From positions 498,501 through 562,500 of the forward strand of contig NZ_CP054394.1 in NCBI RefSeq assembly GCF_022539405.1: DNA of 64,000 nucleotides, written 5' to 3'. Positions 1-64,000 of this stretch are shown here, piece by piece (positions within the stretch are counted from its first letter, which is position 1; each line of letters starts with the position of its first letter). This stretch comes from Natranaerofaba carboxydovora (lineage in GTDB: Bacteria; Bacillota; Natranaerobiia; Natranaerobiales; Natranaerofabaceae). The notes beneath the pieces were generated by a model. That model saw only the letters and a program-made list of their open reading frames with translations, was not told where the DNA came from and searched no databases. Both the position numbers and the translations under genes were made by a program.

Positions 1-227
1 AGCATCAGTTTTTCCTGACGGCTCATTTTTTTTATAGTAATTTCTCTTTTTATTGCATCTGATTTAGAGGTAAATTTTTCTTGGTATTTTAATTTGACAG
101 GGGTTCTAAATTTGGTGTATTTAGCCGCTTTGCCTTCATTATGTTTTTTGATTCGATTATCTAAATCGGTGGTATAGCCTGTGTATAGTGTGCCATCTGA
201 GCATTCTAACATATAGACAAAGTGCAT
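1..227 (-). CDS. GIY-YIG nuclease-superfamily protein (UPF0213/YhbQ-like), 3' end beyond window
   Basis: The start is ATG at 227-225, preceded by an AGAGGTG ribosome site at 234-240. The visible ~75 residues begin MHFVYMLECSDGTLYTGYTT, the short single-domain GIY-YIG type: 'YMLEC' and 'LYTGYT' match the two catalytic-core strands, followed by the DLDNRIKKHN helix with its conserved Arg. Family members are usually 80-100 residues, so only the C-terminus is missing. The family has the GIY-YIG nuclease fold, but the cellular role of these small proteins is poorly defined. The assignment is firm at family level. Confidence 0.85.
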   Translation of the reverse strand, partial: MHFVYMLECSDGTLYTGYTTDLDNRIKKHNEGKAAKYTKFRTPVKLKYQEKFTSKSDAIKREITIKKMSRQEKLM

Positions 228-405
228 TTGTTTCACCTCTTATTTTTAATTGCTGTATAACATTTTATCGTTAAGCTATATGGTGATTTAAAAGAAAATA
301 GGCAGTATTAGCAATATGGATTGTATAAAATTTTAGGATATACTTAGTTAATATTCTAAAATAGTTTTAGAAGGAAGTAAAATAATTAAAAATAAGGAGA
401 TTGAG

Positions 406-600
406 ATGACCAGAATTACTCGCGAAGATATAAAACCAGGCTTACGTGTCCAAGTAGTTAAAAAACAAGATCAACATAGTGGCAAACTGACCGAAGGAGT
501 GGTTGAGTCTATTCTTACTAAATCTTCCACACATCCCCATGGAATTAAAGTAAAACTTACTTCGGGTGTTGTTGGTAGGGTTAAAAACATAGTTGAATAA
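406..600 (+). CDS. ywbE: YwbE-family protein (DUF2196)
   Basis: This 64-residue protein starts at ATG with an AAGGAG site 5-10 bases upstream. It matches the small Bacillus YwbE family along its length: an N-terminal 'ITREDIKPG', a central 'GKLTEGVVESILTKS' and the C-terminal 'HPHGIKVKL...GRVKNI' segment. The all-beta pattern resembles a small KOW/SH3-like barrel, but this is inference and the biochemical function is unknown. It stands alone, followed by a hairpin. Confidence 0.85.
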   Translation: MTRITREDIKPGLRVQVVKKQDQHSGKLTEGVVESILTKSSTHPHGIKVKLTSGVVGRVKNIVE

Positions 601-610
601 AAGATTATAA

Positions 611-641
611 TAGAGGTAGGCAAAGTTATAGCCTACCTCTA
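611..641 (+). terminator. Hairpin after ywbE
   Basis: A perfect 11-bp inverted repeat (tagaggtaggc / gcctacctcta) with a 9-base loop starts 10 bases after the ywbE stop. It lacks a clear T-run on either strand, so it may be a weak terminator or an RNA-stabilising stem. Confidence 0.55.
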
Positions 642-688
642 AAAATCGGTGTAACCCGCATGGCGATTAGCCAAAAGAAGTCACGAAC

Positions 689-1111
689 TTAAACAACAGA
701 ATCCATGCCCATACCTTGGCCAGGAACTTGGCCCTGAGTAATGTCCGCTTGATGATAGCCACCAGTATTTTGCATCATTGGTTGTTGAGGAGCAGCAGCC
801 ATTTGAGGACTACCCATTTGTGGGGCAGCCATTTGAGGGGCAGCCATTTGAGGGGTAGCAGGTTGTTGTAATTGCATGTTTTCTTCTAGAGCTTTTTCAA
901 AATCTGATAGCTGATTATTTTCCTGGGATTCTATAGGTTTTTGTTGATTTTGCACGGGGTTGTCTGATTTTTGCTCTGATTCTTGAATTTTTTGATTAAT
1001 TTTATCCTCGAAGTTTTCCTGGTTTTCTACTGCCTTGTCGTTTGATTGTTCTTTTTTTTGTGCGGGTATGTTTTGATGTGCCATCTGGTTTGTAACTCCT
1101 CCAATATCCAC
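689..1111 (-). CDS. Hypothetical low-complexity Gln/Pro/Met-rich protein
   Basis: A 140-residue protein is read from a GTG at 1111-1109, chosen because GGGAGGG lies 7 bases upstream. An alternative ATG at 1084 has a poorly spaced GGAGG. The middle is highly charged (Glu/Lys/Gln/Asn). The C-terminal third contains four to five tandem copies of a five-residue unit, MAAPQ or MGSPQ, then QQPMMQN and a Gly-rich tail. There is no signal peptide or membrane segment. Composition suggests an intrinsically disordered protein. I do not recognise a family and infer no function. Confidence 0.6.
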   Translation of the reverse strand: MDIGGVTNQMAHQNIPAQKKEQSNDKAVENQENFEDKINQKIQESEQKSDNPVQNQQKPIESQENNQLSDFEKALEENMQLQQPATPQMAAPQMAAPQMGSPQMAAAPQQPMMQNTGGYHQADITQGQVPGQGMGMDSVV

Positions 1112-1226
1112 TATTAACCCTCCCTTCGCCAAAATTGATATTGGCATTTGTGGGCATGTTATCAGTTAAGTTGGTTAACTCCAAGTCTTATGAATAAAAA
1201 TTTACATAATTTTTGCAGCAAACAAA

Positions 1227-1260
1227 TCAGCCCTTACTTCAATTTTCAAGTAAGGGCTGA
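1227..1260 (-). terminator. Terminator-like hairpin downstream of ychF
   Basis: A perfect 13-bp inverted repeat (tcagcccttactt / aagtaagggctga) with an 8-base loop lies 14 bases past the ychF stop. It is stable but has only a poor T-run (TTGTTTG) on the minus strand. Confidence 0.6.
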
Positions 1261-1274
1261 CCTAACAAAACTAA

Positions 1275-2366
1275 TTAAACATTAAACCTAAAGTGAGTGA
1301 CATCTCCATCTTTCATAGTATATTCTTTTCCTTCTATTCTAAGTACGCCATTTTCTCTAGCTTTAGCATAACTTTCGTATTTTAGGATGTCATCATAAGC
1401 TATAACTTCAGCCCTGATGAATCCTCTTTCAAAATCGCTGTGGATTTTACCGGCAGCTTGTGGTGCAGTGGAGCCTTCTTTGGCTGTCCATGCTCGTACC
1501 TCTTTTTCGCCGGCAGTAAAGAATGTAATTAAATCTAACAGTTTATAACCTGTTTTTATAACCCTGTTAAGTCCTGGTTCTTCTAATCCCATATCCCTCA
1601 AAAACTCATCTTTTTCTTCATCGTCTAACTCAACTATCTCCGATTCTATGCTAGCGCTAACTTTGATGACTTCTGAACCCTCTTTAGAAGCATAGTCTTC
1701 TACCTGCTTTAATAGATCGTTCGAATCATTTTGCAGCTCATTTTCATCAACGTTAGCCACGTATAGAACTTTTTTTGCTGATAGTAAAGGTACGGATTTC
1801 AAAATTTCTCTTTCATCACTGGTAAAATTTAAGCTTCTTGCAGAATTGCCATCACTTAAAGTTTCTTTTAGGCGTTTAAGTAGCTCATATTCTTTTTTGT
1901 ATTCCTTTTCTCCAGATTTCATTAGTTTTTCTGTTTTTTCAATTCTTCTCTCAACCAGCTCAAGATCTGAAAAAATTAATTCTAAATTTATAGTTTCAAT
2001 ATCCCGGATGGGATCTATTGAGCCATCAACATGTGTTATGTCTTGTGATTTGAAACACCTTACTACGTGGGCAATAGCATCTACTTCTCTGATATTTGAT
2101 AAAAATTGATTTCCTAGACCTTCTCCTTTACTGGCCCCTTTTACTAACCCTGCTATATCAACAAACTCTATAGCTGTTGGTGTTGTCTTTTTGGGTTTAA
2201 CTAGGTCTGTTAATTTGTCTAGTCTTTCATCAGGAACATCTACAACTCCCACATTAGGATCAATTGTACAGAATGGGTAATTAGCCGCATCAGCACCCGC
2301 TTCTGTAATTGCATTAAACAATGTTGACTTTCCCACATTGGGAAGACCTACAATACCTATTTTCAT
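1275..2366 (-). CDS. ychF: Ribosome-associated ATPase/GTPase YchF (OLA1 family)
   Basis: A 363-residue protein, the usual family length. The start is ATG at 2366, with AAGGAGGGTTAAT immediately upstream; a longer frame to 2393 lacks a ribosome site. The N-terminal G domain shows G1 GLPNVGKST (residues 7-15), a G3-type DIAG and the NVDE segment typical of the OLA1/YchF subfamily, which prefers ATP over GTP. A helical insert (about 130-200) and a C-terminal TGS domain (about 280-363, ending [11 protein letters not shown]) complete the architecture. YchF binds ribosomes and is linked to stress responses. It is a single gene ending at a strong hairpin. Confidence 0.97.
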
Positions 2367-2489
2367 ATTAACCCTCCTTGCAAATATACACACATCTACA
2401 TATTATACCTGAGCTCTGCTTTCTTGACAATTAGTTCTACGAAATTTTACATTTTTATTTACAAAATAACGGAAAGGTTATTGAGTAAA

Positions 2490-2498
2490 TGATATAAT
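2490..2498 (+). promoter_or_regulatory. Extended -10 promoter for the MacB-type ABC operon
   Basis: TGATATAAT matches the extended -10 consensus TGnTATAAT, 36 bases before the ABC ATPase start. No good -35 is seen at 17 bases, which is common for extended -10 promoters. Confidence 0.5.
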
Positions 2499-2533
2499 AG
2501 AAGGGGAAAAATAGGGGTTGGAGGTAATTACTT

Positions 2534-3226
2534 ATGGTTATAAAATTGAAAAATGTTAGCAAGATATATAAAATGGGAGAAGTTGATGTAAAAGCTTTAA
2601 AAAATGTCAATTTGACTATTGAAGAAAGTGAATTTGTATCTATAATTGGCCCATCGGGTTCTGGGAAATCAACTTTGATGAATATTATGGGTTGTTTGGA
2701 TGTTCCCACTTTTGGTGAGTACTGGCTTAATGGATATGAAGTAAGCAAACTGTCGGACAATCAGCTAGCTGGGATAAGGAATCTAGAAATAGGTTTTGTG
2801 TTTCAAAGTTTCAATCTTTTTCCAAAGCTAACTGCATTAGATAATGTAATGAGACCTCTTATCTATAGAAAAATAACCAAAAAAGAGCAACTGGAGCGGA
2901 GTATAGAGGCACTAAAGAAGGTTGGCTTAGAAGACCGGACAAACCACCGGCCAAATCAGTTATCAGGCGGACAGCAGCAAAGAGTAGCTATTGCCAGGGC
3001 TCTTGTAGGAGATCCATCTATAATCTTGGCTGATGAACCTACCGGCAATTTGGATACCAAATCAGGAGAAGAAGTATTAAAGTATTTGACTGAATTAAAT
3101 AATCGTGGTAAAACATTAGTGCTTATATCCCATGACCCAAAAGCGGCATCTCATGCTAAGCGACATTTAAAGATTATAGATGGTGAAATAACTCCTACAA
3201 AAATAGAAAAGGAGATGACATATTAA
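2534..3226 (+). CDS. ABC transporter ATP-binding protein, MacB/LolD type
   Basis: A 230-residue nucleotide-binding subunit with Walker A GPSGSGKS (residues 39-46), Q-loop FQSFNLFP, signature LSGGQQQR, Walker B IILADEP followed by TGNLD, and H-loop SHD. The '[12 protein letters not shown]' segment is typical of the LolD/MacB/FtsE exporter group. A GGAGG site precedes the ATG. The stop is one base before the permease start, so the two are co-translated. Such pairs export peptides, antibiotics or envelope stress signals by a mechanotransmission mechanism. The substrate cannot be told, and no membrane-fusion protein gene is adjacent. Confidence 0.95.
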
Positions 3227-3227
3227 T

Positions 3228-4511
3228 ATGTTAAGTCAAGCTTCACGTCTGTCCCTTGAAGCTATCCGGTCACATAAATTAAGGTCGTTTTTGTCTATGC
3301 TTGGAGTAACAATTGGTGTTTTTGCGGTCGTTGCACTTGTATCTCTTGGACAAAGTGTTAATAACACTATAACTGGGCAGTTTCAAGAGGCAGGTTCTAA
3401 TTTTATTACGATAACAATAGTAGGGACCGGCGAAAAAGTGCTTACATACGAAAATGCTATGGATTTACATGAAACTTTAGGCGTTAAATTTGTCGCACCT
3501 GCAATTAATTTTCCTGTTGAAATTGAACATAATGGTAGAAGGGAATTTGCAATGCTTAAAGCTACAACTCCGGAATATATCGAAAGACAAAACAAGGATA
3601 TAAAAACGGGGAGTTTTTTCGAACAATCTAACTTAGATGAAAAAAAGCAAATTGCAGTTTTAGATGAAAAAACTATAGAAAATTTGATTTCTGATCCAGG
3701 TAAAGTTGGAGAAGAATCTATTGGTGAAAACATAGCAATACAAGGTATAATGTTTAATATTGCAGGGGTATTAAGAGATGACGATGCTGACTTTGATGGT
3801 CCACCTGGTATAGAGGATGAAGGGGAACAAGATAATAACGCTGATAGCTCAGAAGTTGGTCCACATAGAGGCCCACCTAGAGAGTTAACAGGCGGGACAG
3901 ATAATGTTTTAGAAAATAGAGTGTTAATCCCCTTAACTACTGCCACAGAAATATTTGGGATAAACGAAATTTCTGTAATTTATGCAGAAGCAGAGGATAT
4001 TGAAGGTGTTGAAGAGGCGGCCAATAACCTAGAGACTAAATTACATGATTATTTTGGTGATGAAGATGCGTTTAATGTGTTTTCTCAAAATCAAATTTTG
4101 GATCTGATAGACAATGTTACCGGAACTTTGACCAGTATGCTTGCTGGATTAGCAGGGATATCACTACTTGTAGGTGGGATTGGCATAATGAATATTATGC
4201 TTGTGTCTGTTACTGAGCGTACTAGGGAAATTGGAATCAGCAAAGCTCTTGGAGCAAAAAGAAGAGATATCTTAATGCAGTTTATGATAGAATCTGTAGT
4301 TATAAGCGGTATTGGTGGAGTAGTTGGTATAATACTTGGTTATGTGGTAGTTAGTGTTATTAGTAATCTTGCAGATCTATCAATGGTATTTTCTTTAGAG
4401 GTTATTGCAGGAGCTATATTATTTTCAATGCTGGTGGGAGTGTTTTTTGGTATATATCCTGCTAATAAAGCTGCTAAGCTTAATCCTATTGATGCTCTTA
4501 GATCAGAATAG
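3228..4511 (+). CDS. ABC transporter permease, MacB/FtsX family
   Basis: A 427-residue protein with the MacB-type layout: a transmembrane helix near residues 20-45 (SFLSMLGVTIGVFAVVALVS), a large extracytoplasmic MacB_PCD domain (about 50-285), and three C-terminal helices (about 300-420). The conserved segment between helices includes SVTERTREIGISKALGAKR. The extracytoplasmic domain carries an unusual acidic, Gly/Pro-rich insertion at about residues 183-224, perhaps an adaptation to high salt. It forms a dimer with the ATPase encoded immediately upstream. Confidence 0.93.
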   Translation: MLSQASRLSLEAIRSHKLRSFLSMLGVTIGVFAVVALVSLGQSVNNTITGQFQEAGSNFITITIVGTGEKVLTYENAMDLHETLGVKFVAPAINFPVEIEHNGRREFAMLKATTPEYIERQNKDIKTGSFFEQSNLDEKKQIAVLDEKTIENLISDPGKVGEESIGENIAIQGIMFNIAGVLRDDDADFDGPPGIEDEGEQDNNADSSEVGPHRGPPRELTGGTDNVLENRVLIPLTTATEIFGINEISVIYAEAEDIEGVEEAANNLETKLHDYFGDEDAFNVFSQNQILDLIDNVTGTLTSMLAGLAGISLLVGGIGIMNIMLVSVTERTREIGISKALGAKRRDILMQFMIESVVISGIGGVVGIILGYVVVSVISNLADLSMVFSLEVIAGAILFSMLVGVFFGIYPANKAAKLNPIDALRSE

Positions 4512-4569
4512 AAAAGATAAGATGATGCTTATATATATTGTATAATGCAAAATTAACTCTGTTACCGAA

Positions 4570-5604
4570 CTAAAAAGGATTAGAAAAATATTTGTCAACG
4601 TCAAAGCTATTCATTTTCCCGATTTTATCATAATTTTCATTAATCCATTTATCTGCTTCTTCTCTTCCTTTTTCTTTTAGATGGTGAACGAATTTCCAGG
4701 TAGGGTTAGCTTTGCTAGATACGTTAAATCTTTTTAAAACTTCACCTGAATCAATTAGGTGAAGGTGGATTTTTCTTAATACATTGGTATCACATAGATT
4801 TTTTTCAACTAATTTATTTATAAAATTAACAAAATGAAGTTCTCTCATTAAGCTTGAATTAAAACTAATAGATGTAACTCTATCTTCTATCTCTAATGGT
4901 GTGGTGGGAATTTTTTCGTAATTTGTGTATTGAACTTGTACTATCATGAGATCATTGCAATCAGTTTTTTCTAAAACAGGAAAAATAGCTGGATTACCAA
5001 CAAATCCTCCATCCCAATAATGTTCATTTCCTATTTTTACTGTATGGAAAAACTGAGGAAGAGCACAAGAAGCTATTACAGCTTCTGGGGTGATTTCTTT
5101 ATTGTCGAAAACTTTTAGTTGGGCATTTCGTATGTTAGTCGCAGATAAGAAAAGTTTTATGCTGTCATCAGCTTGGATGGTATCAAAGTCCACAAGTTCT
5201 TTGATGAAGTATTCTATCGGGTTTAAATTAAAGGGATTGTAATGATAAGGAGATAAAAAACTTAAAATATGATAAAAAGGATTAAATTCGATACTACCGG
5301 GGTTTAAAGCTTTGTCTAAAGGAGTTGGTTGAAACAAAGAGAAAGACCCTATAACAGCATTTTTCTTCCAAAATTTATTTAATAATTCTTTTGCTTTATC
5401 CCTGCCTCCGGTGAGTAATCCATAAACAGCCAAAGTAGCATTTACTGCTCCTGCACTAGTCCCTGACACTCCTTTTATCTCTAGCTCATCTATCTCTAAA
5501 ATCCTGTCCAAAACTCCCCAAGTAAAAGCCCCGTGTGAGCCTCCGCCTTGTAGAGCCAAATTTATTTTTTTCTTAGAAGTCATTTTATTGTTTGCCACCT
5601 CCAT
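4570..5604 (-). CDS. Patatin-like phospholipase
   Basis: A 344-residue serine hydrolase with an oxyanion-hole loop GGGSHGAF (residues 20-27), a nucleophile elbow GTSAG with catalytic Ser50, and a catalytic Asp in the WDGGF motif near residue 200. These make the Ser-Asp dyad of patatin/RssA-type lipid acyl hydrolases. There is no signal peptide, so it is probably cytosolic. A second in-frame ATG at 5583 follows a GGAGGTGG sequence and could be the true start; neither start has ideal spacing. It is convergent with the ABC permease gene. The lipid substrate is not evident. Confidence 0.92.
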   Translation of the reverse strand: MEVANNKMTSKKKINLALQGGGSHGAFTWGVLDRILEIDELEIKGVSGTSAGAVNATLAVYGLLTGGRDKAKELLNKFWKKNAVIGSFSLFQPTPLDKALNPGSIEFNPFYHILSFLSPYHYNPFNLNPIEYFIKELVDFDTIQADDSIKLFLSATNIRNAQLKVFDNKEITPEAVIASCALPQFFHTVKIGNEHYWDGGFVGNPAIFPVLEKTDCNDLMIVQVQYTNYEKIPTTPLEIEDRVTSISFNSSLMRELHFVNFINKLVEKNLCDTNVLRKIHLHLIDSGEVLKRFNVSSKANPTWKFVHHLKEKGREEADKWINENYDKIGKMNSFDVDKYFSNPF

Positions 5605-5695
5605 GTAAATTTCAATGTTTCCTTGATAACTACTTCCACAATATTAGACAATTACCTCCTAATAAAAGTTATCTTCGTAAAAATTTTAGTAAATT

Positions 5696-5726
5696 AAAGA
5701 ACTCCCCTTGATTATGGGAGTTCTTT
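5696..5726 (-). terminator. Terminator of the H-NOX receptor gene
   Basis: An 11-bp inverted repeat (aaagaactccc / gggagttcttt) with a 9-base loop is followed on the minus strand by a T-rich tract. It lies 43 bases beyond the receptor stop. Confidence 0.7.
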
Positions 5727-5768
5727 AATAGAGCTTTCTTTTTAGAGCTATTGTATTAGATGTTTAAA

Positions 5769-7583
5769 TTAGACTCTATGTTTTTTTAGTTCGGACCTAA
5801 ATTCTTCGGCTAGAGCTTTGAGCTGTTCGGTGTATTTTGTCATTTCTTTAATTCTCTCTGAATACTCGGATACATTAGAACTCATTTCTTCGGAGGCTGC
5901 ACTATTTTCCTCGGCAATTGCTGCTAAGGAATTAATGCTTTCAAATACCTGATTAATATTTTCAGTTTCCTCGGATAGCTTGTCTGCCATTTCAGCAATT
6001 TTGTCAGCGACATCATTTATTTGGTCCGTAGCTTTTCCGGTTTCACTGGCAGTATTTTGAAGGGTGTTGGTGCTTTCTTCTAAACGTGAAAATTGATCTG
6101 TAATGTTTTTGACTAGCCCTTCTACTTCTTTGACAAAGCTTTTTAGGTTATCGCTTATAGTCGCTACTGCTTTGCCTGAGTTTTCTGCTAAATTACGGAC
6201 TTCATCTGCAACTACTGCAAATCCCTGACCATGCTCTCCGGCCCTTGCAGCTTCTATTGAAGCGTTAAGAGCTAACAAATTAGTTTGCTCTGATATTTCT
6301 TCAACAGTTGTAACAATTTCAAGCATGCTTTCAACGTTTTTGGATAGTTCTTTACCCTGAGAGTCCACCCCGGCGAACTGCTGTTTGACGTCATCTAAAT
6401 TTTCAGCGACATTTGTTATTTGTTGATAAGAGTCTTGTATATTCTGGACCGCTTCTTTTAAATATTCTTTATCTTTTAGTTCTTCATTTGCTATTTTCTT
6501 TATATTTTCTACATTGGTGTTTAATCTGTCTGCAGATCCTTCTGTTTCGTAAGCTTGCTGCATAGCTCCTTCGGATACTTCTTCTACCATTTTGGATATA
6601 TCATCGGAAAGGTTTTTCATATTTTCTGAGACACCGCCAAAACGCTCAACAAACTTATACATGTCATCAGTACCGCCTTTTAAGAATAACAGGTCTTTTT
6701 TGATATTATTTTTGGCATCAAAAATTTCATTCATCAAAGCTTCAATATTATCTCCTGTTTTTACCTGAGTGCTTTGGGAATAATCTAGCTTCTCTAACTT
6801 ATTAACTTCTTTTTTTAAAATACTCAAAGGTGATAAAGAAACTTTGGCAGCACCGAAAATAACTATAAAGCTAATTATGAAAACGCCGATATGGGATAGA
6901 TCCATTTGAAAACCACTTAGGACTGCAGATGCTAAAGTTATTATGATACTGCTTAAAAAAGCTATTTTCGCGGGTATGTTTTTAATAAAGCCAAGGGATA
7001 AAAATTGACTGAAAGGATAACTTATTAGGCCGCCAGTGCTCTTCTCAGTAGTTACATTTACTTCTATGTACTTTGTCCCATTAGAAGCTTCTCCTCTTGA
7101 CAGTTCTTCTAGCTCTACTTCTTCCTCGAAATAATCCCCTACACCTTCTATGAGTCCTAATAGATAATCAAAAAGGCCTCTATTAGATTCATAGCGTAGT
7201 TTTATTCTATTAGGTGATAATTCTTCTGCGATTAAACGAGGGGGGTTAGCGCCTTCTATCATTTTGGTCAATTGTCTATGTACTTCATCCATCATGCACA
7301 AAAATTCCTTGGCCGAATTTTGGTCAAAATAAGAGGGGAAGAATTCTTTGAAAGACCAGATGTTATTACGACCCATTTGCCTGAAGATTTCGGCGCTATT
7401 TTTGCCTACTTTCTTGGCGACTTTTTCCACTAACTGTACTGCATTTTCTTCACTTACATCCATAGTAGGAGTTATCATTTGATCTCCTTCTAAGTCCATT
7501 TCCTGTAATACTTCTGTAATGGTAGCATCACCAAAGAGACCTTTTAAACTTTCTATCCAAACGAGTACAACAGTACCTTTCAA
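5769..7583 (-). CDS. Methyl-accepting chemotaxis protein with N-terminal H-NOX heme domain
   Basis: The predicted start is TTG at 7583, since GGAGG lies 8 bases upstream; this gives 604 residues. Residues 1-185 are an H-NOX gas-sensing domain, strongly like that of Caldanaerobacter Tar4 and in the same numbering: proximal heme ligand His102 (in [11 protein letters not shown]) and the Y131-x-S133-x-R135 propionate motif. The distal-pocket residues Trp9, Asn74 and Tyr140, which hydrogen-bond oxygen, are all present. Two membrane helices (about 210-255), a HAMP-like linker and a full MCP signalling domain follow, with the conserved hairpin tip [19 protein letters not shown]. It presumably tunes motility to oxygen or NO through CheA/CheW. 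Confidence 0.95.
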
Positions 7584-7744
7584 GGCAATAACCTCCAATT
7601 CATATAAAAGATAAGTAAAATAAATGGCAAATAATCAAAAATAAAAAAGAATACAAAAATATTTTATTATTATCCAATATTAGACAGAATAATTATTATT
7701 TTTAGTTTATCACCATTTGATACGGATAGTCAAATCGAACTTTT

Positions 7745-8728
7745 CTAGTTGTTGTCTAAATATGGATACATTTTTTTATTTTTTATAAGCAGTAATAGTT
7801 GGGCAATAACAAATAATAATGGAAGTTCAATTAAAGATTCAACTGCAAGAACTAAAGGGACGAGAGGTCTTTCGGGAAAGGCGGCTATGGCAATAGTCAT
7901 TGCAAGAGGAGCATTACGGGCAAGTGTGGTAATTATTAGGCTTACTGCATCCTGATAAGGTAATTTTAGATAACGGCTAATAGTAAGTCCCAACACAAAA
8001 TTGATGGCAAAAAATAATATAACAGGTATTAACAGTGCTAATAAAACAGCCGGGTTATCTATTAATATTTGCCCTTGAGAGGAAAAAATAGCTATGACTG
8101 CAAGGATTAGAAAAAAAGCCTGAAAAGCATCTATATTATTAAGTAATTTTGTTTCAAACCAGTCTTTACTTTTAAAACGTAAAATAAAATACCTTGCTAT
8201 AAATGCTGTTATAAAAGGAATCAGTAAAACTCGAAAAAAACTTTCAAAAAATATATAAGGTTCAATTTCTACCACAGCTCCTGCTAATAAAAATAAATAA
8301 AGGGGTAGAAGCACAAGCTGAAAGAGTAAATTCCAAGGTAAAAGGGTAGTAGAGAAGGCTACATTTCCTGCTGCAAGACCTGTAAAGACCAAGTACCAAT
8401 CTGTACAGGGTGTTACCAAATCCATTATCATGGCCATATAAACATCTGGAGTATCCCTCAAAAAGATATAAGCAAGACCAAAAGCCAAAAGCGGTGTCCA
8501 CAAAAAATTTATTACAAGACTAAGGCCTGCAAGCCTAAAATTTTTGAACCCTTTTTTTAGGCTTGCAGGCTGTATTTGAATAAAAGTCCCAAATAACATT
8601 GTCATTAGAAAAGGCATTATAAAAAGTGAAGAGATATTTGAAAGCGTATTAACTTGACCAATAATTAAACCTACGATTATAGCTATTATCAAGAGAAGCC
8701 ACTGATAATCTTCTAGTATTCGTTTCAT
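7745..8728 (-). CDS. BASS-superfamily permease (annotated elsewhere as arsenic-resistance/bile acid:Na+ symporter)
   Basis: A 327-residue integral membrane protein with about ten hydrophobic segments. The central [10 protein letters not shown] motif after helix 4 and the [13 protein letters not shown] segment identify a branch of the bile acid:sodium symporter/arsenical-resistance superfamily. It begins directly after the feoB stop, so it is the last gene of the feo operon; feoB translation probably couples to it through an internal GGAGGG. The substrate is unknown. Position suggests a role in iron or metal(loid) homeostasis rather than bile acid uptake. This is inference. Confidence 0.8.
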
Positions 8729-10591
8729 TTAAAAGATTAGCCCTCCAACTCTTGCAAGAATTCCACCTATCAAAAAAGCTGTAGTTGTAGTTAATATAAG
8801 TACGAAGACTGCAGTTTTGAGATTAAATTCCTTAGCCAAAGTAGCGACTATAGCTATACAGGGTACATAAAACAGGCCAACTATGGCTCCTGTAAATAAC
8901 TGAACCGTTGTTAACTGCATTTCAAGTAAGGGAAGAACTGTTAGCTCTCTACGCATTACCCCAAGGACTAGGGGAACTGCTGCTTCCTCTGGTAAAAGAA
9001 GCCAAGTTTCTATTAATGGTTCTAGCAGCCTTCCGACTATTGCCATTATACCTGTTTCATATAAAAATGCTGCAAGGCCTACTGCACCTACCATTGGAAG
9101 AGCCCCATCTGTTACGTAATTTTTTATCCTAAGCCAGATTTTTTTAAAAAGTACTTCTCCACGAGGCAGTAAAAATTCAGGTATTTCCATCAGAGTATAA
9201 GGTTTTTCACCTTTTAAAATACGGTCCATTGCAAGACCTGTAAAAGCAATGACAGTGAAAGAGACGAAAAATACGGCTATAACTAAACCAACTGAATTTT
9301 CGGCTGCAGCTAATAATGCTATTAGAGCGCCTGACTGAGCAACACAGGGAATGCTAAGACTAACAAGTGTTGATATTGTTATTCTTTCTTTGTAAGAAGT
9401 AATTGATCTAGTAGCCATAATGGCAGGGATTCCACAGCCATAACCGAGTAGTAGAGGGATTACACTAGAACCCTGTAGACCGATTTTATTTAACAAACCA
9501 TCTAAAAGACTACCTAGCCTTGGAAGATAGCCGCTGTCTTCTAGAAGGCTAAGTGCAGCGTAAAACGAAATTACATAAGGTAGAACTAGAGTAAAAGGCC
9601 ACTCAAGTCCTTTCACCAAAAAACCATACTCGCCTATGAAAATCCTTTGGACTACACCCGGAGGAATAATATTTTCTACTACCATAACTACAGCAGGTAT
9701 TATTAATTCTCTAAAAAGAGGCAGAAGCAAGAACTGTCTTAGCCCCATTCCGACCCCGACTACTAGACCAAATACCAGTAATAATATAACAAAAGCAAGG
9801 GGTAGCCCGGGCCAGGGCTGTATCAGTAGTTCTCCCCATTTTTGGCGTAGGGATACTTCTTTTGTTGCCACTTGTGTTTTTGATGAACCAGAGATTTCTT
9901 CTGCCAATTTCCACAAATCTAAACTTTCATTAGATTTATTGACAGAAGACCCTTTATTATCTTTTATATCTTTGCCAGTTTTTTGACTGGCATAAAACTT
10001 ATCTTTGTCATTCAGAATTTTTGCCAGCGTATTTTCAATATTATTAATCCCTTCGCCTTTTACTGCGATAGTAGGGATTATAGGTATGTTTAGTTTGCCT
10101 TCTAAATATTTGTAATTGATAGCTGTACCTTGTTCTTGTATCAAGTCTATGCGGTTAATTACTGCCATAACTGGTATACCAAAATTTAAAACCTGCAACA
10201 GAAGATGCAGGCTGCTTTCTAAATTTAAAGCGTCTAAGACACAGATTACAGCGGCCGGTTTTTTAGATGTTAGGTTAACTCCTTCTTCCGAGTGACAATG
10301 TTTATTGTTTTTATCTGATATTTCTCCTTTTAGCATATCAACAGCAACTTTTTCTGCTTCATTGGAGGCATTAAGGGAGTAAGTTCCTGGCACGTCGATT
10401 AAGTTAATTAGGTATTTATCAATTTCCACTCGTCCTGCGGTATATTCTATAGTAGTTCCTGCATAATTAGCTACACCTATATCCATTCCTGTGATCCGAT
10501 TGAAAATAACACTTTTTCCGATGTTTGGAGGGCCAATTAGAAGCACATTGACCGGATTTGAATTGTCTTTTGAATCTTGGTGTGAAGGCAT
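8729..10591 (-). CDS. feoB: Ferrous iron transport protein B (FeoB-like GTPase permease)
   Basis: A 620-residue protein with an N-terminal cytosolic G domain and a C-terminal Gate-type membrane domain. G motifs are G1 GPPNIGKS (residues 20-27; the usual form is GNPNVGKS), G2 Thr in YAGTTIE, G3 DVPG and G4 NRID. The membrane part holds the paired Gate/FeoB_C segments, including LLLGYGCGIPAIMATR with its conserved Cys. A strong AAGGAGG precedes the ATG. It lies in a leftward run with feoA, a flippase-like gene and a methyltransferase, behind a Fur-box-like site. It imports Fe2+ across the membrane. The Pro-Pro G1 variant and short length mark a divergent subfamily. Confidence 0.93.
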   Translation of the reverse strand: MPSHQDSKDNSNPVNVLLIGPPNIGKSVIFNRITGMDIGVANYAGTTIEYTAGRVEIDKYLINLIDVPGTYSLNASNEAEKVAVDMLKGEISDKNNKHCHSEEGVNLTSKKPAAVICVLDALNLESSLHLLLQVLNFGIPVMAVINRIDLIQEQGTAINYKYLEGKLNIPIIPTIAVKGEGINNIENTLAKILNDKDKFYASQKTGKDIKDNKGSSVNKSNESLDLWKLAEEISGSSKTQVATKEVSLRQKWGELLIQPWPGLPLAFVILLLVFGLVVGVGMGLRQFLLLPLFRELIIPAVVMVVENIIPPGVVQRIFIGEYGFLVKGLEWPFTLVLPYVISFYAALSLLEDSGYLPRLGSLLDGLLNKIGLQGSSVIPLLLGYGCGIPAIMATRSITSYKERITISTLVSLSIPCVAQSGALIALLAAAENSVGLVIAVFFVSFTVIAFTGLAMDRILKGEKPYTLMEIPEFLLPRGEVLFKKIWLRIKNYVTDGALPMVGAVGLAAFLYETGIMAIVGRLLEPLIETWLLLPEEAAVPLVLGVMRRELTVLPLLEMQLTTVQLFTGAIVGLFYVPCIAIVATLAKEFNLKTAVFVLILTTTTAFLIGGILARVGGLIF

Positions 10592-10670
10592 TTTACTTGT
10601 CCTCCTTGTACAATTGTCTATTTCATCTAAGATATAATTGTTTAATAACTTTTGGTATTAGAATTACTTT

Positions 10671-10970
10671 TTAATGTAGAATAATTTCTTTGGCAATGTC
10701 TCTACTAATAGCTACATTTCTTCCCTCCACAGAGCAAACCATAGGTCCCTTAAAACATTCTCTAGCTTTTAAAGTGACTTTCTTGCCGGGCCTAAATCCC
10801 AATGATTCTAACAGAGGGTTCTCTGGTACTTTATAGATAGTATATTCTTGACCTTTCGTAAGATCCTCAAGGGTGATTTTGGCGTTATCTAAAATATTTT
10901 TCCCGTTATCTTTACTATCGCTGTCTTTTTTAATTTTAAAAGGGTTGACTTTGGCTAAGCAAAATTCCAT
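10671..10970 (-). CDS. feoA: FeoA-domain protein
   Basis: A 99-residue protein. Residues ~33-99 form an SH3-like FeoA domain, with ITLEDLTKGQEYTIYKVPE, LESLGFRPGKKVTLK and VEGRNVAISRDIAKEI. The first 30 residues are a lysine/aspartate-rich extension absent from most FeoA proteins. The start is supported by GAGGTG upstream. FeoA is thought to interact with and regulate FeoB, whose gene follows 79 bases later. Confidence 0.9.
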   Translation of the reverse strand: MEFCLAKVNPFKIKKDSDSKDNGKNILDNAKITLEDLTKGQEYTIYKVPENPLLESLGFRPGKKVTLKARECFKGPMVCSVEGRNVAISRDIAKEIILH

Positions 10971-11030
10971 TTACAACTCACCTCTTTTTTTATTTTTTTA
11001 AAATTTATAATTATGTGTCTTCATATGTCT

Positions 11031-12044
11031 TCATTTTGTTTCTTGCTGGCTTTTAATTAAACTAGCTTTTCTATTATAAACAAGGAGTACAGCGACTCCT
11101 GCTGATAAAACAAGGGGAAACCAAAAAGTAATAAACCTTGTTACAAGTGCAATAGACAGCCCTTCTGCTGAAGTAAGACCAGCGTAAGTAAATACAAGTG
11201 CCATACTTCCTTCAAAAGAACCCAGCCCACCAGGTAATAAAGGGAGCATATTAACAAGATAAGCTGTGAATGTAGCTATAACTAATAGTGTGAAGCTAAT
11301 TTCAAAACCAAGAGTATTAGAAACCAGGTATACTTTTACTGGATACAATATCCAGACCAAAAAAGCTATTAACATAAGCTGCCATTTGTCAGTAAGCTTG
11401 GTGAGCTTTCTTGAGATACCTGAAGCTTCCTTAATGAAATTTGTGACTTTCTCTAACTTATCAAGGATTTTTTTATTTTGAAAAATCCTGCCTAGACTTT
11501 TTCCCATTAAGTCTAATCTAAAAAACAAAAAAAATAATATTAATAAAAAGATCAGACTTAAAAAAGATAGGTAAACAACAACAGGTAAATCCCAGGTGAA
11601 AAGTGTATATATAACAACAAAAAAACTAATTATTACGAATGGAATTAGAGAAAAATATTTGCTTACTAGGGTTATAGCAGTTAATTCCTGATATGATATA
11701 GAAGTTCGCTGTCTCATTAAATATACTTTTGCTGTTTCTCCTCCAAGTTTTACTGATGGAGTAACACTTTCTACAAAAGTGCCTGCTAGATGAATTCCTA
11801 GTACAGTAGTTAGTGATACTTCTTGGTTAAATTTTCTGATTAAAAAGAACCAGATATAACCTGTCATTAAGATGGTCAAAATTTGTAGTATTGCAAGGTA
11901 TAAAAGGTTTAGGGGGTGTACTCTGCTAATGATTTGTTTTACTTCGTCAAATCCAACTAAAAAAACTAAAAAAGTTAAAACTAAAATACCAGCTATATAA
12001 AGTAAGTATAAATTATTTTTTTTAAAAGACAATTTTGATTTCAC
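11031..12044 (-). CDS. Flippase-like membrane protein (LPG_synthase_TM / UPF0104 family)
   Basis: A 337-residue protein with about eight hydrophobic segments, starting at GTG 12044, only 12 bases after the methyltransferase stop. Family hallmarks are VTPSVKLGGETAKVYLMR near residues 95-112 and a C-terminal LPLLPGGLGSFEGSMALVF. This is the membrane part of MprF-type lysylphosphatidylglycerol synthases without the aminoacyl-transferase domain; many such stand-alone proteins are proposed lipid or small-molecule flippases. In this operon a role in moving a product of the upstream methyltransferase is possible but unproven. Confidence 0.85.
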   Translation of the reverse strand: MKSKLSFKKNNLYLLYIAGILVLTFLVFLVGFDEVKQIISRVHPLNLLYLAILQILTILMTGYIWFFLIRKFNQEVSLTTVLGIHLAGTFVESVTPSVKLGGETAKVYLMRQRTSISYQELTAITLVSKYFSLIPFVIISFFVVIYTLFTWDLPVVVYLSFLSLIFLLILFFLFFRLDLMGKSLGRIFQNKKILDKLEKVTNFIKEASGISRKLTKLTDKWQLMLIAFLVWILYPVKVYLVSNTLGFEISFTLLVIATFTAYLVNMLPLLPGGLGSFEGSMALVFTYAGLTSAEGLSIALVTRFITFWFPLVLSAGVAVLLVYNRKASLIKSQQETK

Positions 12045-12056
12045 CCGCTCGCCAAA

Positions 12057-12608
12057 TTATTTTTTAATGTACAATATTGATTTGTCTATTGTTTTCATTG
12101 ATTGTGATACAACGGCATCAGGGGGATAGGCTTTACTAATATAATCATACTGAGTTTTAAAAACATCTCTTGGCTGTCTAAAAATTATCCGTGCTCCATT
12201 TTCTCCATGAGACAAAAGATTATCTAGGATTTTTTCTTTAGGTTCTACTTGAAGAGCTACTATTGAAGCGGTAAAGGATACAGGTGCAAATTCAGAAGCA
12301 TCGGCCTTAACAAACTCTATATTATCTGCTAGGTTATGTTTTTCTAGAGTGTAACTTGCTTTTTCAATGGCTTCTTCATCTTTATCAACCGCAATGACTT
12401 TGGCTCCGATAATCGATGATAAGTGGACTGCGGTAAAAGGTATCGCCCCGCACCCTATATTTAAGATAACATCATTTTTTGATAAACTGCCTAAGAAAAT
12501 TTCTTTTTTTACTACTTTTGAATAAAGCATATTGTATAATTTAAACAATGGGGTTATATTACAGCACATTTTTTCCCACGATTGAAAGGTGTTTGTCATG
12601 AAGGACAA
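12057..12608 (-). CDS. Class I SAM-dependent enzyme, nicotianamine-synthase-like
   Basis: A 183-residue Rossmann-fold protein and first gene of the leftward operon. SAM-binding motif I is NIGCGAIPFTA (near residue 51), with the acidic motif II AVDKDEEAIEKA and motif III VKADASEF. The 'IPFTAVHLS' continuation and a later ALQVEPKEKIL...GARIIFRQ segment resemble nicotianamine synthase (compare GSGPLPLT and GA-LLMLRS), where SAM is an aminobutyryl donor rather than a methyl donor. The resemblance is from memory of the family and needs a profile search. An alternative is an ordinary small methyltransferase. Confidence 0.65.
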   Translation of the reverse strand: MSFMTNTFQSWEKMCCNITPLFKLYNMLYSKVVKKEIFLGSLSKNDVILNIGCGAIPFTAVHLSSIIGAKVIAVDKDEEAIEKASYTLEKHNLADNIEFVKADASEFAPVSFTASIVALQVEPKEKILDNLLSHGENGARIIFRQPRDVFKTQYDYISKAYPPDAVVSQSMKTIDKSILYIKK

Positions 12609-12672
12609 AACTAACTCCCCCTAAATAATACTTTTCTTGTTAGAAAAATAATTTTTGCTAGTTGAGAATGAT

Positions 12673-12687
12673 TGAGAATGATTTTCA
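12673..12687. promoter_or_regulatory. Fur-box-like operator between divergent metal operons
   Basis: TGAGAATGATTTTCA matches the 7-1-7 Fur consensus TGATAATnATTATCA at 12 of 14 defined positions. A second partial copy (TGAGAATGATTGAGA) overlaps it upstream at 12663-12677, the staggered arrangement typical of Fur sites. It lies 65 bases upstream of the leftward operon start and about 75 bases before the rightward promoter -35. Confidence 0.65.
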
Positions 12688-12760
12688 GCCTCATTTAAAT
12701 TTTATAGCTTCATTTAATACCTGTCAATAGAAAATAAACTGCATTTTTAAAATTGGACGT

Positions 12761-12789
12761 TTGACAAAATAAGAAAATTAAATTAAAAT
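12761..12789 (+). promoter_or_regulatory. Sigma-A promoter of the methyltransferase/nickel-type ABC operon
   Basis: A perfect -35 TTGACA (12761-12766), a 17-base spacer and a -10 TAAAAT (12784-12789) lie 50 bases before the GTG start. Confidence 0.75.
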
Positions 12790-12795
12790 GAAGTC

Positions 12796-12823
12796 GTGTC
12801 ACTAATTATGCGTATCGTGTTAC
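12796..12823 (+). promoter_or_regulatory. Direct-repeat operator GTGTCAC-N14-GTGTTAC over the start site
   Basis: Two heptamers (12796-12802 and 12817-12823) recur in the same orientation, 21 bases or two helical turns apart, beginning at the expected transcription start. The heptamer resembles half-sites described for some NikR nickel repressors, which I recall mainly as inverted repeats, so the regulator identity is inference. The position fits repression. Confidence 0.5.
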
Positions 12824-12839
12824 TATAAAGGGGCCGGGG

Positions 12840-13595
12840 GTGTTACTTATTAATCAGGAAAGAATAACTAATTACTGGGAGAAAAGAGCAGGAAATTATA
12901 GTGAAAAAATTATGACTGATATGAACTCTTTCAAAAAAGAAGCATGGAAAGAAATTATTACAGAATACAAAGGAAATGATTGTAGCGATGCTTTGGACAT
13001 AGGTACCGGACCTGGGTTTTTCCCGATTATAATGTCAGAGTTGGGTTTTAGTGTTACAGGTGTAGATTGTTCTAAAGAGATGATAAATGAAGCAGAGAGT
13101 AACATTAATATTGCTGGATATAATGCTACTTTTTCGCAAACAGATTGTCATGAACTGCCTTTTGAAGATGAATCCTTTGATTTTATAATATGCAGGAACC
13201 TGGTTTGGACACTTGTTTCTCCAGACAAAGCATATAAGGAATGGTATCGTGTACTTAGAAAAGGTGGCAGGCTTGTCGTTATTGATGCTAATTGGTTTTT
13301 GCGCTTATCTGATGACTTGTCCCAAAAGAAATACGAACAATCTCAAGAACGGGCAAGAGAAATGGGATACTTAGACAAGGAGATTACTAAGAACCAACAA
13401 GAGGAATGTAATAACATAGCCAAGAAACTTCCTTTAACATACGAAAAAAGACCTGAATGGGATAAAAAATCACTTTTAGATGTTGGCTTTAAAAATCTAA
13501 ATATTAATGAAGATATAACAGATAAAGTTTATGATAATAGGCAAAAAGTTTTGTATAGTTATGCGCCGCTTTTTTTGATTAGTGCTGAAAAATAA
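12840..13595 (+). CDS. Class I SAM-dependent methyltransferase heading a nickel-type ABC operon
   Basis: A 251-residue protein from a GTG start. Methyltransferase motif I is LDIGTGPGFFPI (near residue 47), motif II ends in VTGVDCSKEM, and motifs post-I/III include LPFEDESFDFIICRN and VLRKGGRLVVIDANW. The opening INYWEKRAGNYSEK pattern (here ITNYWEKRAGNYSEK) occurs in methyltransferases adjacent to nickel/peptide ABC transporters. It is followed 58 bases later by a complete family-5 importer, probably in one transcript. The methyl acceptor is unknown; a role in making or modifying an imported metal ligand is plausible. Confidence 0.8.
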   Translation: MLLINQERITNYWEKRAGNYSEKIMTDMNSFKKEAWKEIITEYKGNDCSDALDIGTGPGFFPIIMSELGFSVTGVDCSKEMINEAESNINIAGYNATFSQTDCHELPFEDESFDFIICRNLVWTLVSPDKAYKEWYRVLRKGGRLVVIDANWFLRLSDDLSQKKYEQSQERAREMGYLDKEITKNQQEECNNIAKKLPLTYEKRPEWDKKSLLDVGFKNLNINEDITDKVYDNRQKVLYSYAPLFLISAEK

Positions 13596-13653
13596 TTGAA
13601 TTGATTCTGGTGCGAAAAGTAATATTATAAAAGTTGTACAAGGGAGTGTTAAA

Positions 13654-15252
13654 ATGCAGATACTAAATCAATTGTCTAGATCTAATATATTAATAATACT
13701 ATTATCAATGCTTGTTATAATCACTACGGCATTAGTAGGTTGTGGTAGTGGTGAAGGAGAAGACTCACAACAAACATCAGAAGATGGTGAGGCAGATAAT
13801 CATCTGACTATTGGTGGACCATGGTTTCCTGAAAGACTAGATCCTGTACGTGATGCTACTATGAGTCAAAGACTTGGTATATTAGACACTCTTGTGAGTG
13901 TTAATTATGAGAATGAGTTAGTTCCTGGACTTGCTGATGAATGGGACGTTTCTGAAAACGGTCTTACCTGGACATTTACGTTGAGAGAAGATGTAGAGTT
14001 TCACGATGGGACAGAGCTTAATGCCAAAGCAGTAGAAAAATCTATACAAAGATTAAAAGAAGAAGGTACTTTGTTTGCAGATGTTCCGATTGAAGATATT
14101 AATGCAGTGGATGATTATATTATAGAGATTACTACCTCGGAGTATTTTGCACCGCTACCTTCTTATATGACCAAAGGTGAGACGGCGCCTATATCCAAGA
14201 AATCGATCGATGAAAACGGTGATTTTAAAGATTTGATTGCTACAGGTCCTTACGAATTCAAAGAGTGGGAACAGGATCAGCAAATTACTATTGTAAAAAA
14301 TGAAAACTACTGGGGTGAAGTCGCAGAAGTAGAAGAGATTACTTATAAGGGCATATCAGAAGCATCAACCCGTAATATGATGCTTAGAAATAATGAACTT
14401 GACATCGCTCAAATTTTACCAGCAGACATGGCAGAAGAATTAGAGAATTATGATGATATAGAGAAATATACAGAGCCGATAATGAGGGCTAGAACATTAA
14501 CTTTTAATAAAAATAAGGAGCTATTTCAAGATTTAGAAATAAGACGTGCAATTAGCCATGCAATAGACAAAGAGGCTATAGTCGAGCATATCATGGCAGG
14601 TATAGACAAACCTGCAAATGGTCCTTTCCCTGAAGTTTCAGAATGGGCAAGTGAAGATATGGAAGATTATTCTTATGATGTAGATAAAGCAGAAGAACTT
14701 CTAGAAAGTGCTGGTTTTGAAAAAAATGACGAAGGTGAATTGATAAGAGACGGCGAAAAGCTATCCATTGAAATTGTAACTTATCCTGAGAGAGCTGAAC
14801 TGCCAGATATTGCTGAGGTTTTATACTCTGATCTTAGTCAGATTGGTATAGATGTTAATCTTAATATTGTTGAATACGGGCAGGCGGAGGAATTGAGGAA
14901 CCAGGGAGAATTTGACTTGTATCTTATGAGTAGAAATCTTGGTTTTATCCCTGATCCAGGATTATATTTCATGGATGATTATCATTCTAAAAACACTGAA
15001 GGTAGTGGTTATGGTGCTTACGGTTACAAAAATGAAGATTTAGATGAGCTTTTAGAAAAAGCTAATTCTAGCCAGGATATGGAAGAGAGAAGAGAAATAT
15101 ATAAACAGGCACAAGAGGTAATTGTTGATGATGTTCCGGTAATATTCTTGAATCATTACGTAAATGTTGATGCTGTTAGCTCTAACATACAGGGTTACAA
15201 GATGCATCCTTTAGAGAATACTTTTGGCCTAAACTACCTTAGCATCGAATAG
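13654..15252 (+). CDS. Family 5 extracellular solute-binding lipoprotein (nickel/peptide ABC importer, NikA/DppA-like)
   Basis: A 532-residue protein with a lipoprotein signal: a charged N-terminus, a hydrophobic stretch and lipobox ALVGC (lipidated Cys near residue 30), then an acidic linker. The body shows SBP_bac_5 features: LDTLVSVNYENELVPGLADE, WTFTLREDVEFHDGTELNAK and a C-terminal YKQAQEVIVDDVPVIFLNHY. It captures the ligand outside the cell for the permeases encoded next. The linked methyltransferase and the NikR-like site favour a metal or metallophore over peptides, but sequence alone does not decide. Confidence 0.92.
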   Translation: MQILNQLSRSNILIILLSMLVIITTALVGCGSGEGEDSQQTSEDGEADNHLTIGGPWFPERLDPVRDATMSQRLGILDTLVSVNYENELVPGLADEWDVSENGLTWTFTLREDVEFHDGTELNAKAVEKSIQRLKEEGTLFADVPIEDINAVDDYIIEITTSEYFAPLPSYMTKGETAPISKKSIDENGDFKDLIATGPYEFKEWEQDQQITIVKNENYWGEVAEVEEITYKGISEASTRNMMLRNNELDIAQILPADMAEELENYDDIEKYTEPIMRARTLTFNKNKELFQDLEIRRAISHAIDKEAIVEHIMAGIDKPANGPFPEVSEWASEDMEDYSYDVDKAEELLESAGFEKNDEGELIRDGEKLSIEIVTYPERAELPDIAEVLYSDLSQIGIDVNLNIVEYGQAEELRNQGEFDLYLMSRNLGFIPDPGLYFMDDYHSKNTEGSGYGAYGYKNEDLDELLEKANSSQDMEERREIYKQAQEVIVDDVPVIFLNHYVNVDAVSSNIQGYKMHPLENTFGLNYLSIE

Positions 15253-15263
15253 GAGAATAATGA

Positions 15264-16214
15264 ATGTTAAGCTATATCATAAAAAGACTTTTTGTTTTAA
15301 TCCCTATACTACTTGGGGTTTCTATAATTACATTTTCTCTTGTTTACTTTACCCCTGGGGATCCCGCGAGGCAGGCTTTAAGGCAGCAAATGGGGGGAGA
15401 GGATCCTCCTCCTGCTGCAGTAGAGCAAGTTAGAGATGAGATGGGCTTAAATCAGCCTCTTCATATTCAATATTATAATTGGTTAAAGGGAGCGGTCAGG
15501 GGAGACTTAGGTGAGTCAATGGTTACAGGTAATCCTGTGACTCAAGAAATTATACGGGTGTTTCCCTATACTTTAAAACTTAGTCTTTTTAGTATGCTTG
15601 TTGCAATAGTAATAGCCGTACCTATTGGTATTATATCAGCACTTAAGCATAACAGTATCATTGATTACCTTAGTATGATAGGTGCACTAATAGGTGTGAG
15701 TATGCCAAATTTTTGGCTTGCACTCTTGTTAATGCTAGTTTTTTCTATTCATCTTGGTATTTTTCCTGTCTATGGCAGTGGAGGAGGGATAGAAACTCTC
15801 ATACTTCCGGGGATAACTCTTGGAACAGGGATGGCTGCTATGACTACACGTTTGATTCGTTCAAGTATGCTTGATGTGTTAATGCAGGAGTATACAGAAT
15901 TTGCAAAGGCAAAAGGGCTTTCAAACTGGGAAGTTGTTAATAGACATGCACTTAAAAATGCAATGATTCCAGTTATAACATATTTGGGACTTCAAATTGG
16001 ATGGGCTTTTGAAGGAGCGGTTATAGTAGAAAATATTTTTGCTAGGCCTGGAATTGGACGATTGTTATATGATGCTGTATCGGCAAGGGATTTTCCGGTG
16101 ATTCAGGGTGTTGTTTTGTATATTACAGTCGTTTTTGTGATGGTGAACTTATTAATCGATATTCTTTATGTTTTAATTGATCCTAGAATAAAGTACAATA
16201 AGAGGGAAACATGA
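15264..16214 (+). CDS. ABC importer permease 1 (NikB/DppB-like)
   Basis: A 316-residue protein with six membrane segments, starting MLSYIIKRLFVLIPILLGVS, the typical NikB/DppB opening, and FTPGDPAR soon after. The cytoplasmic coupling loop is EYTEFAKAKGLSNWEVVNRH, with ALKNAMIPV following. It is preceded by AGGAG and overlaps the next permease by four bases (ATGA), implying translational coupling. It forms the heterodimeric channel with the second permease. Confidence 0.93.
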   Translation: MLSYIIKRLFVLIPILLGVSIITFSLVYFTPGDPARQALRQQMGGEDPPPAAVEQVRDEMGLNQPLHIQYYNWLKGAVRGDLGESMVTGNPVTQEIIRVFPYTLKLSLFSMLVAIVIAVPIGIISALKHNSIIDYLSMIGALIGVSMPNFWLALLLMLVFSIHLGIFPVYGSGGGIETLILPGITLGTGMAAMTTRLIRSSMLDVLMQEYTEFAKAKGLSNWEVVNRHALKNAMIPVITYLGLQIGWAFEGAVIVENIFARPGIGRLLYDAVSARDFPVIQGVVLYITVVFVMVNLLIDILYVLIDPRIKYNKRET

Positions 16215-17077
16215 TGAAAAAAAATAAATTATTTATTATTGGTCTTATCTTAACATTGGTATTTAGTTTTTTGGCATTATTTGGCCCTTATATTGCACCT
16301 TATGAGTATGACTCGCAGGAACTAGAATCAAGACTTCAGGGGCCTAGTAGGGATTATCCTTTAGGGACGGATGAATTTGGTAGGTGTCTATTAAGTAGAC
16401 TTCTTTATGGTACAAGGATAACTCTTGGGGCTTCTTTTTTTGCGGCATTATTTACCGCTATTATCGGAATATTACTTGGATTAATAGCTGGCTATTATTC
16501 TGGCTTTATCGATGAGATTATAATGAGACTTACTGATATTGTTTTGTCTTTTCCTGCAATAATTCTTACCCTTGTATTGGTTGGAATTATGGGGCCAAGT
16601 CTTACTAATATTGTAATAGCAATGACCCTTGTAGGATGGACCCACTATGCTAGAGTAGTTAGGGGTTTAGTGTTATCTATTAAAGAAGAACCTTATGTTA
16701 AATCTGCTAAAGCTATGGGAGCTTCAAATACTTATCTTATGTTTAAGCATATTTTGCCAAACACGTTAAGTCCCATTATTGTAATGTTTACCCTTGGCAT
16801 GGGGACAAGGATAATCACTATCTCAGGTCTTAGCTTTTTGGGGTTAGGGGCAGGTCCTCCTTTGCCTGAATGGGGGAGAATACTTGATCAGGGGGTATCT
16901 TATATGGGTAGAGCTCCTTACCTATCCATATTTCCTGGACTTAGTATCATGCTTGCAGTTTTAACTTTTAATATATTGGGTGATGGATTAAGGGATTACT
17001 TGAGTCCTTATAATAACTATCAATTTAGTCAGTATACTGGTGAAGGATTATCCCAGGATGAAGTTAGTAGAAGTTAA
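16211..17077 (+). CDS. ABC importer permease 2 (NikC/DppC-like)
   Basis: A 288-residue permease with an N-terminal helix, the PLGTDEFGRCLLSRLLYGTR segment diagnostic of NikC/DppC, five further helices and the coupling motif EEPYVKSAKAMGAS. The start overlaps the previous stop by four bases. It ends DGLRDYLSPY, as in family members. Partner of the NikB-like subunit. Confidence 0.93.
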   Translation: MMKKNKLFIIGLILTLVFSFLALFGPYIAPYEYDSQELESRLQGPSRDYPLGTDEFGRCLLSRLLYGTRITLGASFFAALFTAIIGILLGLIAGYYSGFIDEIIMRLTDIVLSFPAIILTLVLVGIMGPSLTNIVIAMTLVGWTHYARVVRGLVLSIKEEPYVKSAKAMGASNTYLMFKHILPNTLSPIIVMFTLGMGTRIITISGLSFLGLGAGPPLPEWGRILDQGVSYMGRAPYLSIFPGLSIMLAVLTFNILGDGLRDYLSPYNNYQFSQYTGEGLSQDEVSRS

Positions 17078-17120
17078 CTATATTATAATTTTTAATATAT
17101 TTTTTAAGTGAGGGTTAAGA

Positions 17121-18152
17121 ATGAGAGTTAATAATAAGTTTGAAACTGCAGATCCTCTAATCAAAATAAAAGGTTTAAATGTCAAATTTCATACAAAGGA
17201 CCAAATCGTCAATGCAGTACAGGGCGTAGACTTACAAATTAAAAATAATACTACCACTGCGCTTATTGGTGAAACTGGCTGTGGCAAATCAGTGATTGGC
17301 AAGTCAATAATGAGGATTTTGCCACCTAATGCGCATATTGATGGCAAAATTTATTTTAAAGGTGAGAACCTCTTGGATTTAAATAGTAAAAAAATGCAGC
17401 GGTTAAGAGGAAAAGAACTTGCTGTAATCCCCCAAAATCCATCAAAATCTTTAAATCCTGTTCTAAAGATCAAGACTCAGGTTGTTGAAACTTTAAAAAA
17501 ACACTCTAGTATTTCTCATAAAGAAGCAGAAAAGAAAACTTTAAATATTTTTGAAAGATTAAACTTACCATCCCCAAAAGACCAAATGGAAAAATATCCT
17601 CATCAGCTTAGTGGAGGGATGAATCAAAGGGTGCTTGCGGCAATCAGTATGTCTTCGGATCCTTCACTGCTGGTAGCAGATGAACCAACAAAAGGACTTG
17701 ATGCGATAGTTCGTAGAAAAGTGGTCGAGCTAATTAAAGAGCTGAAAGAGCTAACGGGCTCGTCTATATTGTTAATTACTCATGATTTAAAAGTTGCTTC
17801 TTATCTGTGTGATGAAGTTGGGATTATGTATCGTGGAGAAATAGTTGAATATACAGGTATAGATTCTTTTCTTAATAATCCAGCTCATCCATATTCCAAA
17901 GCACTTTTGAATTCTTTGCCCGAAAACGGATTAAATCCAATTAAGAGGCTTACACCGCAAATTACAACTACAAAAACTCAAGATGAATTTGAATTTAATG
18001 GCTGTAAGTTTTTTGATTATTGTCCTAATTCTATTTCTAAATGCAAAAACAATCATCCCCCTCTCTTTAATTTGGAAGGAGATAGAATGGTGAGGTGCTT
18101 TCTTGGTGATAAAAGTAGAGAACTTGACAAAAAAGTTTCCTGTCTCGGCTAA
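17121..18152 (+). CDS. ABC importer ATP-binding protein 1 (NikD/DppD-like)
   Basis: A 343-residue ATPase with Walker A GETGCGKS, signature LSGGMNQR, Walker B LLVADEPTKGLD and the H-loop in LITHDLK. The C-terminal oligopeptide-transporter extension holds a four-cysteine pattern (GCKFFDYCPNS...C...C) that in relatives binds an iron-sulfur cluster. A start near a GAGGG site is supported. Its 3' end overlaps the second ATPase gene by 47-50 bases in another frame. Confidence 0.93.
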   Translation: MRVNNKFETADPLIKIKGLNVKFHTKDQIVNAVQGVDLQIKNNTTTALIGETGCGKSVIGKSIMRILPPNAHIDGKIYFKGENLLDLNSKKMQRLRGKELAVIPQNPSKSLNPVLKIKTQVVETLKKHSSISHKEAEKKTLNIFERLNLPSPKDQMEKYPHQLSGGMNQRVLAAISMSSDPSLLVADEPTKGLDAIVRRKVVELIKELKELTGSSILLITHDLKVASYLCDEVGIMYRGEIVEYTGIDSFLNNPAHPYSKALLNSLPENGLNPIKRLTPQITTTKTQDEFEFNGCKFFDYCPNSISKCKNNHPPLFNLEGDRMVRCFLGDKSRELDKKVSCLG

Positions 18153-18897
18153 TATATTTAAGAAATCCTATTTTGCTGCTGTAGATGATGTATCTTTTGA
18201 GATAAAAAAAGGTGAAACTTTTGGCCTGGTGGGAGAGAGTGGTTGTGGAAAATCTACACTTGCCCATTTGTTGTTGAAACTTTTAGAACCTAGCGAAGGT
18301 AATATTATTATAGATGGGTTGGATATAACTAAACTAAAGCCAAAACAATTATTTGAACTTCGATCAAAGATACAAATTGTCTTTCAACATCCCGAGTCCT
18401 CTTTTAACCCAATGTTTAAAATTTATAAAAGTATGGTAGAACCTTTAAGGCTTCACAGGTTAGTTAAAGATAAAACCGAAGAAAAGCATTTGATTCACCG
18501 CTCTCTTGATATGGTAGGGCTTAAAGAAGGGCATTTGAAGCGTTATCCTCATGAACTAAGTGGAGGGCAGATACAAAGGCTTGTACTGGCAAGAATTTTG
18601 TTATTAAAACCTCAAATTATAGTTGCAGATGAGCCAACTTCAATGTTAGATGTTTCAGTTCAAGCCCAGGTTTTAAGCTTACTAAAAGAGCTCCAACTAA
18701 ACTTGGATATAACTCTTGTTTTAATATCTCATGACCTAGAAGTGATACGCTTTACTAGTGATAGGCTTGGGGTTATGCATGAGGGCAAACTTGTTGAACA
18801 AGGACAATCTGACGAAATACTAAATAACCCAAGTCATCCGTATTCAAAAGAATTAATCAGTGCTTTTGATAATTTTAGGATGAAAAATTTTGGTTAA
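18103..18897 (+). CDS. ABC importer ATP-binding protein 2 (NikE/DppF-like)
   Basis: A 264-residue ATPase with Walker A GESGCGKS, signature LSGGQIQR, Walker B IIVADEPTSMLD and H-loop SHD. The start is TTG at 18103 or GTG at 18106, both served by GAGGTG inside the upstream gene. It lacks the C-terminal cysteine extension, as usual for the NikE-type subunit. It ends the operon, followed by an intrinsic terminator. Confidence 0.92.
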   Translation: MVIKVENLTKKFPVSANIFKKSYFAAVDDVSFEIKKGETFGLVGESGCGKSTLAHLLLKLLEPSEGNIIIDGLDITKLKPKQLFELRSKIQIVFQHPESSFNPMFKIYKSMVEPLRLHRLVKDKTEEKHLIHRSLDMVGLKEGHLKRYPHELSGGQIQRLVLARILLLKPQIIVADEPTSMLDVSVQAQVLSLLKELQLNLDITLVLISHDLEVIRFTSDRLGVMHEGKLVEQGQSDEILNNPSHPYSKELISAFDNFRMKNFG

Positions 18898-18919
18898 TTA
18901 CTGCTTTTATTTCAAATAT

Positions 18920-18946
18920 GTGGTAGAATAAAATTACCACTTTTTT
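18920..18946 (+). terminator. Intrinsic terminator of the nickel-type ABC operon
   Basis: The stem gtggta / taccac with a 9-base loop is followed directly by TTTTTT. It sits 22 bases beyond the last ATPase stop. Confidence 0.75.
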
Positions 18947-18962
18947 GTTTGGGGGTGGAAAA

Positions 18963-20912
18963 ATGAGTTTAGATACTAGGCATCCCCGTTATTATCTAGA
19001 AACGATTAAAAGAATTTCTCCGTTCTCATTACTAGACGAACAGACTATTGAATCTGTAATTGACGACTTGACTATAAAACACTATCCTCCAGGTAAGTAT
19101 GTTTTTAAAGATCAGGAAAAGAGTACAGGATACTTATATATGGTTTTGTCTGGGAAAGCTGAAGTGATGGTTAAAAAAGGGGCTGAAGAGGTAAAAGGTG
19201 GTGAAAAAAAGCCTTATAACTTTTTTGGTGAAGCAGGTTTTTTTGCTGGCGAACAATACTTAAGTGCGGTTAAAGCTGCTGATGATAATGATCTGATATG
19301 CCTGGCTATTGAAGAAGAGACTTTCGAGTTTTTATCTAACAAAAATCCAGAATTTTCTCAATATTTTTTGAAAGCACTTGGGGAAAAGGTGAAAAGACTT
19401 GATAAGAAAAATGTACAAAAAGAAGAAGGCGCAGAAGTCACAGGTTCATTCAGTATTGAAAGTTCATACTTAAATACCAGTATAAAAGAGGTCATGAATT
19501 ATCCAGTCATAAAATGTAATTATAATGATTCTGTGCAAAAAGCAGCGAAAGTAATGAAAGAAAAGGATGTAAGCTCTGTCGTTGTAGTAGATGACAACGA
19601 GACACCGCTAGGAATTATAACTGAAAAAGACTTGGTAAATGAAATAGTTGCTAAGAACTCGTCAAGTGTAAATAAAAAGGCTAAAGATGTCTACAACAAT
19701 ATGTTTACTTTATCCCCTGGTATGGAGATCTATCATGCACTTATATTAATGATTAGAAAGAGAATCAAACATTTAGTTATTACGAAAAATCAAGCTCTTA
19801 AAGGAATAATAACCATTAGAGACTTAATTGGCCCTAAAAGAGCAGGATTGTTAAGTATTATAGATAGTATTGAAAAAGCTGTTACTATAGAGGAACTAAA
19901 AAAAGTTAGAAAAGAAATAGATATTTTAATGGAAGAACTAGTAGAAGATAAAGCAAGTTCGAGAATGATTTGTACCTTTGTTACAGAATTTTTTGATCGA
20001 TTAACATACAAGGTGATTGAAATATGCGAAACCGAAATGGCGGATGAGGGTTATGGTTTGCCTCCAGTGAAATATAGTTTTATCAATATGGGCAGCAGCG
20101 GCAGAAGAGAGCAGTTTATAACTACTGATCAAGATAATGGGATTATATACCAGGATAGCGAAATATTGTCCAAAGAGTTAGATGAAAATGCTGTTCAAAA
20201 TTACTTTTTAGCCTTAGGGGATAAAATAATAGAAGGTCTATATGAAATAGGTTTCGAAAAATGCCCTGGAAAGGTTATGGCAAATAACCCTAAATGGTGC
20301 CGATCTTTTAGCAACTGGAAAAGTGAAATAGAAAACTGGATGAGAAGACCTAAAGAAAACAATATTAGGCGAATTACTATTTTCCTAGACTTTCGACATA
20401 TTTATGGTGAGAAAAAATACAGCGAGGAACTTAAAAAGTTTACAGTTAATACTTTTAAAAAGAACAGTATTATTCAGGAATTTTTGGCCAAAGATGATCT
20501 TAAGAGTAGTCCTCCGATTGGATTTTTTAATCAAATTAAGCCCCAAAAAGATAAGGAGTCTAATTATACGTTGGATTTAAAAAAGTCAGCCTGCGTCCAC
20601 ATTGTTGACTGTGTCAGGATTTTTTCTTTAAGAGAAGGAGTCTTACAAACAAATACTCACGATAGAATAAATTTGCTGCGAATGAAGAATGTATTTTCTC
20701 TAAAAGATGCAGAATCCATCAAATCAGCTTATGAAGTACTAATGATGTTAAGGATAAAAAACAGTATAAACAAAATTAAAAAAGGGAAACAGCCAGACAA
20801 TAAGATTATTTTAAAGAAACTTACCAAAAAAGAAAGAGAATCATTAAAGGAAGCTTTAACGGCTGCTAAAATGGCTCAGAACTTAATAAGCTATGCTTTT
20901 TTGAATAAGTAA
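18963..20912 (+). CDS. Cyclic-nucleotide-binding/CBS-domain protein with DUF294 nucleotidyltransferase
   Basis: The ATG at 18963 is chosen because GGGGGTGG lies just upstream; this gives 649 residues. In order: a cNMP-binding (CAP_ED) domain at about 15-140 (PPGKYVFKDQE..GKAEVMVKKG), a CBS pair at about 165-285 (VSSVVVVDDNETPLGIITEK), DUF294 with an incomplete nucleotidyltransferase-type GSSGRREQF motif near residue 380, and the DUF294_C helical domain. Such proteins are predicted signal-dependent nucleotidyltransferases, often near acetate or exonuclease genes. The sensed nucleotide and target are unknown. It is monocistronic here. Confidence 0.9.
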   Translation: MSLDTRHPRYYLETIKRISPFSLLDEQTIESVIDDLTIKHYPPGKYVFKDQEKSTGYLYMVLSGKAEVMVKKGAEEVKGGEKKPYNFFGEAGFFAGEQYLSAVKAADDNDLICLAIEEETFEFLSNKNPEFSQYFLKALGEKVKRLDKKNVQKEEGAEVTGSFSIESSYLNTSIKEVMNYPVIKCNYNDSVQKAAKVMKEKDVSSVVVVDDNETPLGIITEKDLVNEIVAKNSSSVNKKAKDVYNNMFTLSPGMEIYHALILMIRKRIKHLVITKNQALKGIITIRDLIGPKRAGLLSIIDSIEKAVTIEELKKVRKEIDILMEELVEDKASSRMICTFVTEFFDRLTYKVIEICETEMADEGYGLPPVKYSFINMGSSGRREQFITTDQDNGIIYQDSEILSKELDENAVQNYFLALGDKIIEGLYEIGFEKCPGKVMANNPKWCRSFSNWKSEIENWMRRPKENNIRRITIFLDFRHIYGEKKYSEELKKFTVNTFKKNSIIQEFLAKDDLKSSPPIGFFNQIKPQKDKESNYTLDLKKSACVHIVDCVRIFSLREGVLQTNTHDRINLLRMKNVFSLKDAESIKSAYEVLMMLRIKNSINKIKKGKQPDNKIILKKLTKKERESLKEALTAAKMAQNLISYAFLNK

Positions 20913-20984
20913 TGATGAATTAAAAACAAAACTTTGTTCATATGACTTTTTGCAGTAGAGTCAATAATAGGTAATCAATGGTTA

Positions 20985-21734
20985 TTAAGTTTCGATTTTT
21001 TTAAATACAGACCTTCCTATAACAAGCAAAATTGTTATTAAGGCCAGCAAAATAAAAAGGTCAAATAGATTCAAAAATCCAGCTTCAACATTCATAGTAG
21101 CCCGAAGAAGATTAACCCCATAAGTCATTGGGTTGAAACTAGTTAAAGTTGCTACGAATGGTGGAAGGTTTTCGATAGGAAATATAGCTCCCGACAAAAA
21201 GAACATTGGCAAGATTAGAAAATTCATTACTGTAGGAAAAGCTTCCATGTCATCGACTTTTGCAGCGATAACAGTGCCAAGTAAAGAGAAAAGCATAGCA
21301 ATAACTAGCATTACAGCAATAAATAAAGGTACAACGCCTATGTGCCCTAATCTATACCCCATTACTATACTGCTTAAAGCGAAAACGATTAATCCTTGAA
21401 GCATGGCGGTGATAGCTCCTCCAAGACAGCGTCCTATTAATAGACCTACCCTTGAAGCTGGAGCTACCAGAGTTTCTTTCAAAAAGCCGAATTTCTTATC
21501 CCAAATAATAGACATACCGTTCATCATTGAGCCGAAAAGAAGAGACATACCTATAATACCTGGGGTTAGGTACTGAATATAATCGATGTCACCGGCCTGC
21601 TCAAAAACCGGTCCAAAGCCAAGGCCTAATGCAAGTAAAAATAAAGTTGGTTGTGCTATTGAACCCAAAACTCTTGGTCTGGAGCGGTAAAATAATTTCA
21701 TCTGTCTAAGTGCCATCATATATATGACTTCCAC
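20985..21734 (-). CDS. ABC-2 type permease (drug/daunorubicin-type exporter)
   Basis: A 249-residue membrane protein with six hydrophobic segments, starting at GTG behind GAGGGGG. The central KFGFLKETLVAPASRVGLLIG is the conserved ABC-2 family motif of DrrB-like permeases, and a FPTVMNFLILPMFFLSGAIFP segment follows. Its ATPase is encoded 48 bases upstream. It probably exports a hydrophobic compound; the substrate is unknown. Confidence 0.92.
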   Translation of the reverse strand: MEVIYMMALRQMKLFYRSRPRVLGSIAQPTLFLLALGLGFGPVFEQAGDIDYIQYLTPGIIGMSLLFGSMMNGMSIIWDKKFGFLKETLVAPASRVGLLIGRCLGGAITAMLQGLIVFALSSIVMGYRLGHIGVVPLFIAVMLVIAMLFSLLGTVIAAKVDDMEAFPTVMNFLILPMFFLSGAIFPIENLPPFVATLTSFNPMTYGVNLLRATMNVEAGFLNLFDLFILLALITILLVIGRSVFKKIET

Positions 21735-21782
21735 AGATTAATCCCCCTCTAAACTAAGTGTGATTTTCCTAAAATTGGTATC

Positions 21783-22532
21783 TTAATATCTTAACTCATA
21801 ACCTGTGATTTCAAGAAAAGCTCTTTCAAGTGAACCTGTATTAGTTTTTTGCTTTATTTCATCTGTAGTACCTTCTGCAAAAATTTTACCGTTATCTATT
21901 ATAGCAATGTTACGAGCTACCTTTTCTGCTTCTTCAAGGTTATGGCTGGTCAGAAAAATCGTAATTTTGTAATCTTTGTTAACTTCTTCTATGTGGTTCC
22001 AGAGAAAAAAGCGAGTTTGGGCGTCTAAACCTGTAGTAGGTTCATCTAAAATCAGGATTTTTGGGAAATGTAAAAGCCCTCGTATAATTTCAATTCTTCT
22101 TTTCATACCACCGGAAAAAGTTTTTATCTGACTATCTTTTCGGTCCCATAAACCTACGTTATTTAACATATTTTCTATTCTGTCTTTTCTTTCGTTTTTT
22201 GGTACACCATAAAGTACACAGTGATAATAAAGATTTTCGTAAGCCGTTAGTTCACTGTCTAGAGTATGTTCTTGAAAAACCACTCCGATGGCTTCCCTGA
22301 TTTTGTGTTCGTCCTTTTCTATATCATAACCATTAACTTTTACTTCCCCGGAAGTAGGGCGAAGTACTGTAGTCAAAATTTTTATCGCTGTGCTTTTTCC
22401 TGCACCGTTTGGACCTAGAAAAGCAAATATATCTCCTTCTGGAACATTAAAAGAGATATCATTAACTGCTGTTAAACCATTAAATTTTTTCGTTAAATTA
22501 TTAACTTCAATTACCTGATTTTGATTTTCCAA
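21783..22532 (-). CDS. ABC-2 exporter ATP-binding protein (DrrA-like)
   Basis: A 249-residue ATPase from a TTG start behind AGGAGG. It shows Walker A GPNGAGKS, a QEHTLDSELTAYENL Q-loop region, signature FSGGMKRR, Walker B ILILDEPTTGLD and the H-loop in LTSHN, the set seen in daunorubicin-resistance-type ATPases. It pairs with the permease gene downstream. It directly follows the remnant of a MarR-type regulator whose stop overlaps this gene's ribosome site. Confidence 0.94.
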   Translation of the reverse strand: MENQNQVIEVNNLTKKFNGLTAVNDISFNVPEGDIFAFLGPNGAGKSTAIKILTTVLRPTSGEVKVNGYDIEKDEHKIREAIGVVFQEHTLDSELTAYENLYYHCVLYGVPKNERKDRIENMLNNVGLWDRKDSQIKTFSGGMKRRIEIIRGLLHFPKILILDEPTTGLDAQTRFFLWNHIEEVNKDYKITIFLTSHNLEEAEKVARNIAIIDNGKIFAEGTTDEIKQKTNTGSLERAFLEITGYELRY

Positions 22533-22543
22533 TTTGTTTCCTC

Positions 22544-22742
22544 CTATAGTTTTTGAGAACCTAATTGATTACTTATCTTGTTTAAAAGTATCGTAATTTT
22601 TTCATTTTCTTTGTTTGAAAGTCCTGTCTTCATTAGATACTTCTTTAATAATGTATCCTTTTTCTTCTAATTTTAGTGCCTCCCTGTTTGATGCCGCTTT
22701 GACCTGTCTGATAATTTTAAATTGAATTAGTTGACGTGTCAA
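22544..22742 (-). pseudogene. Decayed MarR-family regulator (C-terminal remnant, frameshifted)
   Basis: The minus strand encodes LEEKGYIIKEVSNEDR, the winged-helix wing of MarR proteins. A stop follows in that frame and a shifted frame reads LSNKENEKITILLNKISNQL, the expected C-terminal helix. Only ~65 of the usual ~140 residues remain and no complete reading frame exists. Its last stop overlaps the ribosome site of the ABC-2 ATPase gene, the normal position for a MarR gene leading an exporter operon. Confidence 0.65.
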
Positions 22743-22749
22743 CTAATTC
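22724..22749. promoter_or_regulatory. 26-bp palindromic MarR-type operator
   Basis: Two perfect 12-base arms (GAATTAGTTGAC and GTCAACTAATTC) flank a 2-base centre. The TTGAC/GTCAA core is typical of MarR-family operators. It sits at the 5' edge of the MarR remnant and upstream of the ABC-2 exporter genes. Confidence 0.7.
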
Positions 22750-22808
22750 TAAAACTGCATTTACTTGAGTCAAATATATAATATTTATCTCAATTATGTG
22801 TTAGAGTA

Positions 22809-22838
22809 TTCACAAATAAAATGAGGTTGTGTTATAAT
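22809..22838 (+). promoter_or_regulatory. Predicted sigma-A promoter of the aspartase operon
   Basis: The -35 TTCACA (22809-22814), an 18-base spacer and a perfect -10 TATAAT (22833-22838) lie 70 bases before the aspA start. Confidence 0.6.
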
Positions 22839-22907
22839 TACTTTGTGCTTTTTGCGGTGTTCTGATAGCTTTTGTAGACTAAAACATAAGGAGGTGAAAC
22901 AGTATTC

Positions 22908-24365
22908 ATGGAAACTGAAAAAGAGGTAGAAATGAGAACAGAAAAAGATGCATTTGGTGAAAAGAAAATTACGTCAGAAGCATATTATGGGATCCAAACA
23001 GTGCGTGCTAAAGAAAACTTTCCTATTACTGGTCACAAAATAAATCCTGAACTAATCAAATCTTTAGGTATGGTCAAATGGGCCTCCGCCAAAGCAAATA
23101 TGGAAAGAGGTAAATTATCCAAAAAGCTAGGTCAGGCTATTAAGCAAGCAAGTAAAGAGATGATGTCTGGAAAATTTGATGACCAATTCATTATTGATGT
23201 AATCCATGGTGGAGCTGGCACCCCTGTTAATATGAATGCTAATGAAATAATTGCAAACAGGGCTTTAGAATTAATTGGAGAAAAGAAAGGCTCTTATAAT
23301 ATTATTTCTCCAAATACTCACGTTAATATGTCCCAATCTACTAATGATGTAATACCAACTGCATTTAATATTGCATTAGTTAATTTAGGTAAAAAATTAA
23401 TAGCAAATCTTGATGATCTTCATGAAGCTTTATTTGATAAAGAAAAGGAATTTGATGATGTTCTAAAGACTGGTCGAACTCATCTACAAGATGCTGTGCC
23501 GATTAGATTAGGACAAGAGTTCGGAGCTTATACAAGGTTTGTATCTAGAGATATCAGAAGAATAGACAAGGCGCTAAAAGAGCTAAAATATATTAACCTT
23601 GGTGCTACTGCAGTTGGGACAGGCCTTAATGCAGATCTTATGTATATTGAAGAGGCTAGAGACCAGCTAAACTATATCAGTGGGTGGGAGCTTGAGATCA
23701 GTGAGCATTTAGTAGATGCTACCCAAAACATGGATGATTACGTTAACTTGTCAGGTGCACTAAAAACCTGTGCTGTTAATCTATCCAAAATGTGTAATGA
23801 TATTAGATTAATGGCTTCTGGGCCAAAATGTGGATTGATGGAAATTAAGCTTCCCGCAGTTCAAGCAGGATCTTCAATTATGCCTGGAAAGGTGAATCCT
23901 GTCATACCGGAAGTAATAAACCAAATTTCTTTTCAGGTTATTGGCAATGATCAGTCAATCTCAATGGCAGCTGAAGCTGGTCAGCTTGAATTAAATGTAA
24001 TGACTTCAGTATTATTTCACAATTTATTTGAGTCTTTAGAAAGCTTGACTAATGGTGTAGAAGTTTTAACTGAAAAATGCATTACCAAGATTAAAGCTAA
24101 CAAAGAACGCTGTTATGAGCTTGTAGAAAGAAGTATTGGTATAATTACTGCACTTAATCCTCATATAGGTTATGAAAACGCTTCAGAAGTAGCTTTTGAA
24201 TCTTTAGAAACTGGTAAGGGTGTAAGAGAAATAGTTTTAGAAAAGGGTTTACTTCCAGAGGAGAAGATAAATAAAATACTTCATCCTCAGGAAATGACTG
24301 AACCCGGGATAGCTGGTGATATAGATGATGATGGAACGTCTAACCTTTATTTTGGGAAGAAATAA
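22908..24365 (+). CDS. aspA: Aspartate ammonia-lyase (aspartase)
   Basis: A 485-residue fumarase/aspartase-superfamily enzyme, converting L-aspartate to fumarate and ammonia. The superfamily signature loop GSSIMPGKVNP carries the catalytic Ser. Substrate-site segments TGRTHLQDAVPIRLGQEF and SQSTNDVIPTAFNIA favour aspartase over fumarase. A strong AAGGAGGTG precedes the ATG; a second Met lies at residue 9. It leads a run with a transporter, an unknown protein and an asparaginase, which together suggest asparagine/aspartate catabolism. Confidence 0.93.
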   Translation: METEKEVEMRTEKDAFGEKKITSEAYYGIQTVRAKENFPITGHKINPELIKSLGMVKWASAKANMERGKLSKKLGQAIKQASKEMMSGKFDDQFIIDVIHGGAGTPVNMNANEIIANRALELIGEKKGSYNIISPNTHVNMSQSTNDVIPTAFNIALVNLGKKLIANLDDLHEALFDKEKEFDDVLKTGRTHLQDAVPIRLGQEFGAYTRFVSRDIRRIDKALKELKYINLGATAVGTGLNADLMYIEEARDQLNYISGWELEISEHLVDATQNMDDYVNLSGALKTCAVNLSKMCNDIRLMASGPKCGLMEIKLPAVQAGSSIMPGKVNPVIPEVINQISFQVIGNDQSISMAAEAGQLELNVMTSVLFHNLFESLESLTNGVEVLTEKCITKIKANKERCYELVERSIGIITALNPHIGYENASEVAFESLETGKGVREIVLEKGLLPEEKINKILHPQEMTEPGIAGDIDDDGTSNLYFGKK

Positions 24366-24400
24366 TATATTTACTAAACGTGAGAGGAGGAGATCAAGCG

Positions 24401-25672
24401 ATGTTATGGGCACAGTTAGTTATGGCACTTACATTGATTCTAATGATTAGCGGAAAGACCCCTTTATACATCACTGCGATTGTAGGTGCAACTGTATCAG
24501 GGATAGTAGCGGGTTTTCCTATTACAGGTGACGAAGGCACAACGATAGTTTCAATGGTTAATGATGGACTAAACCCTGTAATAGCTGATATGGCCGGGGT
24601 GTTATTATTTATAGGAATTATGGAGAAAGCTGGATTTTTGGATGCTATAATCAAAAAGATCATCTATGTAGGTCGGAAATTAGGTGGAGGGCCTGGTGTA
24701 TGTACTGCAGGAGGTATTGCAGCAGGAGTGATCGGAGCACTAACTGGATTTACTCAGCCTGCAATAACAGCGTCAGTAACTGGACCTGCAGCCACAAAAC
24801 TAGGTGTAGATGCTAATAAAGTTGCTGGTGTTCAAGCACATGCAGGACATTTGGGTAACTTTGGAGGCTTTACCCATCCAACCCAGGTCGCTGTTATAGC
24901 TACTGCAGGTATCGGTTTTGGTATGATAAATTTAATTGGAACGCTAACAGCTCTTTCGGTATTTGCAATTAGTTACTTGAGACTAAAAAGAGAAGAAGTA
25001 AGCAAAAGAATTGAACTATCTAAAGAAAAAATTGATGAAATTGCTGCTTCTTTAGAAGATAGTGAAGTGGACTCTTTCGGTAAGGCCATTTTCCCCTTTA
25101 TAGTTCTAGTTGTTGGATTTGCCATGGGGTATCCTGTCTTTATAGTAGGTATCCTATGTTCACTGTTAGTTGCATTTCTTGGAGGAATATCTCTATTTGA
25201 TGGTGAAAAAGCAATGTTAGAGGGTGCTAAAAGAGTAGCTACCCCTCTTGTTGCAACAATTGGTTTCTTGTTTATGTCATCTGTTATCGAGAATATTGGA
25301 CTGCCAGATTTATTATCAGTTTGGTTTGATCCTGTCTTAAGTGTGGCTCCAATTCAAACAATGTTTATTGTGTCTGCTCTAGCAGGATTTGTAACCCAGT
25401 CGAAGGGAGCTTCTGCTGCAATAGTAGTTCCATTTTTGGGAATAGTATTAAATACAGGTGTTGATCCGCTAACTGCAGCAGCTGCTGCAGCAGGCCCTGC
25501 CGCGTTAATGCAGTACTTTTTAACTGGTGGGCCGGTAGCTGCACTAGCAACGGCGATTCCTGTAGTTCCAGGCTCAGAACTAAAGCCTGCAAACAAGTTC
25601 CAGAGACCATCAATATTAGGAGGTCTTGCAGTATTGTTTGTAATTACTCTTTTGATGGGAATAATATTATAA
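24401..25672 (+). CDS. Ion-transporter-superfamily permease (GntP/DcuC/CitM-like), probable dicarboxylate or amino acid transporter
   Basis: The ATG at 24401 is chosen because GGAGGAG lies 10 bases upstream; this gives 423 residues. There are eleven or so hydrophobic segments. Two Gly/Ala-rich re-entrant-like motifs (ALTGFTQPAITASVTGPAA and GFVTQSKGASAAIVVPFLG) resemble the IT-superfamily substrate loops. It lies between aspartase and asparaginase genes, so aspartate/asparagine uptake or aspartate/fumarate exchange is likely. An intrinsic terminator follows. I cannot place it in a named family with certainty. Confidence 0.8.
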   Translation: MLWAQLVMALTLILMISGKTPLYITAIVGATVSGIVAGFPITGDEGTTIVSMVNDGLNPVIADMAGVLLFIGIMEKAGFLDAIIKKIIYVGRKLGGGPGVCTAGGIAAGVIGALTGFTQPAITASVTGPAATKLGVDANKVAGVQAHAGHLGNFGGFTHPTQVAVIATAGIGFGMINLIGTLTALSVFAISYLRLKREEVSKRIELSKEKIDEIAASLEDSEVDSFGKAIFPFIVLVVGFAMGYPVFIVGILCSLLVAFLGGISLFDGEKAMLEGAKRVATPLVATIGFLFMSSVIENIGLPDLLSVWFDPVLSVAPIQTMFIVSALAGFVTQSKGASAAIVVPFLGIVLNTGVDPLTAAAAAAGPAALMQYFLTGGPVAALATAIPVVPGSELKPANKFQRPSILGGLAVLFVITLLMGIIL

Positions 25673-25683
25673 TGTAACTAAAC

Positions 25684-25722
25684 AAGTCAGCCCCATACTT
25701 TGATGATTTTGGGGCTGACTTT
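25684..25722 (+). terminator. Intrinsic terminator after the transporter gene
   Basis: The 12-bp stem aagtcagcccca / tggggctgactt ends in TTTATTT. It separates aspA-transporter from the next two genes, so downstream expression would need read-through or its own promoter. Confidence 0.8.
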
Positions 25723-25752
25723 ATTTAACAGTAGTAACAGGAGGAATTGTGG

Positions 25753-26994
25753 ATGAAAGTAGGATTTAGTGATGCTAGTAAAGGTAAAATAGGTTTATTG
25801 GGTCATGCTGGAGTTGGTCATAGTCATAGCCATAAGGGCTTAGTACAGGATGACTCAGGCGGGCTTGCTGTACTGCTTAAATTATTCAAACTGGCTTCAG
25901 ATATTTCTTTGAATATAAAAAAAATTGAAGTAAAAACAGGGATAAATGCCATGATAAAAGTCGCTACTGAATCCGGAGGTATAGGAGTATCATCTCCTAG
26001 AAGAGGAATAACCCCTCAGGAAGCAAATCTTATGAAAAAATTAGAAGGCAGGGAGGCAATTAGAACGCAAGCTTTAGTGATGGATGTTTTTGGACGTTGT
26101 TATGGCCAGGGAGGTATGGAGGTGCCTGTGTCATTACAAGCTGCTCTTTGCAACGCTGCTCTTGATAGCTTTGTTAAAAACTGTCCAAATAAATTTTATG
26201 TTGAGACTGAAAACTTAGAAGGAAACGAAGGCCTTATCTTGGGGACAGTTCTCGATATAAACAAAGTACCGGTTTCTTGTCTTGCCACTGTGAACGCAAC
26301 AGCTGGTGGTATTGGTCCAAATGAAGATATGGAAGGAAATTCTCCGGTAGGAAACAAAGGAAAGTTAATGGAAAAATTAGGTCTAGGAATGCTCCCAAGT
26401 ATAGTAGTAGAAGGCAAAACCTACACCCCGACTATCTCAAAAGAATTAGAAGAGTCTACCTTTTTGATCAGAGCTGATGATAGGGATGATAACCCAGTTG
26501 TAGGCGAAAGTATTAAAAAAGCTTGTCAGGAACTTGAATATCCTTGCATATATGACAAAAACTCAATGAAAAGAGTAGATGGTCAAATGAAAGAAAATAA
26601 GAAAAACTTAGCCAAAAGAATTATTGAATTAGGTGAAAAAATGAAAGAAGATGTGTACTCACAGGATAAAATAGAAACTATTTCAAAGATTATAGAAATA
26701 TCAACTCAGGATGTGGGTGCTATTACTTTTATGTCTGACAAATTAAACGATGTAGTAGGAGGGATTGGTTTACTGCCTGGCACAAGCGCAGTTTATAGTT
26801 TAGTAGTATCAGAAGAATATTATAATGAGAATATAATTCCTTCTTTGACTGATCAGGATGTTGATATATTTACCGACTTGGCTACAAATTCAGTTAAAAA
26901 ACTATATAATGATTTAGAAAAAGCCAAATTACACTTATCAGACAATATTATAAATGATATATCCAAGCTTAACGAATACATAAAACTAAATTGA
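25753..26994 (+). CDS. Uncharacterised 413-residue protein of the asparagine/aspartate operon
   Basis: The ATG at 25753 is chosen from GGAGG 8 bases upstream. The protein is soluble, without signal or membrane segments. The N-terminus holds a His-rich GHAGVGHSHSHKG motif (near residues 18-30) followed by DDSGGLAVLLKL. Other apparently conserved-looking stretches are SPRRGITPQEANLMKK, DVFGRCYGQGGMEVPVSLQ and ATAGGIGPNEDMEGNSPVG. The His cluster could bind a metal, but this is speculation. I do not recognise a family. Position between the transporter and L-asparaginase suggests an enzyme acting on an amino-acid-related substrate. Confidence 0.75.
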   Translation: MKVGFSDASKGKIGLLGHAGVGHSHSHKGLVQDDSGGLAVLLKLFKLASDISLNIKKIEVKTGINAMIKVATESGGIGVSSPRRGITPQEANLMKKLEGREAIRTQALVMDVFGRCYGQGGMEVPVSLQAALCNAALDSFVKNCPNKFYVETENLEGNEGLILGTVLDINKVPVSCLATVNATAGGIGPNEDMEGNSPVGNKGKLMEKLGLGMLPSIVVEGKTYTPTISKELEESTFLIRADDRDDNPVVGESIKKACQELEYPCIYDKNSMKRVDGQMKENKKNLAKRIIELGEKMKEDVYSQDKIETISKIIEISTQDVGAITFMSDKLNDVVGGIGLLPGTSAVYSLVVSEEYYNENIIPSLTDQDVDIFTDLATNSVKKLYNDLEKAKLHLSDNIINDISKLNEYIKLN

Positions 26995-27031
26995 TTCTAG
27001 TAGTAAAAAAGCTTAAATAGAGGTGATTAAA

Positions 27032-28054
27032 ATGAAAAAAACAAGGGTTGCAGTAGTTTTCACTGGCGGGACAATTGCCATGAAATATGACTCTAAAACA
27101 GACGGTTTGGTTCCTGCGGTTTCGGGGGGAGAACTGTGTGAAGCTATACCCTCTCTTGAAGAGGTCGCAGATATTGAAACTGTTGAATTTTCTAATATTC
27201 CAAGCCCTCATATGACCCCGCAAATTATGCTTGACCTGTCAAAAAGAGTTAAGGAATTATTAGATAGAGAAGATATCTCTGGTGTTGTAATAACCCATGG
27301 TACTGATACCTTAGAAGAAACAGCTTACTTTTTAGATCTTCTATTAGAAACTAACAAGCCTGTCATTGTTACAGGCGCTATGAAAAGTGCAGGTGATTTG
27401 TCCCCCGACGGGCCGGTAAATCTACTATCTAGTGTCAGGGTATCTTCTTCAGATAACGCTCGAGATAAAGGTGTTATGGTAGTAATGAATGAAGAGGTTC
27501 ACTCGGCATCAGAGGTTACAAAAACTCATACTGCAAGCATAGATACCTTTAAATCCCCCGTGTGGGGTCCGTTAGGTAGAGTCCAAGAAGATAAGGTTTA
27601 TTTTAAAAGGAAACCACTTAAAGAAGAGAATACTACAAATAAGAAGATTATAAATGATGATATTAAAGTCGATTTTGATGATATTAAATTGAAAGAAGTG
27701 GAACTTCTTAAAATGTATGCAGGATGTAATGGAAAAATAATTGATTATATTTTGGAGGATAACAATATAAAAGGTTTAGTTATTGAGGCTCTTGGTAAAG
27801 GAAATATTCCTCCTGATGCATCTTCTAAAATTGGTAAAGTTATCGAAAAGGGTGTACCTGTTGTTCTTACAAGTAGAGTTGAAGGTGGTAATGTTTCTCC
27901 TGAATACAGCTATGAAGGAGGAGGTAAATGCTTAAAAGATATGGGTGTTATTTTTTCTAAAGAAACCTCTGGTCAAAAAGCTAAGTTGAAGCTAATGTTA
28001 CTACTGGGCACGAAAAAGAGTAATGCTGAAATAAAAGAGGCTTATGAAATATAA
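27032..28054 (+). CDS. L-asparaginase (type I/II family)
   Basis: 340 residues from ATG 27032; the upstream GTG lies inside the AGAGGTG ribosome site. The two catalytic threonine motifs are present: TGGTIAMKYD near residue 13 and HGTDTLEETA near residue 89, followed by the conserved Lys in TGAMKSAG. It hydrolyses L-asparagine to aspartate and ammonia, feeding the aspartase encoded upstream. No signal peptide is present, so it is cytosolic. It starts 37 bases after the unknown gene and is probably co-transcribed. Confidence 0.93.
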   Translation: MKKTRVAVVFTGGTIAMKYDSKTDGLVPAVSGGELCEAIPSLEEVADIETVEFSNIPSPHMTPQIMLDLSKRVKELLDREDISGVVITHGTDTLEETAYFLDLLLETNKPVIVTGAMKSAGDLSPDGPVNLLSSVRVSSSDNARDKGVMVVMNEEVHSASEVTKTHTASIDTFKSPVWGPLGRVQEDKVYFKRKPLKEENTTNKKIINDDIKVDFDDIKLKEVELLKMYAGCNGKIIDYILEDNNIKGLVIEALGKGNIPPDASSKIGKVIEKGVPVVLTSRVEGGNVSPEYSYEGGGKCLKDMGVIFSKETSGQKAKLKLMLLLGTKKSNAEIKEAYEI

Positions 28055-28059
28055 ACATG

Positions 28060-28123
28060 AATCTGGTGCAAAAAGTCTATCACATATGTATAGTGTTTTT
28101 ATTTGACGTTCTTGCACCAGATT
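28060..28123 (+). repeat. Long-loop inverted repeat after the asparaginase gene
   Basis: Perfect 12-base arms (aatctggtgcaa / ttgcaccagatt) are separated by 40 bases, with a T-containing tail (aatattttt). It may terminate the operon. Part of the same element, ctggtgc followed by aaaagt, recurs once at about 13607, after the methyltransferase gene. Confidence 0.5.
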
Positions 28124-28154
28124 AATATTTTTGATTTTATTAAAACACTTAACT

Positions 28155-28943
28155 TTATTTGCCTTTAAATTCTGGTTTGCGTTTTTCTAAAAATGCACTT
28201 ACTCCTTCTTTGAAATCTTCTGTCTTAGCACAGTTGATTTGGTATTCAAGCTCATTATCAAGTATGCTTTCAAGTCCACTGAAAGCGCTTCTGTTTACTA
28301 AGGCTTTCATATTTCCAAAAGCTTTGGTAGGTCCCTGGGCCAGTTTGTTTGCAAACTCCTTTGTAGCTTTTTCCAGGTCTTCTCCTGGAACCACCTTGTT
28401 AACTAACCCTAACTCTAGAGCTTCTTTGGCTTCGACAGTTCTTCCTGTCATAATAAGCTCTGTTGCCTTAGCTGCTCCTATCATTTGAGTAAGTAAATAA
28501 GTTCCTCCCATATCAGGGACTAGACCTATATTGACAAAAGACTGAATGAACTTAGCATCTTCTGTACATATGCGAAAATCACAGGCAAGTGCAAAATTAA
28601 ACCCAGCGCCAGCTGCCGCTCCTTTTATTGAAGCGATCACAGGCTTTCTTGCATTTCTTATTCTTAATGCTGCAAGTCCAACTTTACGAACTACTCCAAG
28701 ACATTCTTCGGGCTCTTGTTCTAAGGCATTTTTCAAGGCGTTAAGATCTCCACCAGCAGAAAATGCATTTCCCTTTCCTGAAATTATAATTGTTCTAACA
28801 TCGGTTCGATCACTGCTTTCATCCATTACTTCTATTAGTTCGTCTAACAGACTTTCGTCTAAAGCATTAAGAGAACCAGGATTATTTAGTGTGATATATG
28901 CGATGTTATCTTCCACTTCAAAAAGTACTTTTCGATTTTCCAA
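28155..28943 (-). CDS. Enoyl-CoA hydratase/isomerase family protein
   Basis: A crotonase-fold protein. The TTG at 28943 (AAAGGA 9 bases upstream) is preferred over the ATG at 28955 or the frame end at 28976, giving 262 residues. The oxyanion-hole segments are SAGGDLNAL near residue 60 and IKGAAAGAGFNFALACDFR near residue 105. The hydratase Glu pair is incomplete: the position before ADMGGTYLL-type sequence reads IGLVPDMGGTYLL, with Asp instead of Glu/Ala variants. Hydratase versus isomerase activity is therefore open. It is monocistronic. Confidence 0.88.
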   Translation of the reverse strand: MENRKVLFEVEDNIAYITLNNPGSLNALDESLLDELIEVMDESSDRTDVRTIIISGKGNAFSAGGDLNALKNALEQEPEECLGVVRKVGLAALRIRNARKPVIASIKGAAAGAGFNFALACDFRICTEDAKFIQSFVNIGLVPDMGGTYLLTQMIGAAKATELIMTGRTVEAKEALELGLVNKVVPGEDLEKATKEFANKLAQGPTKAFGNMKALVNRSAFSGLESILDNELEYQINCAKTEDFKEGVSAFLEKRKPEFKGK

Positions 28944-29009
28944 AATATAACACATCCTTTCCGCAGAATCATACATTCAATTATAACATTATTTTCTAAT
29001 CAAAAAAAA

Positions 29010-29036
29010 GCCCCTTAACACAGTTTTGTAAGGGGC
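29010..29036 (-). terminator. Intrinsic terminator of the secreted beta-helix gene
   Basis: The stem gcccctta / taaggggc, extendable with a bulge, is followed on the minus strand by eight T residues (29002-29009). It lies 28 bases beyond the stop at 29064. Confidence 0.8.
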
Positions 29037-29063
29037 AAATTGGCAAATCCTGAAGATTAGACT

Positions 29064-30152
29064 TTACCAGTTCGTTTCTATTTTGATATTATCATCGAAG
29101 TTTATGAAATCATTATTATTTTTAAGATAATCATATAACGCATCAAGTCCCTCATCTTCAACGTCAATTACAGTGCTTGTAACAGCTCTATCAAGATTAA
29201 TACCAACAGTGCAATTTTCGAAAGTGTTGCTCTCAATTTCGTTTAAAACACTGTGCCTGGTACCACTGATTCCTAGTTCTGCATCTTTGATTATATTATC
29301 TTTAGCTGTAAATTCTACTTCATTGCCACCTTTTAAAGGATTATCGTGTAAATAGATTGCTGTGCTGTCAGTAATAATTTTGCTGTCTTTCAAAGTAAAC
29401 TCAGCATCAGACATTGCTTTAATTGCTCTTGTAGATTTATCACTATCCTCCTTTACTGTTACACCATCAATCAAAATGCCTGTTACATTATCAACTTTTA
29501 TTCCATAATCCATATCGCTATAATTTATAGTACCTCCAAGAATTGTTATATCATTTCTGTCAATTTTAAAACTGTCAAAAGTTCCTTGAAGAATTATAGT
29601 TGCAATTTTTTCGTCTTTAAGTGCTTTATTTAACTCGTCCTGATTAGATACAATCATTACTTCAGACAACGTTTTTATCTCAAATTCAATATCTATATCA
29701 GTATCTTCTACAGAGAAACTTCTTTCATAGTTCTTATAATAATCGGCAGATACTGCAAAAAAGTAATCGCCTTTTGTCAAGTATATATCAGACTTTCCTT
29801 CTTGATCAGTAGTTATAGAATCAAGCTTTTTTTTGGCATTATCTTTGTCTTCATATACTGTAATTTCGATATTCTCTGTTTCATTTAATTCTGTAAAGGT
29901 AATATTATAAATCTCTTCTTCAGGGTCTTCATCACTATCTTCATCTTCCTGACCGAAAATATTTTCTCTAACAAAATTAGGAACATTAGCGTTTTTATTT
30001 GGGCCATGATTGCTTAAAGGATGTGTTTTAGGTGCTGCGTGTTCTGGTGGGCCATTCCCTGGTGGATTTTCCCATGATGGTCCATGAGCAAAAGCACTTC
30101 CAAAGCTAAAAAGAATAAGTAAAATTCCTATACCAATCAATCTAAAGCTCAT
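29064..30152 (-). CDS. Secreted protein with carboxypeptidase-regulatory-like and right-handed beta-helix regions
   Basis: A 362-residue protein with a classical signal peptide (LIGIGILLILFSFGSAFAHG, cleavage after AFA near residue 22). A Pro/His/Asn-rich linker follows, then an acidic stretch. Residues ~85-165 resemble a CarboxypepD_reg beta-sandwich (ITTDQEGKSDIYLTKGDYFF). Residues ~170-340 are parallel beta-helix-like, with repeated turns such as 'NDITILGGTINYSDMDYGIK' and KDNIIKDAELGISGT. It is probably exported and surface-associated; the ligand is unknown. GGAGGTG supports the start. Confidence 0.75.
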   Translation of the reverse strand: MSFRLIGIGILLILFSFGSAFAHGPSWENPPGNGPPEHAAPKTHPLSNHGPNKNANVPNFVRENIFGQEDEDSDEDPEEEIYNITFTELNETENIEITVYEDKDNAKKKLDSITTDQEGKSDIYLTKGDYFFAVSADYYKNYERSFSVEDTDIDIEFEIKTLSEVMIVSNQDELNKALKDEKIATIILQGTFDSFKIDRNDITILGGTINYSDMDYGIKVDNVTGILIDGVTVKEDSDKSTRAIKAMSDAEFTLKDSKIITDSTAIYLHDNPLKGGNEVEFTAKDNIIKDAELGISGTRHSVLNEIESNTFENCTVGINLDRAVTSTVIDVEDEGLDALYDYLKNNNDFINFDDNIKIETNW

Positions 30153-30381
30153 AATTCTACACCTCCAGTGAATTTAAAGATTGTATAATTTAACTATTTA
30201 AATTATATCCTTGCCTAGTGTTGGCTGCTAGGTGCTTGATACCTGACTTCACTTTCTTAGTGGTGAATATTTAAACTCAGTGCTCCTAGTTATTATCTCC
30301 TATATTTGAGGGTGTAAATAGTCATATACTTAAATAGTAAAATATTTTTGAACAAAAAAGGAGACAAAAAAGAGAACAGCG

Positions 30382-30447
30382 TTGACAAAATATATATTTG
30401 AATATTAGAATTGATAATAGTGTTACAATATTTTGTTATAATGCTAC
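30382..30447 (+). promoter_or_regulatory. Promoter region of the 30490 methyltransferase with a NikR-like half-site
   Basis: The 337-base gap 30153-30489 contains TTGACA (30382), an 18-base spacer and TAGAAT (30406), a plausible promoter, plus TATAAT at 30437. GTGTTAC (30420-30426) and ATGCTAC (30441-30447) repeat the direct-repeat N14 geometry of the operator at 12796, with two mismatches in the second copy. Otherwise the gap holds only AT-rich sequence. Confidence 0.35.
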
Positions 30448-30489
30448 GCCATACATGCATTTTATAAAAGAAAAGAAAGGAAGGATAAT

Positions 30490-31374
30490 GTGAAATTATT
30501 TGAACCAAAATTTTGGGAAAATGAGTGGGAAAAAGCTATTCAAAGTACTAATAATAAAACAAGTGAAGAGAAAATTGAAATGTGGAATAGTAGAGCAGAT
30601 AATTTTGACAAAAATGTTAGCAGCTCGTCCGGACAAGAACGTTTGAAAGAGACAATAAACTTCCTTGATAAGTACGGAGTGCTAGATCAAGGCCCAAAAA
30701 CAATTTTGGATCTTGGTTGTGGTCCTGGGCATTATGCTATAGAGTTTGCCAGAAGGGGCCACAAAGTATATGCTATGGACCCAGCAGAAAAAATGATTGA
30801 TAAATTAAACGAAAAGCTGGGTAATGAAAATAAAGAAGTAGCTAATAAGATTATTCCCCTTGTAGATGATTGGTTTAAGTTAGACATAGAAGAAAAAGGG
30901 TATAACCAAAAGTTTGATTTGGTATTTGCTTCGATGTGCCCTGCTATACATGATGCAAAAAACTTACAAAAAGTGATAGATGCCAGTAAAAAATACTGCT
31001 TTATCAGTAGATTTGCAGGAGAAAAGTTCAGGAAGTCGATCTCATATTTGTTAGAAAAACATTTAGGCAGGCAAGATGTTTCTCATATGGATATAATTTA
31101 TCCATTAAATTGGTTGTATTCTAAGGGTTATAAGCCTGAACTTCACTTTGATAGTTGGAGTAGATTACACAAACAGCCTAAAGAAGAAGCAAAAAACGAA
31201 ATACAGCAGATGTTAGGCATGTTTTTGACAGTAGATGATGAGGTGAAAAATGATATTGAAGATTACGTTGAAAAACATCAAGAAGAAGGTTACTTAACAG
31301 AGGAAAAAGGTGCAACTGCCGGCATGGTGCTTTTTGATACTGAAGGAAAATGCATTAAATATAATAAGAAATAA
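30490..31374 (+). CDS. Class I SAM-dependent methyltransferase
   Basis: 294 residues from a GTG start with GGAAGGA upstream. It opens with a helical cap and the MWNSRADNFDKN pattern, then motif I LDLGCGPGHYAIEFARRG (near residue 73), motif II YAMDPAEKMI and motif III LVFASMCPAIHD. It resembles methyltransferases often linked to nickel-type ABC transporters, and its promoter region carries a heptamer like that at the 12.8k operon. The acceptor is unknown. The gene stands alone. Confidence 0.82.
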   Translation: MKLFEPKFWENEWEKAIQSTNNKTSEEKIEMWNSRADNFDKNVSSSSGQERLKETINFLDKYGVLDQGPKTILDLGCGPGHYAIEFARRGHKVYAMDPAEKMIDKLNEKLGNENKEVANKIIPLVDDWFKLDIEEKGYNQKFDLVFASMCPAIHDAKNLQKVIDASKKYCFISRFAGEKFRKSISYLLEKHLGRQDVSHMDIIYPLNWLYSKGYKPELHFDSWSRLHKQPKEEAKNEIQQMLGMFLTVDDEVKNDIEDYVEKHQEEGYLTEEKGATAGMVLFDTEGKCIKYNKK

Positions 31375-31490
31375 CTACAAGTAGGTATTTGAACTACTAA
31401 GTGTCGTTTAATAGAAAATGAAAAGAATTAGGAATAAAAATTGTTGGAATATTATTTTTAATTTTAATTTTACTTTAATTTTGTGAAAAC

Positions 31491-31519
31491 TTGAACAAGA
31501 AGGTCAAATTGGGTATAAT
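31491..31519 (+). promoter_or_regulatory. Sigma-A promoter of acuA
   Basis: TTGAAC (31491-31496), a 17-base spacer and a perfect TATAAT (31514-31519) lie 45 bases before the start. Confidence 0.7.
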
Positions 31520-31563
31520 TAGACTTGAGGACAAGAATATAAAAATTTTAACTTGAGGTGATT

Positions 31564-32199
31564 ATGATGCCTAACGCATTTATTGAAAATTTAAATACTA
31601 ATTTTATTAATACTGAAAAGGGTACTATCGAATTTTTTGGACCTTTGAAAAAAGAAGAACTGTCAAAACTTAATATGGATGAAGGTCTAAACAACTTTAG
31701 AGAGCCAAATAAACAACACGAAGCCTTGATAACTATAAGTGAATTTGATGAAGGCAAAGTATTTGCTGCCTGTCATGGTAAAACAATAGTAGGGTATATT
31801 ACTTTTCACCGTCCAGAATTTAGAAGGTGGGCCAATTCTGGAATTCCAGAACTTTTAGAATTAGGTGGAATTGAAGTTTCTAGTAATTATAGGGGGCTTG
31901 GTGTAGGAAAATATTTATTAATGTGGACTTTTGGTAACTATGACTTTGAAGACAAAATCGTTATTAGCATTGAAACATGTTATAACTGGAAAACAATAAA
32001 GCCTAATTCAATATGGGAGCACAGAAATTTGTTAAAATATATAATGGGTTTAGTAGGACTGAAATCTAGAGACACTGATGATCCTGAAGTCGTAGAACAC
32101 CTGGCGAATATGTTACTAGTTAGGGTCGGAGAAAAAGTTAGTGCAGAAACTATATCTCGCTTTGAAAAATTATTATTTAAAAATCAATTTATCTTTTAA
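31564..32199 (+). CDS. acuA: AcuA-like GNAT acetyltransferase
   Basis: 211 residues from ATG 31564 (GAGGTG upstream). The GNAT acetyl-CoA site is VSSNYRGLGVGKYLL, matching the R/Q-x-x-G-x-G/A pattern. The C-terminus (WEHRNLLKYIMGLVGLKSR, TDDPEVVEHLANMLLVRVGE) is diagnostic of the Bacillus AcuA family, which acetylates and inactivates acetyl-CoA synthetase. The acs and acuBC partners are not in this window. It is monocistronic with its own promoter and terminator. Confidence 0.9.
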   Translation: MMPNAFIENLNTNFINTEKGTIEFFGPLKKEELSKLNMDEGLNNFREPNKQHEALITISEFDEGKVFAACHGKTIVGYITFHRPEFRRWANSGIPELLELGGIEVSSNYRGLGVGKYLLMWTFGNYDFEDKIVISIETCYNWKTIKPNSIWEHRNLLKYIMGLVGLKSRDTDDPEVVEHLANMLLVRVGEKVSAETISRFEKLLFKNQFIF

Positions 32200-32228
32200 A
32201 ACCTAACACAACTTGATTAATTATCATT

Positions 32229-32260
32229 AACAGGGATTAAGATTATTGTCCCTGTTTTTT
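32229..32260 (+). terminator. Intrinsic terminator of acuA
   Basis: The stem aacaggga / tccctgtt with a 12-base loop runs into TTTTTT. Confidence 0.85.
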
Positions 32261-32284
32261 ATTTTTATATATTTTTGTATAATA

Positions 32285-33184
32285 TTAATTAAAATAACTT
32301 GCAATTTTGTGAGCTTTTTGTAGTAGTTCTTGTTTTTCATTGTTAAAGGCACCATATACGACCCCTTCGAATAGGCAGTCAAGAACATAACTTTTATTTG
32401 AGTCTATCCCCGAGGAGATCAAATCCTTTTCTGTAACGGCTAAGTCTAAATTACTTATTATACCCCCATGTTTTTCGATCTCCTTAATTTTTTCTTTAGC
32501 CCTAGTCAAAGCTTCAATTTCTGAAGGTAATTCAATTCTTAGACTTTTGACATCTGCTTCTTTTAACTGAATTAGCTGTAACAGGTTTTCCTTGCCAATT
32601 TTATTCCACAATCGTCTTAGATCAACCTCTGTAATTTCCCCGAAAATTGTCATGTGATACTGAACCAGGCTAATTATGCTTTGCTTCATATCTTGGTCAA
32701 AAAACATCCTATTCATTATTTTATTAGTAACCCTAGCTCCTTCTATGTCATGCCTATTATTACCGGAACTATTGAATGCTTCTGGTTTTCCTAGATCATG
32801 AAAAAGTGCTGCAAGTCTTAATTTTATATTGTTTTTTGGAGTGAAGTCCAAAACATCCATAGTATGTCCAAATACATCTTTGTTATGAAAATATGGGTTT
32901 GATTTAACATTAATACAATCAGATAGCTCAGGAAGGATATATTGCAATAAAGAGTGTTCTTTTAATACCTCAAAATATTTTGACGGGCAATCTAAGTTTT
33001 CTAATGCTTTGATTAATTCATCTTTTATTTTTTCATCTGGCAGTTTTTTAACAATATGAGCATATTTTTTTATATAATTACTTTCCTCATTATTTAGATT
33101 ATCACCTTTTTCTATAGTTATTCTAATTTGTTGTAAAAAACTTACTGGGTTATTTATATCTAGCTTTATTTGTTTACTGATCAT
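32285..33184 (-). CDS. HD-domain protein related to the C-terminal part of CCA-adding enzymes
   Basis: A 299-residue protein. HD-superfamily metal-binding motifs are FGHTMDVLDF (near residue 105), ALFHDLGKPEAF (His-Asp pair) and a following RHDIEGA...YHMTI. The layout matches the tRNA nucleotidyltransferase/poly(A) polymerase C-terminal half, but the N-terminal nucleotidyltransferase head with its GGxVRD motif is absent. The start has no alternative upstream, so it is a stand-alone HD phosphohydrolase-type protein rather than a truncation by the window. The substrate is unknown. Upstream, 33185-33477 shows only AT-rich sequence. Confidence 0.8.
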   Translation of the reverse strand: MISKQIKLDINNPVSFLQQIRITIEKGDNLNNEESNYIKKYAHIVKKLPDEKIKDELIKALENLDCPSKYFEVLKEHSLLQYILPELSDCINVKSNPYFHNKDVFGHTMDVLDFTPKNNIKLRLAALFHDLGKPEAFNSSGNNRHDIEGARVTNKIMNRMFFDQDMKQSIISLVQYHMTIFGEITEVDLRRLWNKIGKENLLQLIQLKEADVKSLRIELPSEIEALTRAKEKIKEIEKHGGIISNLDLAVTEKDLISSGIDSNKSYVLDCLFEGVVYGAFNNEKQELLQKAHKIASYFN

Positions 33185-33477
33185 TTATCACCCTTTTTAG
33201 GATTTGGTAAACAGGACAATGAGCACTTTAAAATGAAGTTAATTATATTTTATAGAAGAGTGAAACGTTTTACAAGTCCTTGTAAAATACTTGAAAACAT
33301 GTAAATAGATTTTTTATATAAGACAAAATTATAAAAAATTCGAGGATTAATACATTTTGTGTAGAAGTTCTAAAGGTCAAATCATTTAAGTAAGCTTTTT
33401 TAGTTCATTAGTTTATTTTCTTTAATTAAGTTTTTCAAATATAAAAGTTTTCATTATAGCGAAAGGAGCGTTGATTT

Positions 33478-34572
33478 ATGAGAAAAGTTTCAATTCTTAT
33501 TTTTTTGGCAATGACTACCCTGATTTTAGTAGGATGTGGATCACCTACACCACCTGATGAAGTAGTTAATGAATACTGGAGACTCTTTCAAGATGGAGAT
33601 ACAGAGGGAGCTCTCGAACTAGTTATTGAAGGTAGGGAGGATGAAGTTGGTGATTTAGAAATGGATATGGAGGAAGTAGATGAAATAGAAGAGGTTCTTT
33701 TTGAAAGGGTTACATTAGAGGCTGAAGGTTATGAAGAAGATGGAGATGTAGCTATTGTTGATGTGGCAGTTACTAAACCAAATTTACACGAAACATTTGC
33801 TTCTTTTTTCGAAGAAGGTTTTGAAGAACTAATGGTTTTAGCAATGGAAGGTGCATCTGATGAAGAGATAGATGAAAAAGCAGAAGAGTTTTTATTAGAA
33901 GCTATGGCAGAAGTGGAAGACATTAGCCATGATCAACAGGTTGAACTCCACTTAGAAGATGGTGAATGGAAAATATATGATTGGTTGTTTGATGATATTG
34001 AGGAAAGGATGGACGAGTTAGATTTCGAAGATGAGTCAGTAGAAGGAAATGGTATGGACGAAGAAAGTGATGAAGCTGCAGGTGATATAGACGAGGGGGA
34101 AGCAGAAGTTGGAGATACAGTTACCACAGAAGCTGGGGATATGACATTAATTGCTCAAAATAACGATATAGATATAATAGAAACGGGGCCTTTTAGAGTT
34201 GATATTGAACAGATAAATGCAGTTTCAGGAGAGCTTAACCCCCAATCGGCAGAAATGTTTGGTGCTGAACAGCTAGAGTATATTCAGATAGACATGCAGG
34301 TAGAAAACACATCAGAAGAAGACTCAACTTTCTATGCTGGTCAAGCACAAATAGTGACTAATACAGGAGAGCAATTGGAATCAGATATGTGGATGAGTGA
34401 TCATATTGAAGGAGAGTTTATGGGAGGCGTTACTCAAGAGGGAACTTTGATATATCCGCTAGAGCAGTCTCAAGCAGATGAAATAGAAACAGTTAGAATA
34501 GTTATCAGTGCACCTCAAGATGAAGATTGGCAGGAAGTGGGCGAAGAAGTAGACTTTGAGGTTGAACTTTAA
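33478..34572 (+). CDS. Acidic lipoprotein with DUF4878-like and DUF4352-like domains
   Basis: A 364-residue protein with a lipobox (LILVGC, lipidated Cys near residue 20) and AAAGGAG upstream. Residues ~25-170 resemble the NTF2-like DUF4878 fold (PPDEVVNEYWRLFQDGDTEGA, then a C-terminal LEDGEWKIYDW). A very acidic linker follows (about 175-210). Residues ~215-364 look like a DUF4352 immunoglobulin-like domain (VENTSEEDSTFYAGQAQIV). It is anchored outside the membrane; function is unknown. Extreme acidity fits a saline habitat. Confidence 0.75.
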   Translation: MRKVSILIFLAMTTLILVGCGSPTPPDEVVNEYWRLFQDGDTEGALELVIEGREDEVGDLEMDMEEVDEIEEVLFERVTLEAEGYEEDGDVAIVDVAVTKPNLHETFASFFEEGFEELMVLAMEGASDEEIDEKAEEFLLEAMAEVEDISHDQQVELHLEDGEWKIYDWLFDDIEERMDELDFEDESVEGNGMDEESDEAAGDIDEGEAEVGDTVTTEAGDMTLIAQNNDIDIIETGPFRVDIEQINAVSGELNPQSAEMFGAEQLEYIQIDMQVENTSEEDSTFYAGQAQIVTNTGEQLESDMWMSDHIEGEFMGGVTQEGTLIYPLEQSQADEIETVRIVISAPQDEDWQEVGEEVDFEVEL

Positions 34573-34629
34573 TTATCTGTATATAAGCCATAATCAAAAA
34601 GTTGTAAAAAGTTGTAGTTTTTCTCTCTG

Positions 34630-34790
34630 CGACCATAAAAAAATTTTCTTTGAAGAAATTCGATAAAGTAGTGGGAAAGGACTCGGAGCTGGCCAAGGAG
34701 TTTGCATGGGGAATACGTTCTGTCATCAGAGGCGAAAGGGAGTTTTTTGAACTTGAATATCCCTGCCACTCCACAGATCAACGGGAAACC
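34630..34790 (+). pseudogene. Fragment of a PAS-domain sensor gene
   Basis: Translation gives ELAKEFAWGIRSVIRGER and FFELEYPCHS, closely matching the first PAS domain of the intact regulator at 40165 (ELARQAAAGIRSVIAGEK). Only about 45 residues remain, with no start signal, and the frame runs into unrelated sequence at about 34790. Confidence 0.7.
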
Positions 34791-35060
34791 TTGTTATTTT
34801 CCCTGCTTATAAATAAATATTCACCATCACCACCCCGTTCTTTCAGATAAGACTTCGCAGCATTAACTATCTTATCATTCAAAAATACAGCCCTACTTTT
34901 TTCTCCCTTCCCGTTCCTTACTACAAGTTCCCTTGTTTTTAGGTTAATATCGTCCATCTTGATATTGACTGCCTTTAATTTTGAATTTTTAAAGGAAAGT
35001 CCTATTCTTGAAATTGAAACTAATAGATATATATGTTTGAGCTTTCCATATTTAATATCA
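34778..35060 (-). pseudogene. Fragment of a tyrosine recombinase/integrase
   Basis: The minus strand reads KLKAVNIKMDDINLKTRE, VVRNGKGEKSRAVFLND and NAAKSYLKERGG, the beginning of the catalytic domain of XerC/D-like integrases. The first catalytic Arg position reads SRIGLSFKNSKL in place of the usual TGLRxSEL. The C-terminal H-x-x-R and Tyr region is missing; the fragment abuts PAS and nuclease-like remnants at both ends. Confidence 0.65.
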
Positions 35061-35061
35061 A

Positions 35062-35483
35062 GGGCAGTAAATGGAGTTAGAGAAATTGTTAGGACAAGAG
35101 TTACGGATAGATTCAATGGAGAACTAGGGAAGGCTTTAGGAGATGCTTATGAAGAATATGTAAATAGCATTTTAAAAGAAACTTATTCTTATTATAATCA
35201 TTTTGCCCCCAGAGTGATTAATAAAAAAAATAAGTCTATTCAAGTATCAGATGGTGTTATAGATTATGGTGATGAAGTCATTTTCATAGAAGTTAAAGCA
35301 AAGTCAATACAAAAAAATATAAATTAAGTAGCAACTTTAAAGACATTAAAAAGGGATTAAGAGGTTTTCTTCTTGATAAGGGGGCTCTCCAATTAAACAA
35401 TAGGATTGTTGAATTTAATAGTGGACAAATTAAACTTTCTGAAATTAGCCCAGAAAGAATTAATAAGTATTGGCCAGTACTTA
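35062..35483 (+). pseudogene. PD-(D/E)XK-like gene, 5' part, frameshifted and cut by IS21-A
   Basis: The reading frame gives ELGKALGDAYEEYVNSILKE and a candidate nuclease core GVIDYGDEVIFIEVKAK (Asp, then Glu-x-Lys). It shifts frame at about 35320, then continues KGLRGFLLDKGALQLNN and ERINKYWPVL to the IS junction. The 5' end is replaced by the integrase fragment. The remaining 3' portion resumes in frame at 37953. Confidence 0.6.
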
Positions 35484-35604
35484 TGTAACTGATAAAATCA
35501 AATAGACAGATTTCGTTAAATAGTACTGTACAGAATATACCATAACCTTCCTCCATCTGTTAAGATGAACTGGAAATATTACTAACAGATGGAGAGGAGA
35601 GCTT

Positions 35605-37158
35605 ATGGAAGAAAGGAAAAAATGGCTTATGTATGCAGAGATTCAAAGATACAATGAAATGGGGTTAAAGGTAACCCAAATAGCTAGGAATTTGAATATT
35701 ACAAGAACCACCGTTTACAAGTACTTAGAACTTACCCCGGAGGAGGTGTTATCCCTAAACGAAGGAAACAGAAAAAAGAAATTAGATGAATATGAAGACA
35801 TAATATTGGAGTGGCTAAAAAAATTCCCTGACCTTTCAGCAGCTCAGATTAAAGATTGGCTATTAGATAATTACGAATATAGGGATGCCTGTGAAAGTAC
35901 CATAAGAAATTTTGTTAGGAACTTACGAAAGACTCACAACATACCCAAAAAAGCAGCACCAAGAAGTTATGAAGCTATTGTAGACCCTCCTATGGGAAAA
36001 CAGGGGCAAGTAGATTTTGGTGAAAAGAAGTTTATTGACCAGTACGGAAAAACTGTTAAGAAGTGGTTTATAGCCTTTGTCCTTTCCCATGGCCGGCATA
36101 AATACGTAGAGTGGTCGGACAAGCCCTTCACTACTGCCAGCACCATTAAAGCCCATGAAAACGCATTTAAGCACTTTGAAGGGATGCCAAAAGAGCTGGT
36201 CTATGACCAGGACAGATTGGTACTGGTAAACGAAAACTACGGCGATTTGATTCTAACTTATGAATTTGCTGCCTACCAAAAAGAAAAAGGCTTTAAAATC
36301 CACATGCTGAGAAAAGGTGACCCAGAAAGTAAAGGTAGGATAGAAAATGTGGTAGGTTTTGTGAAAGACAACTTTGCTAAACACCGTACTTTTTACAGCA
36401 TAGAAAAGCTAAATGAGGATTGTCTGGCATGGCTTGAGAGGACTGGTAACGGCAAGGTAAATGAAACAACAAAAAAAATACCGGCTGAAGTACACCAGGT
36501 AGAAAAACAGTACTTACAGCCAGTAGGAAAAAATTTCACCATAAATTGTAACTCCAGTATAACAGCCTTGATAAGAAAAAACAACACCGTACTTTACAAG
36601 TCTAACCGTTATAGTCTCCCTTTCGGGACTTATGATGGTACCACCAGATATGCACAGTTAGAAAGAGATGGTGAAATTCTCATAATTAAAGATGAAGCAG
36701 GTGAAGAAATTACTAAACACCAAATCTGTTACGGTAAAGGTGTATTGATTAAAAATAACAATCATGAAAGAGACCGTAATAAGGGAATTAAAGAATACAA
36801 AAAAACAGTAGAAAAAATGCTGGGTGGCGGAGAAAAAGCTAAAGAATATCTTTCAAATATACACAAGGAAAAGCCCCGTCATATACGTGATCAACTGCAA
36901 CTGATCAAACAATTGATAGAAGCTCAAGATATAACAGTTATTGAAAAAGCTCTAAACTACTGTCAAAAATACAGGCTCTACAGTGCTTCATGCTTTAAAG
37001 ATGCACTGTCACATTTTCAAAAAGATGAACCAACAGTAGAAGAATCATCCCCCATAAAACCTTCAAATGAAGGTTCTATTAACTTAAGAACCAGGCCACA
37101 GGTCAGGGATTTGAAGGTATATCAAAACATTGCATTGGAGAGATACCATGAACACTGA
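35605..37158 (+). CDS. istA: IS21-family transposase IstA (element A)
   Basis: 517 residues behind GGAGAGGAG. It has an N-terminal HTH (EMGLKVTQIARNLNITRTT, about 15-35), an integrase-type DDE core starting GKQGQVDFGEKKF near residue 130, and the third acidic region near SKGRIENVVGFVK, then the Mu-type C-terminal domain. It catalyses strand transfer, with IstB as helper. Its 3' end overlaps istB by 29 bases. It is only distantly like IS21-B IstA. Apparently intact. Confidence 0.93.
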   Translation: MEERKKWLMYAEIQRYNEMGLKVTQIARNLNITRTTVYKYLELTPEEVLSLNEGNRKKKLDEYEDIILEWLKKFPDLSAAQIKDWLLDNYEYRDACESTIRNFVRNLRKTHNIPKKAAPRSYEAIVDPPMGKQGQVDFGEKKFIDQYGKTVKKWFIAFVLSHGRHKYVEWSDKPFTTASTIKAHENAFKHFEGMPKELVYDQDRLVLVNENYGDLILTYEFAAYQKEKGFKIHMLRKGDPESKGRIENVVGFVKDNFAKHRTFYSIEKLNEDCLAWLERTGNGKVNETTKKIPAEVHQVEKQYLQPVGKNFTINCNSSITALIRKNNTVLYKSNRYSLPFGTYDGTTRYAQLERDGEILIIKDEAGEEITKHQICYGKGVLIKNNNHERDRNKGIKEYKKTVEKMLGGGEKAKEYLSNIHKEKPRHIRDQLQLIKQLIEAQDITVIEKALNYCQKYRLYSASCFKDALSHFQKDEPTVEESSPIKPSNEGSINLRTRPQVRDLKVYQNIALERYHEH

Positions 37159-37897
37159 TGAATTAAAAACTAAGATGAAAACTCTTAAGATAGGTGAAGC
37201 TGCAGATATCGTTGATGATCTTCTCATATCCTCAAAAGAGAAAGAGCTAACCTACAAAGAATTCTTAGAAAAGCTTGTAGACCATGAAGTAAAACGCCGG
37301 GAAGAAAAAGATTTTCAAAAAAGGCTGAAATGGGCAGCTTTTCCGGAGAAAAAATACCTGGATGATTTTGATACTAAGTTTCAAGATTCCATTAGCCAAA
37401 AAGAACTAAACCAGTTAAAAGAACTAGTGTGGCTGGATCAAGTTTATAATCTAATACTTTTAGGGCCGCCGGGCGTGGGGAAGTCGCATTTAAGCATAGG
37501 GCTTGGACTTGAAGCTATTCACAAAGGTTACAAAGTGAGCTTTGTGCAAATGGATGATCTGATTAAATTACTAAAAACTGAGGAGATCACTAGAACATCC
37601 AGGACAAAAGTTAAGAGAATAGTATCTTCAGACCTGGTGATTATCGATGACCTCATGTTTATGGCCATGGAAAATGAAGAAGCAAACCTATTCTTTCAGT
37701 TTATCAACAAACTGTACAACCAATCTTCTATAATTGTCACTTCTAACAAAGGCCCAAAAGATTGGGGCGATATTTTAGGAGATCAAGCTATCACAACAGC
37801 TATTCTAGATAGAATCATGCATAGGAGTGAAGTGATTAACCTTACAGGGAAAAGTTACAGGATTCAAAACAGGGAAACCATTTTTGGAAAATCGTAG
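37130..37897 (+). CDS. istB: IS21-family helper ATPase IstB (element A)
   Basis: 255 residues, a DnaC-like AAA+ ATPase with Walker A GPPGVGKSHL near residue 112, Walker B DLVIIDDLMF and sensor region IIVTSNKG. It overlaps istA, the standard IS21 arrangement, and stimulates transposition and target choice. It is intact and ends 50 bases before the element terminus. Confidence 0.93.
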   Translation: MHWRDTMNTDELKTKMKTLKIGEAADIVDDLLISSKEKELTYKEFLEKLVDHEVKRREEKDFQKRLKWAAFPEKKYLDDFDTKFQDSISQKELNQLKELVWLDQVYNLILLGPPGVGKSHLSIGLGLEAIHKGYKVSFVQMDDLIKLLKTEEITRTSRTKVKRIVSSDLVIIDDLMFMAMENEEANLFFQFINKLYNQSSIIVTSNKGPKDWGDILGDQAITTAILDRIMHRSEVINLTGKSYRIQNRETIFGKS

Positions 37898-37952
37898 GTG
37901 TCCAAAACTATTTAACGAAAATTGTTCAAAACTACTTGACGGTCACAACTTA

Positions 37953-38230
37953 TTAATTGTGTTGATAATATACCCCAGTTTCAATTATTAACTGACCACT
38001 ATCACCAAATATTGCGTGAGGAAAAAATCTTGCAAGAATCATTTATTGCTCCCTTAACAATACTCGACCTAAAAGATTTTGAATTGATAATGGAATTAGT
38101 ACGCAAAGGATATAGTTTTGTAGATTTATTAAAAGAAAAAAATTCAACCCCCCAAAATAAAGACATGAGTTTTTTAAACTTTTTAGTTTATTATCAAAAA
38201 AAATATGAACTACCCAATAGACCAATGTAA
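37953..38230 (+). pseudogene. PD-(D/E)XK-like gene, 3' part beyond IS21-A
   Basis: After removal of the IS and one ACTTA, the 5' frame continues ...YWPVL-INCVDNIPQFQLLTDH and then LTILDLKDFELIMELV and SFLNFLVYYQKKYELPNRPM to a TAA at 38228-38230. An internal ATG-less frame from 38012 is part of this fragment, not a separate gene. Confidence 0.65.
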
Positions 38231-38271
38231 GGGCTGAGGAATTTCCTGATTCACCTTCAAGGAAAAAATGT

Positions 38272-38550
38272 ATGTTTTTATTTAATACTGATGTTGATTA
38301 TAAAAAGTATGTAGAGAATATGGGTTTTGACTTAACTAATCGTAATCTTTTAAAAATAGAAGTGTTAAATAATAAATCTAATTTATTTTATGGAGATATG
38401 TCTTTACTTAACTGCAATTCAAAAAGATATTACGGAATGGTTGAGACTGCTAGAAAATACTGGGAGGGAGCAAAAGAAAATAATATAAATACTGAGGTGC
38501 TTTTTGAAGGTGAATTTAAAGTAAAGGAAATCTTGTTAGAAAATTTTTGA
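38272..38550 (+). CDS. Small hypothetical protein
   Basis: 92 residues with an AAGGA six bases upstream of the ATG. No signal peptide, membrane segment or recognised domain; sequence is mixed charged with 'YYGMVETARKYWEGAKENN'. It follows the IS-disrupted gene by 42 bases and could be the next gene of that unit or a remnant of its 3' portion after a frameshift. Confidence 0.45.
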   Translation: MFLFNTDVDYKKYVENMGFDLTNRNLLKIEVLNNKSNLFYGDMSLLNCNSKRYYGMVETARKYWEGAKENNINTEVLFEGEFKVKEILLENF

Positions 38551-38689
38551 TTAAGTATTTTGACAAAGTAAGCTATTATTAAGAGTTATACTTTAACTGA
38601 TTATAGTTAATGTTGGAGCTTCATGGCAGTTTACGTTTTAAAAACACCTGTAAAAACAAGACTAAATTTTACGGGGCGAGGAGGACAGT

Positions 38690-39454
38690 ATGGAAAACGG
38701 CATTACAATAAAGGTAGGCCTGACTAACCATTACTTACTTCCCTGTTATGGAGGATATTTACTTGTAGATGCGGGAAGTAGGAAGATGTTTTCACGTTTT
38801 TTGAGTGAGTTAAAAAGTCAGGGAGTAGACCCTAAGGAAATACGCTACATCTTTTTAACACACCATCATGAAGACCATACGGGTTTTACCACTCTTTTAC
38901 GTGAAATATCCAATTGCCATTTTATTGTACATAAGGAAGCTGTAAAACCCTTGAAAGATGGGAAATGTACTCTTACGGGTGGAGGAATTATTAACTGGAA
39001 AGTTGTATTTTCTGGTTTTGGATGGTATGTGTTATTAAAAGGAGTAAGACTACACTTTCCACCAGTGGAGTTTGGTAAAGGGGATTTCATCGTCAGTGAA
39101 GATGATAATGAAATACTACGATCCCTGGGAGTGTCGGGTAAAATACTGTGCACACCTGGTCACACCCCTGATTCTATTTCTTTGCTTTTGGATGATGGTT
39201 CTTGCTTTTGTGGCGATGCTGCTTTTAACCGTGCATATTGGTTGGGCACTCATTACTGTATGCCTTATGTTTCAGATTTGGAGAATAATTACCGCAGTTG
39301 GCGCAAGATGTTACAAGAAGGGGCCAGCAAGATTTACCCTGCACACGGTAGTCCATTTTCTTCCGAAAACCTAGAGGATAATTTGAATCACTTCAAACAG
39401 GAAAATCTAGTTCTTGCGAATATTCTTCCTAAGATAGTGGATAAACTCTTCTAA
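38690..39454 (+). CDS. Metallo-beta-lactamase-fold hydrolase
   Basis: 254 residues, ATG behind GAGGAGG. The metal site motif is THHHEDHTG near residue 62 (H-x-H-x-D-H type), with a second His in TPGHTPDSI near residue 156, an Asp in FCGDAAF and a C-terminal PAHGSP. These supply a full two-metal site. The family includes glyoxalase II, lactonases and RNases; no secretion signal is present, so a cytosolic hydrolase is likely. Specific substrate unknown. Confidence 0.88.
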   Translation: MENGITIKVGLTNHYLLPCYGGYLLVDAGSRKMFSRFLSELKSQGVDPKEIRYIFLTHHHEDHTGFTTLLREISNCHFIVHKEAVKPLKDGKCTLTGGGIINWKVVFSGFGWYVLLKGVRLHFPPVEFGKGDFIVSEDDNEILRSLGVSGKILCTPGHTPDSISLLLDDGSCFCGDAAFNRAYWLGTHYCMPYVSDLENNYRSWRKMLQEGASKIYPAHGSPFSSENLEDNLNHFKQENLVLANILPKIVDKLF

Positions 39455-39708
39455 TAGTTGTCTGCGAAGAATGAGGTACACTGTAGTATTCTTAATTAAA
39501 TTGAAGTTAGCAAATAGAGGAGTATTTATAACAACATCTAAGTTTTCCGATAAGCTAAAGGGTGTTGTTTTCCAAGCAAAATAATATTACAGCTAAGAAT
39601 AAGATTTTAGCTAGGAAAATATTGTAGAAAATTTACTTTTTACACTAAAAATCTGAGGAAATTGAAGAGTATTATAAGAGTATTATAAAAGATATTATTA
39701 GTGTTTTT

Positions 39709-39987
39709 GGAATTAAAATATCCTTCTCAGCCCTTTAAACTTAGGATGACCTTCTTCTTCCGCTTTAATAGGAGCTGCTGTAATATTAATTAAAACTTTT
39801 TAAGATAGTACCTGAAAGCTTCAAAAATTTCTTCAATGTTACTCTTCTTTATATATCTAACGGCTTCGATAGCACATTCTGCTTTACTATAATCCTGAAA
39901 ATTCTCCATCCCATCCACTATAATAATAGGCATATAATCATATACACCTTTTTTAAGTTTTCGGTTCTTTGCAAAGGGTTGTATGGT
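39709..39987 (-). pseudogene. Degenerate coding remnant, function unknown
   Basis: The minus strand reads AKNRKLKKGVYDYMPIIIVD and then AECAIEAVRYIKKSNIEEIF to a stop at 39790; one base shifted, it continues TAAPIKAEEEGHPKFKGLRR to a stop near 39709. No ribosome site or complete frame exists. The rest of 39455-40164 is AT-rich, with no gene visible. Confidence 0.4.
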
Positions 39988-40164
39988 TTATAAAAATCAT
40001 CGATTTTTCAATAACTTTCTTAGCAATTTATTTCCAAAAGTATTGTTTAATGATAATATAAATAACATAAGGAAAATTTTAAAGTTAAAATAATTTTGTT
40101 AATACATTGGTGTTAAGAAATAAGCCTGAATTATTAAGATCTTTTAAGTTGGGGGTTAAATAAA

Positions 40165-42342
40165 TTGGCTTCGAAAAAAACAGATGATAATTCTTTTGAA
40201 CAAGCTATACTAAATTCTTTGAAAAGCAGTATTTGTCTTTTAGACGAAAAAGGAAATATAGAGTTTGTAAACTCCTCGTGGTTTGATTTTGCAAAAGAAA
40301 ATAATGCTGTAATTGAAAAAATAAGTGAGGGTTGTAATTATCTAGAAGTATGTGATAATGCCAAAGGCGATGATAAAGAGCTAGCAAGACAAGCAGCTGC
40401 AGGGATACGTTCTGTTATAGCTGGGGAAAAAGACGAATTTGAGCTAGAGTATCCCTGTCATTCCCCTTCGATGGAACGTTGGTTTTTGGCTAGGGTAACG
40501 CTTTATCTTAATTCCGAAAATAGTTCGAGTCTAAAGGTTATAGTTTTCCATATAGATATTACCAAACAAAAGCAGGGAGAAAAAACTTTAAGTGAAAGTG
40601 AAGAAATGTTCAAGTCTTACATGGAAAAAGCTCCAGTAGGTATTTTTGTTGCGGATGGTGAAGGTAGATTTATTGATGTTAATCCCGAAGCATGCAGGAT
40701 GAGGGGCTTTACTAGAGAGGAATTATTTAATTCTAAGATTACAGATATTATTCCTTCAGAGTCGTGGCATATGACCAGAGAACATTTTAAAAAGTTACAG
40801 GAAGAAGGGCGTGCAGAAGGTACTCTTAAAGGCAAAAGAAAAGATGGCACCACGTTCTGGTATGACAATTTGGCTGTGAAAATAAATGAAGATTTATATA
40901 TAAGTTTTCAAACTGATGTAACTAAAAGAATAGAAAGCGAAGAAAAATTTCGCACTTTATTTGAACAGAATATTTTATCGATTTATTTACATGATTTTGA
41001 GGGAAACATTATTGATGTAAATAATGAAGCCTGTTCACAGTTGGGATATTCTTATAATGAGCTAATAGAAATGACGGTTTTTGATTTTATTTATCCCAGA
41101 GAAAGCGGTGGAAATTTATCCAAGGATGAATTATTACGTTTGTGGAACGGGATGGAACTAGGAGAAAGAACAACGCTTGAAGATATGCACCAGCGTAAAG
41201 ATGGAAGTGTATTTTATGTGGAGGTATCTACAGGTGTAATCAGTTATAACAATGAAAACGTTTTTATGGCACTTGTAAAAGATATAACTGCCCGCAAGGA
41301 AGCAGAAGAAAGGATTAAGTATTTAAGCTTTTATGATAGCCTTACAGGGCTTTATAACAGGAATTTTTTAAATGAAGATATGGAAAGAAAAGATACTATA
41401 AGACAGCTCCCTATAAGTATAATAATGGTAGACTTGAACGGTTTGAAGTTAGTAAATGATACCTATGGTCATATTGTCGGGGATGAGGTGCTAAAAATTA
41501 CAGCCGAGATATTAAAAAAATCCTGTCGAAAGGAAGAGACTATTGCCCGCTACGGCGGCGATGAATTTGTAATATTTTTACCCCAGACCAATGAGGAAGA
41601 AGTAAAAATAATTTGTGATAGAATCAAAAATAACAGCAGTAATGTTTATGTTAGAGAGATACCTGTTTCTTTGGCTCTGGGTTGGGGGGTAAAAAATAAT
41701 GCTGAAAAGGATATTGAGGAAGTAATGACTGAGGCAGAGGATAACATGCACAAACAAAAGCTTGCAGAAGGCAAAAGTGTAAGAAGTGCTGTACTAAAAG
41801 CATTATTAAAAACCCTGGAAGCAAAAAGCTACGAAACAGAAGAACATTCACAACGAATGCTAACGGTAGCCTGGCAAATCGGGAAAAAGCTGGGACTACA
41901 GGATACAGAACTTGACAGACTTAGTCTTTTGATAACCCTCCACGATATAGGTAAAGTGAACATTTCAGAGAGGATTCTAGTCAAGGATGCTTCTCTTACC
42001 GATGAAGAATGGGAAGAGATAAGAAAGCATCCAGAAATCGGCTATCGAATTACAAGGGCTACTGAAGAGTTTTCTCACGTCGCAAAAGATATATTGGCAC
42101 ATCATGAAAGATGGGACGGTAAAGGATATCCGCAAGGGTTAAAAGAAAAAGAGATCCCCTTATTAGCCAGAATTACATCAATTGCTGATGCCTATGATGT
42201 TATGTCCAATGGTAGACCTTACAAAAAAGCTATGTTAAAGGAAGAGATTATTGAAGAATTTAGAAGGTGTGCTGGTACCCAGTTTGATCCTGAGCTGGTG
42301 GAAATATTTGTTGAAGTTTTGGAAGACAGGGGCAGTAATTAG
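40165..42342 (+). CDS. PAS-PAS-PAS-GGDEF-HD-GYP c-di-GMP regulator
   Basis: 725 residues from a TTG start behind GGGGGTT. Three PAS domains (about 10-140, 145-265, 268-390; e.g. KAPVGIFVADGEGRFIDVNP) precede a GGDEF domain with an intact YGGDEF active site near residue 470. A C-terminal HD-GYP phosphodiesterase follows, with HDIGK, HHERWDGKGYP and the ADAYD segment. It may both make and degrade c-di-GMP, with PAS ligands setting the balance. No membrane segment, so cytosolic. Closely related fragments occur at 34630 and a degraded paralogue at 56641. Confidence 0.93.
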   Translation: MASKKTDDNSFEQAILNSLKSSICLLDEKGNIEFVNSSWFDFAKENNAVIEKISEGCNYLEVCDNAKGDDKELARQAAAGIRSVIAGEKDEFELEYPCHSPSMERWFLARVTLYLNSENSSSLKVIVFHIDITKQKQGEKTLSESEEMFKSYMEKAPVGIFVADGEGRFIDVNPEACRMRGFTREELFNSKITDIIPSESWHMTREHFKKLQEEGRAEGTLKGKRKDGTTFWYDNLAVKINEDLYISFQTDVTKRIESEEKFRTLFEQNILSIYLHDFEGNIIDVNNEACSQLGYSYNELIEMTVFDFIYPRESGGNLSKDELLRLWNGMELGERTTLEDMHQRKDGSVFYVEVSTGVISYNNENVFMALVKDITARKEAEERIKYLSFYDSLTGLYNRNFLNEDMERKDTIRQLPISIIMVDLNGLKLVNDTYGHIVGDEVLKITAEILKKSCRKEETIARYGGDEFVIFLPQTNEEEVKIICDRIKNNSSNVYVREIPVSLALGWGVKNNAEKDIEEVMTEAEDNMHKQKLAEGKSVRSAVLKALLKTLEAKSYETEEHSQRMLTVAWQIGKKLGLQDTELDRLSLLITLHDIGKVNISERILVKDASLTDEEWEEIRKHPEIGYRITRATEEFSHVAKDILAHHERWDGKGYPQGLKEKEIPLLARITSIADAYDVMSNGRPYKKAMLKEEIIEEFRRCAGTQFDPELVEIFVEVLEDRGSN

Positions 42343-42417
42343 TAGCAAAATATGTATAATGAAGTTCTTATTACAGGAAAGGTTTTAATAAAAATTTATT
42401 AACGGGTGGTGAATAAC

Positions 42418-42708
42418 TTGAAACAAGATCATATTTTATATCTAGTGATAGCTTTAGTGGTAATTGGCTTGGGAATATCGTTGATTTTTGGCTGGGAGTT
42501 AATGGCGGCTGAAAAGTTTGCTTCTGGATTTTTGGCAGCTGGTGACTTTTCTTTGGGAGTATTTGCAGCTGGTAATTTTGCAATAGGTATTTTCGCAGCG
42601 GGAATATTTTCCGTGGGTGTATTTTCAATCGGTATTTTTTCGGTTGGTATATTTTCTGTAGGGATATTTGTTTATGCTCTGAGGAAGAGAACGCTAAAAG
42701 ATTATTAG
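42418..42708 (+). CDS. Small membrane protein with hydrophobic pentapeptide-type repeats
   Basis: The TTG at 42418 is chosen from GGGTGGTG upstream; 96 residues. One predicted helix (LYLVIALVVIGLGISLIFGW) is followed by about nine five-residue units of the form [AS]-[AVI]-G-x-F, such as AAGDFSLGVFAAGNFAIGIF. This resembles pentapeptide-repeat beta helices, but hydrophobic. A basic tail (RKRTLKDY) follows. Function unknown. Confidence 0.7.
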   Translation: MKQDHILYLVIALVVIGLGISLIFGWELMAAEKFASGFLAAGDFSLGVFAAGNFAIGIFAAGIFSVGVFSIGIFSVGIFSVGIFVYALRKRTLKDY

Positions 42709-42724
42709 TCAGGAGGTAGGAATA

Positions 42725-42961
42725 ATGTCTTCTGAAAAAGAAATATTAAAGGATTTGTTAGAAAACAGCGGTAGTGCTTTGATTGAGATAAACGGAATTC
42801 CAGTTAATATTGAAAAGGGTGAAGAAGGATATCGTATTCCTTTGGAATTGCAAGTATCCAGGCAGTATGAAGTCAAAGGAAGAAGAGAAGTTAAATTTGA
42901 TACTTTTGAGGATTTTCACCAAAATATTTTATCGTGTGAGAAGTGGAGAATAGTGAGGTAG
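42725..42961 (+). CDS. Small hypothetical protein
   Basis: 78 residues, ATG behind AGGAGG, 16 bases after the previous stop and so probably co-transcribed. It is soluble and charged; the second half (QVSRQYEVKGRREVKFDTFE) may form a beta hairpin plus helix. No family recognised. Confidence 0.6.
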   Translation: MSSEKEILKDLLENSGSALIEINGIPVNIEKGEEGYRIPLELQVSRQYEVKGRREVKFDTFEDFHQNILSCEKWRIVR

Positions 42962-43057
42962 GTTACGAAATTTCAAGAAAAGCTTATGAAGTACAATTAT
43001 TAATCATCTAAAAACGGGTAAAAACAGAAATTAATAAAAACAAGGGAGTGGTGATTA

Positions 43058-43549
43058 TTGACTGAATCAACCAGCTTTGCTCCTATTATTGATGATAAAA
43101 GCAAGGTATTAATACTCGGTACAATGCCTGGAGGTAAATCATTGGAAGAAAGGCAATACTATGCTAACCCAAGAAATCAGTTTTGGAAAATAATTGATAA
43201 TCTTTTTGATGAAACGTTACCAACAGATTATGAAGAAAAAATTGAGTTTCTAAAAAATAACGGGATAGCCTTATGGGACGTTTTGAAAGCTTGTTATAGA
43301 GAAGGTAGTTTAGATTCTAATATCAAAAATGAAGAAGTAAATGACTTTACTACTTTATTTGATAATTATCCTAATATTAGATGTGTTGGCTTTAACGGTA
43401 CAAAAGCCTATAATATTTTCAAAAAATCTATAGGTTTTGATTTTCAACAATTAGATTTTGTTAAACTACCTTCCACTAGTCCAGCACATACAATAAAGTT
43501 TGAGCAAAAACTAAAGGAATGGGAAAAGATTAGGAAATATTTAACTTGA
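43058..43549 (+). CDS. Uracil/hypoxanthine-DNA glycosylase-like protein (UDG superfamily)
   Basis: 163 residues from a TTG behind GGGAGTGGTG. The active-site segment GTMPGGKSLEERQYYANPRNQFW (shown in part: GTMPGGKSLEERQYYANP) and the C-terminal LPSTSPAH motif match the hypoxanthine-DNA glycosylase (family 6) branch of the UDG superfamily. The ALWDVLKACYREGSLDSNIK segment is also typical. It probably removes deaminated bases. Intact and isolated. Confidence 0.85.
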   Translation: MTESTSFAPIIDDKSKVLILGTMPGGKSLEERQYYANPRNQFWKIIDNLFDETLPTDYEEKIEFLKNNGIALWDVLKACYREGSLDSNIKNEEVNDFTTLFDNYPNIRCVGFNGTKAYNIFKKSIGFDFQQLDFVKLPSTSPAHTIKFEQKLKEWEKIRKYLT

Positions 43550-43592
43550 TAGATAAAGCATAAAAGAAAGGGTTACTAGTAGTTTTATTATT

Positions 43593-43872
43593 AATATTTG
43601 GCAAAAAAGATTATCAGTATTCCCACAATATAAAAAAGAAATTAAAAGGCAGAAAAAAATAGAACAACAAAAGAAAAAAGATAGAAAGAAAAAGGAAATA
43701 GAAAATTACGAGCCCTGGCAGAATGAAACCTTTTATTACATAGCTGGCTATACTTCTGGTGGTGTCCCATACGGTGTAATATGGGGAGAATGCAGGGATG
43801 AGAATGATTACGATACAGATTTGAAAGACAATGAAAGATTTGAAAGATGATGATGAGGAAGTTCCATTTTAA
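43593..43872 (+). pseudogene. Small conserved-looking gene with a 19-nt insertion frameshift
   Basis: The frame encodes a Lys-rich helix, then EPWQNETFYYIAGYTSGGVP and YGVIWGE, and stops at 43848-43850. The 11-mer gatttgaaaga occurs twice, 19 bases apart (43819 and 43838). Removing one 19-nt unit would extend the frame to DLKDDDEEVPF and a stop at 43872. No start codon with a ribosome site is visible, so the gene is probably broken at both ends. Confidence 0.5.
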
Positions 43873-43891
43873 TGAGTGGAGGTAATTAATC

Positions 43892-44126
43892 GTGAACCAG
43901 GATGAATTTAACCTTGATGAGGCAAAGGAATTTATTGTGGAACGGTTGAATACATATGCTGAAAAATATGATTTCAAAGGTTTAAGCATCTCGGAAGTAC
44001 TGCGGGGATACACCTCTTGTTTTTAAAGAAAATACAAGTGAAATATATCTAGAAAAATTGGTGTGTGAAAACTGCGGCTGTGAAATGGTTATTGATGGGG
44101 AAGAGCTGAAAAGATTAGAAAGATAA
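43892..44126 (+). pseudogene. Small zinc-ribbon-like gene with one frameshift
   Basis: GTG at 43892 behind GGAGG opens MNQDEFNLDEAKEFIVERLN, which stops at 44026. A +1 shift near 44008 restores a frame ending LEKLVCENCGCEMVIDGEEL at 44126. The CENCGC cluster could be half of a metal site. The intact product would be about 78 residues. The family is not recognised. Confidence 0.55.
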
Positions 44127-44166
44127 ACTTGGCTTAAATATTTGGCCTAAAAATAGGAGGGATAAC

Positions 44167-44421
44167 TTGGACGAGCCTAATAGTGAAGATATCAAAACTA
44201 TAAATGTTGGCTTTGGGAATGTTGTTATTGCTAACAGGATAGTGGCGGTGATGGCTCCAGACTCATCTCCAGTTAAAAGGAGAGTTTCTGAAAGTAGAGA
44301 TAAAGGACTGTTAATTGATGCTACCTTTGGTCGCCGAAGCAGGTCGGTGATAATTACTGATAGTGAACATGTGGTGCTATCTGCGGTACAGCCTGAAACT
44401 GTTAAAGAACGGATGGGGTAG
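44167..44421 (+). CDS. remA: RemA-family (DUF370) regulator
   Basis: 84 residues, TTG start behind [46 protein letters not shown] and [16 protein letters not shown] match Bacillus RemA across its length. RemA forms DNA-binding rings and controls extracellular matrix and osmoprotection genes. The gene is not next to yicC or gmk as in the canonical locus, so this may be a second, accessory paralogue. The N-terminus is about ten residues longer than RemA. Confidence 0.88.
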
Positions 44422-44460
44422 AAAATATTCTAATTGAATATGGTGGATTCAAATTAACTT

Positions 44461-44715
44461 TTTAATCAATTTGAAATTTACATAGAATTTGAACTGTGGG
44501 ATATAAGAAACATTGTAGGGATTAGGAGTTTTAAGGGTGGATCATCTGGGACAGGTGGTGTTTTAGGTAATTATGAAAGTGATTTTAAAATTTATTTGTT
44601 TGAGTTGTTAACTAAATGTGACAGAGCCCTATCATGCTTTGAAAAGTGACTTATTTGGGTCCCTGAAAGAGAAGATGAGATTTTAAAGGTTTATGATGAA
44701 ACACGCTTCAGATGA
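44461..44715 (+). pseudogene. Open frame interrupted by one TGA, function unknown
   Basis: The frame reads FELWDIRNIVGIRSFKGGSS, GTGGVLGNYESDFKIYLFEL, then an in-frame TGA at 44647-44649, and LIWVPEREDEILKVYDETRF to a stop at 44713. Good amino-acid composition suggests a recently inactivated gene. No start is obvious and I do not recognise it. Confidence 0.45.
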
Positions 44716-44837
44716 GCAAACAAAACGTTATTATAATATTCTATAAATGGTTGAATTTTCTATGAAAGTGAGATATAGTCAGACACAGAGATGCTTAATT
44801 TGACATTAATAGAATTTCCAGGAGGAATTTTATTGTT

Positions 44838-45040
44838 ATGCATGGCAAGAAAAAACCAAGGACAGTTATAACCCCTTATACGATAGCTTTAAATAAAAAG
44901 GATTATCGAGAAGAGGGGGAGTGGATTATTTTTAAAAGCCTTTTGGTTTAGTTAAAACATCTTCTAAAACCGCCCAGGAATCTCTGAAAGCTGATGAAAT
45001 AAAGAATAATAAAAGAAGTAATTTTTATAGAGCAGATTAA
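44838..45040 (+). pseudogene. Small frameshifted gene, function unknown
   Basis: ATG 44838 follows GGAGG 12 bases earlier and encodes KKPRTVITPYTIALNKKDYR, ending at 44951. A shifted frame continues GLVKTSSKTAQESLKADEIK to 45040. The joined product would be about 66 residues. Confidence 0.35.
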
Positions 45041-45501
45041 TTAGTTTGGTTTATATTTTAGAAACTGAACAGAATTATGAAATTTATCTAACGATTTAAG
45101 AGAAAACTGATTAGGGTTTAATTTTCAGTTATTTTTCAAATGGTTCAAAATGACATGTTCGAAATATCATTTTGGTATTTGACATAGATTAATTTGAGAT
45201 GACCATTACCAGAGACTATCACATATATTGTCATAGGAAAGTTCAAAATGGTCTGACCTAAACTTGAAATCTAGATTTAATGATTTAATGGCTTAATTAT
45301 GAGGCTTTGAATTTACTAGAAATACAGGTGGGGAAATTCCCCACCTGATTAGTATTACCTGTAAAGTATTAGATATTTTATGAAAGAGTATAATTTTAAA
45401 CTAGTTTTTTTCTCTACATTTTATAAACGTTAAAATTTTTTATCAGAATCAATAATGAACTTCTGGTATTATGAGTATCAAATTTTTTAGAGGTGAATAG
45501 C
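45041..45501. other. Gene-free AT-rich interval
   Basis: No credible coding frame on either strand. The only notable structure is the palindrome at 45325-45347. Confidence 0.6.
45325..45347. repeat. Perfect 11-bp palindrome
   Basis: Arms caggtggggaa / ttccccacctg around one central base. Without a T-run it is more likely an operator, a remnant or a bidirectional stem than an efficient terminator. Confidence 0.5.
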
Positions 45502-46080
45502 ATGAAAAAATTATTGGTGATAAGTTTAACTTGTTTATTTTTATTTGTTCCTGGATGTACAGAGGATATAGAAGTGAGTGAAAACGAAATAGAAATATTA
45601 AAAACAAAAGTAGAATTAAAATTGGATGAAGATGATGGAATATTCGAAGAAACAAAGGAAGGGGAAGTAGTCAGTTCTATAATTCCTTTAAATTTAAATT
45701 ATAACATGGAAATAAAATACACTGGTGAAGAAACTATAGCAAAAGATAAAGACGATATTATAGCATTTAAAATTTATCCAAAGTCTGAATTAGAGGATAT
45801 TTTTTTAGAAGATAAATTTGGTGAAAAGTTCAATGAACCTAAGTTAGCTACTAGTACTTTAGAACCAAACCAAAAAGAAGAGTTAAAAGCAAGTATTGCA
45901 GTTGATCAAGAGCTAGAAGGAAATATTTTAGAACATCAAGACCCAGATGAATATGGCCCTTATATTGAAGAAAAGTGGCTAAAAGATGAAAATGAAGAGG
46001 AGCTAAAAGAATTAGCTAAAAATGTTAAATTACATTTATATAAGAATGACACAAAGTTTTTAGAGTTACCCTTGGAATAA
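45502..46080 (+). CDS. Putative acidic lipoprotein
   Basis: 192 residues from ATG 45502, with GAGGTG 6 bases upstream. Signal: MKKLLVISLTCLFLFVPGC with lipobox VPGC. The mature part is rich in Glu/Asp/Lys, with a beta-rich pattern (SIIPLNLNYNMEIKYTGEET). No recognised domain. It precedes a DUF3221-like gene by 21 bases, probably one operon. Confidence 0.7.
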   Translation: MKKLLVISLTCLFLFVPGCTEDIEVSENEIEILKTKVELKLDEDDGIFEETKEGEVVSSIIPLNLNYNMEIKYTGEETIAKDKDDIIAFKIYPKSELEDIFLEDKFGEKFNEPKLATSTLEPNQKEELKASIAVDQELEGNILEHQDPDEYGPYIEEKWLKDENEEELKELAKNVKLHLYKNDTKFLELPLE

Positions 46081-46101
46081 TTACGATTGGGAGGTGATTT
46101 T

Positions 46102-46458
46102 TTGAAATTTAAGATTATAATTGGGGCTTTAATAATACTTATTATTGCAGTAATAGGTATAAGGACAGAAGATAGAAGTGGGATTAGTGGCACTATTGAG
46201 GAAGTTAAAATTAAAGAAATTAATGAAAAAGATAAAGATATATTAGTAGAAGGAAACTTTGGCAGTGTTAATATGGAAGAAGCAACTTTAAGTATAACAT
46301 CAGAAACTGAAATTATTGATAAAGATGGAAACGAGATACCTTTTTCAGCTCTAAAAACTGAAGATAAAGCCGAAATTTGGCTATCTGATGATGACCATGG
46401 AGTTGTGGATGTTATTCCTTCTGAAACAGAAGTTTTTAAGCTGGAGTTGATAAAATAA
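46102..46458 (+). CDS. Membrane-anchored DUF3221/YobA-like protein
   Basis: TTG 46102 is preferred, since GGGAGGTG lies just upstream; 118 residues. One N-terminal membrane helix (FKIIIGALIILIIAVIGI) precedes a beta-rich OB-like domain (SGISGTIEEVKIKE ... IPFSALKTEDKAEIWLSDD), the pattern of DUF3221. Function unknown; likely extracytoplasmic. Confidence 0.65.
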   Translation: MKFKIIIGALIILIIAVIGIRTEDRSGISGTIEEVKIKEINEKDKDILVEGNFGSVNMEEATLSITSETEIIDKDGNEIPFSALKTEDKAEIWLSDDDHGVVDVIPSETEVFKLELIK

Positions 46459-46500
46459 GCTTATATTAGTTAAGAGCTAATAGTAAAAGCTAAAATAAAA

Positions 46501-46734
46501 ATGATGGAGATCCAGGACCAACTTGAAATGCCTAGTCCTTCATATAGAAGTAGTGACTTGATACCTCTAAAAGAAAAACTAGAAATAAGTGAGGGAGAAT
46601 ATACACTGTCTTATTTAATATATAGTGAAGATGAGGCTGTGGACAGTGATCAAGCAAATATTACCGATTCTGTAGATGAAATCATTCAAAAGAATGAAAA
46701 TGTATTTCATTTATGGTTGGAAATTAGTAAATAA
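46501..46734 (+). CDS. Doubtful small ORF or gene fragment
   Basis: 77 residues with acidic composition, but no ribosome site and no signal. 'SEGEYTLSYLIYSEDEAVDS' looks like a beta strand pair from a larger extracellular protein. It could be the C-terminal remnant of a gene whose front is lost. Confidence 0.35.
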   Translation: MMEIQDQLEMPSPSYRSSDLIPLKEKLEISEGEYTLSYLIYSEDEAVDSDQANITDSVDEIIQKNENVFHLWLEISK

Positions 46735-46853
46735 TGCAGATTTAGAGCTAGTCATGTCTTCAAAAAGAATAAAGGATGAATTTATATTTTTATGAAAAAG
46801 TTTAATGGCCTTGATAAATTAAATAATACATATGCAATTAGAGGGTGACTTGA

Positions 46854-47211
46854 ATGAGAATCTTACGCCGAATAGGAAAGCTTAAAACTTCAGAGAAAAC
46901 TTTACTTAAGGAGCTATACTTAGAATATAAGCCTGTCCTTTATAACGCAGTTTTTAAAATTAGTAAGGATTCAAAGGCTGCAGAAGATATAGTGCATAAT
47001 GTTTTTATAAAAGTATCTGACAAGCTTAATGAAATTGAAGATCCAATAGAACTTAAGAAGTGGATGATGACCTCAGCCAAAAATGAAGCATTTGATTATT
47101 ATAATTATAACAAAAAGTCTATAGCATCTGAAAATATAGATCAAGTAGATTACAATTATAAGAATGAAAAAAGGCCAGAAGAATATCCAGAAGATTATAT
47201 AGAAAAAATTG
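46854..47211 (+). pseudogene. ECF sigma factor, N-terminal part, interrupted by IS21-B
   Basis: From ATG 46854 (GAGGGTG upstream) the frame encodes sigma region 2: LYLEYKPVLYNAVFKISKDS, AAEDIVHNVFIKVSDKL and LKKWMMTSAKNEAFDYY, about 119 residues. It enters the IS at 47212 and runs into element sequence to a stop at 47348. Region 4 continues at 49652. Joining through one AAAAATTG restores ...DYIEKIEEKELINKYY in frame. Confidence 0.88.
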
Positions 47212-47273
47212 TGTTTGGCAAGATAAAATTCCCGAAAACGGCAAAAAATTTATCCAGCACCCCAATTCCAGAT

Positions 47274-47996
47274 TTAGCAATTAATGTAAGAGTTCTGCAG
47301 CCTGTAGCTAGGCCCTGTAAATGTGATCAAATGGCTGTAGTGAACTAACCTGTCGATAATTGCACTAGTAAGCTTTTCATCATAAAATATAGTGTTCCAC
47401 TTGCTAAATTCTAAATTGGTAGTGATGATTACACTACGCTTTTCGTAACAGTTTGAAATTACTTGAAAAAGAAGTTGTGCTCCTTCTGTGTTGAGGGGGA
47501 TGTACCCCCATTCATCGCAAATTAACACATCTGCTTTTTCAATCTTTTTCATTAATTTATTTATTTCCCCGTCAGCTTGAGCTTCTAAAAGCTGATTGAC
47601 CAAAGCTGCTGTAGTGTAAAACATAACCTTTTTCCCACGGTTACAAGCTTCAATTCCCACAGCAATACTCATAAAAGTTTTCCCAGTGCCTACAGGCCCG
47701 TAAAGAATAAGATTTTCCTTTTGTTCAACAAAACCGGCAGTCTTAAGTGTTTCCACGTCAATGCTTTCCGGCAAAGCTACGTTATCAAAATTGTAGTCCT
47801 TAAATGTTTTGAAGGTAGGAAAATTAGCCTGTTTTAAAAGGCGGTTTTTACGATTTATCTCCCTTTGTTCCACCTCCAGTCTTAAAAGTTTCTCTAAAAA
47901 CTCTTCATGGGTATCTGCTTCTATTTGAGGGTAATTCTCCGGTATAGTAGTACCTAACTTAAGCTTTTTGCAGTAGCTCTCAATAGTTTCTTTCAT
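47274..47996 (-). CDS. istB: IS21-family helper ATPase IstB (element B)
   Basis: 240 residues with Walker A GPVGTGKTFMS near residue 100, Walker B DVLICDEWGYIP and VIITTNLEFSKW. Its start overlaps the istA stop by four bases (ATGA). DnaC-like helper of transposition. Intact, and clearly a different lineage from the element A IstB. Confidence 0.93.
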   Translation of the reverse strand: MKETIESYCKKLKLGTTIPENYPQIEADTHEEFLEKLLRLEVEQREINRKNRLLKQANFPTFKTFKDYNFDNVALPESIDVETLKTAGFVEQKENLILYGPVGTGKTFMSIAVGIEACNRGKKVMFYTTAALVNQLLEAQADGEINKLMKKIEKADVLICDEWGYIPLNTEGAQLLFQVISNCYEKRSVIITTNLEFSKWNTIFYDEKLTSAIIDRLVHYSHLITFTGPSYRLQNSYINC

Positions 47997-49498
47997 TTCC
48001 TATCACCTGCCTTGTTTAATAGCTCATCGTAAACTGCGAAATTTGGAGTATATCCTGTCATTGAAGGTATATTATTGTTTGAAACCAGTTCGGATGGTAG
48101 AGTTATGTTGCTAGTTTTTCTAGTCCAAGTAAGCCTGATACTTTCCACATCATCTACTCCATCTTTGAGGGTTTGTGAAAGTACATCGGCTGCAGTATCC
48201 ATGTCATTGTGCTCAATTATATCCTTTAATAAATGAAGTGCTTTTTTCTTTTTCGGGTAATCAAGATACTCAAGATAATCCTGCCAGGGATCGGGCAATT
48301 CTTTGTAAAAACCAGTGTATTTTAAAGCGTTAGGCCGTTTTGCTATCAGCTCTAAATAGGGATACCATTTCATTGACTCAGTTTCTTGATAGAGCCTAGG
48401 GTGTGAAACCACTTGTTTATAATCTTCATCTAACACATCCACCCTATCATGGGTTAAATAAAGCCAGACCTGTTTTCCCACTAGCCGGGGAGATGTGGAA
48501 TAGATCTTTTTATCTAATTCAACTTTTCCATATTTATTTGTTTTTACTTTTACCAATCGGCCAATATCAAAAGGCTTGTCCGGTAATTTAAGTAAGCAAT
48601 TTTTATCCTCTTCAAATAGCTCTGCTTCTTTCTTTTGTTTTTTGTAGTGCAGTTTTTGGGCGTCGTTTTCTGCTTTTTGAAAAAGTTCTTCATTCAAATC
48701 TTCTATGTCAGATACGGAAGGAACGGGGACAAAATGATTTAGCCTGGTGAAGCCTACTTTGTTTTCCACATGACCTTTTTCATTTGATTTGCCGGCATTA
48801 CAAAAGTTGTGGAGAAACCCGTAATGAAGGGCAAATTTTTCAAATTGTTCGATTAACTCTCTTTCACCTTTTTTCTTAATTTCTTTCACTGCAGCAGATA
48901 GATTATCAAACCAAATCTTTGTGGGAACACCGTTTATATATTTGAATATCCTCTGCAGCCCTTCCAACAAACATTCCTGGTTTTGGCCCCTGAAAACTTG
49001 CTCGTAAGCTACATTGCTATGGGGAAACGATAAGACTAGAGAATGCCCTTTGATTTCTTTGCCGTTTTCATAAATTAGTGACTCGCCAAAGTCCACTTGA
49101 GCTTCCCCAGAAGGATGTTCAAGGGGAAGATAAGCTTCACTATCACCAAATATTTCTCTCTTTTTAGCTGATACGTAATATCTAACGACTCTTTCAGAAA
49201 CATTAAATTTTTCCTTAAATTCCTCTTTTAATCTATCGTATATTCTTTTAGCTGTATGCCGCTGTTTTACTGGAGCTTTTGTATCTTCATTTAACCACTG
49301 ATCAATAGTTGGTTTAAAAGGATCAAGTTTTGAACTTTTTTTCTTTCTCCGGGGAGGACTATCATTAAAATCTTCCTTCTCGGCGTATTTTTTCACAGTT
49401 TTGAAATCATGGCCTGTTTCCCTGCTAATTTCGCTGTACTTTTTTCCTTTATGAAATGATAAGTATTTGATATTATACTGTTGAGTCATTGTCAGCAT
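47993..49498 (-). CDS. istA: IS21-family transposase IstA (element B, copy 1)
   Basis: 501 residues behind AAAGG. HTH at about 15-40 (KGKKYSEISRETGHDFKTV), a DDE core beginning GEAQVDFGESLIY near residue 130 and a Glu-bearing EKGHVENKVGF segment near 245. Intact. The copy at 63011 differs at only a few visible bases, e.g. Asp to Gly near residue 39, showing recent transposition. Confidence 0.94.
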   Translation of the reverse strand: MLTMTQQYNIKYLSFHKGKKYSEISRETGHDFKTVKKYAEKEDFNDSPPRRKKKSSKLDPFKPTIDQWLNEDTKAPVKQRHTAKRIYDRLKEEFKEKFNVSERVVRYYVSAKKREIFGDSEAYLPLEHPSGEAQVDFGESLIYENGKEIKGHSLVLSFPHSNVAYEQVFRGQNQECLLEGLQRIFKYINGVPTKIWFDNLSAAVKEIKKKGERELIEQFEKFALHYGFLHNFCNAGKSNEKGHVENKVGFTRLNHFVPVPSVSDIEDLNEELFQKAENDAQKLHYKKQKKEAELFEEDKNCLLKLPDKPFDIGRLVKVKTNKYGKVELDKKIYSTSPRLVGKQVWLYLTHDRVDVLDEDYKQVVSHPRLYQETESMKWYPYLELIAKRPNALKYTGFYKELPDPWQDYLEYLDYPKKKKALHLLKDIIEHNDMDTAADVLSQTLKDGVDDVESIRLTWTRKTSNITLPSELVSNNNIPSMTGYTPNFAVYDELLNKAGDRK

Positions 49499-49651
49499 CC
49501 TTTCTTTTCCTCCTTCTAACTGTTTTTTGGTAGATTACAATTAGAAGGGTATGATATTTTTGGGATGCTGGCAATGACTTTTTTTCCAATTTTTACGGGA
49601 TTTTTATCTTGCCATTTTCTCCATTTCTATTTTGCCACAAACAAAAAATTG

Positions 49652-49848
49652 AAGAAAAAGAGTTGATAAATAAATATTACGACAACCTGCCCGCTAAAGA
49701 CAGATCGGTTATTTATTATAAAATTATAGAGGAGCTAAGCTTTGAGGAGATGGGTGCAAAATTAGATGAAAAAGAAACAACTCTTCGTTCACGATACAAG
49801 AGAGCTTTAGATAAATTGAAAAGAATGATTGGAAATAACTATAATTGA
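49652..49848 (+). pseudogene. ECF sigma factor, C-terminal part (region 4), beyond IS21-B
   Basis: The frame resumes as EEKELINKYYDNLPAKDRSV and IIEELSFEEMGAKLDEKETT followed by LRSRYKRALDKLKRM, a sigma-70 region 4 HTH. A longer frame beginning at 49609 starts within the IS end and is not a real start. Without the N-terminal half it cannot act as a sigma factor. Confidence 0.88.
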
Positions 49849-49870
49849 GGGGATACCCTCAATTTTTTTT
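49843..49870 (+). terminator. Intrinsic terminator overlapping the sigma factor stop
   Basis: The stem aattgaggg / ccctcaatt with a 4-base loop is followed by TTTTTTTT; the stop codon lies inside the stem. Confidence 0.85.
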
Positions 49871-49982
49871 TAAAAAATTTAAATTTGGTGCAACATTTTT
49901 ATGCTCAAATAGTTATATAGGTAGAAGACATTTTTGAGGAAAAGTCTAATAGAGAAAATTATACTGGAGCAGGGTGATGTTA

Positions 49983-50606
49983 ATGAATAAAGACTTTGAA
50001 AATGAAAAATGGGAAAAACTGCTTTCAGATATTGAAAAACATCGAGGAAAAAAGAGATTAAAAAAATTTGGCAAAGGTATCTCTTTTGTCATTTTAGGCT
50101 TATTTTTTATTAATTTTTCTGTAGGTGCTTTCTTTACTTCTCCTACGGGGGCTCTAAGGTCGGTTGTTTTAGATATTAGTCGTGAAGAGGATGGGCACTA
50201 CGTACAATACAGCTGGCTACCCGATGAAAAGTTAGATGAGATGGAGTTGGAATTAGAAGATGAGGATGTGTATTTGCCAGAATATTTACCGCCAGGGTAT
50301 GAGTTAGACGAATTTGAAATATCACCTGGAAAAAATTATAGTGCTACCATTGTTTTTACCGATGATAATAATACAATATTGCGTTTAACTCAGAGGAAAT
50401 CACCTAAAAATGGAGAGAGTACTAGGGCTTTTCCAAATGCCGATGAAACTGAAAATATAGAAATTAGTGGTAATGAGGGGATAATTGCTTACCATGAAAG
50501 TGACACTATAGTTGTTTTTTTTATTGATCACAGAGGAATTGAACATGTTTTAACTGGCAAAGTATCAGAAGAAGAAATGATTAATATAGCTGAATCTATT
50601 CATTGA
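49983..50606 (+). CDS. Membrane protein with DUF4367-like domain, probable anti-sigma partner
   Basis: The ATG at 49983 is chosen from AGGGTG upstream; 207 residues. A short cytosolic N-terminus is followed by one membrane helix (ISFVILGLFFINFSVGAFF, near residue 40) and an extracellular domain with LPEYLPPGYELDEFE and a C-terminal GNEGIIAYHESD...VSEEEMINIAESI, typical of DUF4367 proteins encoded next to ECF sigma factors. It is 134 bases after the broken sigma gene, so it probably lost its partner. Confidence 0.72.
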   Translation: MNKDFENEKWEKLLSDIEKHRGKKRLKKFGKGISFVILGLFFINFSVGAFFTSPTGALRSVVLDISREEDGHYVQYSWLPDEKLDEMELELEDEDVYLPEYLPPGYELDEFEISPGKNYSATIVFTDDNNTILRLTQRKSPKNGESTRAFPNADETENIEISGNEGIIAYHESDTIVVFFIDHRGIEHVLTGKVSEEEMINIAESIH

Positions 50607-50633
50607 AAGAGCTTGATTTTTGGAGGGAGTTAA

Positions 50634-50783
50634 ATGGAGTTTGTATTTGTTGCTATAATAGTAGTGCTTATATTATTTGGAATCTATACCTTAGGATTTG
50701 TTATACCAAGGCAATTAAAAGAAATTTTAGATGAATTAAAGTCGATAAAAGCTTTACTTAAAGAAAAGAAAGGCACAAATTAG
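50634..50783 (+). CDS. Small single-helix membrane protein
   Basis: 49 residues behind GGAGGGAG. One membrane helix (VFVAIIVVLILFGIYTLGFV) is followed by an amphipathic, Lys-rich, coiled-coil-like tail (LKEILDELKSIKALLKEKKG). It lies 27 bases after the DUF4367 gene, probably the same operon. Confidence 0.65.
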   Translation: MEFVFVAIIVVLILFGIYTLGFVIPRQLKEILDELKSIKALLKEKKGTN

Positions 50784-50856
50784 CGAACTTCCGATTATAA
50801 AAGCGTAATAATAAAACAAAAATTATAAATTGTTCTACTAAATGGAGGTGGATAGT

Positions 50857-51018
50857 TTGGATTTTCTATTTGGTTTAAGACTAGTGGCTTTGTTTTTTTT
50901 ATTTGTGATTATTATAAAGGTAATTATGATAATAGCAGAACGTATAGGTAAAGAGTTTGGCTTTGGAGAGATGGTCATAAACATTGGGGGTAAACTAAGA
51001 CAATTCTTCAGAAAATAA
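50857..51018 (+). CDS. Small single-helix membrane protein
   Basis: 53 residues from TTG behind GGAGGTGG. One hydrophobic helix (LVALFFLFVIIIKVIMIIAE) and an amphipathic tail with FGFGEMVINIGGKLRQFFRK. Unrecognised. Confidence 0.6.
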   Translation: MDFLFGLRLVALFFLFVIIIKVIMIIAERIGKEFGFGEMVINIGGKLRQFFRK

Positions 51019-51137
51019 GAGGTAGTTTAAATTGAATTAGTACACTTATTTAGAAAATCGAGAAGTGCTTTACCCGATTTACTGCAATATAGATGAAATT
51101 TGATCTTTATTAGTTATTACAAGGGGTGAGGTTGAAT

Positions 51138-51404
51138 ATGAAACCGATAAAGTTATTTCATGTTATTCTTGTAGTTTTATTTGCTGTAACGGCTTTTATT
51201 TCCACGCAATATGATTTGTATACTATAGAAAGAGCTGTATGGGGTACAGTTGCTTATACAGTAATTCTTATTGCTGGGACAATCTTGGTTTTTAAGCCAC
51301 GTTATTTAATTAATGATCAGTCGGGCCGAGGACATTCTAAAATGTTAGGGATTTTATTTTTGGTTTTATCTGCATTTAGAGTCAGTAGTTTTTGGTTATT
51401 TTAA
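51138..51404 (+). CDS. Small membrane protein, probably three helices
   Basis: ATG 51138 is chosen from GGGGTGAGG upstream; 88 residues. Hydrophobic segments lie at about 5-22, 30-52 and 70-86. No recognised family. Confidence 0.6.
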   Translation: MKPIKLFHVILVVLFAVTAFISTQYDLYTIERAVWGTVAYTVILIAGTILVFKPRYLINDQSGRGHSKMLGILFLVLSAFRVSSFWLF

Positions 51405-51599
51405 TGTGATTACTTAATATTTAAAAATCGTTGATTTTAACACAGTTTCCTGATTATATGCAATAATTATGAGTTAATTTGCAACTTCCACTTTTTAATG
51501 CAGCCCCTCACAGGTTTTGGGGTAACTATTATATAATTATTGCGTATGGGATAATTGGAAGTGTATTATAAAACTAGTCTTTTAAAAAGGAGGTAAATA

Positions 51600-51902
51600 A
51601 TGGAAGTTTTATATATGATACCACTTATTACTTTGGTAATAGCTGCTGCGGGTACTTTCATATGCTACCAGGCGAAATCATTAAGCGATAATGTAATATA
51701 TAAATATGGTTTTTGGGCTTTTGGACTATTCTCTATTTCTTGGGTTATTAGTATTATACAAACTTTTGTGCTGCCTGTTCATTTTCAAAGACAAGCTATA
51801 TCTTTGGGGATTAACCACGTAATTCAAATATTAATATTTATAGGATTCATAGTACTTGTATTTGGTTTCTATAAAAGTTTCAGCGATAGCAAGACTAGAT
51901 AA
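51600..51902 (+). CDS. Small membrane protein, probably three helices
   Basis: 100 residues behind AAGGAGG. Helices at about 2-23 (PLITLVIAAAGTFICYQAKS), 36-56 and 70-92, with a short charged tail. It shares CYQAKS / CYIAKS and YGFWAFGLF / YGFWSFVVF with the next gene, its tandem paralogue. Function unknown. Confidence 0.65.
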   Translation: MEVLYMIPLITLVIAAAGTFICYQAKSLSDNVIYKYGFWAFGLFSISWVISIIQTFVLPVHFQRQAISLGINHVIQILIFIGFIVLVFGFYKSFSDSKTR

Positions 51903-51957
51903 TTCAAGCCAATATATTTATGTTTTTTAGCTACTAAAATTGGAGGTTGATGCTTAG

Positions 51958-52290
51958 ATGTTATTTTTGCTTACAAATTATGGGACGCCCATATTATTCG
52001 GTATTGGTATTGTAATATGCTATATAGCCAAATCTCAAAACGAACACCTAATTTATGAATATGGGTTTTGGTCTTTTGTAGTTTTTTTGGTTTCTAGACT
52101 TATAAGTATAATCCGACCTATCTTGATATCTCCTGGAATGGGGCAAGAAATGGCTGGTGGAGGAATGCCTTTTTGGCTTATGGGTCTAAATTTGTTTAGA
52201 GAATAATTTCTAGGAATAGCAGCTTATTTAATCCTAGTAGTAGGCTTTTATAAAAGCTTAGAGAGTGAGAAGAGCAAACAAGTTCAGTAA
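51958..52290 (+). pseudogene. Paralogue of the 51600 gene with a premature stop
   Basis: GGAGGTTG precedes the ATG. The frame stops at TAA 52204-52206, but continues in frame as FLGIAAYLILVVGFYKSLES to 52290. This matches the C-terminal helix of the paralogue (IGFIVLVFGFYKSFSD). A single nonsense mutation therefore removes the last helix; an 82-residue product could still be made. Confidence 0.65.
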
Positions 52291-52315
52291 CTCAGGCTAG
52301 AGAAAGGAGAAAACC

Positions 52316-52507
52316 ATGCATCTAATTATTCTTTCTGTTTTGACTGGCTTTTTGGGTACATTAATAGGATTTTTAATTGGAGTTGCTTTCGGGTCTAATT
52401 TTTTGATGTATATTTTTATGAGCTTTTTCGGGTTAATAGGAGTATTGACACCAGGCTTATATGTTCTAGATAAACTATATAACAAGTTTATACTTAGAAA
52501 AAAATGA
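52316..52507 (+). CDS. Small two-helix membrane protein
   Basis: 63 residues behind AAAGGAG. Two Gly-rich hydrophobic segments (ILSVLTGFLGTLIGFLIGVA and FMSFFGLIGVLTPGLYVLDK) and a basic tail. Unrecognised. Confidence 0.6.
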   Translation: MHLIILSVLTGFLGTLIGFLIGVAFGSNFLMYIFMSFFGLIGVLTPGLYVLDKLYNKFILRKK

Positions 52508-52510
52508 AGT

Positions 52511-52712
52511 GGAGCTTTTTTAACATTTGCTCCGATTTTTACATTAGTAGTAATAAAAAAAGCTTTGAATAACCTCACAATGGCTACCCTTACAAACAAT
52601 TGTCATAATAACAAGCGCTATAGTATTATTTGGACTCCTAATACTAATCCTCAGAGCTTTTAAAACTTATAACAAATTTATTAGGAATTTTGATACTCTA
52701 TATCGGTTCTAA
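52511..52712 (+). pseudogene. Decayed membrane protein gene
   Basis: One frame reads GAFLTFAPIFTLVVIKKALN; a shifted frame continues TIVIITSAIVLFGLLILILR and FKTYNKFIRN to 52712. A frameshift near 52585 separates them. No start. Confidence 0.45.
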
Positions 52713-52750
52713 GTTTAGCTAGATAAACTTGAAATTGGAGGAGAATAAAC

Positions 52751-53251
52751 TTGAGGAAATTAAATTTATTGTTATGTTTGGTCATTTTCTTAGTAGTTAG
52801 TTTAATCTTTATAGCCTGCGAACCAAATTCTCAAGAAAAAACTATAAAAGAGTTTACAGGAAAAGGTGCCTACTGGAGTATAGAGTTTTTAGTAACAGAA
52901 GAAGAGGAGCCTAGCGAAGTAGACATTTCTGCAAAATATTTAGGTGACTCAAGTGATATTGAAGAAGTAGATACAATTAAATACAACTATAAATGGCTGC
53001 ATGAAGAGGCAGAATTCATAGAAGAAAAAGATAGTGTAGAATTTCATGGTGAAGATCCTGATTCAACAGTACACATGATAAGCATTGCAAGTGCTTTAAC
53101 AAAAGATAGAAAAAATATGTATTCTGGAGAAAGTTTTATATCTGACTCTAATATTGCTGACATAGAGATGAATGAATTAGCTGATTATATAAGGATTTAT
53201 ATAGAATGGAATGAACAAGAAGAAATGCTCGAATTAGAAAAACTTAAATAA
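52751..53251 (+). CDS. Putative acidic lipoprotein
   Basis: 166 residues from TTG behind GGAGGAG. Signal LLLCLVIFLVVSLIFIAC with lipobox IFIAC (Cys near residue 23). The mature protein is acidic and beta-rich (GAYWSIEFLVTEEEEPSEVD). No known domain. Confidence 0.68.
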   Translation: MRKLNLLLCLVIFLVVSLIFIACEPNSQEKTIKEFTGKGAYWSIEFLVTEEEEPSEVDISAKYLGDSSDIEEVDTIKYNYKWLHEEAEFIEEKDSVEFHGEDPDSTVHMISIASALTKDRKNMYSGESFISDSNIADIEMNELADYIRIYIEWNEQEEMLELEKLK

Positions 53252-53332
53252 GGGCAAGGTGTTATTTCCTTTAGGTAAAGCCCTGAACGAAGATTGGGGT
53301 GATTTATTATTTTAGGCATTCTTGCATTTATT

Positions 53333-53773
53333 TTGGCATTATCAGCCATATTGATTATCCATTATAAATCAACTTTTGAAAGAAAATATAAAATATTATT
53401 GATTCTTATAATAATAGTTCTTCTTGGATTAAATAATTATAACGCTAGTGTCACTGAGTCAATGAGAGATCATAATAATGCAGTCGAAAAAGGTGCTATA
53501 AGAAAAATAAACATAACTTCTGGTGACATTGTGGGTCACCTTGAAGACTTCATGTCTGATGAAAAAGGTTTAGAAGAAAGGGTTAAGGCCTGGAATTATA
53601 GTCTGCATAATAACAGGAAAATGTTGGATGGTATTTTTTATTCTATGAGATATTTCTTCAACCTTTTCATTGGTGGTTTGTGGAAGGAGTACGGCGAATT
53701 CAAGCCATGCTTTATTTTATTGATTTTTACTATTATACCCGTTTTCGTCCACAATACAAACACTGCTGCTTAA
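53333..53773 (+). CDS. Membrane-anchored protein with an abnormal C-terminus
   Basis: The TTG at 53333 has no close ribosome site; an ATT at about 53311 after GGGGTG would give a better placed start. An N-terminal helix region, a second helix (ILLILIIIVLLGL), a polar middle (ESMRDHNNAVEKGAIRKINI) and a segment MRYFFNLFIGGLWKEYGEF follow. From about 53717 the frame runs antisense through a PAS-gene remnant, so the last ~19 residues are probably not native and the gene is likely truncated. Confidence 0.5.
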   Translation: MALSAILIIHYKSTFERKYKILLILIIIVLLGLNNYNASVTESMRDHNNAVEKGAIRKINITSGDIVGHLEDFMSDEKGLEERVKAWNYSLHNNRKMLDGIFYSMRYFFNLFIGGLWKEYGEFKPCFILLIFTIIPVFVHNTNTAA

Positions 53774-53800
53774 AGCATCAAAACCTAATTTATCCACCAT
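53717..53800 (-). pseudogene. N-terminal stub of a PAS-domain sensor gene
   Basis: ATG 53800 has a strong GGGAGGAAG site. It encodes MVDKLGFDALSSSVCIVDEN then stops. This matches the beginning of the PAS regulator at 40165 (ILNSLKSSICLLDEKGN). Only 27 residues remain, so a deletion joined this stub to the 3' end of the facing gene. Confidence 0.6.
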
Positions 53801-54095
53801 AATTCTTCCTCCCTAAGAGAAAAATGTCTGGGAAATAAATATTTATTTTCAAGGTAATAAAATTTCATTATTTATTCCTGGCTTCCTTGATACTTTAGTC
53901 CCAATTTATATAAAAAATATATAAAAAATTTATGATTATTATTGTTTGGGTGACAAGTCTTATATTTTATAAGAAAAATCAACTTTTTAAAGGAATATGT
54001 TAAAAAATATAGAATTTAATGTTATTGATAATGACAATAATACTTTATGCTAATAAGGGTTATTAAATTTTGTAAATGAAAGGTGTTTGGAGTTA

Positions 54096-56411
54096 ATGAA
54101 ACATGCTGCTGGGAATTTATTAAACGGTATCTTGGAAAGTTCAAAAGAAAGTGTTATTTTCGCGCTGGATGATAACTATTGTTATCTTACCTTCAATCAA
54201 AACCACAAAAAAACCATGAAAAATATCTGGGGAGTAGATATAAAAGTTGGCGATAATATGTTGGACTATATTAAATATAAAGAAGACATAGAAAAGGCAA
54301 AGGGAAATTTTGATAGAGCACTAAATGGTGAAAGTTTTATTGAAATTGAACAATATGAAGATGAATCTATAGACCGCAGGTGGTACCAAAATGAGTATAA
54401 TCCCCTTTATGATGAAAGTGGTAATATAATTGGGTTAACCGTATTTTTATCGGACATCACTGAACGCAAACAAACTGAAGAAAAGCTAAGAAAAAGTGAA
54501 GTAAAGTTTAGAACATATATAGAAAAAGCCCCCATCGGGATATTTGTCCTAGATAAAGAGGGTAATTATTTGGAAGTAAACGAAGAAGCCTGCAGGATGA
54601 CTGGATATACGAGAGAAGAGTTTTTTAAATTGAATATTAAAGATTTACTCCCTGCTGATAGCTATTTAGAAGGTTTGGCACCATTCAGTGAAGTTTTTGA
54701 AAAAGGTCATACAAAGAACACTATCTTTACAAAAAGAAAAGACGGCACAAAGTTCTGGAGATATATGGTTGCTGTCAAGTTAGACGATGATCATGTTATT
54801 GGATTTGCAAGCGATATTACTCAATTAAAAGAATTTGAAAAAGAACTAAGGCTAAAGGACAGGGCTCTGAAATCTTCCATAAATGCAGTTGCAATGGCTG
54901 ATCTGGAGGGTAAACTTATTTTTATCAACCAGTCTTTTCTTGACCTGTGGGGTTATAAAGATGAAGATGAAGTATTGGGAAAGAATGCTGTAGAATTCTG
55001 GGAAGATAGGAATAAGGCAAGAGAAGTGATAGATGCTTTATTTAACGAAGGGAACTGGACAGGTGAGATGAAAGCTAAAAAGAAAGATGGTGAATTGATA
55101 GACCTTCATCTGTCAGCAGCCATAGTGTATAACGAAGAAAGAAAAGTTGAAGCGCTGATGGCTTCTTTTGTTGATATTTCTGAACAGAAAAAAACGCAAA
55201 GGCAGTTAAAAAAATATAATAATGAACTAAAAACAAAAAAAGCCGAAGTAGAAAAACTTTATAAGCATTTAAACAATGAAATAGACATGGCAAAAGAAAT
55301 TCACGAAAGAGCTTTATTAAAAGATCCATATAAATTGACACTTCCAGAAGATATATCCATAGAAGCACATTACCGACCTTCAGAGCAGCTTGGAGGGGAT
55401 TTTTATAGTTTTATTGAAGCACAGAACAAATTAATTATATATCTTTCAGATGTGTCAGGGCATGGCCTTGATGGAACGATGCTGAGTGTATTTGTTAAAG
55501 AGACAATAGAGAGCTATCTAAGCCTTCGTCCCAATGATATATCTCCAGAAAATATAATAAAGCATGTGAATAATCAGTATTATGAGGATAACCCTGGAGA
55601 TTATTTTATCTGTATATTTTTAGGTATATTGGATTTGGAGACTTATAATCTTGATTATACGGGAGTTGGGATGCAGTTTTCACCAAAGGTGAAGCACGTT
55701 AATGGGGAGCTTACTGAGCTTTTTGTGGGAGGTCTACCAATATCATCTGCTATATCAGACCAACTTATGAATTTTGAATCGAACAGGATTCAACTTAATC
55801 CTGGTTCAACTGTTTTATTTTACACAGATGGCCTTGCCGAGCAGAAAAGCCAGGGAATAATGTACGAAAATAGGCTGAAAAAAATCTTTGATTATATGGG
55901 TCACTATCCTGTTGAATTTATAAAAAATGCTATGAACATGGACTTTAAAGAATTTAATGGCGGCAGCTTAATAGGTGATGATGATATTACCTACGTTCTG
56001 CTTCAAAGATACAAGGAAGATATAAAGCAGTTTAACTGGGCATTATACAGCAGCAGTAAAGAGCTGGATGTATTTTATACTAATATCAAACCCACTTTAG
56101 AAAAATATGTTGCAAATGATGTGTGCCTACAGTGTTTGCATGAACTAATGACAAATGCAATGGAACACGGCAATAAGTTTGACCCAGATAAAATGTTGTA
56201 TATAGAGGCAACAGTATGCGAAGAATTTGTAGTTGTATCACTTTCAGACGACGGGGAAGGTTTTAACTGGACCGAAAAGTTAAAGAAAACATGTGATATA
56301 GATTTTGAAGGCGAGAGGGGCAGGGGTATAATCATGGCCCAGTTGATTTGTGATAGGCTTTATTATAATGAAAAAGGCAACAAAGCCTTTGTAATTCTTG
56401 AAGGTATTTAA
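54096..56411 (+). CDS. PAS-PAS-PAS-SpoIIE/RsbU phosphatase with C-terminal anti-sigma-type kinase domain
   Basis: 771 residues from ATG 54096 (AAAGGTG 10 bases upstream). Three PAS domains (about 10-125, 130-250, 255-375) and a coiled coil (about 378-410) precede a PPM-type phosphatase. Its metal motifs are EQLGGDFYSF, SDVSGHGLDGT and GDDDITYV. A C-terminal HATPase_c domain shows HELMTNAMEHG (N box) and DDGEGF. Fusion of RsbU-like phosphatase and RsbW-like kinase suggests control of an anti-sigma-antagonist (STAS) protein, not encoded nearby. It is intact. Confidence 0.9.
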   Translation: MKHAAGNLLNGILESSKESVIFALDDNYCYLTFNQNHKKTMKNIWGVDIKVGDNMLDYIKYKEDIEKAKGNFDRALNGESFIEIEQYEDESIDRRWYQNEYNPLYDESGNIIGLTVFLSDITERKQTEEKLRKSEVKFRTYIEKAPIGIFVLDKEGNYLEVNEEACRMTGYTREEFFKLNIKDLLPADSYLEGLAPFSEVFEKGHTKNTIFTKRKDGTKFWRYMVAVKLDDDHVIGFASDITQLKEFEKELRLKDRALKSSINAVAMADLEGKLIFINQSFLDLWGYKDEDEVLGKNAVEFWEDRNKAREVIDALFNEGNWTGEMKAKKKDGELIDLHLSAAIVYNEERKVEALMASFVDISEQKKTQRQLKKYNNELKTKKAEVEKLYKHLNNEIDMAKEIHERALLKDPYKLTLPEDISIEAHYRPSEQLGGDFYSFIEAQNKLIIYLSDVSGHGLDGTMLSVFVKETIESYLSLRPNDISPENIIKHVNNQYYEDNPGDYFICIFLGILDLETYNLDYTGVGMQFSPKVKHVNGELTELFVGGLPISSAISDQLMNFESNRIQLNPGSTVLFYTDGLAEQKSQGIMYENRLKKIFDYMGHYPVEFIKNAMNMDFKEFNGGSLIGDDDITYVLLQRYKEDIKQFNWALYSSSKELDVFYTNIKPTLEKYVANDVCLQCLHELMTNAMEHGNKFDPDKMLYIEATVCEEFVVVSLSDDGEGFNWTEKLKKTCDIDFEGERGRGIIMAQLICDRLYYNEKGNKAFVILEGI

Positions 56412-56640
56412 TAGCTTAGTTTGCCTTTTAATACAATCAAAAGTATCACAAAAATTAAGGCCTGCCGCAAAAAGCAGGTCTGAAATATGTGGCACTTTTT
56501 TCAATGCAGACTCTATTATTAAATTTTATATTATTTATGATTCAAGAAGGAGATTCAAATTTAATATAGTATATACAGATATTGATATAATTTGAAATAA
56601 TTATTAATGATGTTATTATTTGTGATAGGAGTGGATTTCA

Positions 56641-58424
56641 TTGTCAACCACTGACCTTGAAATATTACTAAACAATACATATGATGCTATGTTTTTAATA
56701 GATGTAGAAAATGAAAACACTTTTCAATTTAAAACAGTTAATGAACAATTTAAATATTTAACAGGTTTAACTACAGCGGGATTACAGGGGGGAACTCCAC
56801 ACGACTTCTTAGACAAGGATACAGCTGACTTTATAACTTCTAAACTATATTAAATGCTGTAAATTGAAAGAGAGAGTTGAATATGAAGAAACCCTTGACT
56901 TGCCTGTGGGAAGACTTACTTTTCATACAGTGCTTTCTCCTGTTATTGAAAATAACAAGGTGGTTAAAATAGTGGGTTCTGCTCGTGATATTACCGAGCA
57001 GAAACAGCTGGAGATAAAGCTTAGAAAAAGTGAACAAAAATTTAGAAGTTTTGTGGAAAATGCAAATGACATTATATTTACTGTAGACGAAATATGGAAT
57101 ATTTGAATATGTTTCGCCCAACTGGGAAAAGGTGCTTGGTCACAATGTAAATGAAATTATAGGGAAAAGTTTTGATGAATTTTTACATCCAGAAGACTAT
57201 GAAAAAATGAGATGCTTCCAAAGTAAAATATTGGAACAAGGTTTGTTAGAAGAAAGCGTTGAGCACAGGATAAAGCATAAAAACGGTACTTGGAGATGGC
57301 ATAACTCAAGATTTAATCTGCTAGAGGAAGCAAAAGATGACATATGCATACTGGGGATAGCTAGAGATGTAACAGAACAAAAGGAAGTCGATGAGAGGAT
57401 TCGACATATTAGCTTTCACGACAGCTTAACAGGATTGTACAATCGCTACTATATTGAAGAGGAAATTAAAAGGTTGGATACAAATGAACAGCTGCCTATA
57501 AGCTTAATTATGGCTGATGTAAATGGTTTGAAGCTTCTTAATGACACTTATGGGCACAAAGCTGGTGATGAACTGATAAAAAAGGTAGGGAATCTTTTAA
57601 AGGAGTTTACTAGAGACAAAGATATAGTAGCCAGGTGGGGCGGGGATGAATTTGTTGTATTACTCCCTCAAACAAGTAAAGAAAAAGCAGAGAAAATAGC
57701 CCAAAGATTAGTACAAGAATGCAGAAAAAAATATGTTGAAGCTGTACCAGTTAGGTTTGCTGTTGGTACTTATACAAAGGATTCTAAACATATATCTATA
57801 GAAAAAGCTTTCAATGAAGCTGAAAATAGAATGTATAAAAATAAGCTAGATGAAAGAAATGCCACAAGAAATGAGATGGTTTCAGCAATGCTTAACACAT
57901 TAAAAAACAAAAGCAGTGAAACAGAAGCTCACCTATCGAGGATGGTGTTTCTAAGCTACAGGTTTGGTAATGCTCTTAATCTTTCTGAAGAAGATATGGA
58001 AAAACTTTTTTTAATAGCTACCCTACACGATATAGGTAAAATTATTTTGCCTGAAAAAGTACTAAAAAATGAAGGGCGATTAACCAGCGAAGAACATGAG
58101 TTATATAAAGAACATCCAAAAAAAGGAGAATACATAGCCAGAGCTTCAGAAAATTTTGTCCACTTAGCCGAAGATATTGGCTCACATCACGAACGTTGGG
58201 ATGGCAAAGGATATCCAAATGGATTAGTAGGAGAAAACATACCTTTTTTTGCAAGGGTAATAGCTATAGTAGATTATTACGAAAATAAAACAAATGATTT
58301 TTTAGGAGAAAAAGCTATGTCGAAAGAAGAGGCCCTTAAAGAAATAAAAGAAAATGCAGGTATTTTTTTTGACCCTGAATTAGCTAAAGTATTTGTTTCA
58401 TTTATAAAGAAGGGAAATATATAA
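56641..58424 (+). pseudogene. PAS-PAS-GGDEF-HD-GYP regulator with two frameshifts
   Basis: TTG 56641 (AGGAGTG upstream) begins a PAS domain stopping at 56853. The frame resumes as KERVEYEETLDLPVGRL in another frame, stopping at 57106. One base later VSPNWEKVLGHN continues to 58424. An extra A near 57092 (gaaatatgg for gaatatgg) explains the second break. The GGDEF core (WGGDEF) and HD-GYP motifs (HDIGK, HHERWDGKGYP) look intact, so a 430-residue product from GTG 57132 is possible. Paralogue of the 40165 gene. Confidence 0.8.
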
Positions 58425-58591
58425 ATTAAGACTGTATAGTGAAAGTGACAGAGTTTTTACAAATAGCAGATATACACACACAAACCAAGAACTAGTAAAC
58501 AAGCCTCTGAAATTTTTAAAGATATAAAAAACATTAAAAACACCTAAAATAACACCACAAATAATAAAACTTAGCAAAAATATAATCCATT

Positions 58592-58852
58592 AGTGGGGGT
58601 TGCAAAACCTGATAAATACTGTTATGATGGGAAAGGCTAGAGTTCAAGGGAGTAGTTGGCGAGCTGGTGCTCCCCGCGGACTTCAAATCCACGAGAGCCT
58701 AGTGGAAAAAATAAACAACCCTTTTATACCAGGGGTTTTGCGATAACAAAAAATGGGAACGAGGAGAAAAGTACATAACTTGTCACACGAAAGTGACACG
58801 AGAATATATTATGATGACTGCTACACCTTTCTGATTTTCAGGAAGGTTTTTT
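58592..58852 (+). ncRNA. Candidate structured RNA with a tRNA-Sec-like arm
   Basis: A TATAAT at 58581-58586 and an intrinsic terminator at 58825-58852 bracket a ~260-nt unit. GCAAAACC (58602) pairs with GGTTTTGC (58734), enclosing a GC-rich core unlike the AT-rich surroundings. The core contains GAGC-TGGT-GCTC (58661-58672), like a D arm, and GCGGA-CTTCAAA-TCCAC (58676-58692). The loop CTTCAAA with UCA anticodon is the selenocysteine tRNA loop, although one stem pair is C-A. No T-arm or matching 3' acceptor strand is visible, so it is a degenerate selC or another RNA. The preceding 58425-58591 holds nothing evident. Confidence 0.45.
58825..58852 (+). terminator. Intrinsic terminator
   Basis: The stem acctttctg / caggaaggt with a 5-base loop runs into TTTTTTG then TTTTTG. 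It ends the candidate RNA unit, 170 bases before the next gene. Confidence 0.8.
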
Positions 58853-59023
58853 GTTTTTGTAGAGTGTGTTTTGTTATGTTTAATCGTTTATGCTGTTGCA
58901 GGGAAATTATTTCCTATGAAGAATTGAAATAAAGTAGAATAGACGCTTAAGAAGAATTTAAAGTACAAGCAAGCAGATTAAATAATAATTAATTAGTAAG
59001 AACAAGATAGGAGTGAGTTTCAG

Positions 59024-59935
59024 TTGAAGAAAATTATAATAGTATCATTATTTTTGTTATTAATGCCTACGGTTGTACTTGCAGAAGATGTACAAATTGC
59101 TGCAAGTATTGAAGGAGAGGAACTATTAGTATTTGTAGATGACAAACAAGTTAATTTTCCCGATCAAGAGCCATTCATAGATGAAAATAATAGAACTATG
59201 ATACCTGTAAGGTTTCCCACTGAAGCTTTTGGAGCCGAAGTGGATTGGGTACAGGAAGAACAAAAGGTAGTAACAAAAAACCAAGACAGGGAAGTAAAGA
59301 TGTGGATAGATAACAATATCATGGAAGTTAATGGGGAAGAACAGGAGATGGACACTACTCCTATAATAAAGAATGATAGAACGGTAGTACCAACACGCTT
59401 CATAGCTGAAGCTCTTGGGGTAGATGTGGATTACGAAAGGGTAAGTTACATAGCTGAAGATGATTCGGAAATTGTATCTGATAATATAGGGATAGTGTTT
59501 AATTTTACAGAAGATCAACTAGAGTCAGAGATAGAACAGTTAAAAGAAGATATAATGACTAAAGTAAAAGATAACTTACCAGAGATAGAAGTGCCTGAAG
59601 ATCCTGCGGATGCACATCCTGCGTTAGATGATTATAATTTAGATTATGAAGTAGACAAGAAGTATATAGATGAGTTGGGTCATGAGGATACAACGTTACA
59701 TGAACCTAATGAGTTGCAAGGTTTATCAGCGTATATGTTTTATGATGGTTGGACAGAAGAGGGTAGACAAGATGCAGCGAGGATATTAAACAGAAGGTTG
59801 CAAGATATGGATAAGGTGAATGAAATAATGGATTATGTTGAGAATGAGGGGATGCCACAAACATTTGAGCGGTTTGAAACGGATAGTTATACTATTAGAA
59901 TAGCTTCAGATTTATTATATATATATGAAAAATAA
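59024..59935 (+). CDS. Secreted copper-amine-oxidase-N-like (stalk) domain protein 1
   Basis: 303 residues from TTG behind ATAGGAG. Signal peptide KIIIVSLFLLLMPTVVLA. Residues ~35-150 hold two stalk-type beta units: FIDENNRTMIPVRFPTEAFG and IIKNDRTVVPTRFIAEALGV, as in Cu_amine_oxidN1 domains. A C-terminal region (about 185-303) reads DPADAHPALDDYNLDYEVDK and EGRQDAARILNRRLQDMDKV; it is shared with the next gene and unrecognised. Exported, probably cell-wall associated. Confidence 0.82.
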   Translation: MKKIIIVSLFLLLMPTVVLAEDVQIAASIEGEELLVFVDDKQVNFPDQEPFIDENNRTMIPVRFPTEAFGAEVDWVQEEQKVVTKNQDREVKMWIDNNIMEVNGEEQEMDTTPIIKNDRTVVPTRFIAEALGVDVDYERVSYIAEDDSEIVSDNIGIVFNFTEDQLESEIEQLKEDIMTKVKDNLPEIEVPEDPADAHPALDDYNLDYEVDKKYIDELGHEDTTLHEPNELQGLSAYMFYDGWTEEGRQDAARILNRRLQDMDKVNEIMDYVENEGMPQTFERFETDSYTIRIASDLLYIYEK

Positions 59936-59953
59936 TAAGGTGGTGATATACTT

Positions 59954-60736
59954 ATGGGTAAAAAAATTGTTTTAATTTTAGCCTGTTTATCAGTATTGAT
60001 TTCTAGCTCTACAGCATTTGCATCAGATATTGACATTTACATATACGGTGAGAGGGTAAATTTTGAAGATCAAGAAACTTTTATAGATGAAGAAAACAGA
60101 ACACAAGTACCAGTGAGATTTGTCAGTGAGTCTTTAGGTGCTGATGTAGACTGGTTAGAAGAAGAACAATTAGTAAAAATAGAAAAAGAAGATACATTCT
60201 TAGAATTAACAGTTGGGGAAGCTGAATATAAAAAGGATGGTCAATCAAAAGAGATGGATACTTCCCCTGTAATCACTGACAAAGGCAGAACAGTAGTACC
60301 ACTAAGGTTTGTAAGTGAAGGTTTGGGTAGTAAAGTAGAATGGGCGGGTAACATCAACACAGTGTTTATAGGTAATATTGAAGATTGGGAAGTTCCAGAA
60401 TATCCTGCTAATGTTCATCCAGTTATGGGTAATTACTGGGAAGATTATGAAATAGACAAGAAGTATATTGAAGAGTTAGGTCATAAAGATACAACTTTAA
60501 GAGAGCCTAATGAAGGTGCTGATTTAGTAGCAAGTATGTTTTTTGATAGTAGGACAGAGGGAGGTAGGCAGGATGCAGCAAGAATAATTAACAGAAGAGT
60601 TCAAGATATGGATAAGGTGAATGAAATGATAGATTTTGTAAAATATACAGAAGATCCATCAATAGAAAAAGAGTTTGAGTGTGATAATTATTTAATTACT
60701 ATTTCATCAGGACTATTTTATATTTGGGAAAAGTAG
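59954..60736 (+). CDS. Secreted copper-amine-oxidase-N-like (stalk) domain protein 2
   Basis: 260 residues from ATG behind AAGGTGGTG, 18 bases after protein 1, so the same operon. Signal peptide IVLILACLSVLISSSTAFAS. Stalk units FIDEENRTQVPVRFVSESLG and VITDKGRTVVPLRFVSEGLG. The C-terminal ~110 residues (YPANVHPVMGNYWEDYEIDK, GGRQDAARIINRRVQDMDKV) are a clear paralogue of the unknown domain in protein 1. Confidence 0.82.
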   Translation: MGKKIVLILACLSVLISSSTAFASDIDIYIYGERVNFEDQETFIDEENRTQVPVRFVSESLGADVDWLEEEQLVKIEKEDTFLELTVGEAEYKKDGQSKEMDTSPVITDKGRTVVPLRFVSEGLGSKVEWAGNINTVFIGNIEDWEVPEYPANVHPVMGNYWEDYEIDKKYIEELGHKDTTLREPNEGADLVASMFFDSRTEGGRQDAARIINRRVQDMDKVNEMIDFVKYTEDPSIEKEFECDNYLITISSGLFYIWEK

Positions 60737-60753
60737 AAAAAGAGGAAATTGTT

Positions 60754-61007
60754 TTGTATAAAAGATTACTTTTGTTAGTAATATTATTAATGTTTATTCT
60801 GTCATCAAGTGTATCAGCAATATTAACTAGACATGATGATATTAGTGATGATTGACAAGATCATATATTTGATATGACAGAGATGGTAAATCATCCAGAG
60901 TTTGTTATTCTACCTGATTATGTGAATGAAGAAATGACGGAGAAACTTATGGTATAGTGGGCGGAATACCAGATGATATGAATCTGGTTAAGAAAAAAGA
61001 TATTTAA
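60754..61007 (+). pseudogene. Decayed secreted protein gene
   Basis: TTG 60754 with GAGGAAA upstream encodes a good signal peptide (LLLLVILLMFILSSSVSAIL), then HDDISDD and an in-frame TGA at 60853-60855. The frame continues DMTEMVNHPEFVILPDYVNE to a stop near 60958, then in a shifted frame GIVGGIPDDMNLVKKKDI to 61007. At least two lesions. Confidence 0.55.
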
Positions 61008-61056
61008 AGTAAAACTTAGAATTAAATTACAAGAGTCTAAGGAGAGGGGTTCTAAC

Positions 61057-62742
61057 ATGAAAAAATTTAGTTGTTTATTAGTATTTTTATTGATAATTGG
61101 TTTATCAGGGGTAGTAAGTGCGGAGAGTTCTGATATTGAAGTATTGATAGATGGTGAGGGGGTAAGATTTGAAGATCAAGAACCATATATTGATGAAAAT
61201 AACAGAACGCTTGTACCATTAAGATTTATTAGTGAAGCATTAGGGGCAGAAGTAGAATGGGATGGAGATAATAACAAAGTATTAATTAGTGATACGGTAA
61301 TAGTAGAAGAAGAGAGTAATATATCTGATGATGTAATTAATAGTGGGTTAGAAGAAATTACAGATAATTTAGCAATGTTAGCCGGTAGTGTAGTAACAGA
61401 AGATAATAAAATAATGACAAGAACAGGGTTAGATTTAGAATTAGAGATTGAAAGCAGTCAAATAAATACCAAATATAATATAATACCTGTTTTTGAAGAG
61501 TTTGAAGAAGAATTTAAGGATATTTTAAATTTAACTAATGAAGATATTTATGATATGAGAGAAGAAAAAATACAGGAGTATGGGATGGACGATGATGAAA
61601 GCTTTCAAGATGAGATTGAAGATTTAATTAATATGGATACTGAGCCTATTTTAACTGATAAAGGAAGGACAATGGTGCCATTAAGATTTGTTAGTGATGC
61701 GTTAATAGCAAATATAGAATGGGATGATGGAGTAATATTAATAGAGACAGAAGAAGTGAGAGTATCAGAAGAAGATTATCGAAGTGAGGTTAGTAATTTT
61801 ATAGAGATATTTTCAAATAATTTATATGATGATAGTGATTATTTAGAAGGAGTATTCCCGGTAGAAGGAGTAGATGGTTATTCTGAATTAAATGATATAG
61901 AATATGAGTATTATGATAATAATGTAAAGTTAGATTGGGGTGAAAAGCCTACAGGTGGTTATTATATAAGTGTGGAAGATATATATAAACAAGGTGATGA
62001 TTTAATAGTAGAATTTTATGTGACTGTGCCTGGGGATAGTGCTGTGACACAAGCAATAACAAATCCCAGGCATCAAGAAGAAGTAGATAAGGAGTACAGA
62101 GATTTTGACAATATTGAGTTAGATTTGACAGAAGTTATTGTTTTAGGAGAAGAAGAGGAAGATGATAGTGAGGTAGTTGAAAAACCAGATAAGGATGAAG
62201 AAGATGAAGTAATTGAAGAGGAAGATATTGATGATAAAGATATAGTTGATATAAATAATATAGATTATGATAGATTAGATAGAAAAGTATTTGAATATAC
62301 TAATGATATAAGGGAAGAGTATGGTTTAAACAGGCTTGGTAGTCATGATTTATTAGATGAAGCTGCAAAAATGCATTCAGAGGATATGATAAATGATGAA
62401 TTTTATTCCCATGAGAATCCTTATGATGGTGATAAAACAAGACCAGGGGACAGAGCAGAGTATGTTGGTATAGATAATCCTTATATAGCGGAAAATGTAT
62501 TAGATTATCCAATTGCAATTCATCAAGAATTTACTTATGATGAATTAGCATATAATTTTGTTGATGGCTGGTATAATTCAGATGGACACAGAAGAAATAT
62601 GTTAAATGATGAAGCTAAAATATTGGGAGTAGGTTCATATGGAGGTAATGTAGGGGCGGCAGCTAATAATTTTGAGGGTGATACCTTTGTAATAAGGTCA
62701 ACTCAGAAGTTTCAGGTTTATGAAGAAGTGGAAGAAAAATAG
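61057..62742 (+). CDS. Secreted protein with stalk domains and a C-terminal CAP/SCP (PR-1-like) domain
   Basis: 561 residues behind AAGGAGAGG. Signal peptide CLLVFLLIIGLSGVVSAESS. Stalk unit 1 (about 25-85: YIDENNRTLVPLRFISEALG) and unit 2 (about 190-235: ILTDKGRTMVPLRFVSDALI) are separated by an acidic insertion. A Glu/Asp-rich linker (about 365-405) leads to the CAP domain (about 410-555), with EAAKMHSEDMINDEFYSHEN, then IAENVL and FVDGWYNSDGHRRNML, the His/Glu cleft residues of bacterial YkwD-like proteins. Surface-exposed; CAP function in bacteria is uncertain. Confidence 0.88.
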   Translation: MKKFSCLLVFLLIIGLSGVVSAESSDIEVLIDGEGVRFEDQEPYIDENNRTLVPLRFISEALGAEVEWDGDNNKVLISDTVIVEEESNISDDVINSGLEEITDNLAMLAGSVVTEDNKIMTRTGLDLELEIESSQINTKYNIIPVFEEFEEEFKDILNLTNEDIYDMREEKIQEYGMDDDESFQDEIEDLINMDTEPILTDKGRTMVPLRFVSDALIANIEWDDGVILIETEEVRVSEEDYRSEVSNFIEIFSNNLYDDSDYLEGVFPVEGVDGYSELNDIEYEYYDNNVKLDWGEKPTGGYYISVEDIYKQGDDLIVEFYVTVPGDSAVTQAITNPRHQEEVDKEYRDFDNIELDLTEVIVLGEEEEDDSEVVEKPDKDEEDEVIEEEDIDDKDIVDINNIDYDRLDRKVFEYTNDIREEYGLNRLGSHDLLDEAAKMHSEDMINDEFYSHENPYDGDKTRPGDRAEYVGIDNPYIAENVLDYPIAIHQEFTYDELAYNFVDGWYNSDGHRRNMLNDEAKILGVGSYGGNVGAAANNFEGDTFVIRSTQKFQVYEEVEEK

Positions 62743-62865
62743 TTAATAAAAATTAAATTAATGTTTTAAAATAGGTAGTAAAAATAAGCTAAAAAGATAC
62801 TAAGTTAAAGTGTAGCAAAGTTAAAACAGTTAAAAAGTCCTTATGAGGGCATAATCTCCCTGGAG

Positions 62866-64000
62866 TGTTTGTGGCAAAATAGAAATGGAGAAAATGGCAA
62901 GATAAAAATCCCGTAAAAATTGGAAAAAAAGTCATTGCCAGCATCCCAAAAATATCATACCCTTCTAATTGTAATCTACCAAAAAACAGTTAGAAGGAGG
63001 AAAAGAAAGGATGCTGACAATGACTCAACAGTATAATATCAAATACTTATCATTTCATAAAGGAAAAAAGTACAGCGAAATTAGCAGGGAAACAGGCCAT
63101 GATTTCAAAACTGTGAAAAAATACGCCGAGAAGGAAGGTTTTAATGATAGTCCTCCCCGGAGAAAGAAAAAAAGTTCAAAACTTGACCCTTTTAAACCAA
63201 CTATTGATCAGTGGTTAAATGAAGATACAAAAGCTCCAGTAAAACAGCGGCATACAGCTAAAAGAATATACGATAGATTAAAAGAGGAATTTAAGGAAAA
63301 ATTTAATGTTTCTGAAAGAGTCGTTAGATATTACGTATCAGCTAAAAAGAGAGAAATATTTGGTGATAGTGAAGCTTATCTTCCCCTTGAACATCCTTCT
63401 GGGGAAGCTCAAGTGGACTTTGGCGAGTCACTAATTTATGAAAACGGCAAAGAAATCAAAGGGCATTCTCTAGTCTTATCGTTTCCCCATAGCAATGTAG
63501 CTTACGAGCAAGTTTTCAGGGGCCAAAACCAGGAATGTTTGTTGGAAGGGCTGCAGAGGATATTCAAATATATAAACGGTGTTCCCACAAAGATTTGGTT
63601 TGATAATCTATCTGCTGCAGTGAAAGAAATTAAGAAAAAAGGTGAAAGAGAGTTAATCGAACAATTTGAAAAATTTGCCCTTCATTACGGGTTTCTCCAC
63701 AACTTTTGTAATGCCGGCAAATCAAATGAAAAAGGTCATGTGGAAAACAAAGTAGGCTTCACCAGGCTAAATCATTTTGTCCCCGTTCCTTCCGTATCTG
63801 ACATAGAAGATTTGAATGAAGAACTTTTTCAAAAAGCAGAAAACGACGCCCAAAAACTGCACTACAAAAAACAAAAGAAAGAAGCAGAGCTATTTGAAGA
63901 GGATAAAAATTGCTTACTTAAATTACCGGACAAGCCTTTTGATATTGGCCGATTGGTAAAAGTAAAAACAAATAAATATGGAAAAGTTGAATTAGATAAA
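62866..64000 (+). mobile_element. IS21-family element B, copy 2, running off the window
   Basis: Begins TGTTTGTGGCAAAATAG and is collinear and nearly identical with the reverse complement of 49643 leftward. It is on the plus strand, opposite to copy 1. The flanking bases before it are ccctggag, so its target duplication would have to be sought beyond the window. The interval 62743-62865 before it contains no gene. Confidence 0.93.
63011..64000 (+). CDS. istA: IS21-family transposase IstA (element B, copy 2), 3' end beyond window
   Basis: ATG 63011 begins MLTMTQQYNIKYLSFHKGKK; 330 codons are visible with no stop. It includes the HTH and most of the DDE core (GEAQVDFGESLIY, EKGHVENKVGF). Differs from copy 1 at Gly versus Asp near residue 39 (one A to G change). 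Confidence 0.93.
   Translation, partial: MLTMTQQYNIKYLSFHKGKKYSEISRETGHDFKTVKKYAEKEGFNDSPPRRKKKSSKLDPFKPTIDQWLNEDTKAPVKQRHTAKRIYDRLKEEFKEKFNVSERVVRYYVSAKKREIFGDSEAYLPLEHPSGEAQVDFGESLIYENGKEIKGHSLVLSFPHSNVAYEQVFRGQNQECLLEGLQRIFKYINGVPTKIWFDNLSAAVKEIKKKGERELIEQFEKFALHYGFLHNFCNAGKSNEKGHVENKVGFTRLNHFVPVPSVSDIEDLNEELFQKAENDAQKLHYKKQKKEAELFEEDKNCLLKLPDKPFDIGRLVKVKTNKYGKVELDK

Follow-up and report, generated by a model that had tools for sequence, protein, structure and literature searches.

A predicted short branch of the nicotianamine synthase family in a conserved iron cassette, with a possible lipid product

The chelators known to be made by nicotianamine synthase (NAS)-type chemistry are either secreted or cytosolic. 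In the 64,000-nucleotide stretch of Natranaerofaba carboxydovora DNA analyzed here (the window), a gene for a small NAS-like enzyme, designated mini-NAS, lies among genes for ferrous iron uptake and a flippase-like membrane protein, and is transcribed divergently from a methyltransferase gene that heads a nickel-type importer operon. The question raised by this locus is what such an enzyme makes, and whether both operons serve the same product. The original prediction was that the locus may make, export, and re-import a small metal ligand of a new type. A search of the open-access literature found no description of this gene combination.

Results

Layout of the Locus

All eleven predicted ORFs are present at the positions originally assigned to them, and both arms diverge from a shared control region (12609–12839), as had been proposed (Table 1). 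Searches against Pfam and NCBIfam gave the gene order mini-NAS, LPG_synthase_TM, FeoA, FeoB, and SBF/ACR3-like permease for the left arm, and methyltransferase, family-5 solute-binding protein (SBP), two permeases, and two ATPases for the right arm. Mini-NAS begins at either TTG 12608 (183 aa) or ATG 12599 (180 aa) and is separated from the downstream LPG_synthase_TM gene by 12 bp. FeoA and FeoB are both present, as in a Feo operon. The SBF/ACR3-like permease, which adjoins mini-NAS in none of the other loci in the neighborhood table, is probably accessory.

Table 1. Features of the two divergent arms and their control region (window coordinates)
Feature	Position	Strand	Basis
SBF/BASS-superfamily permease, ACR3-like	7745–8728	-	PF01758 92 bits; TIGR00832 122 bits (below cut-off 283)
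FeoB ferrous iron transporter	8729–10591	-	FeoB_N 142 bits; Gate 108 bits
FeoA	10671–10970	-	PF04023 50 bits
LPG_synthase_TM flippase-like membrane protein	11031–12044	-	PF03706 156 bits; TIGR00374 132 bits
Mini-NAS, predicted single-domain NAS/CntL relative, 180–183 aa	12057–12608	-	Profile, Foldseek, catalytic residues
Predicted Fur box TGAGAATGATTTTCA	12673–12687		12/14 match; shuffle p=0.01
Left-arm promoter TTGACA-17-TAAAAT	12699–12727	-	Consensus match only
Right-arm promoter TTGACA-17-TAAAAT	12761–12789	+	Consensus match only
Class I methyltransferase P0002	12840–13595	+	Methyltransf_11 87 bits
Family-5 solute-binding lipoprotein, nickel type	13654–15252	+	PF00496 316 bits; Opp5A_nikA 320 bits (below cut-off 600)
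NikB/Opp2B-type permease	15264–16214	+	NF045470 366 bits (above cut-off 350)
NikC/Opp2C-type permease	16211–17077	+	NF045474 307 bits (above cut-off 300)
Importer ATPase 1	17121–18152	+	ABC_tran and oligo_HPY
Importer ATPase 2	18103–18897	+	NikE/OppF-like matches

Mini-NAS Groups with NAS and CntL

As a single sequence, the window's mini-NAS is ambiguous. It scored 35 bits against Methyltransf_31, 25.1 bits against PF03059 (just below the cut-off of 27.1), and 39 bits against the NCBIfam CntL model, far below that model's cut-off. Its relatives, including several B-type paralogues, reached 33–52 bits against PF03059, above the cut-off. The ambiguity was resolved by a family profile (A2) built from 41 relatives and searched against the PDB, because this profile ranked NAS and CntL first: the archaeal thermonicotianamine synthase MtNAS scored 86 bits (2e-23) and CntL 72 bits (3e-19), and the next protein outside NAS/CntL scored 34 bits, leaving a margin of about 40–50 bits. 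The AlphaFold model of mini-NAS (pLDDT 90) gave MtNAS (3fpe) as the top Foldseek match (E=1.2e-13). The NAS-likeness proposed for the 12057–12608 product is therefore upheld by two methods that both place MtNAS first. Placement in an unrelated methyltransferase family, raised as the outcome that would speak against the proposal, finds agreement in the single sequence, for which Methyltransf_31 outscores NAS, but not in the family profile, which favors NAS/CntL. One further candidate, L025 (G032), was dropped from the set; its protein is longer and resembles an ordinary methyltransferase.

Like MtNAS, mini-NAS has a SAM-binding Rossmann domain, a GxGxxPxT motif, and a catalytic Glu and Tyr. It differs in lacking the ~80 N-terminal residues of NAS (median length about 190 aa), and so does not possess the full-length two-domain core of the family (~260 aa), and in its setting, a Feo cassette that also holds membrane and lipid genes. 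By profile and fold, mini-NAS forms a new, shortened branch within the NAS/CntL family (PF03059). Loss of the N-terminal residues would leave its acceptor side more open.

In MtNAS, Glu81 and Tyr107 deprotonate the acceptor amine (PMC10491745), and their counterparts in AtNAS1 are essential (PMC10248798). The equivalent mini-NAS residues are Glu9, placed at the Glu81 position by hhalign, and Tyr26, placed at Tyr107 by both HMMER and hhalign; the matching to MtNAS residue numbers rests on the 26-residue spacing and on chain numbering. In the HHalign comparison, full-length relatives from the same survey carry a Glu corresponding to MtNAS Glu81. Among 78 relatives, conservation is 76/76 for Glu9, 75/77 for Tyr26, and 78/78 for Arg141. 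Mini-NAS very probably catalyzes the same kind of reaction as NAS and CntL, transfer of the 3-amino-3-carboxypropyl (ACP) group from SAM. A Thermoplasmatota archaeon (L043:5876-9355) has genes for UbiA, an ApbA-like reductase, and two consecutive mini-NAS proteins, one with His at the Tyr26 position.

Mini-NAS Belongs to a Conserved Iron Cassette

A scan of genome contigs, together with a survey covering 399 Bacillota genomes, yielded 65 mini-NAS loci, including the window; survey matches below ~95 bits, which were generic methyltransferases or canonical CntL/NAS, were not counted. Mini-NAS is no rarity, since about 40 of the 399 sampled genomes carry it. Most of the 65 loci are from Bacillota. 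Other phyla that appear in MAG titles include Mycoplasmatota, Lentisphaerota, Chloroflexota, Spirochaetota, Thermodesulfobacteriota, and Thermoplasmatota archaea, some of these bins being perhaps misassigned.

In 53 of the 65 loci, FeoB is encoded no more than 6 kb from mini-NAS. LPG_synthase_TM is directly downstream in 49, with a median gap of -5 bp (overlapping or abutting), a PssA-like gene is nearby in 26, and a second mini-NAS occurs in 13. Cassette orders include FeoA-FeoB-miniNAS-LPG-PssA, FeoA-miniNAS-LPG-FeoB, and miniNAS-miniNAS-FeoA-FeoB, the miniNAS-LPG order being nearly invariant. Mini-NAS is fused to a FeoA domain twice (L035 and L041), and LPG_synthase_TM is fused to a NAS domain once, in an MprF-like arrangement (L089 of G307). 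Neither LPG_synthase_TM nor PssA is found near mini-NAS in some loci, e.g., L102, L092, L114, and the lone copies L019, L023, and L095; at L092, mini-NAS adjoins a Mn/Fe ABC importer and a DedA-family protein. Elsewhere, a fusion of a FeoA domain with a DtxR-family iron-dependent repressor is encoded beside the cassette (L154:4554-5243), and the cassette PssA or LPG_synthase_TM is followed by a MacB-type ABC ATPase and an FtsX permease (L055:6470-8385 and L022).

The predicted Fur box in the window sits immediately downstream of the left-arm -10 element. Across the family, Fur boxes at p<=0.05 were detected for 26 of 59 mini-NAS operons, against ~3 expected. They also precede mini-NAS genes that have no Feo partner (L019, L023, L095, and L092), and genes of the Fur or DtxR family occur within mini-NAS cassettes. 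The FeoB linkage, the mini-NAS-FeoA fusions, and the Fur boxes bear out the metal-acquisition role originally assigned to the locus, which almost certainly serves iron acquisition. The best explanation of the left arm, with about even chances of being right, is a ferrous iron uptake cassette under predicted Fur control, with a lipid-modifying branch. A direct repeat (TCGTGTCAC / TCGTGTTAC, spacing 21 bp) is located at 12794–12823, after the right-arm promoter but ahead of the methyltransferase gene, and is possibly an operator for another metalloregulator.

Phosphatidylserine Synthase without the Decarboxylase

Seven cassette PssA-like enzymes were tested against the phosphatidylserine synthase model TIGR00473; two exceeded the cut-off, and the others fell below it with PssA or archaetidylserine synthase still their best match. 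The PssA catalytic motif is present in 26 of 27 cassette PssA-type enzymes. In 11 genomes with a cassette PssA, the cassette copy is the sole strong PssA match, and phosphatidylserine decarboxylase is absent from all 11. Among 30 mini-NAS-free control genomes, the decarboxylase was found in every one of the eight that have PssA. This contrast (0/11 vs. 8/8) corresponds to a Fisher p of about 1e-5 among related Bacillota, shared descent being ignored. Because PssA occurs without the decarboxylase in carriers and never in controls, phosphatidylserine (PS) in these genomes seems to be made for a purpose other than phosphatidylethanolamine. Two close kin of carriers that lack mini-NAS (G135 and G021) have neither PssA nor the decarboxylase. 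PssA is missing from the cassette of the window and from those of its nearest relatives; the window genome has two PssA-like genes outside it, and phosphatidylserine decarboxylase was not found in that genome. The genome encoding the LPG_synthase_TM-NAS fusion (G307) has zero PssA at 1e-6.

The PS headgroup is itself an amino acid whose α-amine is free, and amino acid α-amines are what NAS-family enzymes alkylate. A lipid acceptor would account for PssA, LPG_synthase_TM, and mini-NAS together, and on balance the gene content favors a lipid as the acceptor of mini-NAS. The LPG_synthase_TM family is broad, and this branch of it may act in flipping.

The Right Arm Is Separable from Mini-NAS

In several other Bacillota, orthologues of the methyltransferase P0002 (>200 bits) adjoin Nik/Opp-type importers, and in most of these cases mini-NAS is lacking; weaker homologues adjoin FecCD-type importers. 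At E<1e-15, P0002 is absent from five mini-NAS-bearing relatives, so the presence of one arm does not entail the other. Three surveyed genomes (G000, that of the window, G086, and G299) encode both mini-NAS and a strong P0002 orthologue, and the two genes are adjacent in two of them, which is very unlikely to be due to chance. At L150 of G086, one strand carries PermB-PermC-MT2-Fer4_16-SBP-ATPase-ATPase-EamA-mini-NAS, in which MT2 is the P0002 orthologue. At L089 of G307, a divergent methyltransferase-importer operon lies beside the cassette, its methyltransferase coming from another family, and a homologue of that methyltransferase is found beside the mini-NAS cassette at L031. An Opp-type or FecCD importer is linked to mini-NAS in the window, L089, and L114/L150, and is absent from nearly all other loci. 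AlphaFold and Foldseek related P0002 to generic small-molecule and phosphoethanolamine methyltransferases, and a scan of viral contigs for P0002 returned distant methyltransferases only. A Fer4_16 double-cluster protein is encoded between the P0002 orthologue and the SBP at L150:5140-5835 and L161:9209-9907, and DUF4198 proteins adjoin mini-NAS or the P0002-type importer operon at L046, L151, and L160.

The pairing of the two arms proved rare: only 3 of 65 loci have a family-5 SBP close to mini-NAS, and elsewhere orthologous right arms are present in its absence. No opine dehydrogenase is present in the whole genome of the window, in agreement with the dehydrogenase noted as missing; CntM (PF10100) is absent from 13 mini-NAS genomes, including this one, and was detected in three positive-control genomes. 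The suggestion that the methyltransferase takes the place of the dehydrogenase was rejected because the P0002 family accompanies importers with or without mini-NAS. The right arm is best described as a separate, second metal-uptake module, which the window and G086 combine with mini-NAS. A ligand common to both arms is possible but not required.

Discussion

We propose that the cassette makes a chelating lipid. Mini-NAS would move the ACP group from SAM onto an amino acid's α-amino group, and the likeliest acceptor is the serine headgroup of PS. The PS would come from the cassette's PS synthase in many relatives, and from one of the two PssA-like genes elsewhere in the genome in the case of the window. 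Where a pair of mini-NAS paralogues occurs, ACP could be transferred twice, yielding a nicotianamine-like headgroup. The LPG_synthase_TM protein would then flip the modified lipid to the outer leaflet, where it would act as a membrane-anchored chelator gathering Fe(II) for FeoB. Family membership, catalytic residues, linkage, fusions, Fur boxes, and PssA without the decarboxylase are the sequence support for this scheme, from which we infer transfer of ACP instead of methyl, the lipid acceptor, flipping, and chelation. Taken as a whole, the lipid-cassette explanation has perhaps one chance in two of being correct. Its most specific form, in which a minimal NAS converts PS or a related aminophospholipid to a nicotianamine-like lipid that is flipped under Fur control and delivers Fe(II) to FeoB, falls a little short of that.

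A lipid product is favored over a secreted one because FeoAB, LPG_synthase_TM, and PssA (26 loci) accompany mini-NAS. The make, export, and re-import idea of the original prediction is accordingly weakened by these recurrent partners, while the gene run at L150 of G086 agrees with it. In such a scheme, a small soluble opine- or nicotianamine-like ligand, made by mini-NAS with no need of a dehydrogenase and perhaps decorated by the methyltransferase, would be exported by LPG_synthase_TM or EamA and recovered as its metal complex through the family-5 importer. The union of importer, P0002 orthologue, EamA, and mini-NAS at L150 suits a soluble ligand better than a lipid, and the adjacency of mini-NAS and P0002 in two of the three genomes having both, the divergent operon of G307 (albeit with a different methyltransferase family), and the Mn/Fe ABC importer at L092 point the same way. 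Known opine clusters, moreover, may carry methyltransferases and use Opp-type importers (PMC7438024). We nevertheless consider a soluble metallophore less likely, though a serious rival: the family-5 SBP is confined to 3 of 65 loci, whereas LPG_synthase_TM and PssA recur, the right-arm module occurs in other genomes without mini-NAS, and the opine dehydrogenase is missing from the 13 mini-NAS genomes.

The same lipid linkage could also be read as methylation of a phospholipid headgroup by an enzyme that keeps the NAS fold, remodeling the membrane under iron limitation. There is precedent for lipid methylation by small single-domain SAM enzymes, and the best Pfam scores of the single sequence are to generic methyltransferase models; yet almost every relative retains the catalytic Glu and Tyr of NAS, and NAS ranks first by both profile and fold, making this reading improbable. 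Finally, mini-NAS might make a cytosolic chelator or modify FeoA, FeoB, or another protein, so that iron is handled after entry. The two mini-NAS-FeoA fusions and the few mini-NAS-Feo loci without LPG_synthase_TM or PssA, such as L102, would fit, but the LPG_synthase_TM/PssA linkage and the LPG_synthase_TM-NAS fusion are left unaccounted for, and we regard handling after entry as very improbable.

The proposed lipid cassette touches several known systems. With the staphylopine and pseudopaline (opine-like zincophore) systems it shares the use of a NAS-family enzyme in metal uptake, an adjoining family-5 importer in the window, and an EamA exporter with an importer in G086. It differs in that CntL is full length and mini-NAS is short, and the four canonical clusters (L116, L117, L119, and L120) are without FeoB, LPG_synthase_TM, and PssA. 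MprF is a lysyl-phosphatidylglycerol synthase/flippase, and the likeness to it lies in an LPG_synthase_TM domain beside (49 loci), and once fused to, a putative headgroup-modifying enzyme; in the mini-NAS cassette, however, the catalytic part is a NAS domain, and the MprF synthase domain is absent. Betaine-lipid synthesis by BtaA/BtaB provides a precedent for transfer of ACP from SAM to a lipid, and we know of no link between that pathway and iron. BtaA is reported to be nonhomologous to NAS (PMC10491745).

What is new here, on the evidence of sequence comparison, is that a known enzyme family has a short branch encoded in a conserved iron cassette. If the proposal is correct, membrane-bound NAS-type chelation would be a new way of gathering iron, and part of the Feo operons of many anaerobes would acquire a biosynthetic role. 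It would also give a lipid role to one branch of LPG_synthase_TM and a use for phosphatidylserine in bacteria without its decarboxylase.

Follow-up and report, generated by a model that had tools for sequence, protein, structure and literature searches.

The window analysed here (the whole stretch of DNA, 64,000 nucleotides) contains, between a gene for a PAS-GGDEF-HD protein and three genes for secreted-type proteins, a 261-nt segment with a promoter-like site, two arms that resemble those of the selenocysteine tRNA, and a terminator-like hairpin (Table 1). The original prediction had described this segment as a structured RNA and offered two readings, a broken selC or an RNA not described before in the leader of a secreted-protein operon. 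Much of that description was borne out: the GAGC-TGGT-GCTC hairpin is present at 58661–58672, the GGA-CTTCAAA-TCC anticodon arm is present at 58678–58690, no T arm is found, the segment has its own extended −10 element (TGTTATGAT), and there is one terminator-like hairpin with a T tail where 0.2 would be expected in shuffled sequences. The position upstream of the secreted-protein genes is also as described; nothing beyond position makes the segment their leader, and the terminator-like hairpin intervenes.

Table 1 Features at and around the predicted left island end (window coordinates unless prefixed C1)
Feature	Position	Strand	Basis or comment
PAS-GGDEF-HD gene, the final host gene before the predicted island	57132..58424	+	Pfam GGDEF, HD_5, PAS_3
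Putative native selC promoter	58600..58628	+	Consensus scan: −35 TTGCAA 58600-58605, 17-nt spacer, −10 TATGAT 58623-58628, TG ahead
Predicted attL core: selC nt 1–43 plus one upstream base	58647..58690	+	100% identity to C1:608445-608488; acceptor 5′ strand, D arm, anticodon arm
TCA anticodon within the core	58683-58685	+	
Left end of the predicted ~51.3-kb island	58691..64000	.	Extends past the window to C1:608444; direct repeat, end-specific repeats, recombinase fragment
Putative recombinase arm-type site GTCACACGAAAGTGACACGAG	58782..58802	+	Other genome copies at C1:608286 and C1:608329
Terminator-like hairpin and T tail, just within the island	58825..58857	+	Hairpin 58825-58847
First island genes: three secreted-type proteins	59024..62742	+	Cu_amine_oxidN1 in first and third; third also CAP domain

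A search of the whole genome revealed that the tRNA-like part of the segment is identical, at 44 of 44 positions (E 5e-16, far beyond chance), to the beginning of the intact selC gene, which lies on the same strand 51.3 kb downstream. The block common to both copies comprises nucleotides 1–43 of tRNA-Sec and one base upstream, and stops within the 3′ side of the anticodon stem. The intact gene (C1:608446-608542) scores 70.3 bits in Rfam and is called as tRNA-SeC by ARAGORN, and SelB is encoded elsewhere in the genome (376.6 bits against a cut-off of 242), so that selC has a role to serve in this organism. The window copy falls short of the complete structure of a functional tRNA-Sec, in which an acceptor stem, a long variable arm and a T arm are all present. 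Because only half a gene is present, the Rfam tRNA-Sec model (RF01852) matches 58649–58722 at just 22.2 bits (gathering threshold 47, E 0.07, relaxed thresholds), and ARAGORN calls no tRNA in the window. No family reaches its gathering threshold anywhere in the window, and the relaxed scan added chance matches alone.

The two copies of this block are thus direct repeats separated by 51.3 kb: the fragment comes first, then the intervening DNA and finally the intact gene. The repeat starts one base before the tRNA, on the side that is correct for a 5′ fragment. This is the arrangement by which islands in tRNA genes are recognized, with an intact selC at one end and, on the correct side of the other end, a 5′ fragment in the same orientation. 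Joining the two flanks in silico gives a complete tRNA-SeC, whereas the fragment region alone gives none. Both ends carry further repeats: a double TCACACGA-type repeat, searched for as the motif GTCACACGANANTNACACGAG with up to 2 mismatches, has three copies in all 3.26 Mb of the genome, each just inside an end of the intervening DNA (one at the left, ~90 nt inside the core, and two at the right, ~95–160 nt inside the core). (Note that a whole-genome control with the reversed motif gave 0 matches, and that the motif was not found in viral contigs.) These repeats sit where the arm-type sites of a recombinase would be expected and are putative sites of that kind. Near the right end, a 111-aa C-terminal fragment of a tyrosine recombinase reads towards the intact selC and ends ~160 nt upstream of it. 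The fragment matches positions 124-171/172 of PF00589 (E 4e-5) and displays the HxxR, H and Y motif residues; the remainder of the protein is absent, and because of this truncation its score (23.8 bits) falls under the family cut-off of 27.1. No second copy of the fragment was found in the genome, and too little of the protein is left to place the island in an integrase subfamily. The GC contents of the intervening DNA and its flank (32.9% vs 34.1%) differ too little to serve as island evidence. An empty site was sought by way of relatives from the same order, whose selC flanks share only the tRNA, and a search of named genomes for the aminotransferase flank returned distant hosts only.

The identity of the fragment to selC, together with these signs of an island, argues that the segment is very probably the left attachment site (attL) of a ~51.3-kb genomic island inserted into selC by a tyrosine recombinase. 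On this reading, the tRNA-like element is selC's own 5′ half, preserved exactly and displaced when the island integrated at this specific site. In particular, we propose that the attP site of the island would have recombined with the selC gene of the host, acting as attB, within the 44-bp core formed by tRNA-Sec nucleotides 1–43 and one further base, with the crossover probably at the anticodon stem-loop, and that the recombinase may have bound the end repeats. The host promoter and the 5′ half of selC would have stayed behind at the left end, followed by island DNA. At the right end (attR), an intact selC would have been rebuilt from a 5′ half supplied by the island and the 3′ half of the host, and would now be transcribed from a promoter inside the island.

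This proposal bears on which promoter is native to the host. Upstream of the intact gene at attR lies a second promoter (TTGCTA/TATAAT, 17-nt spacer), 29 nt from the tRNA as compared with 19 nt at attL. In two relatives from the same order, selC is preceded by TTGCAA-17-TATAAT and TTGCAA-17-TACAAT, about 16–17 nt ahead of the tRNA, so that the attL promoter is the closer of the two to those of the relatives both in its −35 element and in its distance. The native host promoter would therefore most simply be the copy at attL, as judged from these two relatives of another family. If so, the island supplied both the 5′ half and the promoter at attR, and transcription of the working selC now starts within island DNA. 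Transcripts from attL, if there are any, would be dead chimeras that end at the terminator-like hairpin.

Could the segment instead be a functional RNA, a small RNA or leader that has recruited the 5′ half of tRNA-Sec and runs from the promoter at 58600 to the terminator at 58825? Promoter-like and terminator-like sites do stand on either side, and the 261-nt stretch folds somewhat better than shuffled sequences. The latter effect is modest: the z-score is −1.8 for 58592–58745 and reaches −2.9 once the 3′ hairpins are included. The original prediction had further supposed an outer helix that encloses everything, formed by GCAAAACC (58602–58609) and GGTTTTGC (58734–58741). However, the first arm overlaps the −35 hexamer and hence lies upstream of any transcript that starts from this promoter, whereas the second arm falls in island DNA, so that the supposed helix spans the junction between host and island. 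Its length is also within chance: of 100 shuffled sequences, 7 contained a Watson–Crick helix that equalled or exceeded it, and with G-U pairs allowed the figure was 3. We rejected the outer helix as a functional RNA structure on these grounds; it is best read as a coincidence. The 5′ half of the segment, moreover, is selC letter for letter, whereas the rest matches neither an Rfam family nor the 3′ half of any selC examined. This 3′ part has no other copy in the genome or near selC in the relatives that were read, the 261-nt stretch as a whole has no second copy in the genome, and the sequence after the core is accounted for as the left end of the island itself. Of the two alternatives posed at the outset, the broken selC stood, by virtue of the 44/44 identity and the intact gene 51.3 kb away, and we consider a functional RNA here to be very improbable.

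We regard as still more improbable a partial duplication of selC in which site-specific integration played no part, and which arose by slippage in replication, a transposon or homologous recombination. Such a reading draws on a third copy of selC, at C1:1995695-1995790 on the minus strand (L013:3196-3291), which is 92% identical, scores below the cut-off (44.7 bits) and is damaged at positions in the acceptor, D-stem and T-loop; this decayed copy indicates that there has been at least one other copying event at the locus. Integration, by contrast, fits the end-specific repeats and the recombinase remnant at attR, as well as the start of the repeat at the tRNA, the orientation, the side on which the 5′ fragment lies and the island-type cargo. 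The third copy nevertheless counts against the attL reading, since a single integration event does not account for it. At least ~70 nt of the sequence upstream of it is of the island type and contains the island promoter; the copy is likely a pseudogene derived either from an older integration or from a duplication of attR. Had it come from the present attR, the attL fragment would have escaped selection over the same time or longer and should be decayed too, yet that fragment is identical to selC at 44 of 44 positions.

The cargo of the island begins with the three secreted-type proteins. A transposase-like open reading frame with an integrase-core (rve) match occupies window positions 63011–64000 and is followed by a second open reading frame at C1:563013; the two look like an IS21-type pair inside the island. 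Next come an AddB/AddA-like nuclease–helicase pair, an AAA protein with an LlaJI restriction enzyme, a ClpB-like ATPase and a WYL regulator. A histidyl-tRNA-synthetase-like protein of 411 aa (Pfam tRNA-synt_His and HGTP_anticodon) is encoded within the island at C1:591699-592934 (L015:14800-16032). Near the right end are a NERD-kinase, a kinase and a helicase that match MkoA (407.6 bits for the helicase), and a weak match to MkoB (36.7 bits). In this Mokosh-like locus (C1:598492-605249; L016:1693-8447), MkoA is split over separate kinase and helicase genes. Family matches such as these suggest that the cargo includes defence functions, namely LlaJI-type restriction and a Mokosh-like system. 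With the attL reading, what had been a puzzling structured RNA becomes a precise island boundary, one that marks off 51 kb of DNA with defence-family genes in the genome of a deep-branching member of the Bacillota.

Islands in enterobacterial selC, including LEE, PAI I and phiR73, use the 3′ end of the gene and keep the native promoter; the island described here shares their target, but it appears to have replaced the 5′ half and the promoter instead. A literature search for selC islands in Clostridia and Firmicutes returned nothing useful. Among the 3,919 islands catalogued by Islander, 3,760 have a 3′ tDNA fragment and 159 a 5′ fragment (PMC4383910). Like the islands of that class, the present one has a displaced tRNA fragment at one end and a rebuilt gene in the same orientation at the other; here, however, it is the 5′ half that was displaced, and of the tyrosine recombinase expected beside one end just a remnant is left. 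The site is therefore of a known kind, of the minority 5′-fragment type, to which it adds a case. Rebuilt tRNA genes in bacteria keep their original promoter with very few exceptions, and attachment within the 5′ half, with expression driven by the element, is known for archaeal integrases of the pTN3-like type and rarely seen in bacteria (PMC8371274). The pTN3-like elements likewise supply the 5′ half of the gene, so that transcription of the rebuilt tRNA gene starts in the element's own DNA; those elements are archaeal and their integrase gene is split on integration, whereas here the host is bacterial and a recombinase fragment is found at one end only. The locus would thus be a clear example of a tRNA gene, in this case the genome's only intact selC, whose 5′ half and promoter come from a mobile element, and it makes control of selenocysteine supply by such an element a testable idea.

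A pattern built on the D loop and anticodon arm of selC matched in 239 of the 399 phylum members searched; because it misses 3′ fragments that do not contain the D loop, these counts do not give a rate. More than one match was found in seven genomes, the present one included, and each of these was inspected. In one of the others (G235, loci L116 and L117), an 83-nt block, promoter to anticodon arm inclusive, is common to a 5′ fragment and the intact selC, the C-terminus of a recombinase reads into the intact gene, and a 22-nt repeat (91%) lies near both ends; this genome is an independent parallel to integration at the 5′ half of selC. Another (G147, L112 and L113) has a 61-nt 5′ fragment of selC and, ~0.6 kb upstream of the intact gene, a recombinase gene in the opposite orientation. 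In both genomes, contig breaks prevent the two ends from being joined. That the island took over transcription of the only intact selC, such that selenoprotein synthesis needs the island promoter, and that integration at the 5′ half of selC also recurs in the Bacillota (in G235 and probably G147), is as a combined claim rather unlikely in our estimate. Among the genomes inspected, one (G285, L108) has a second selC copy without a 5′ end, which is a 3′ fragment, and another (G382, L109–L111) has four copies at contig ends, possibly tandem islands.
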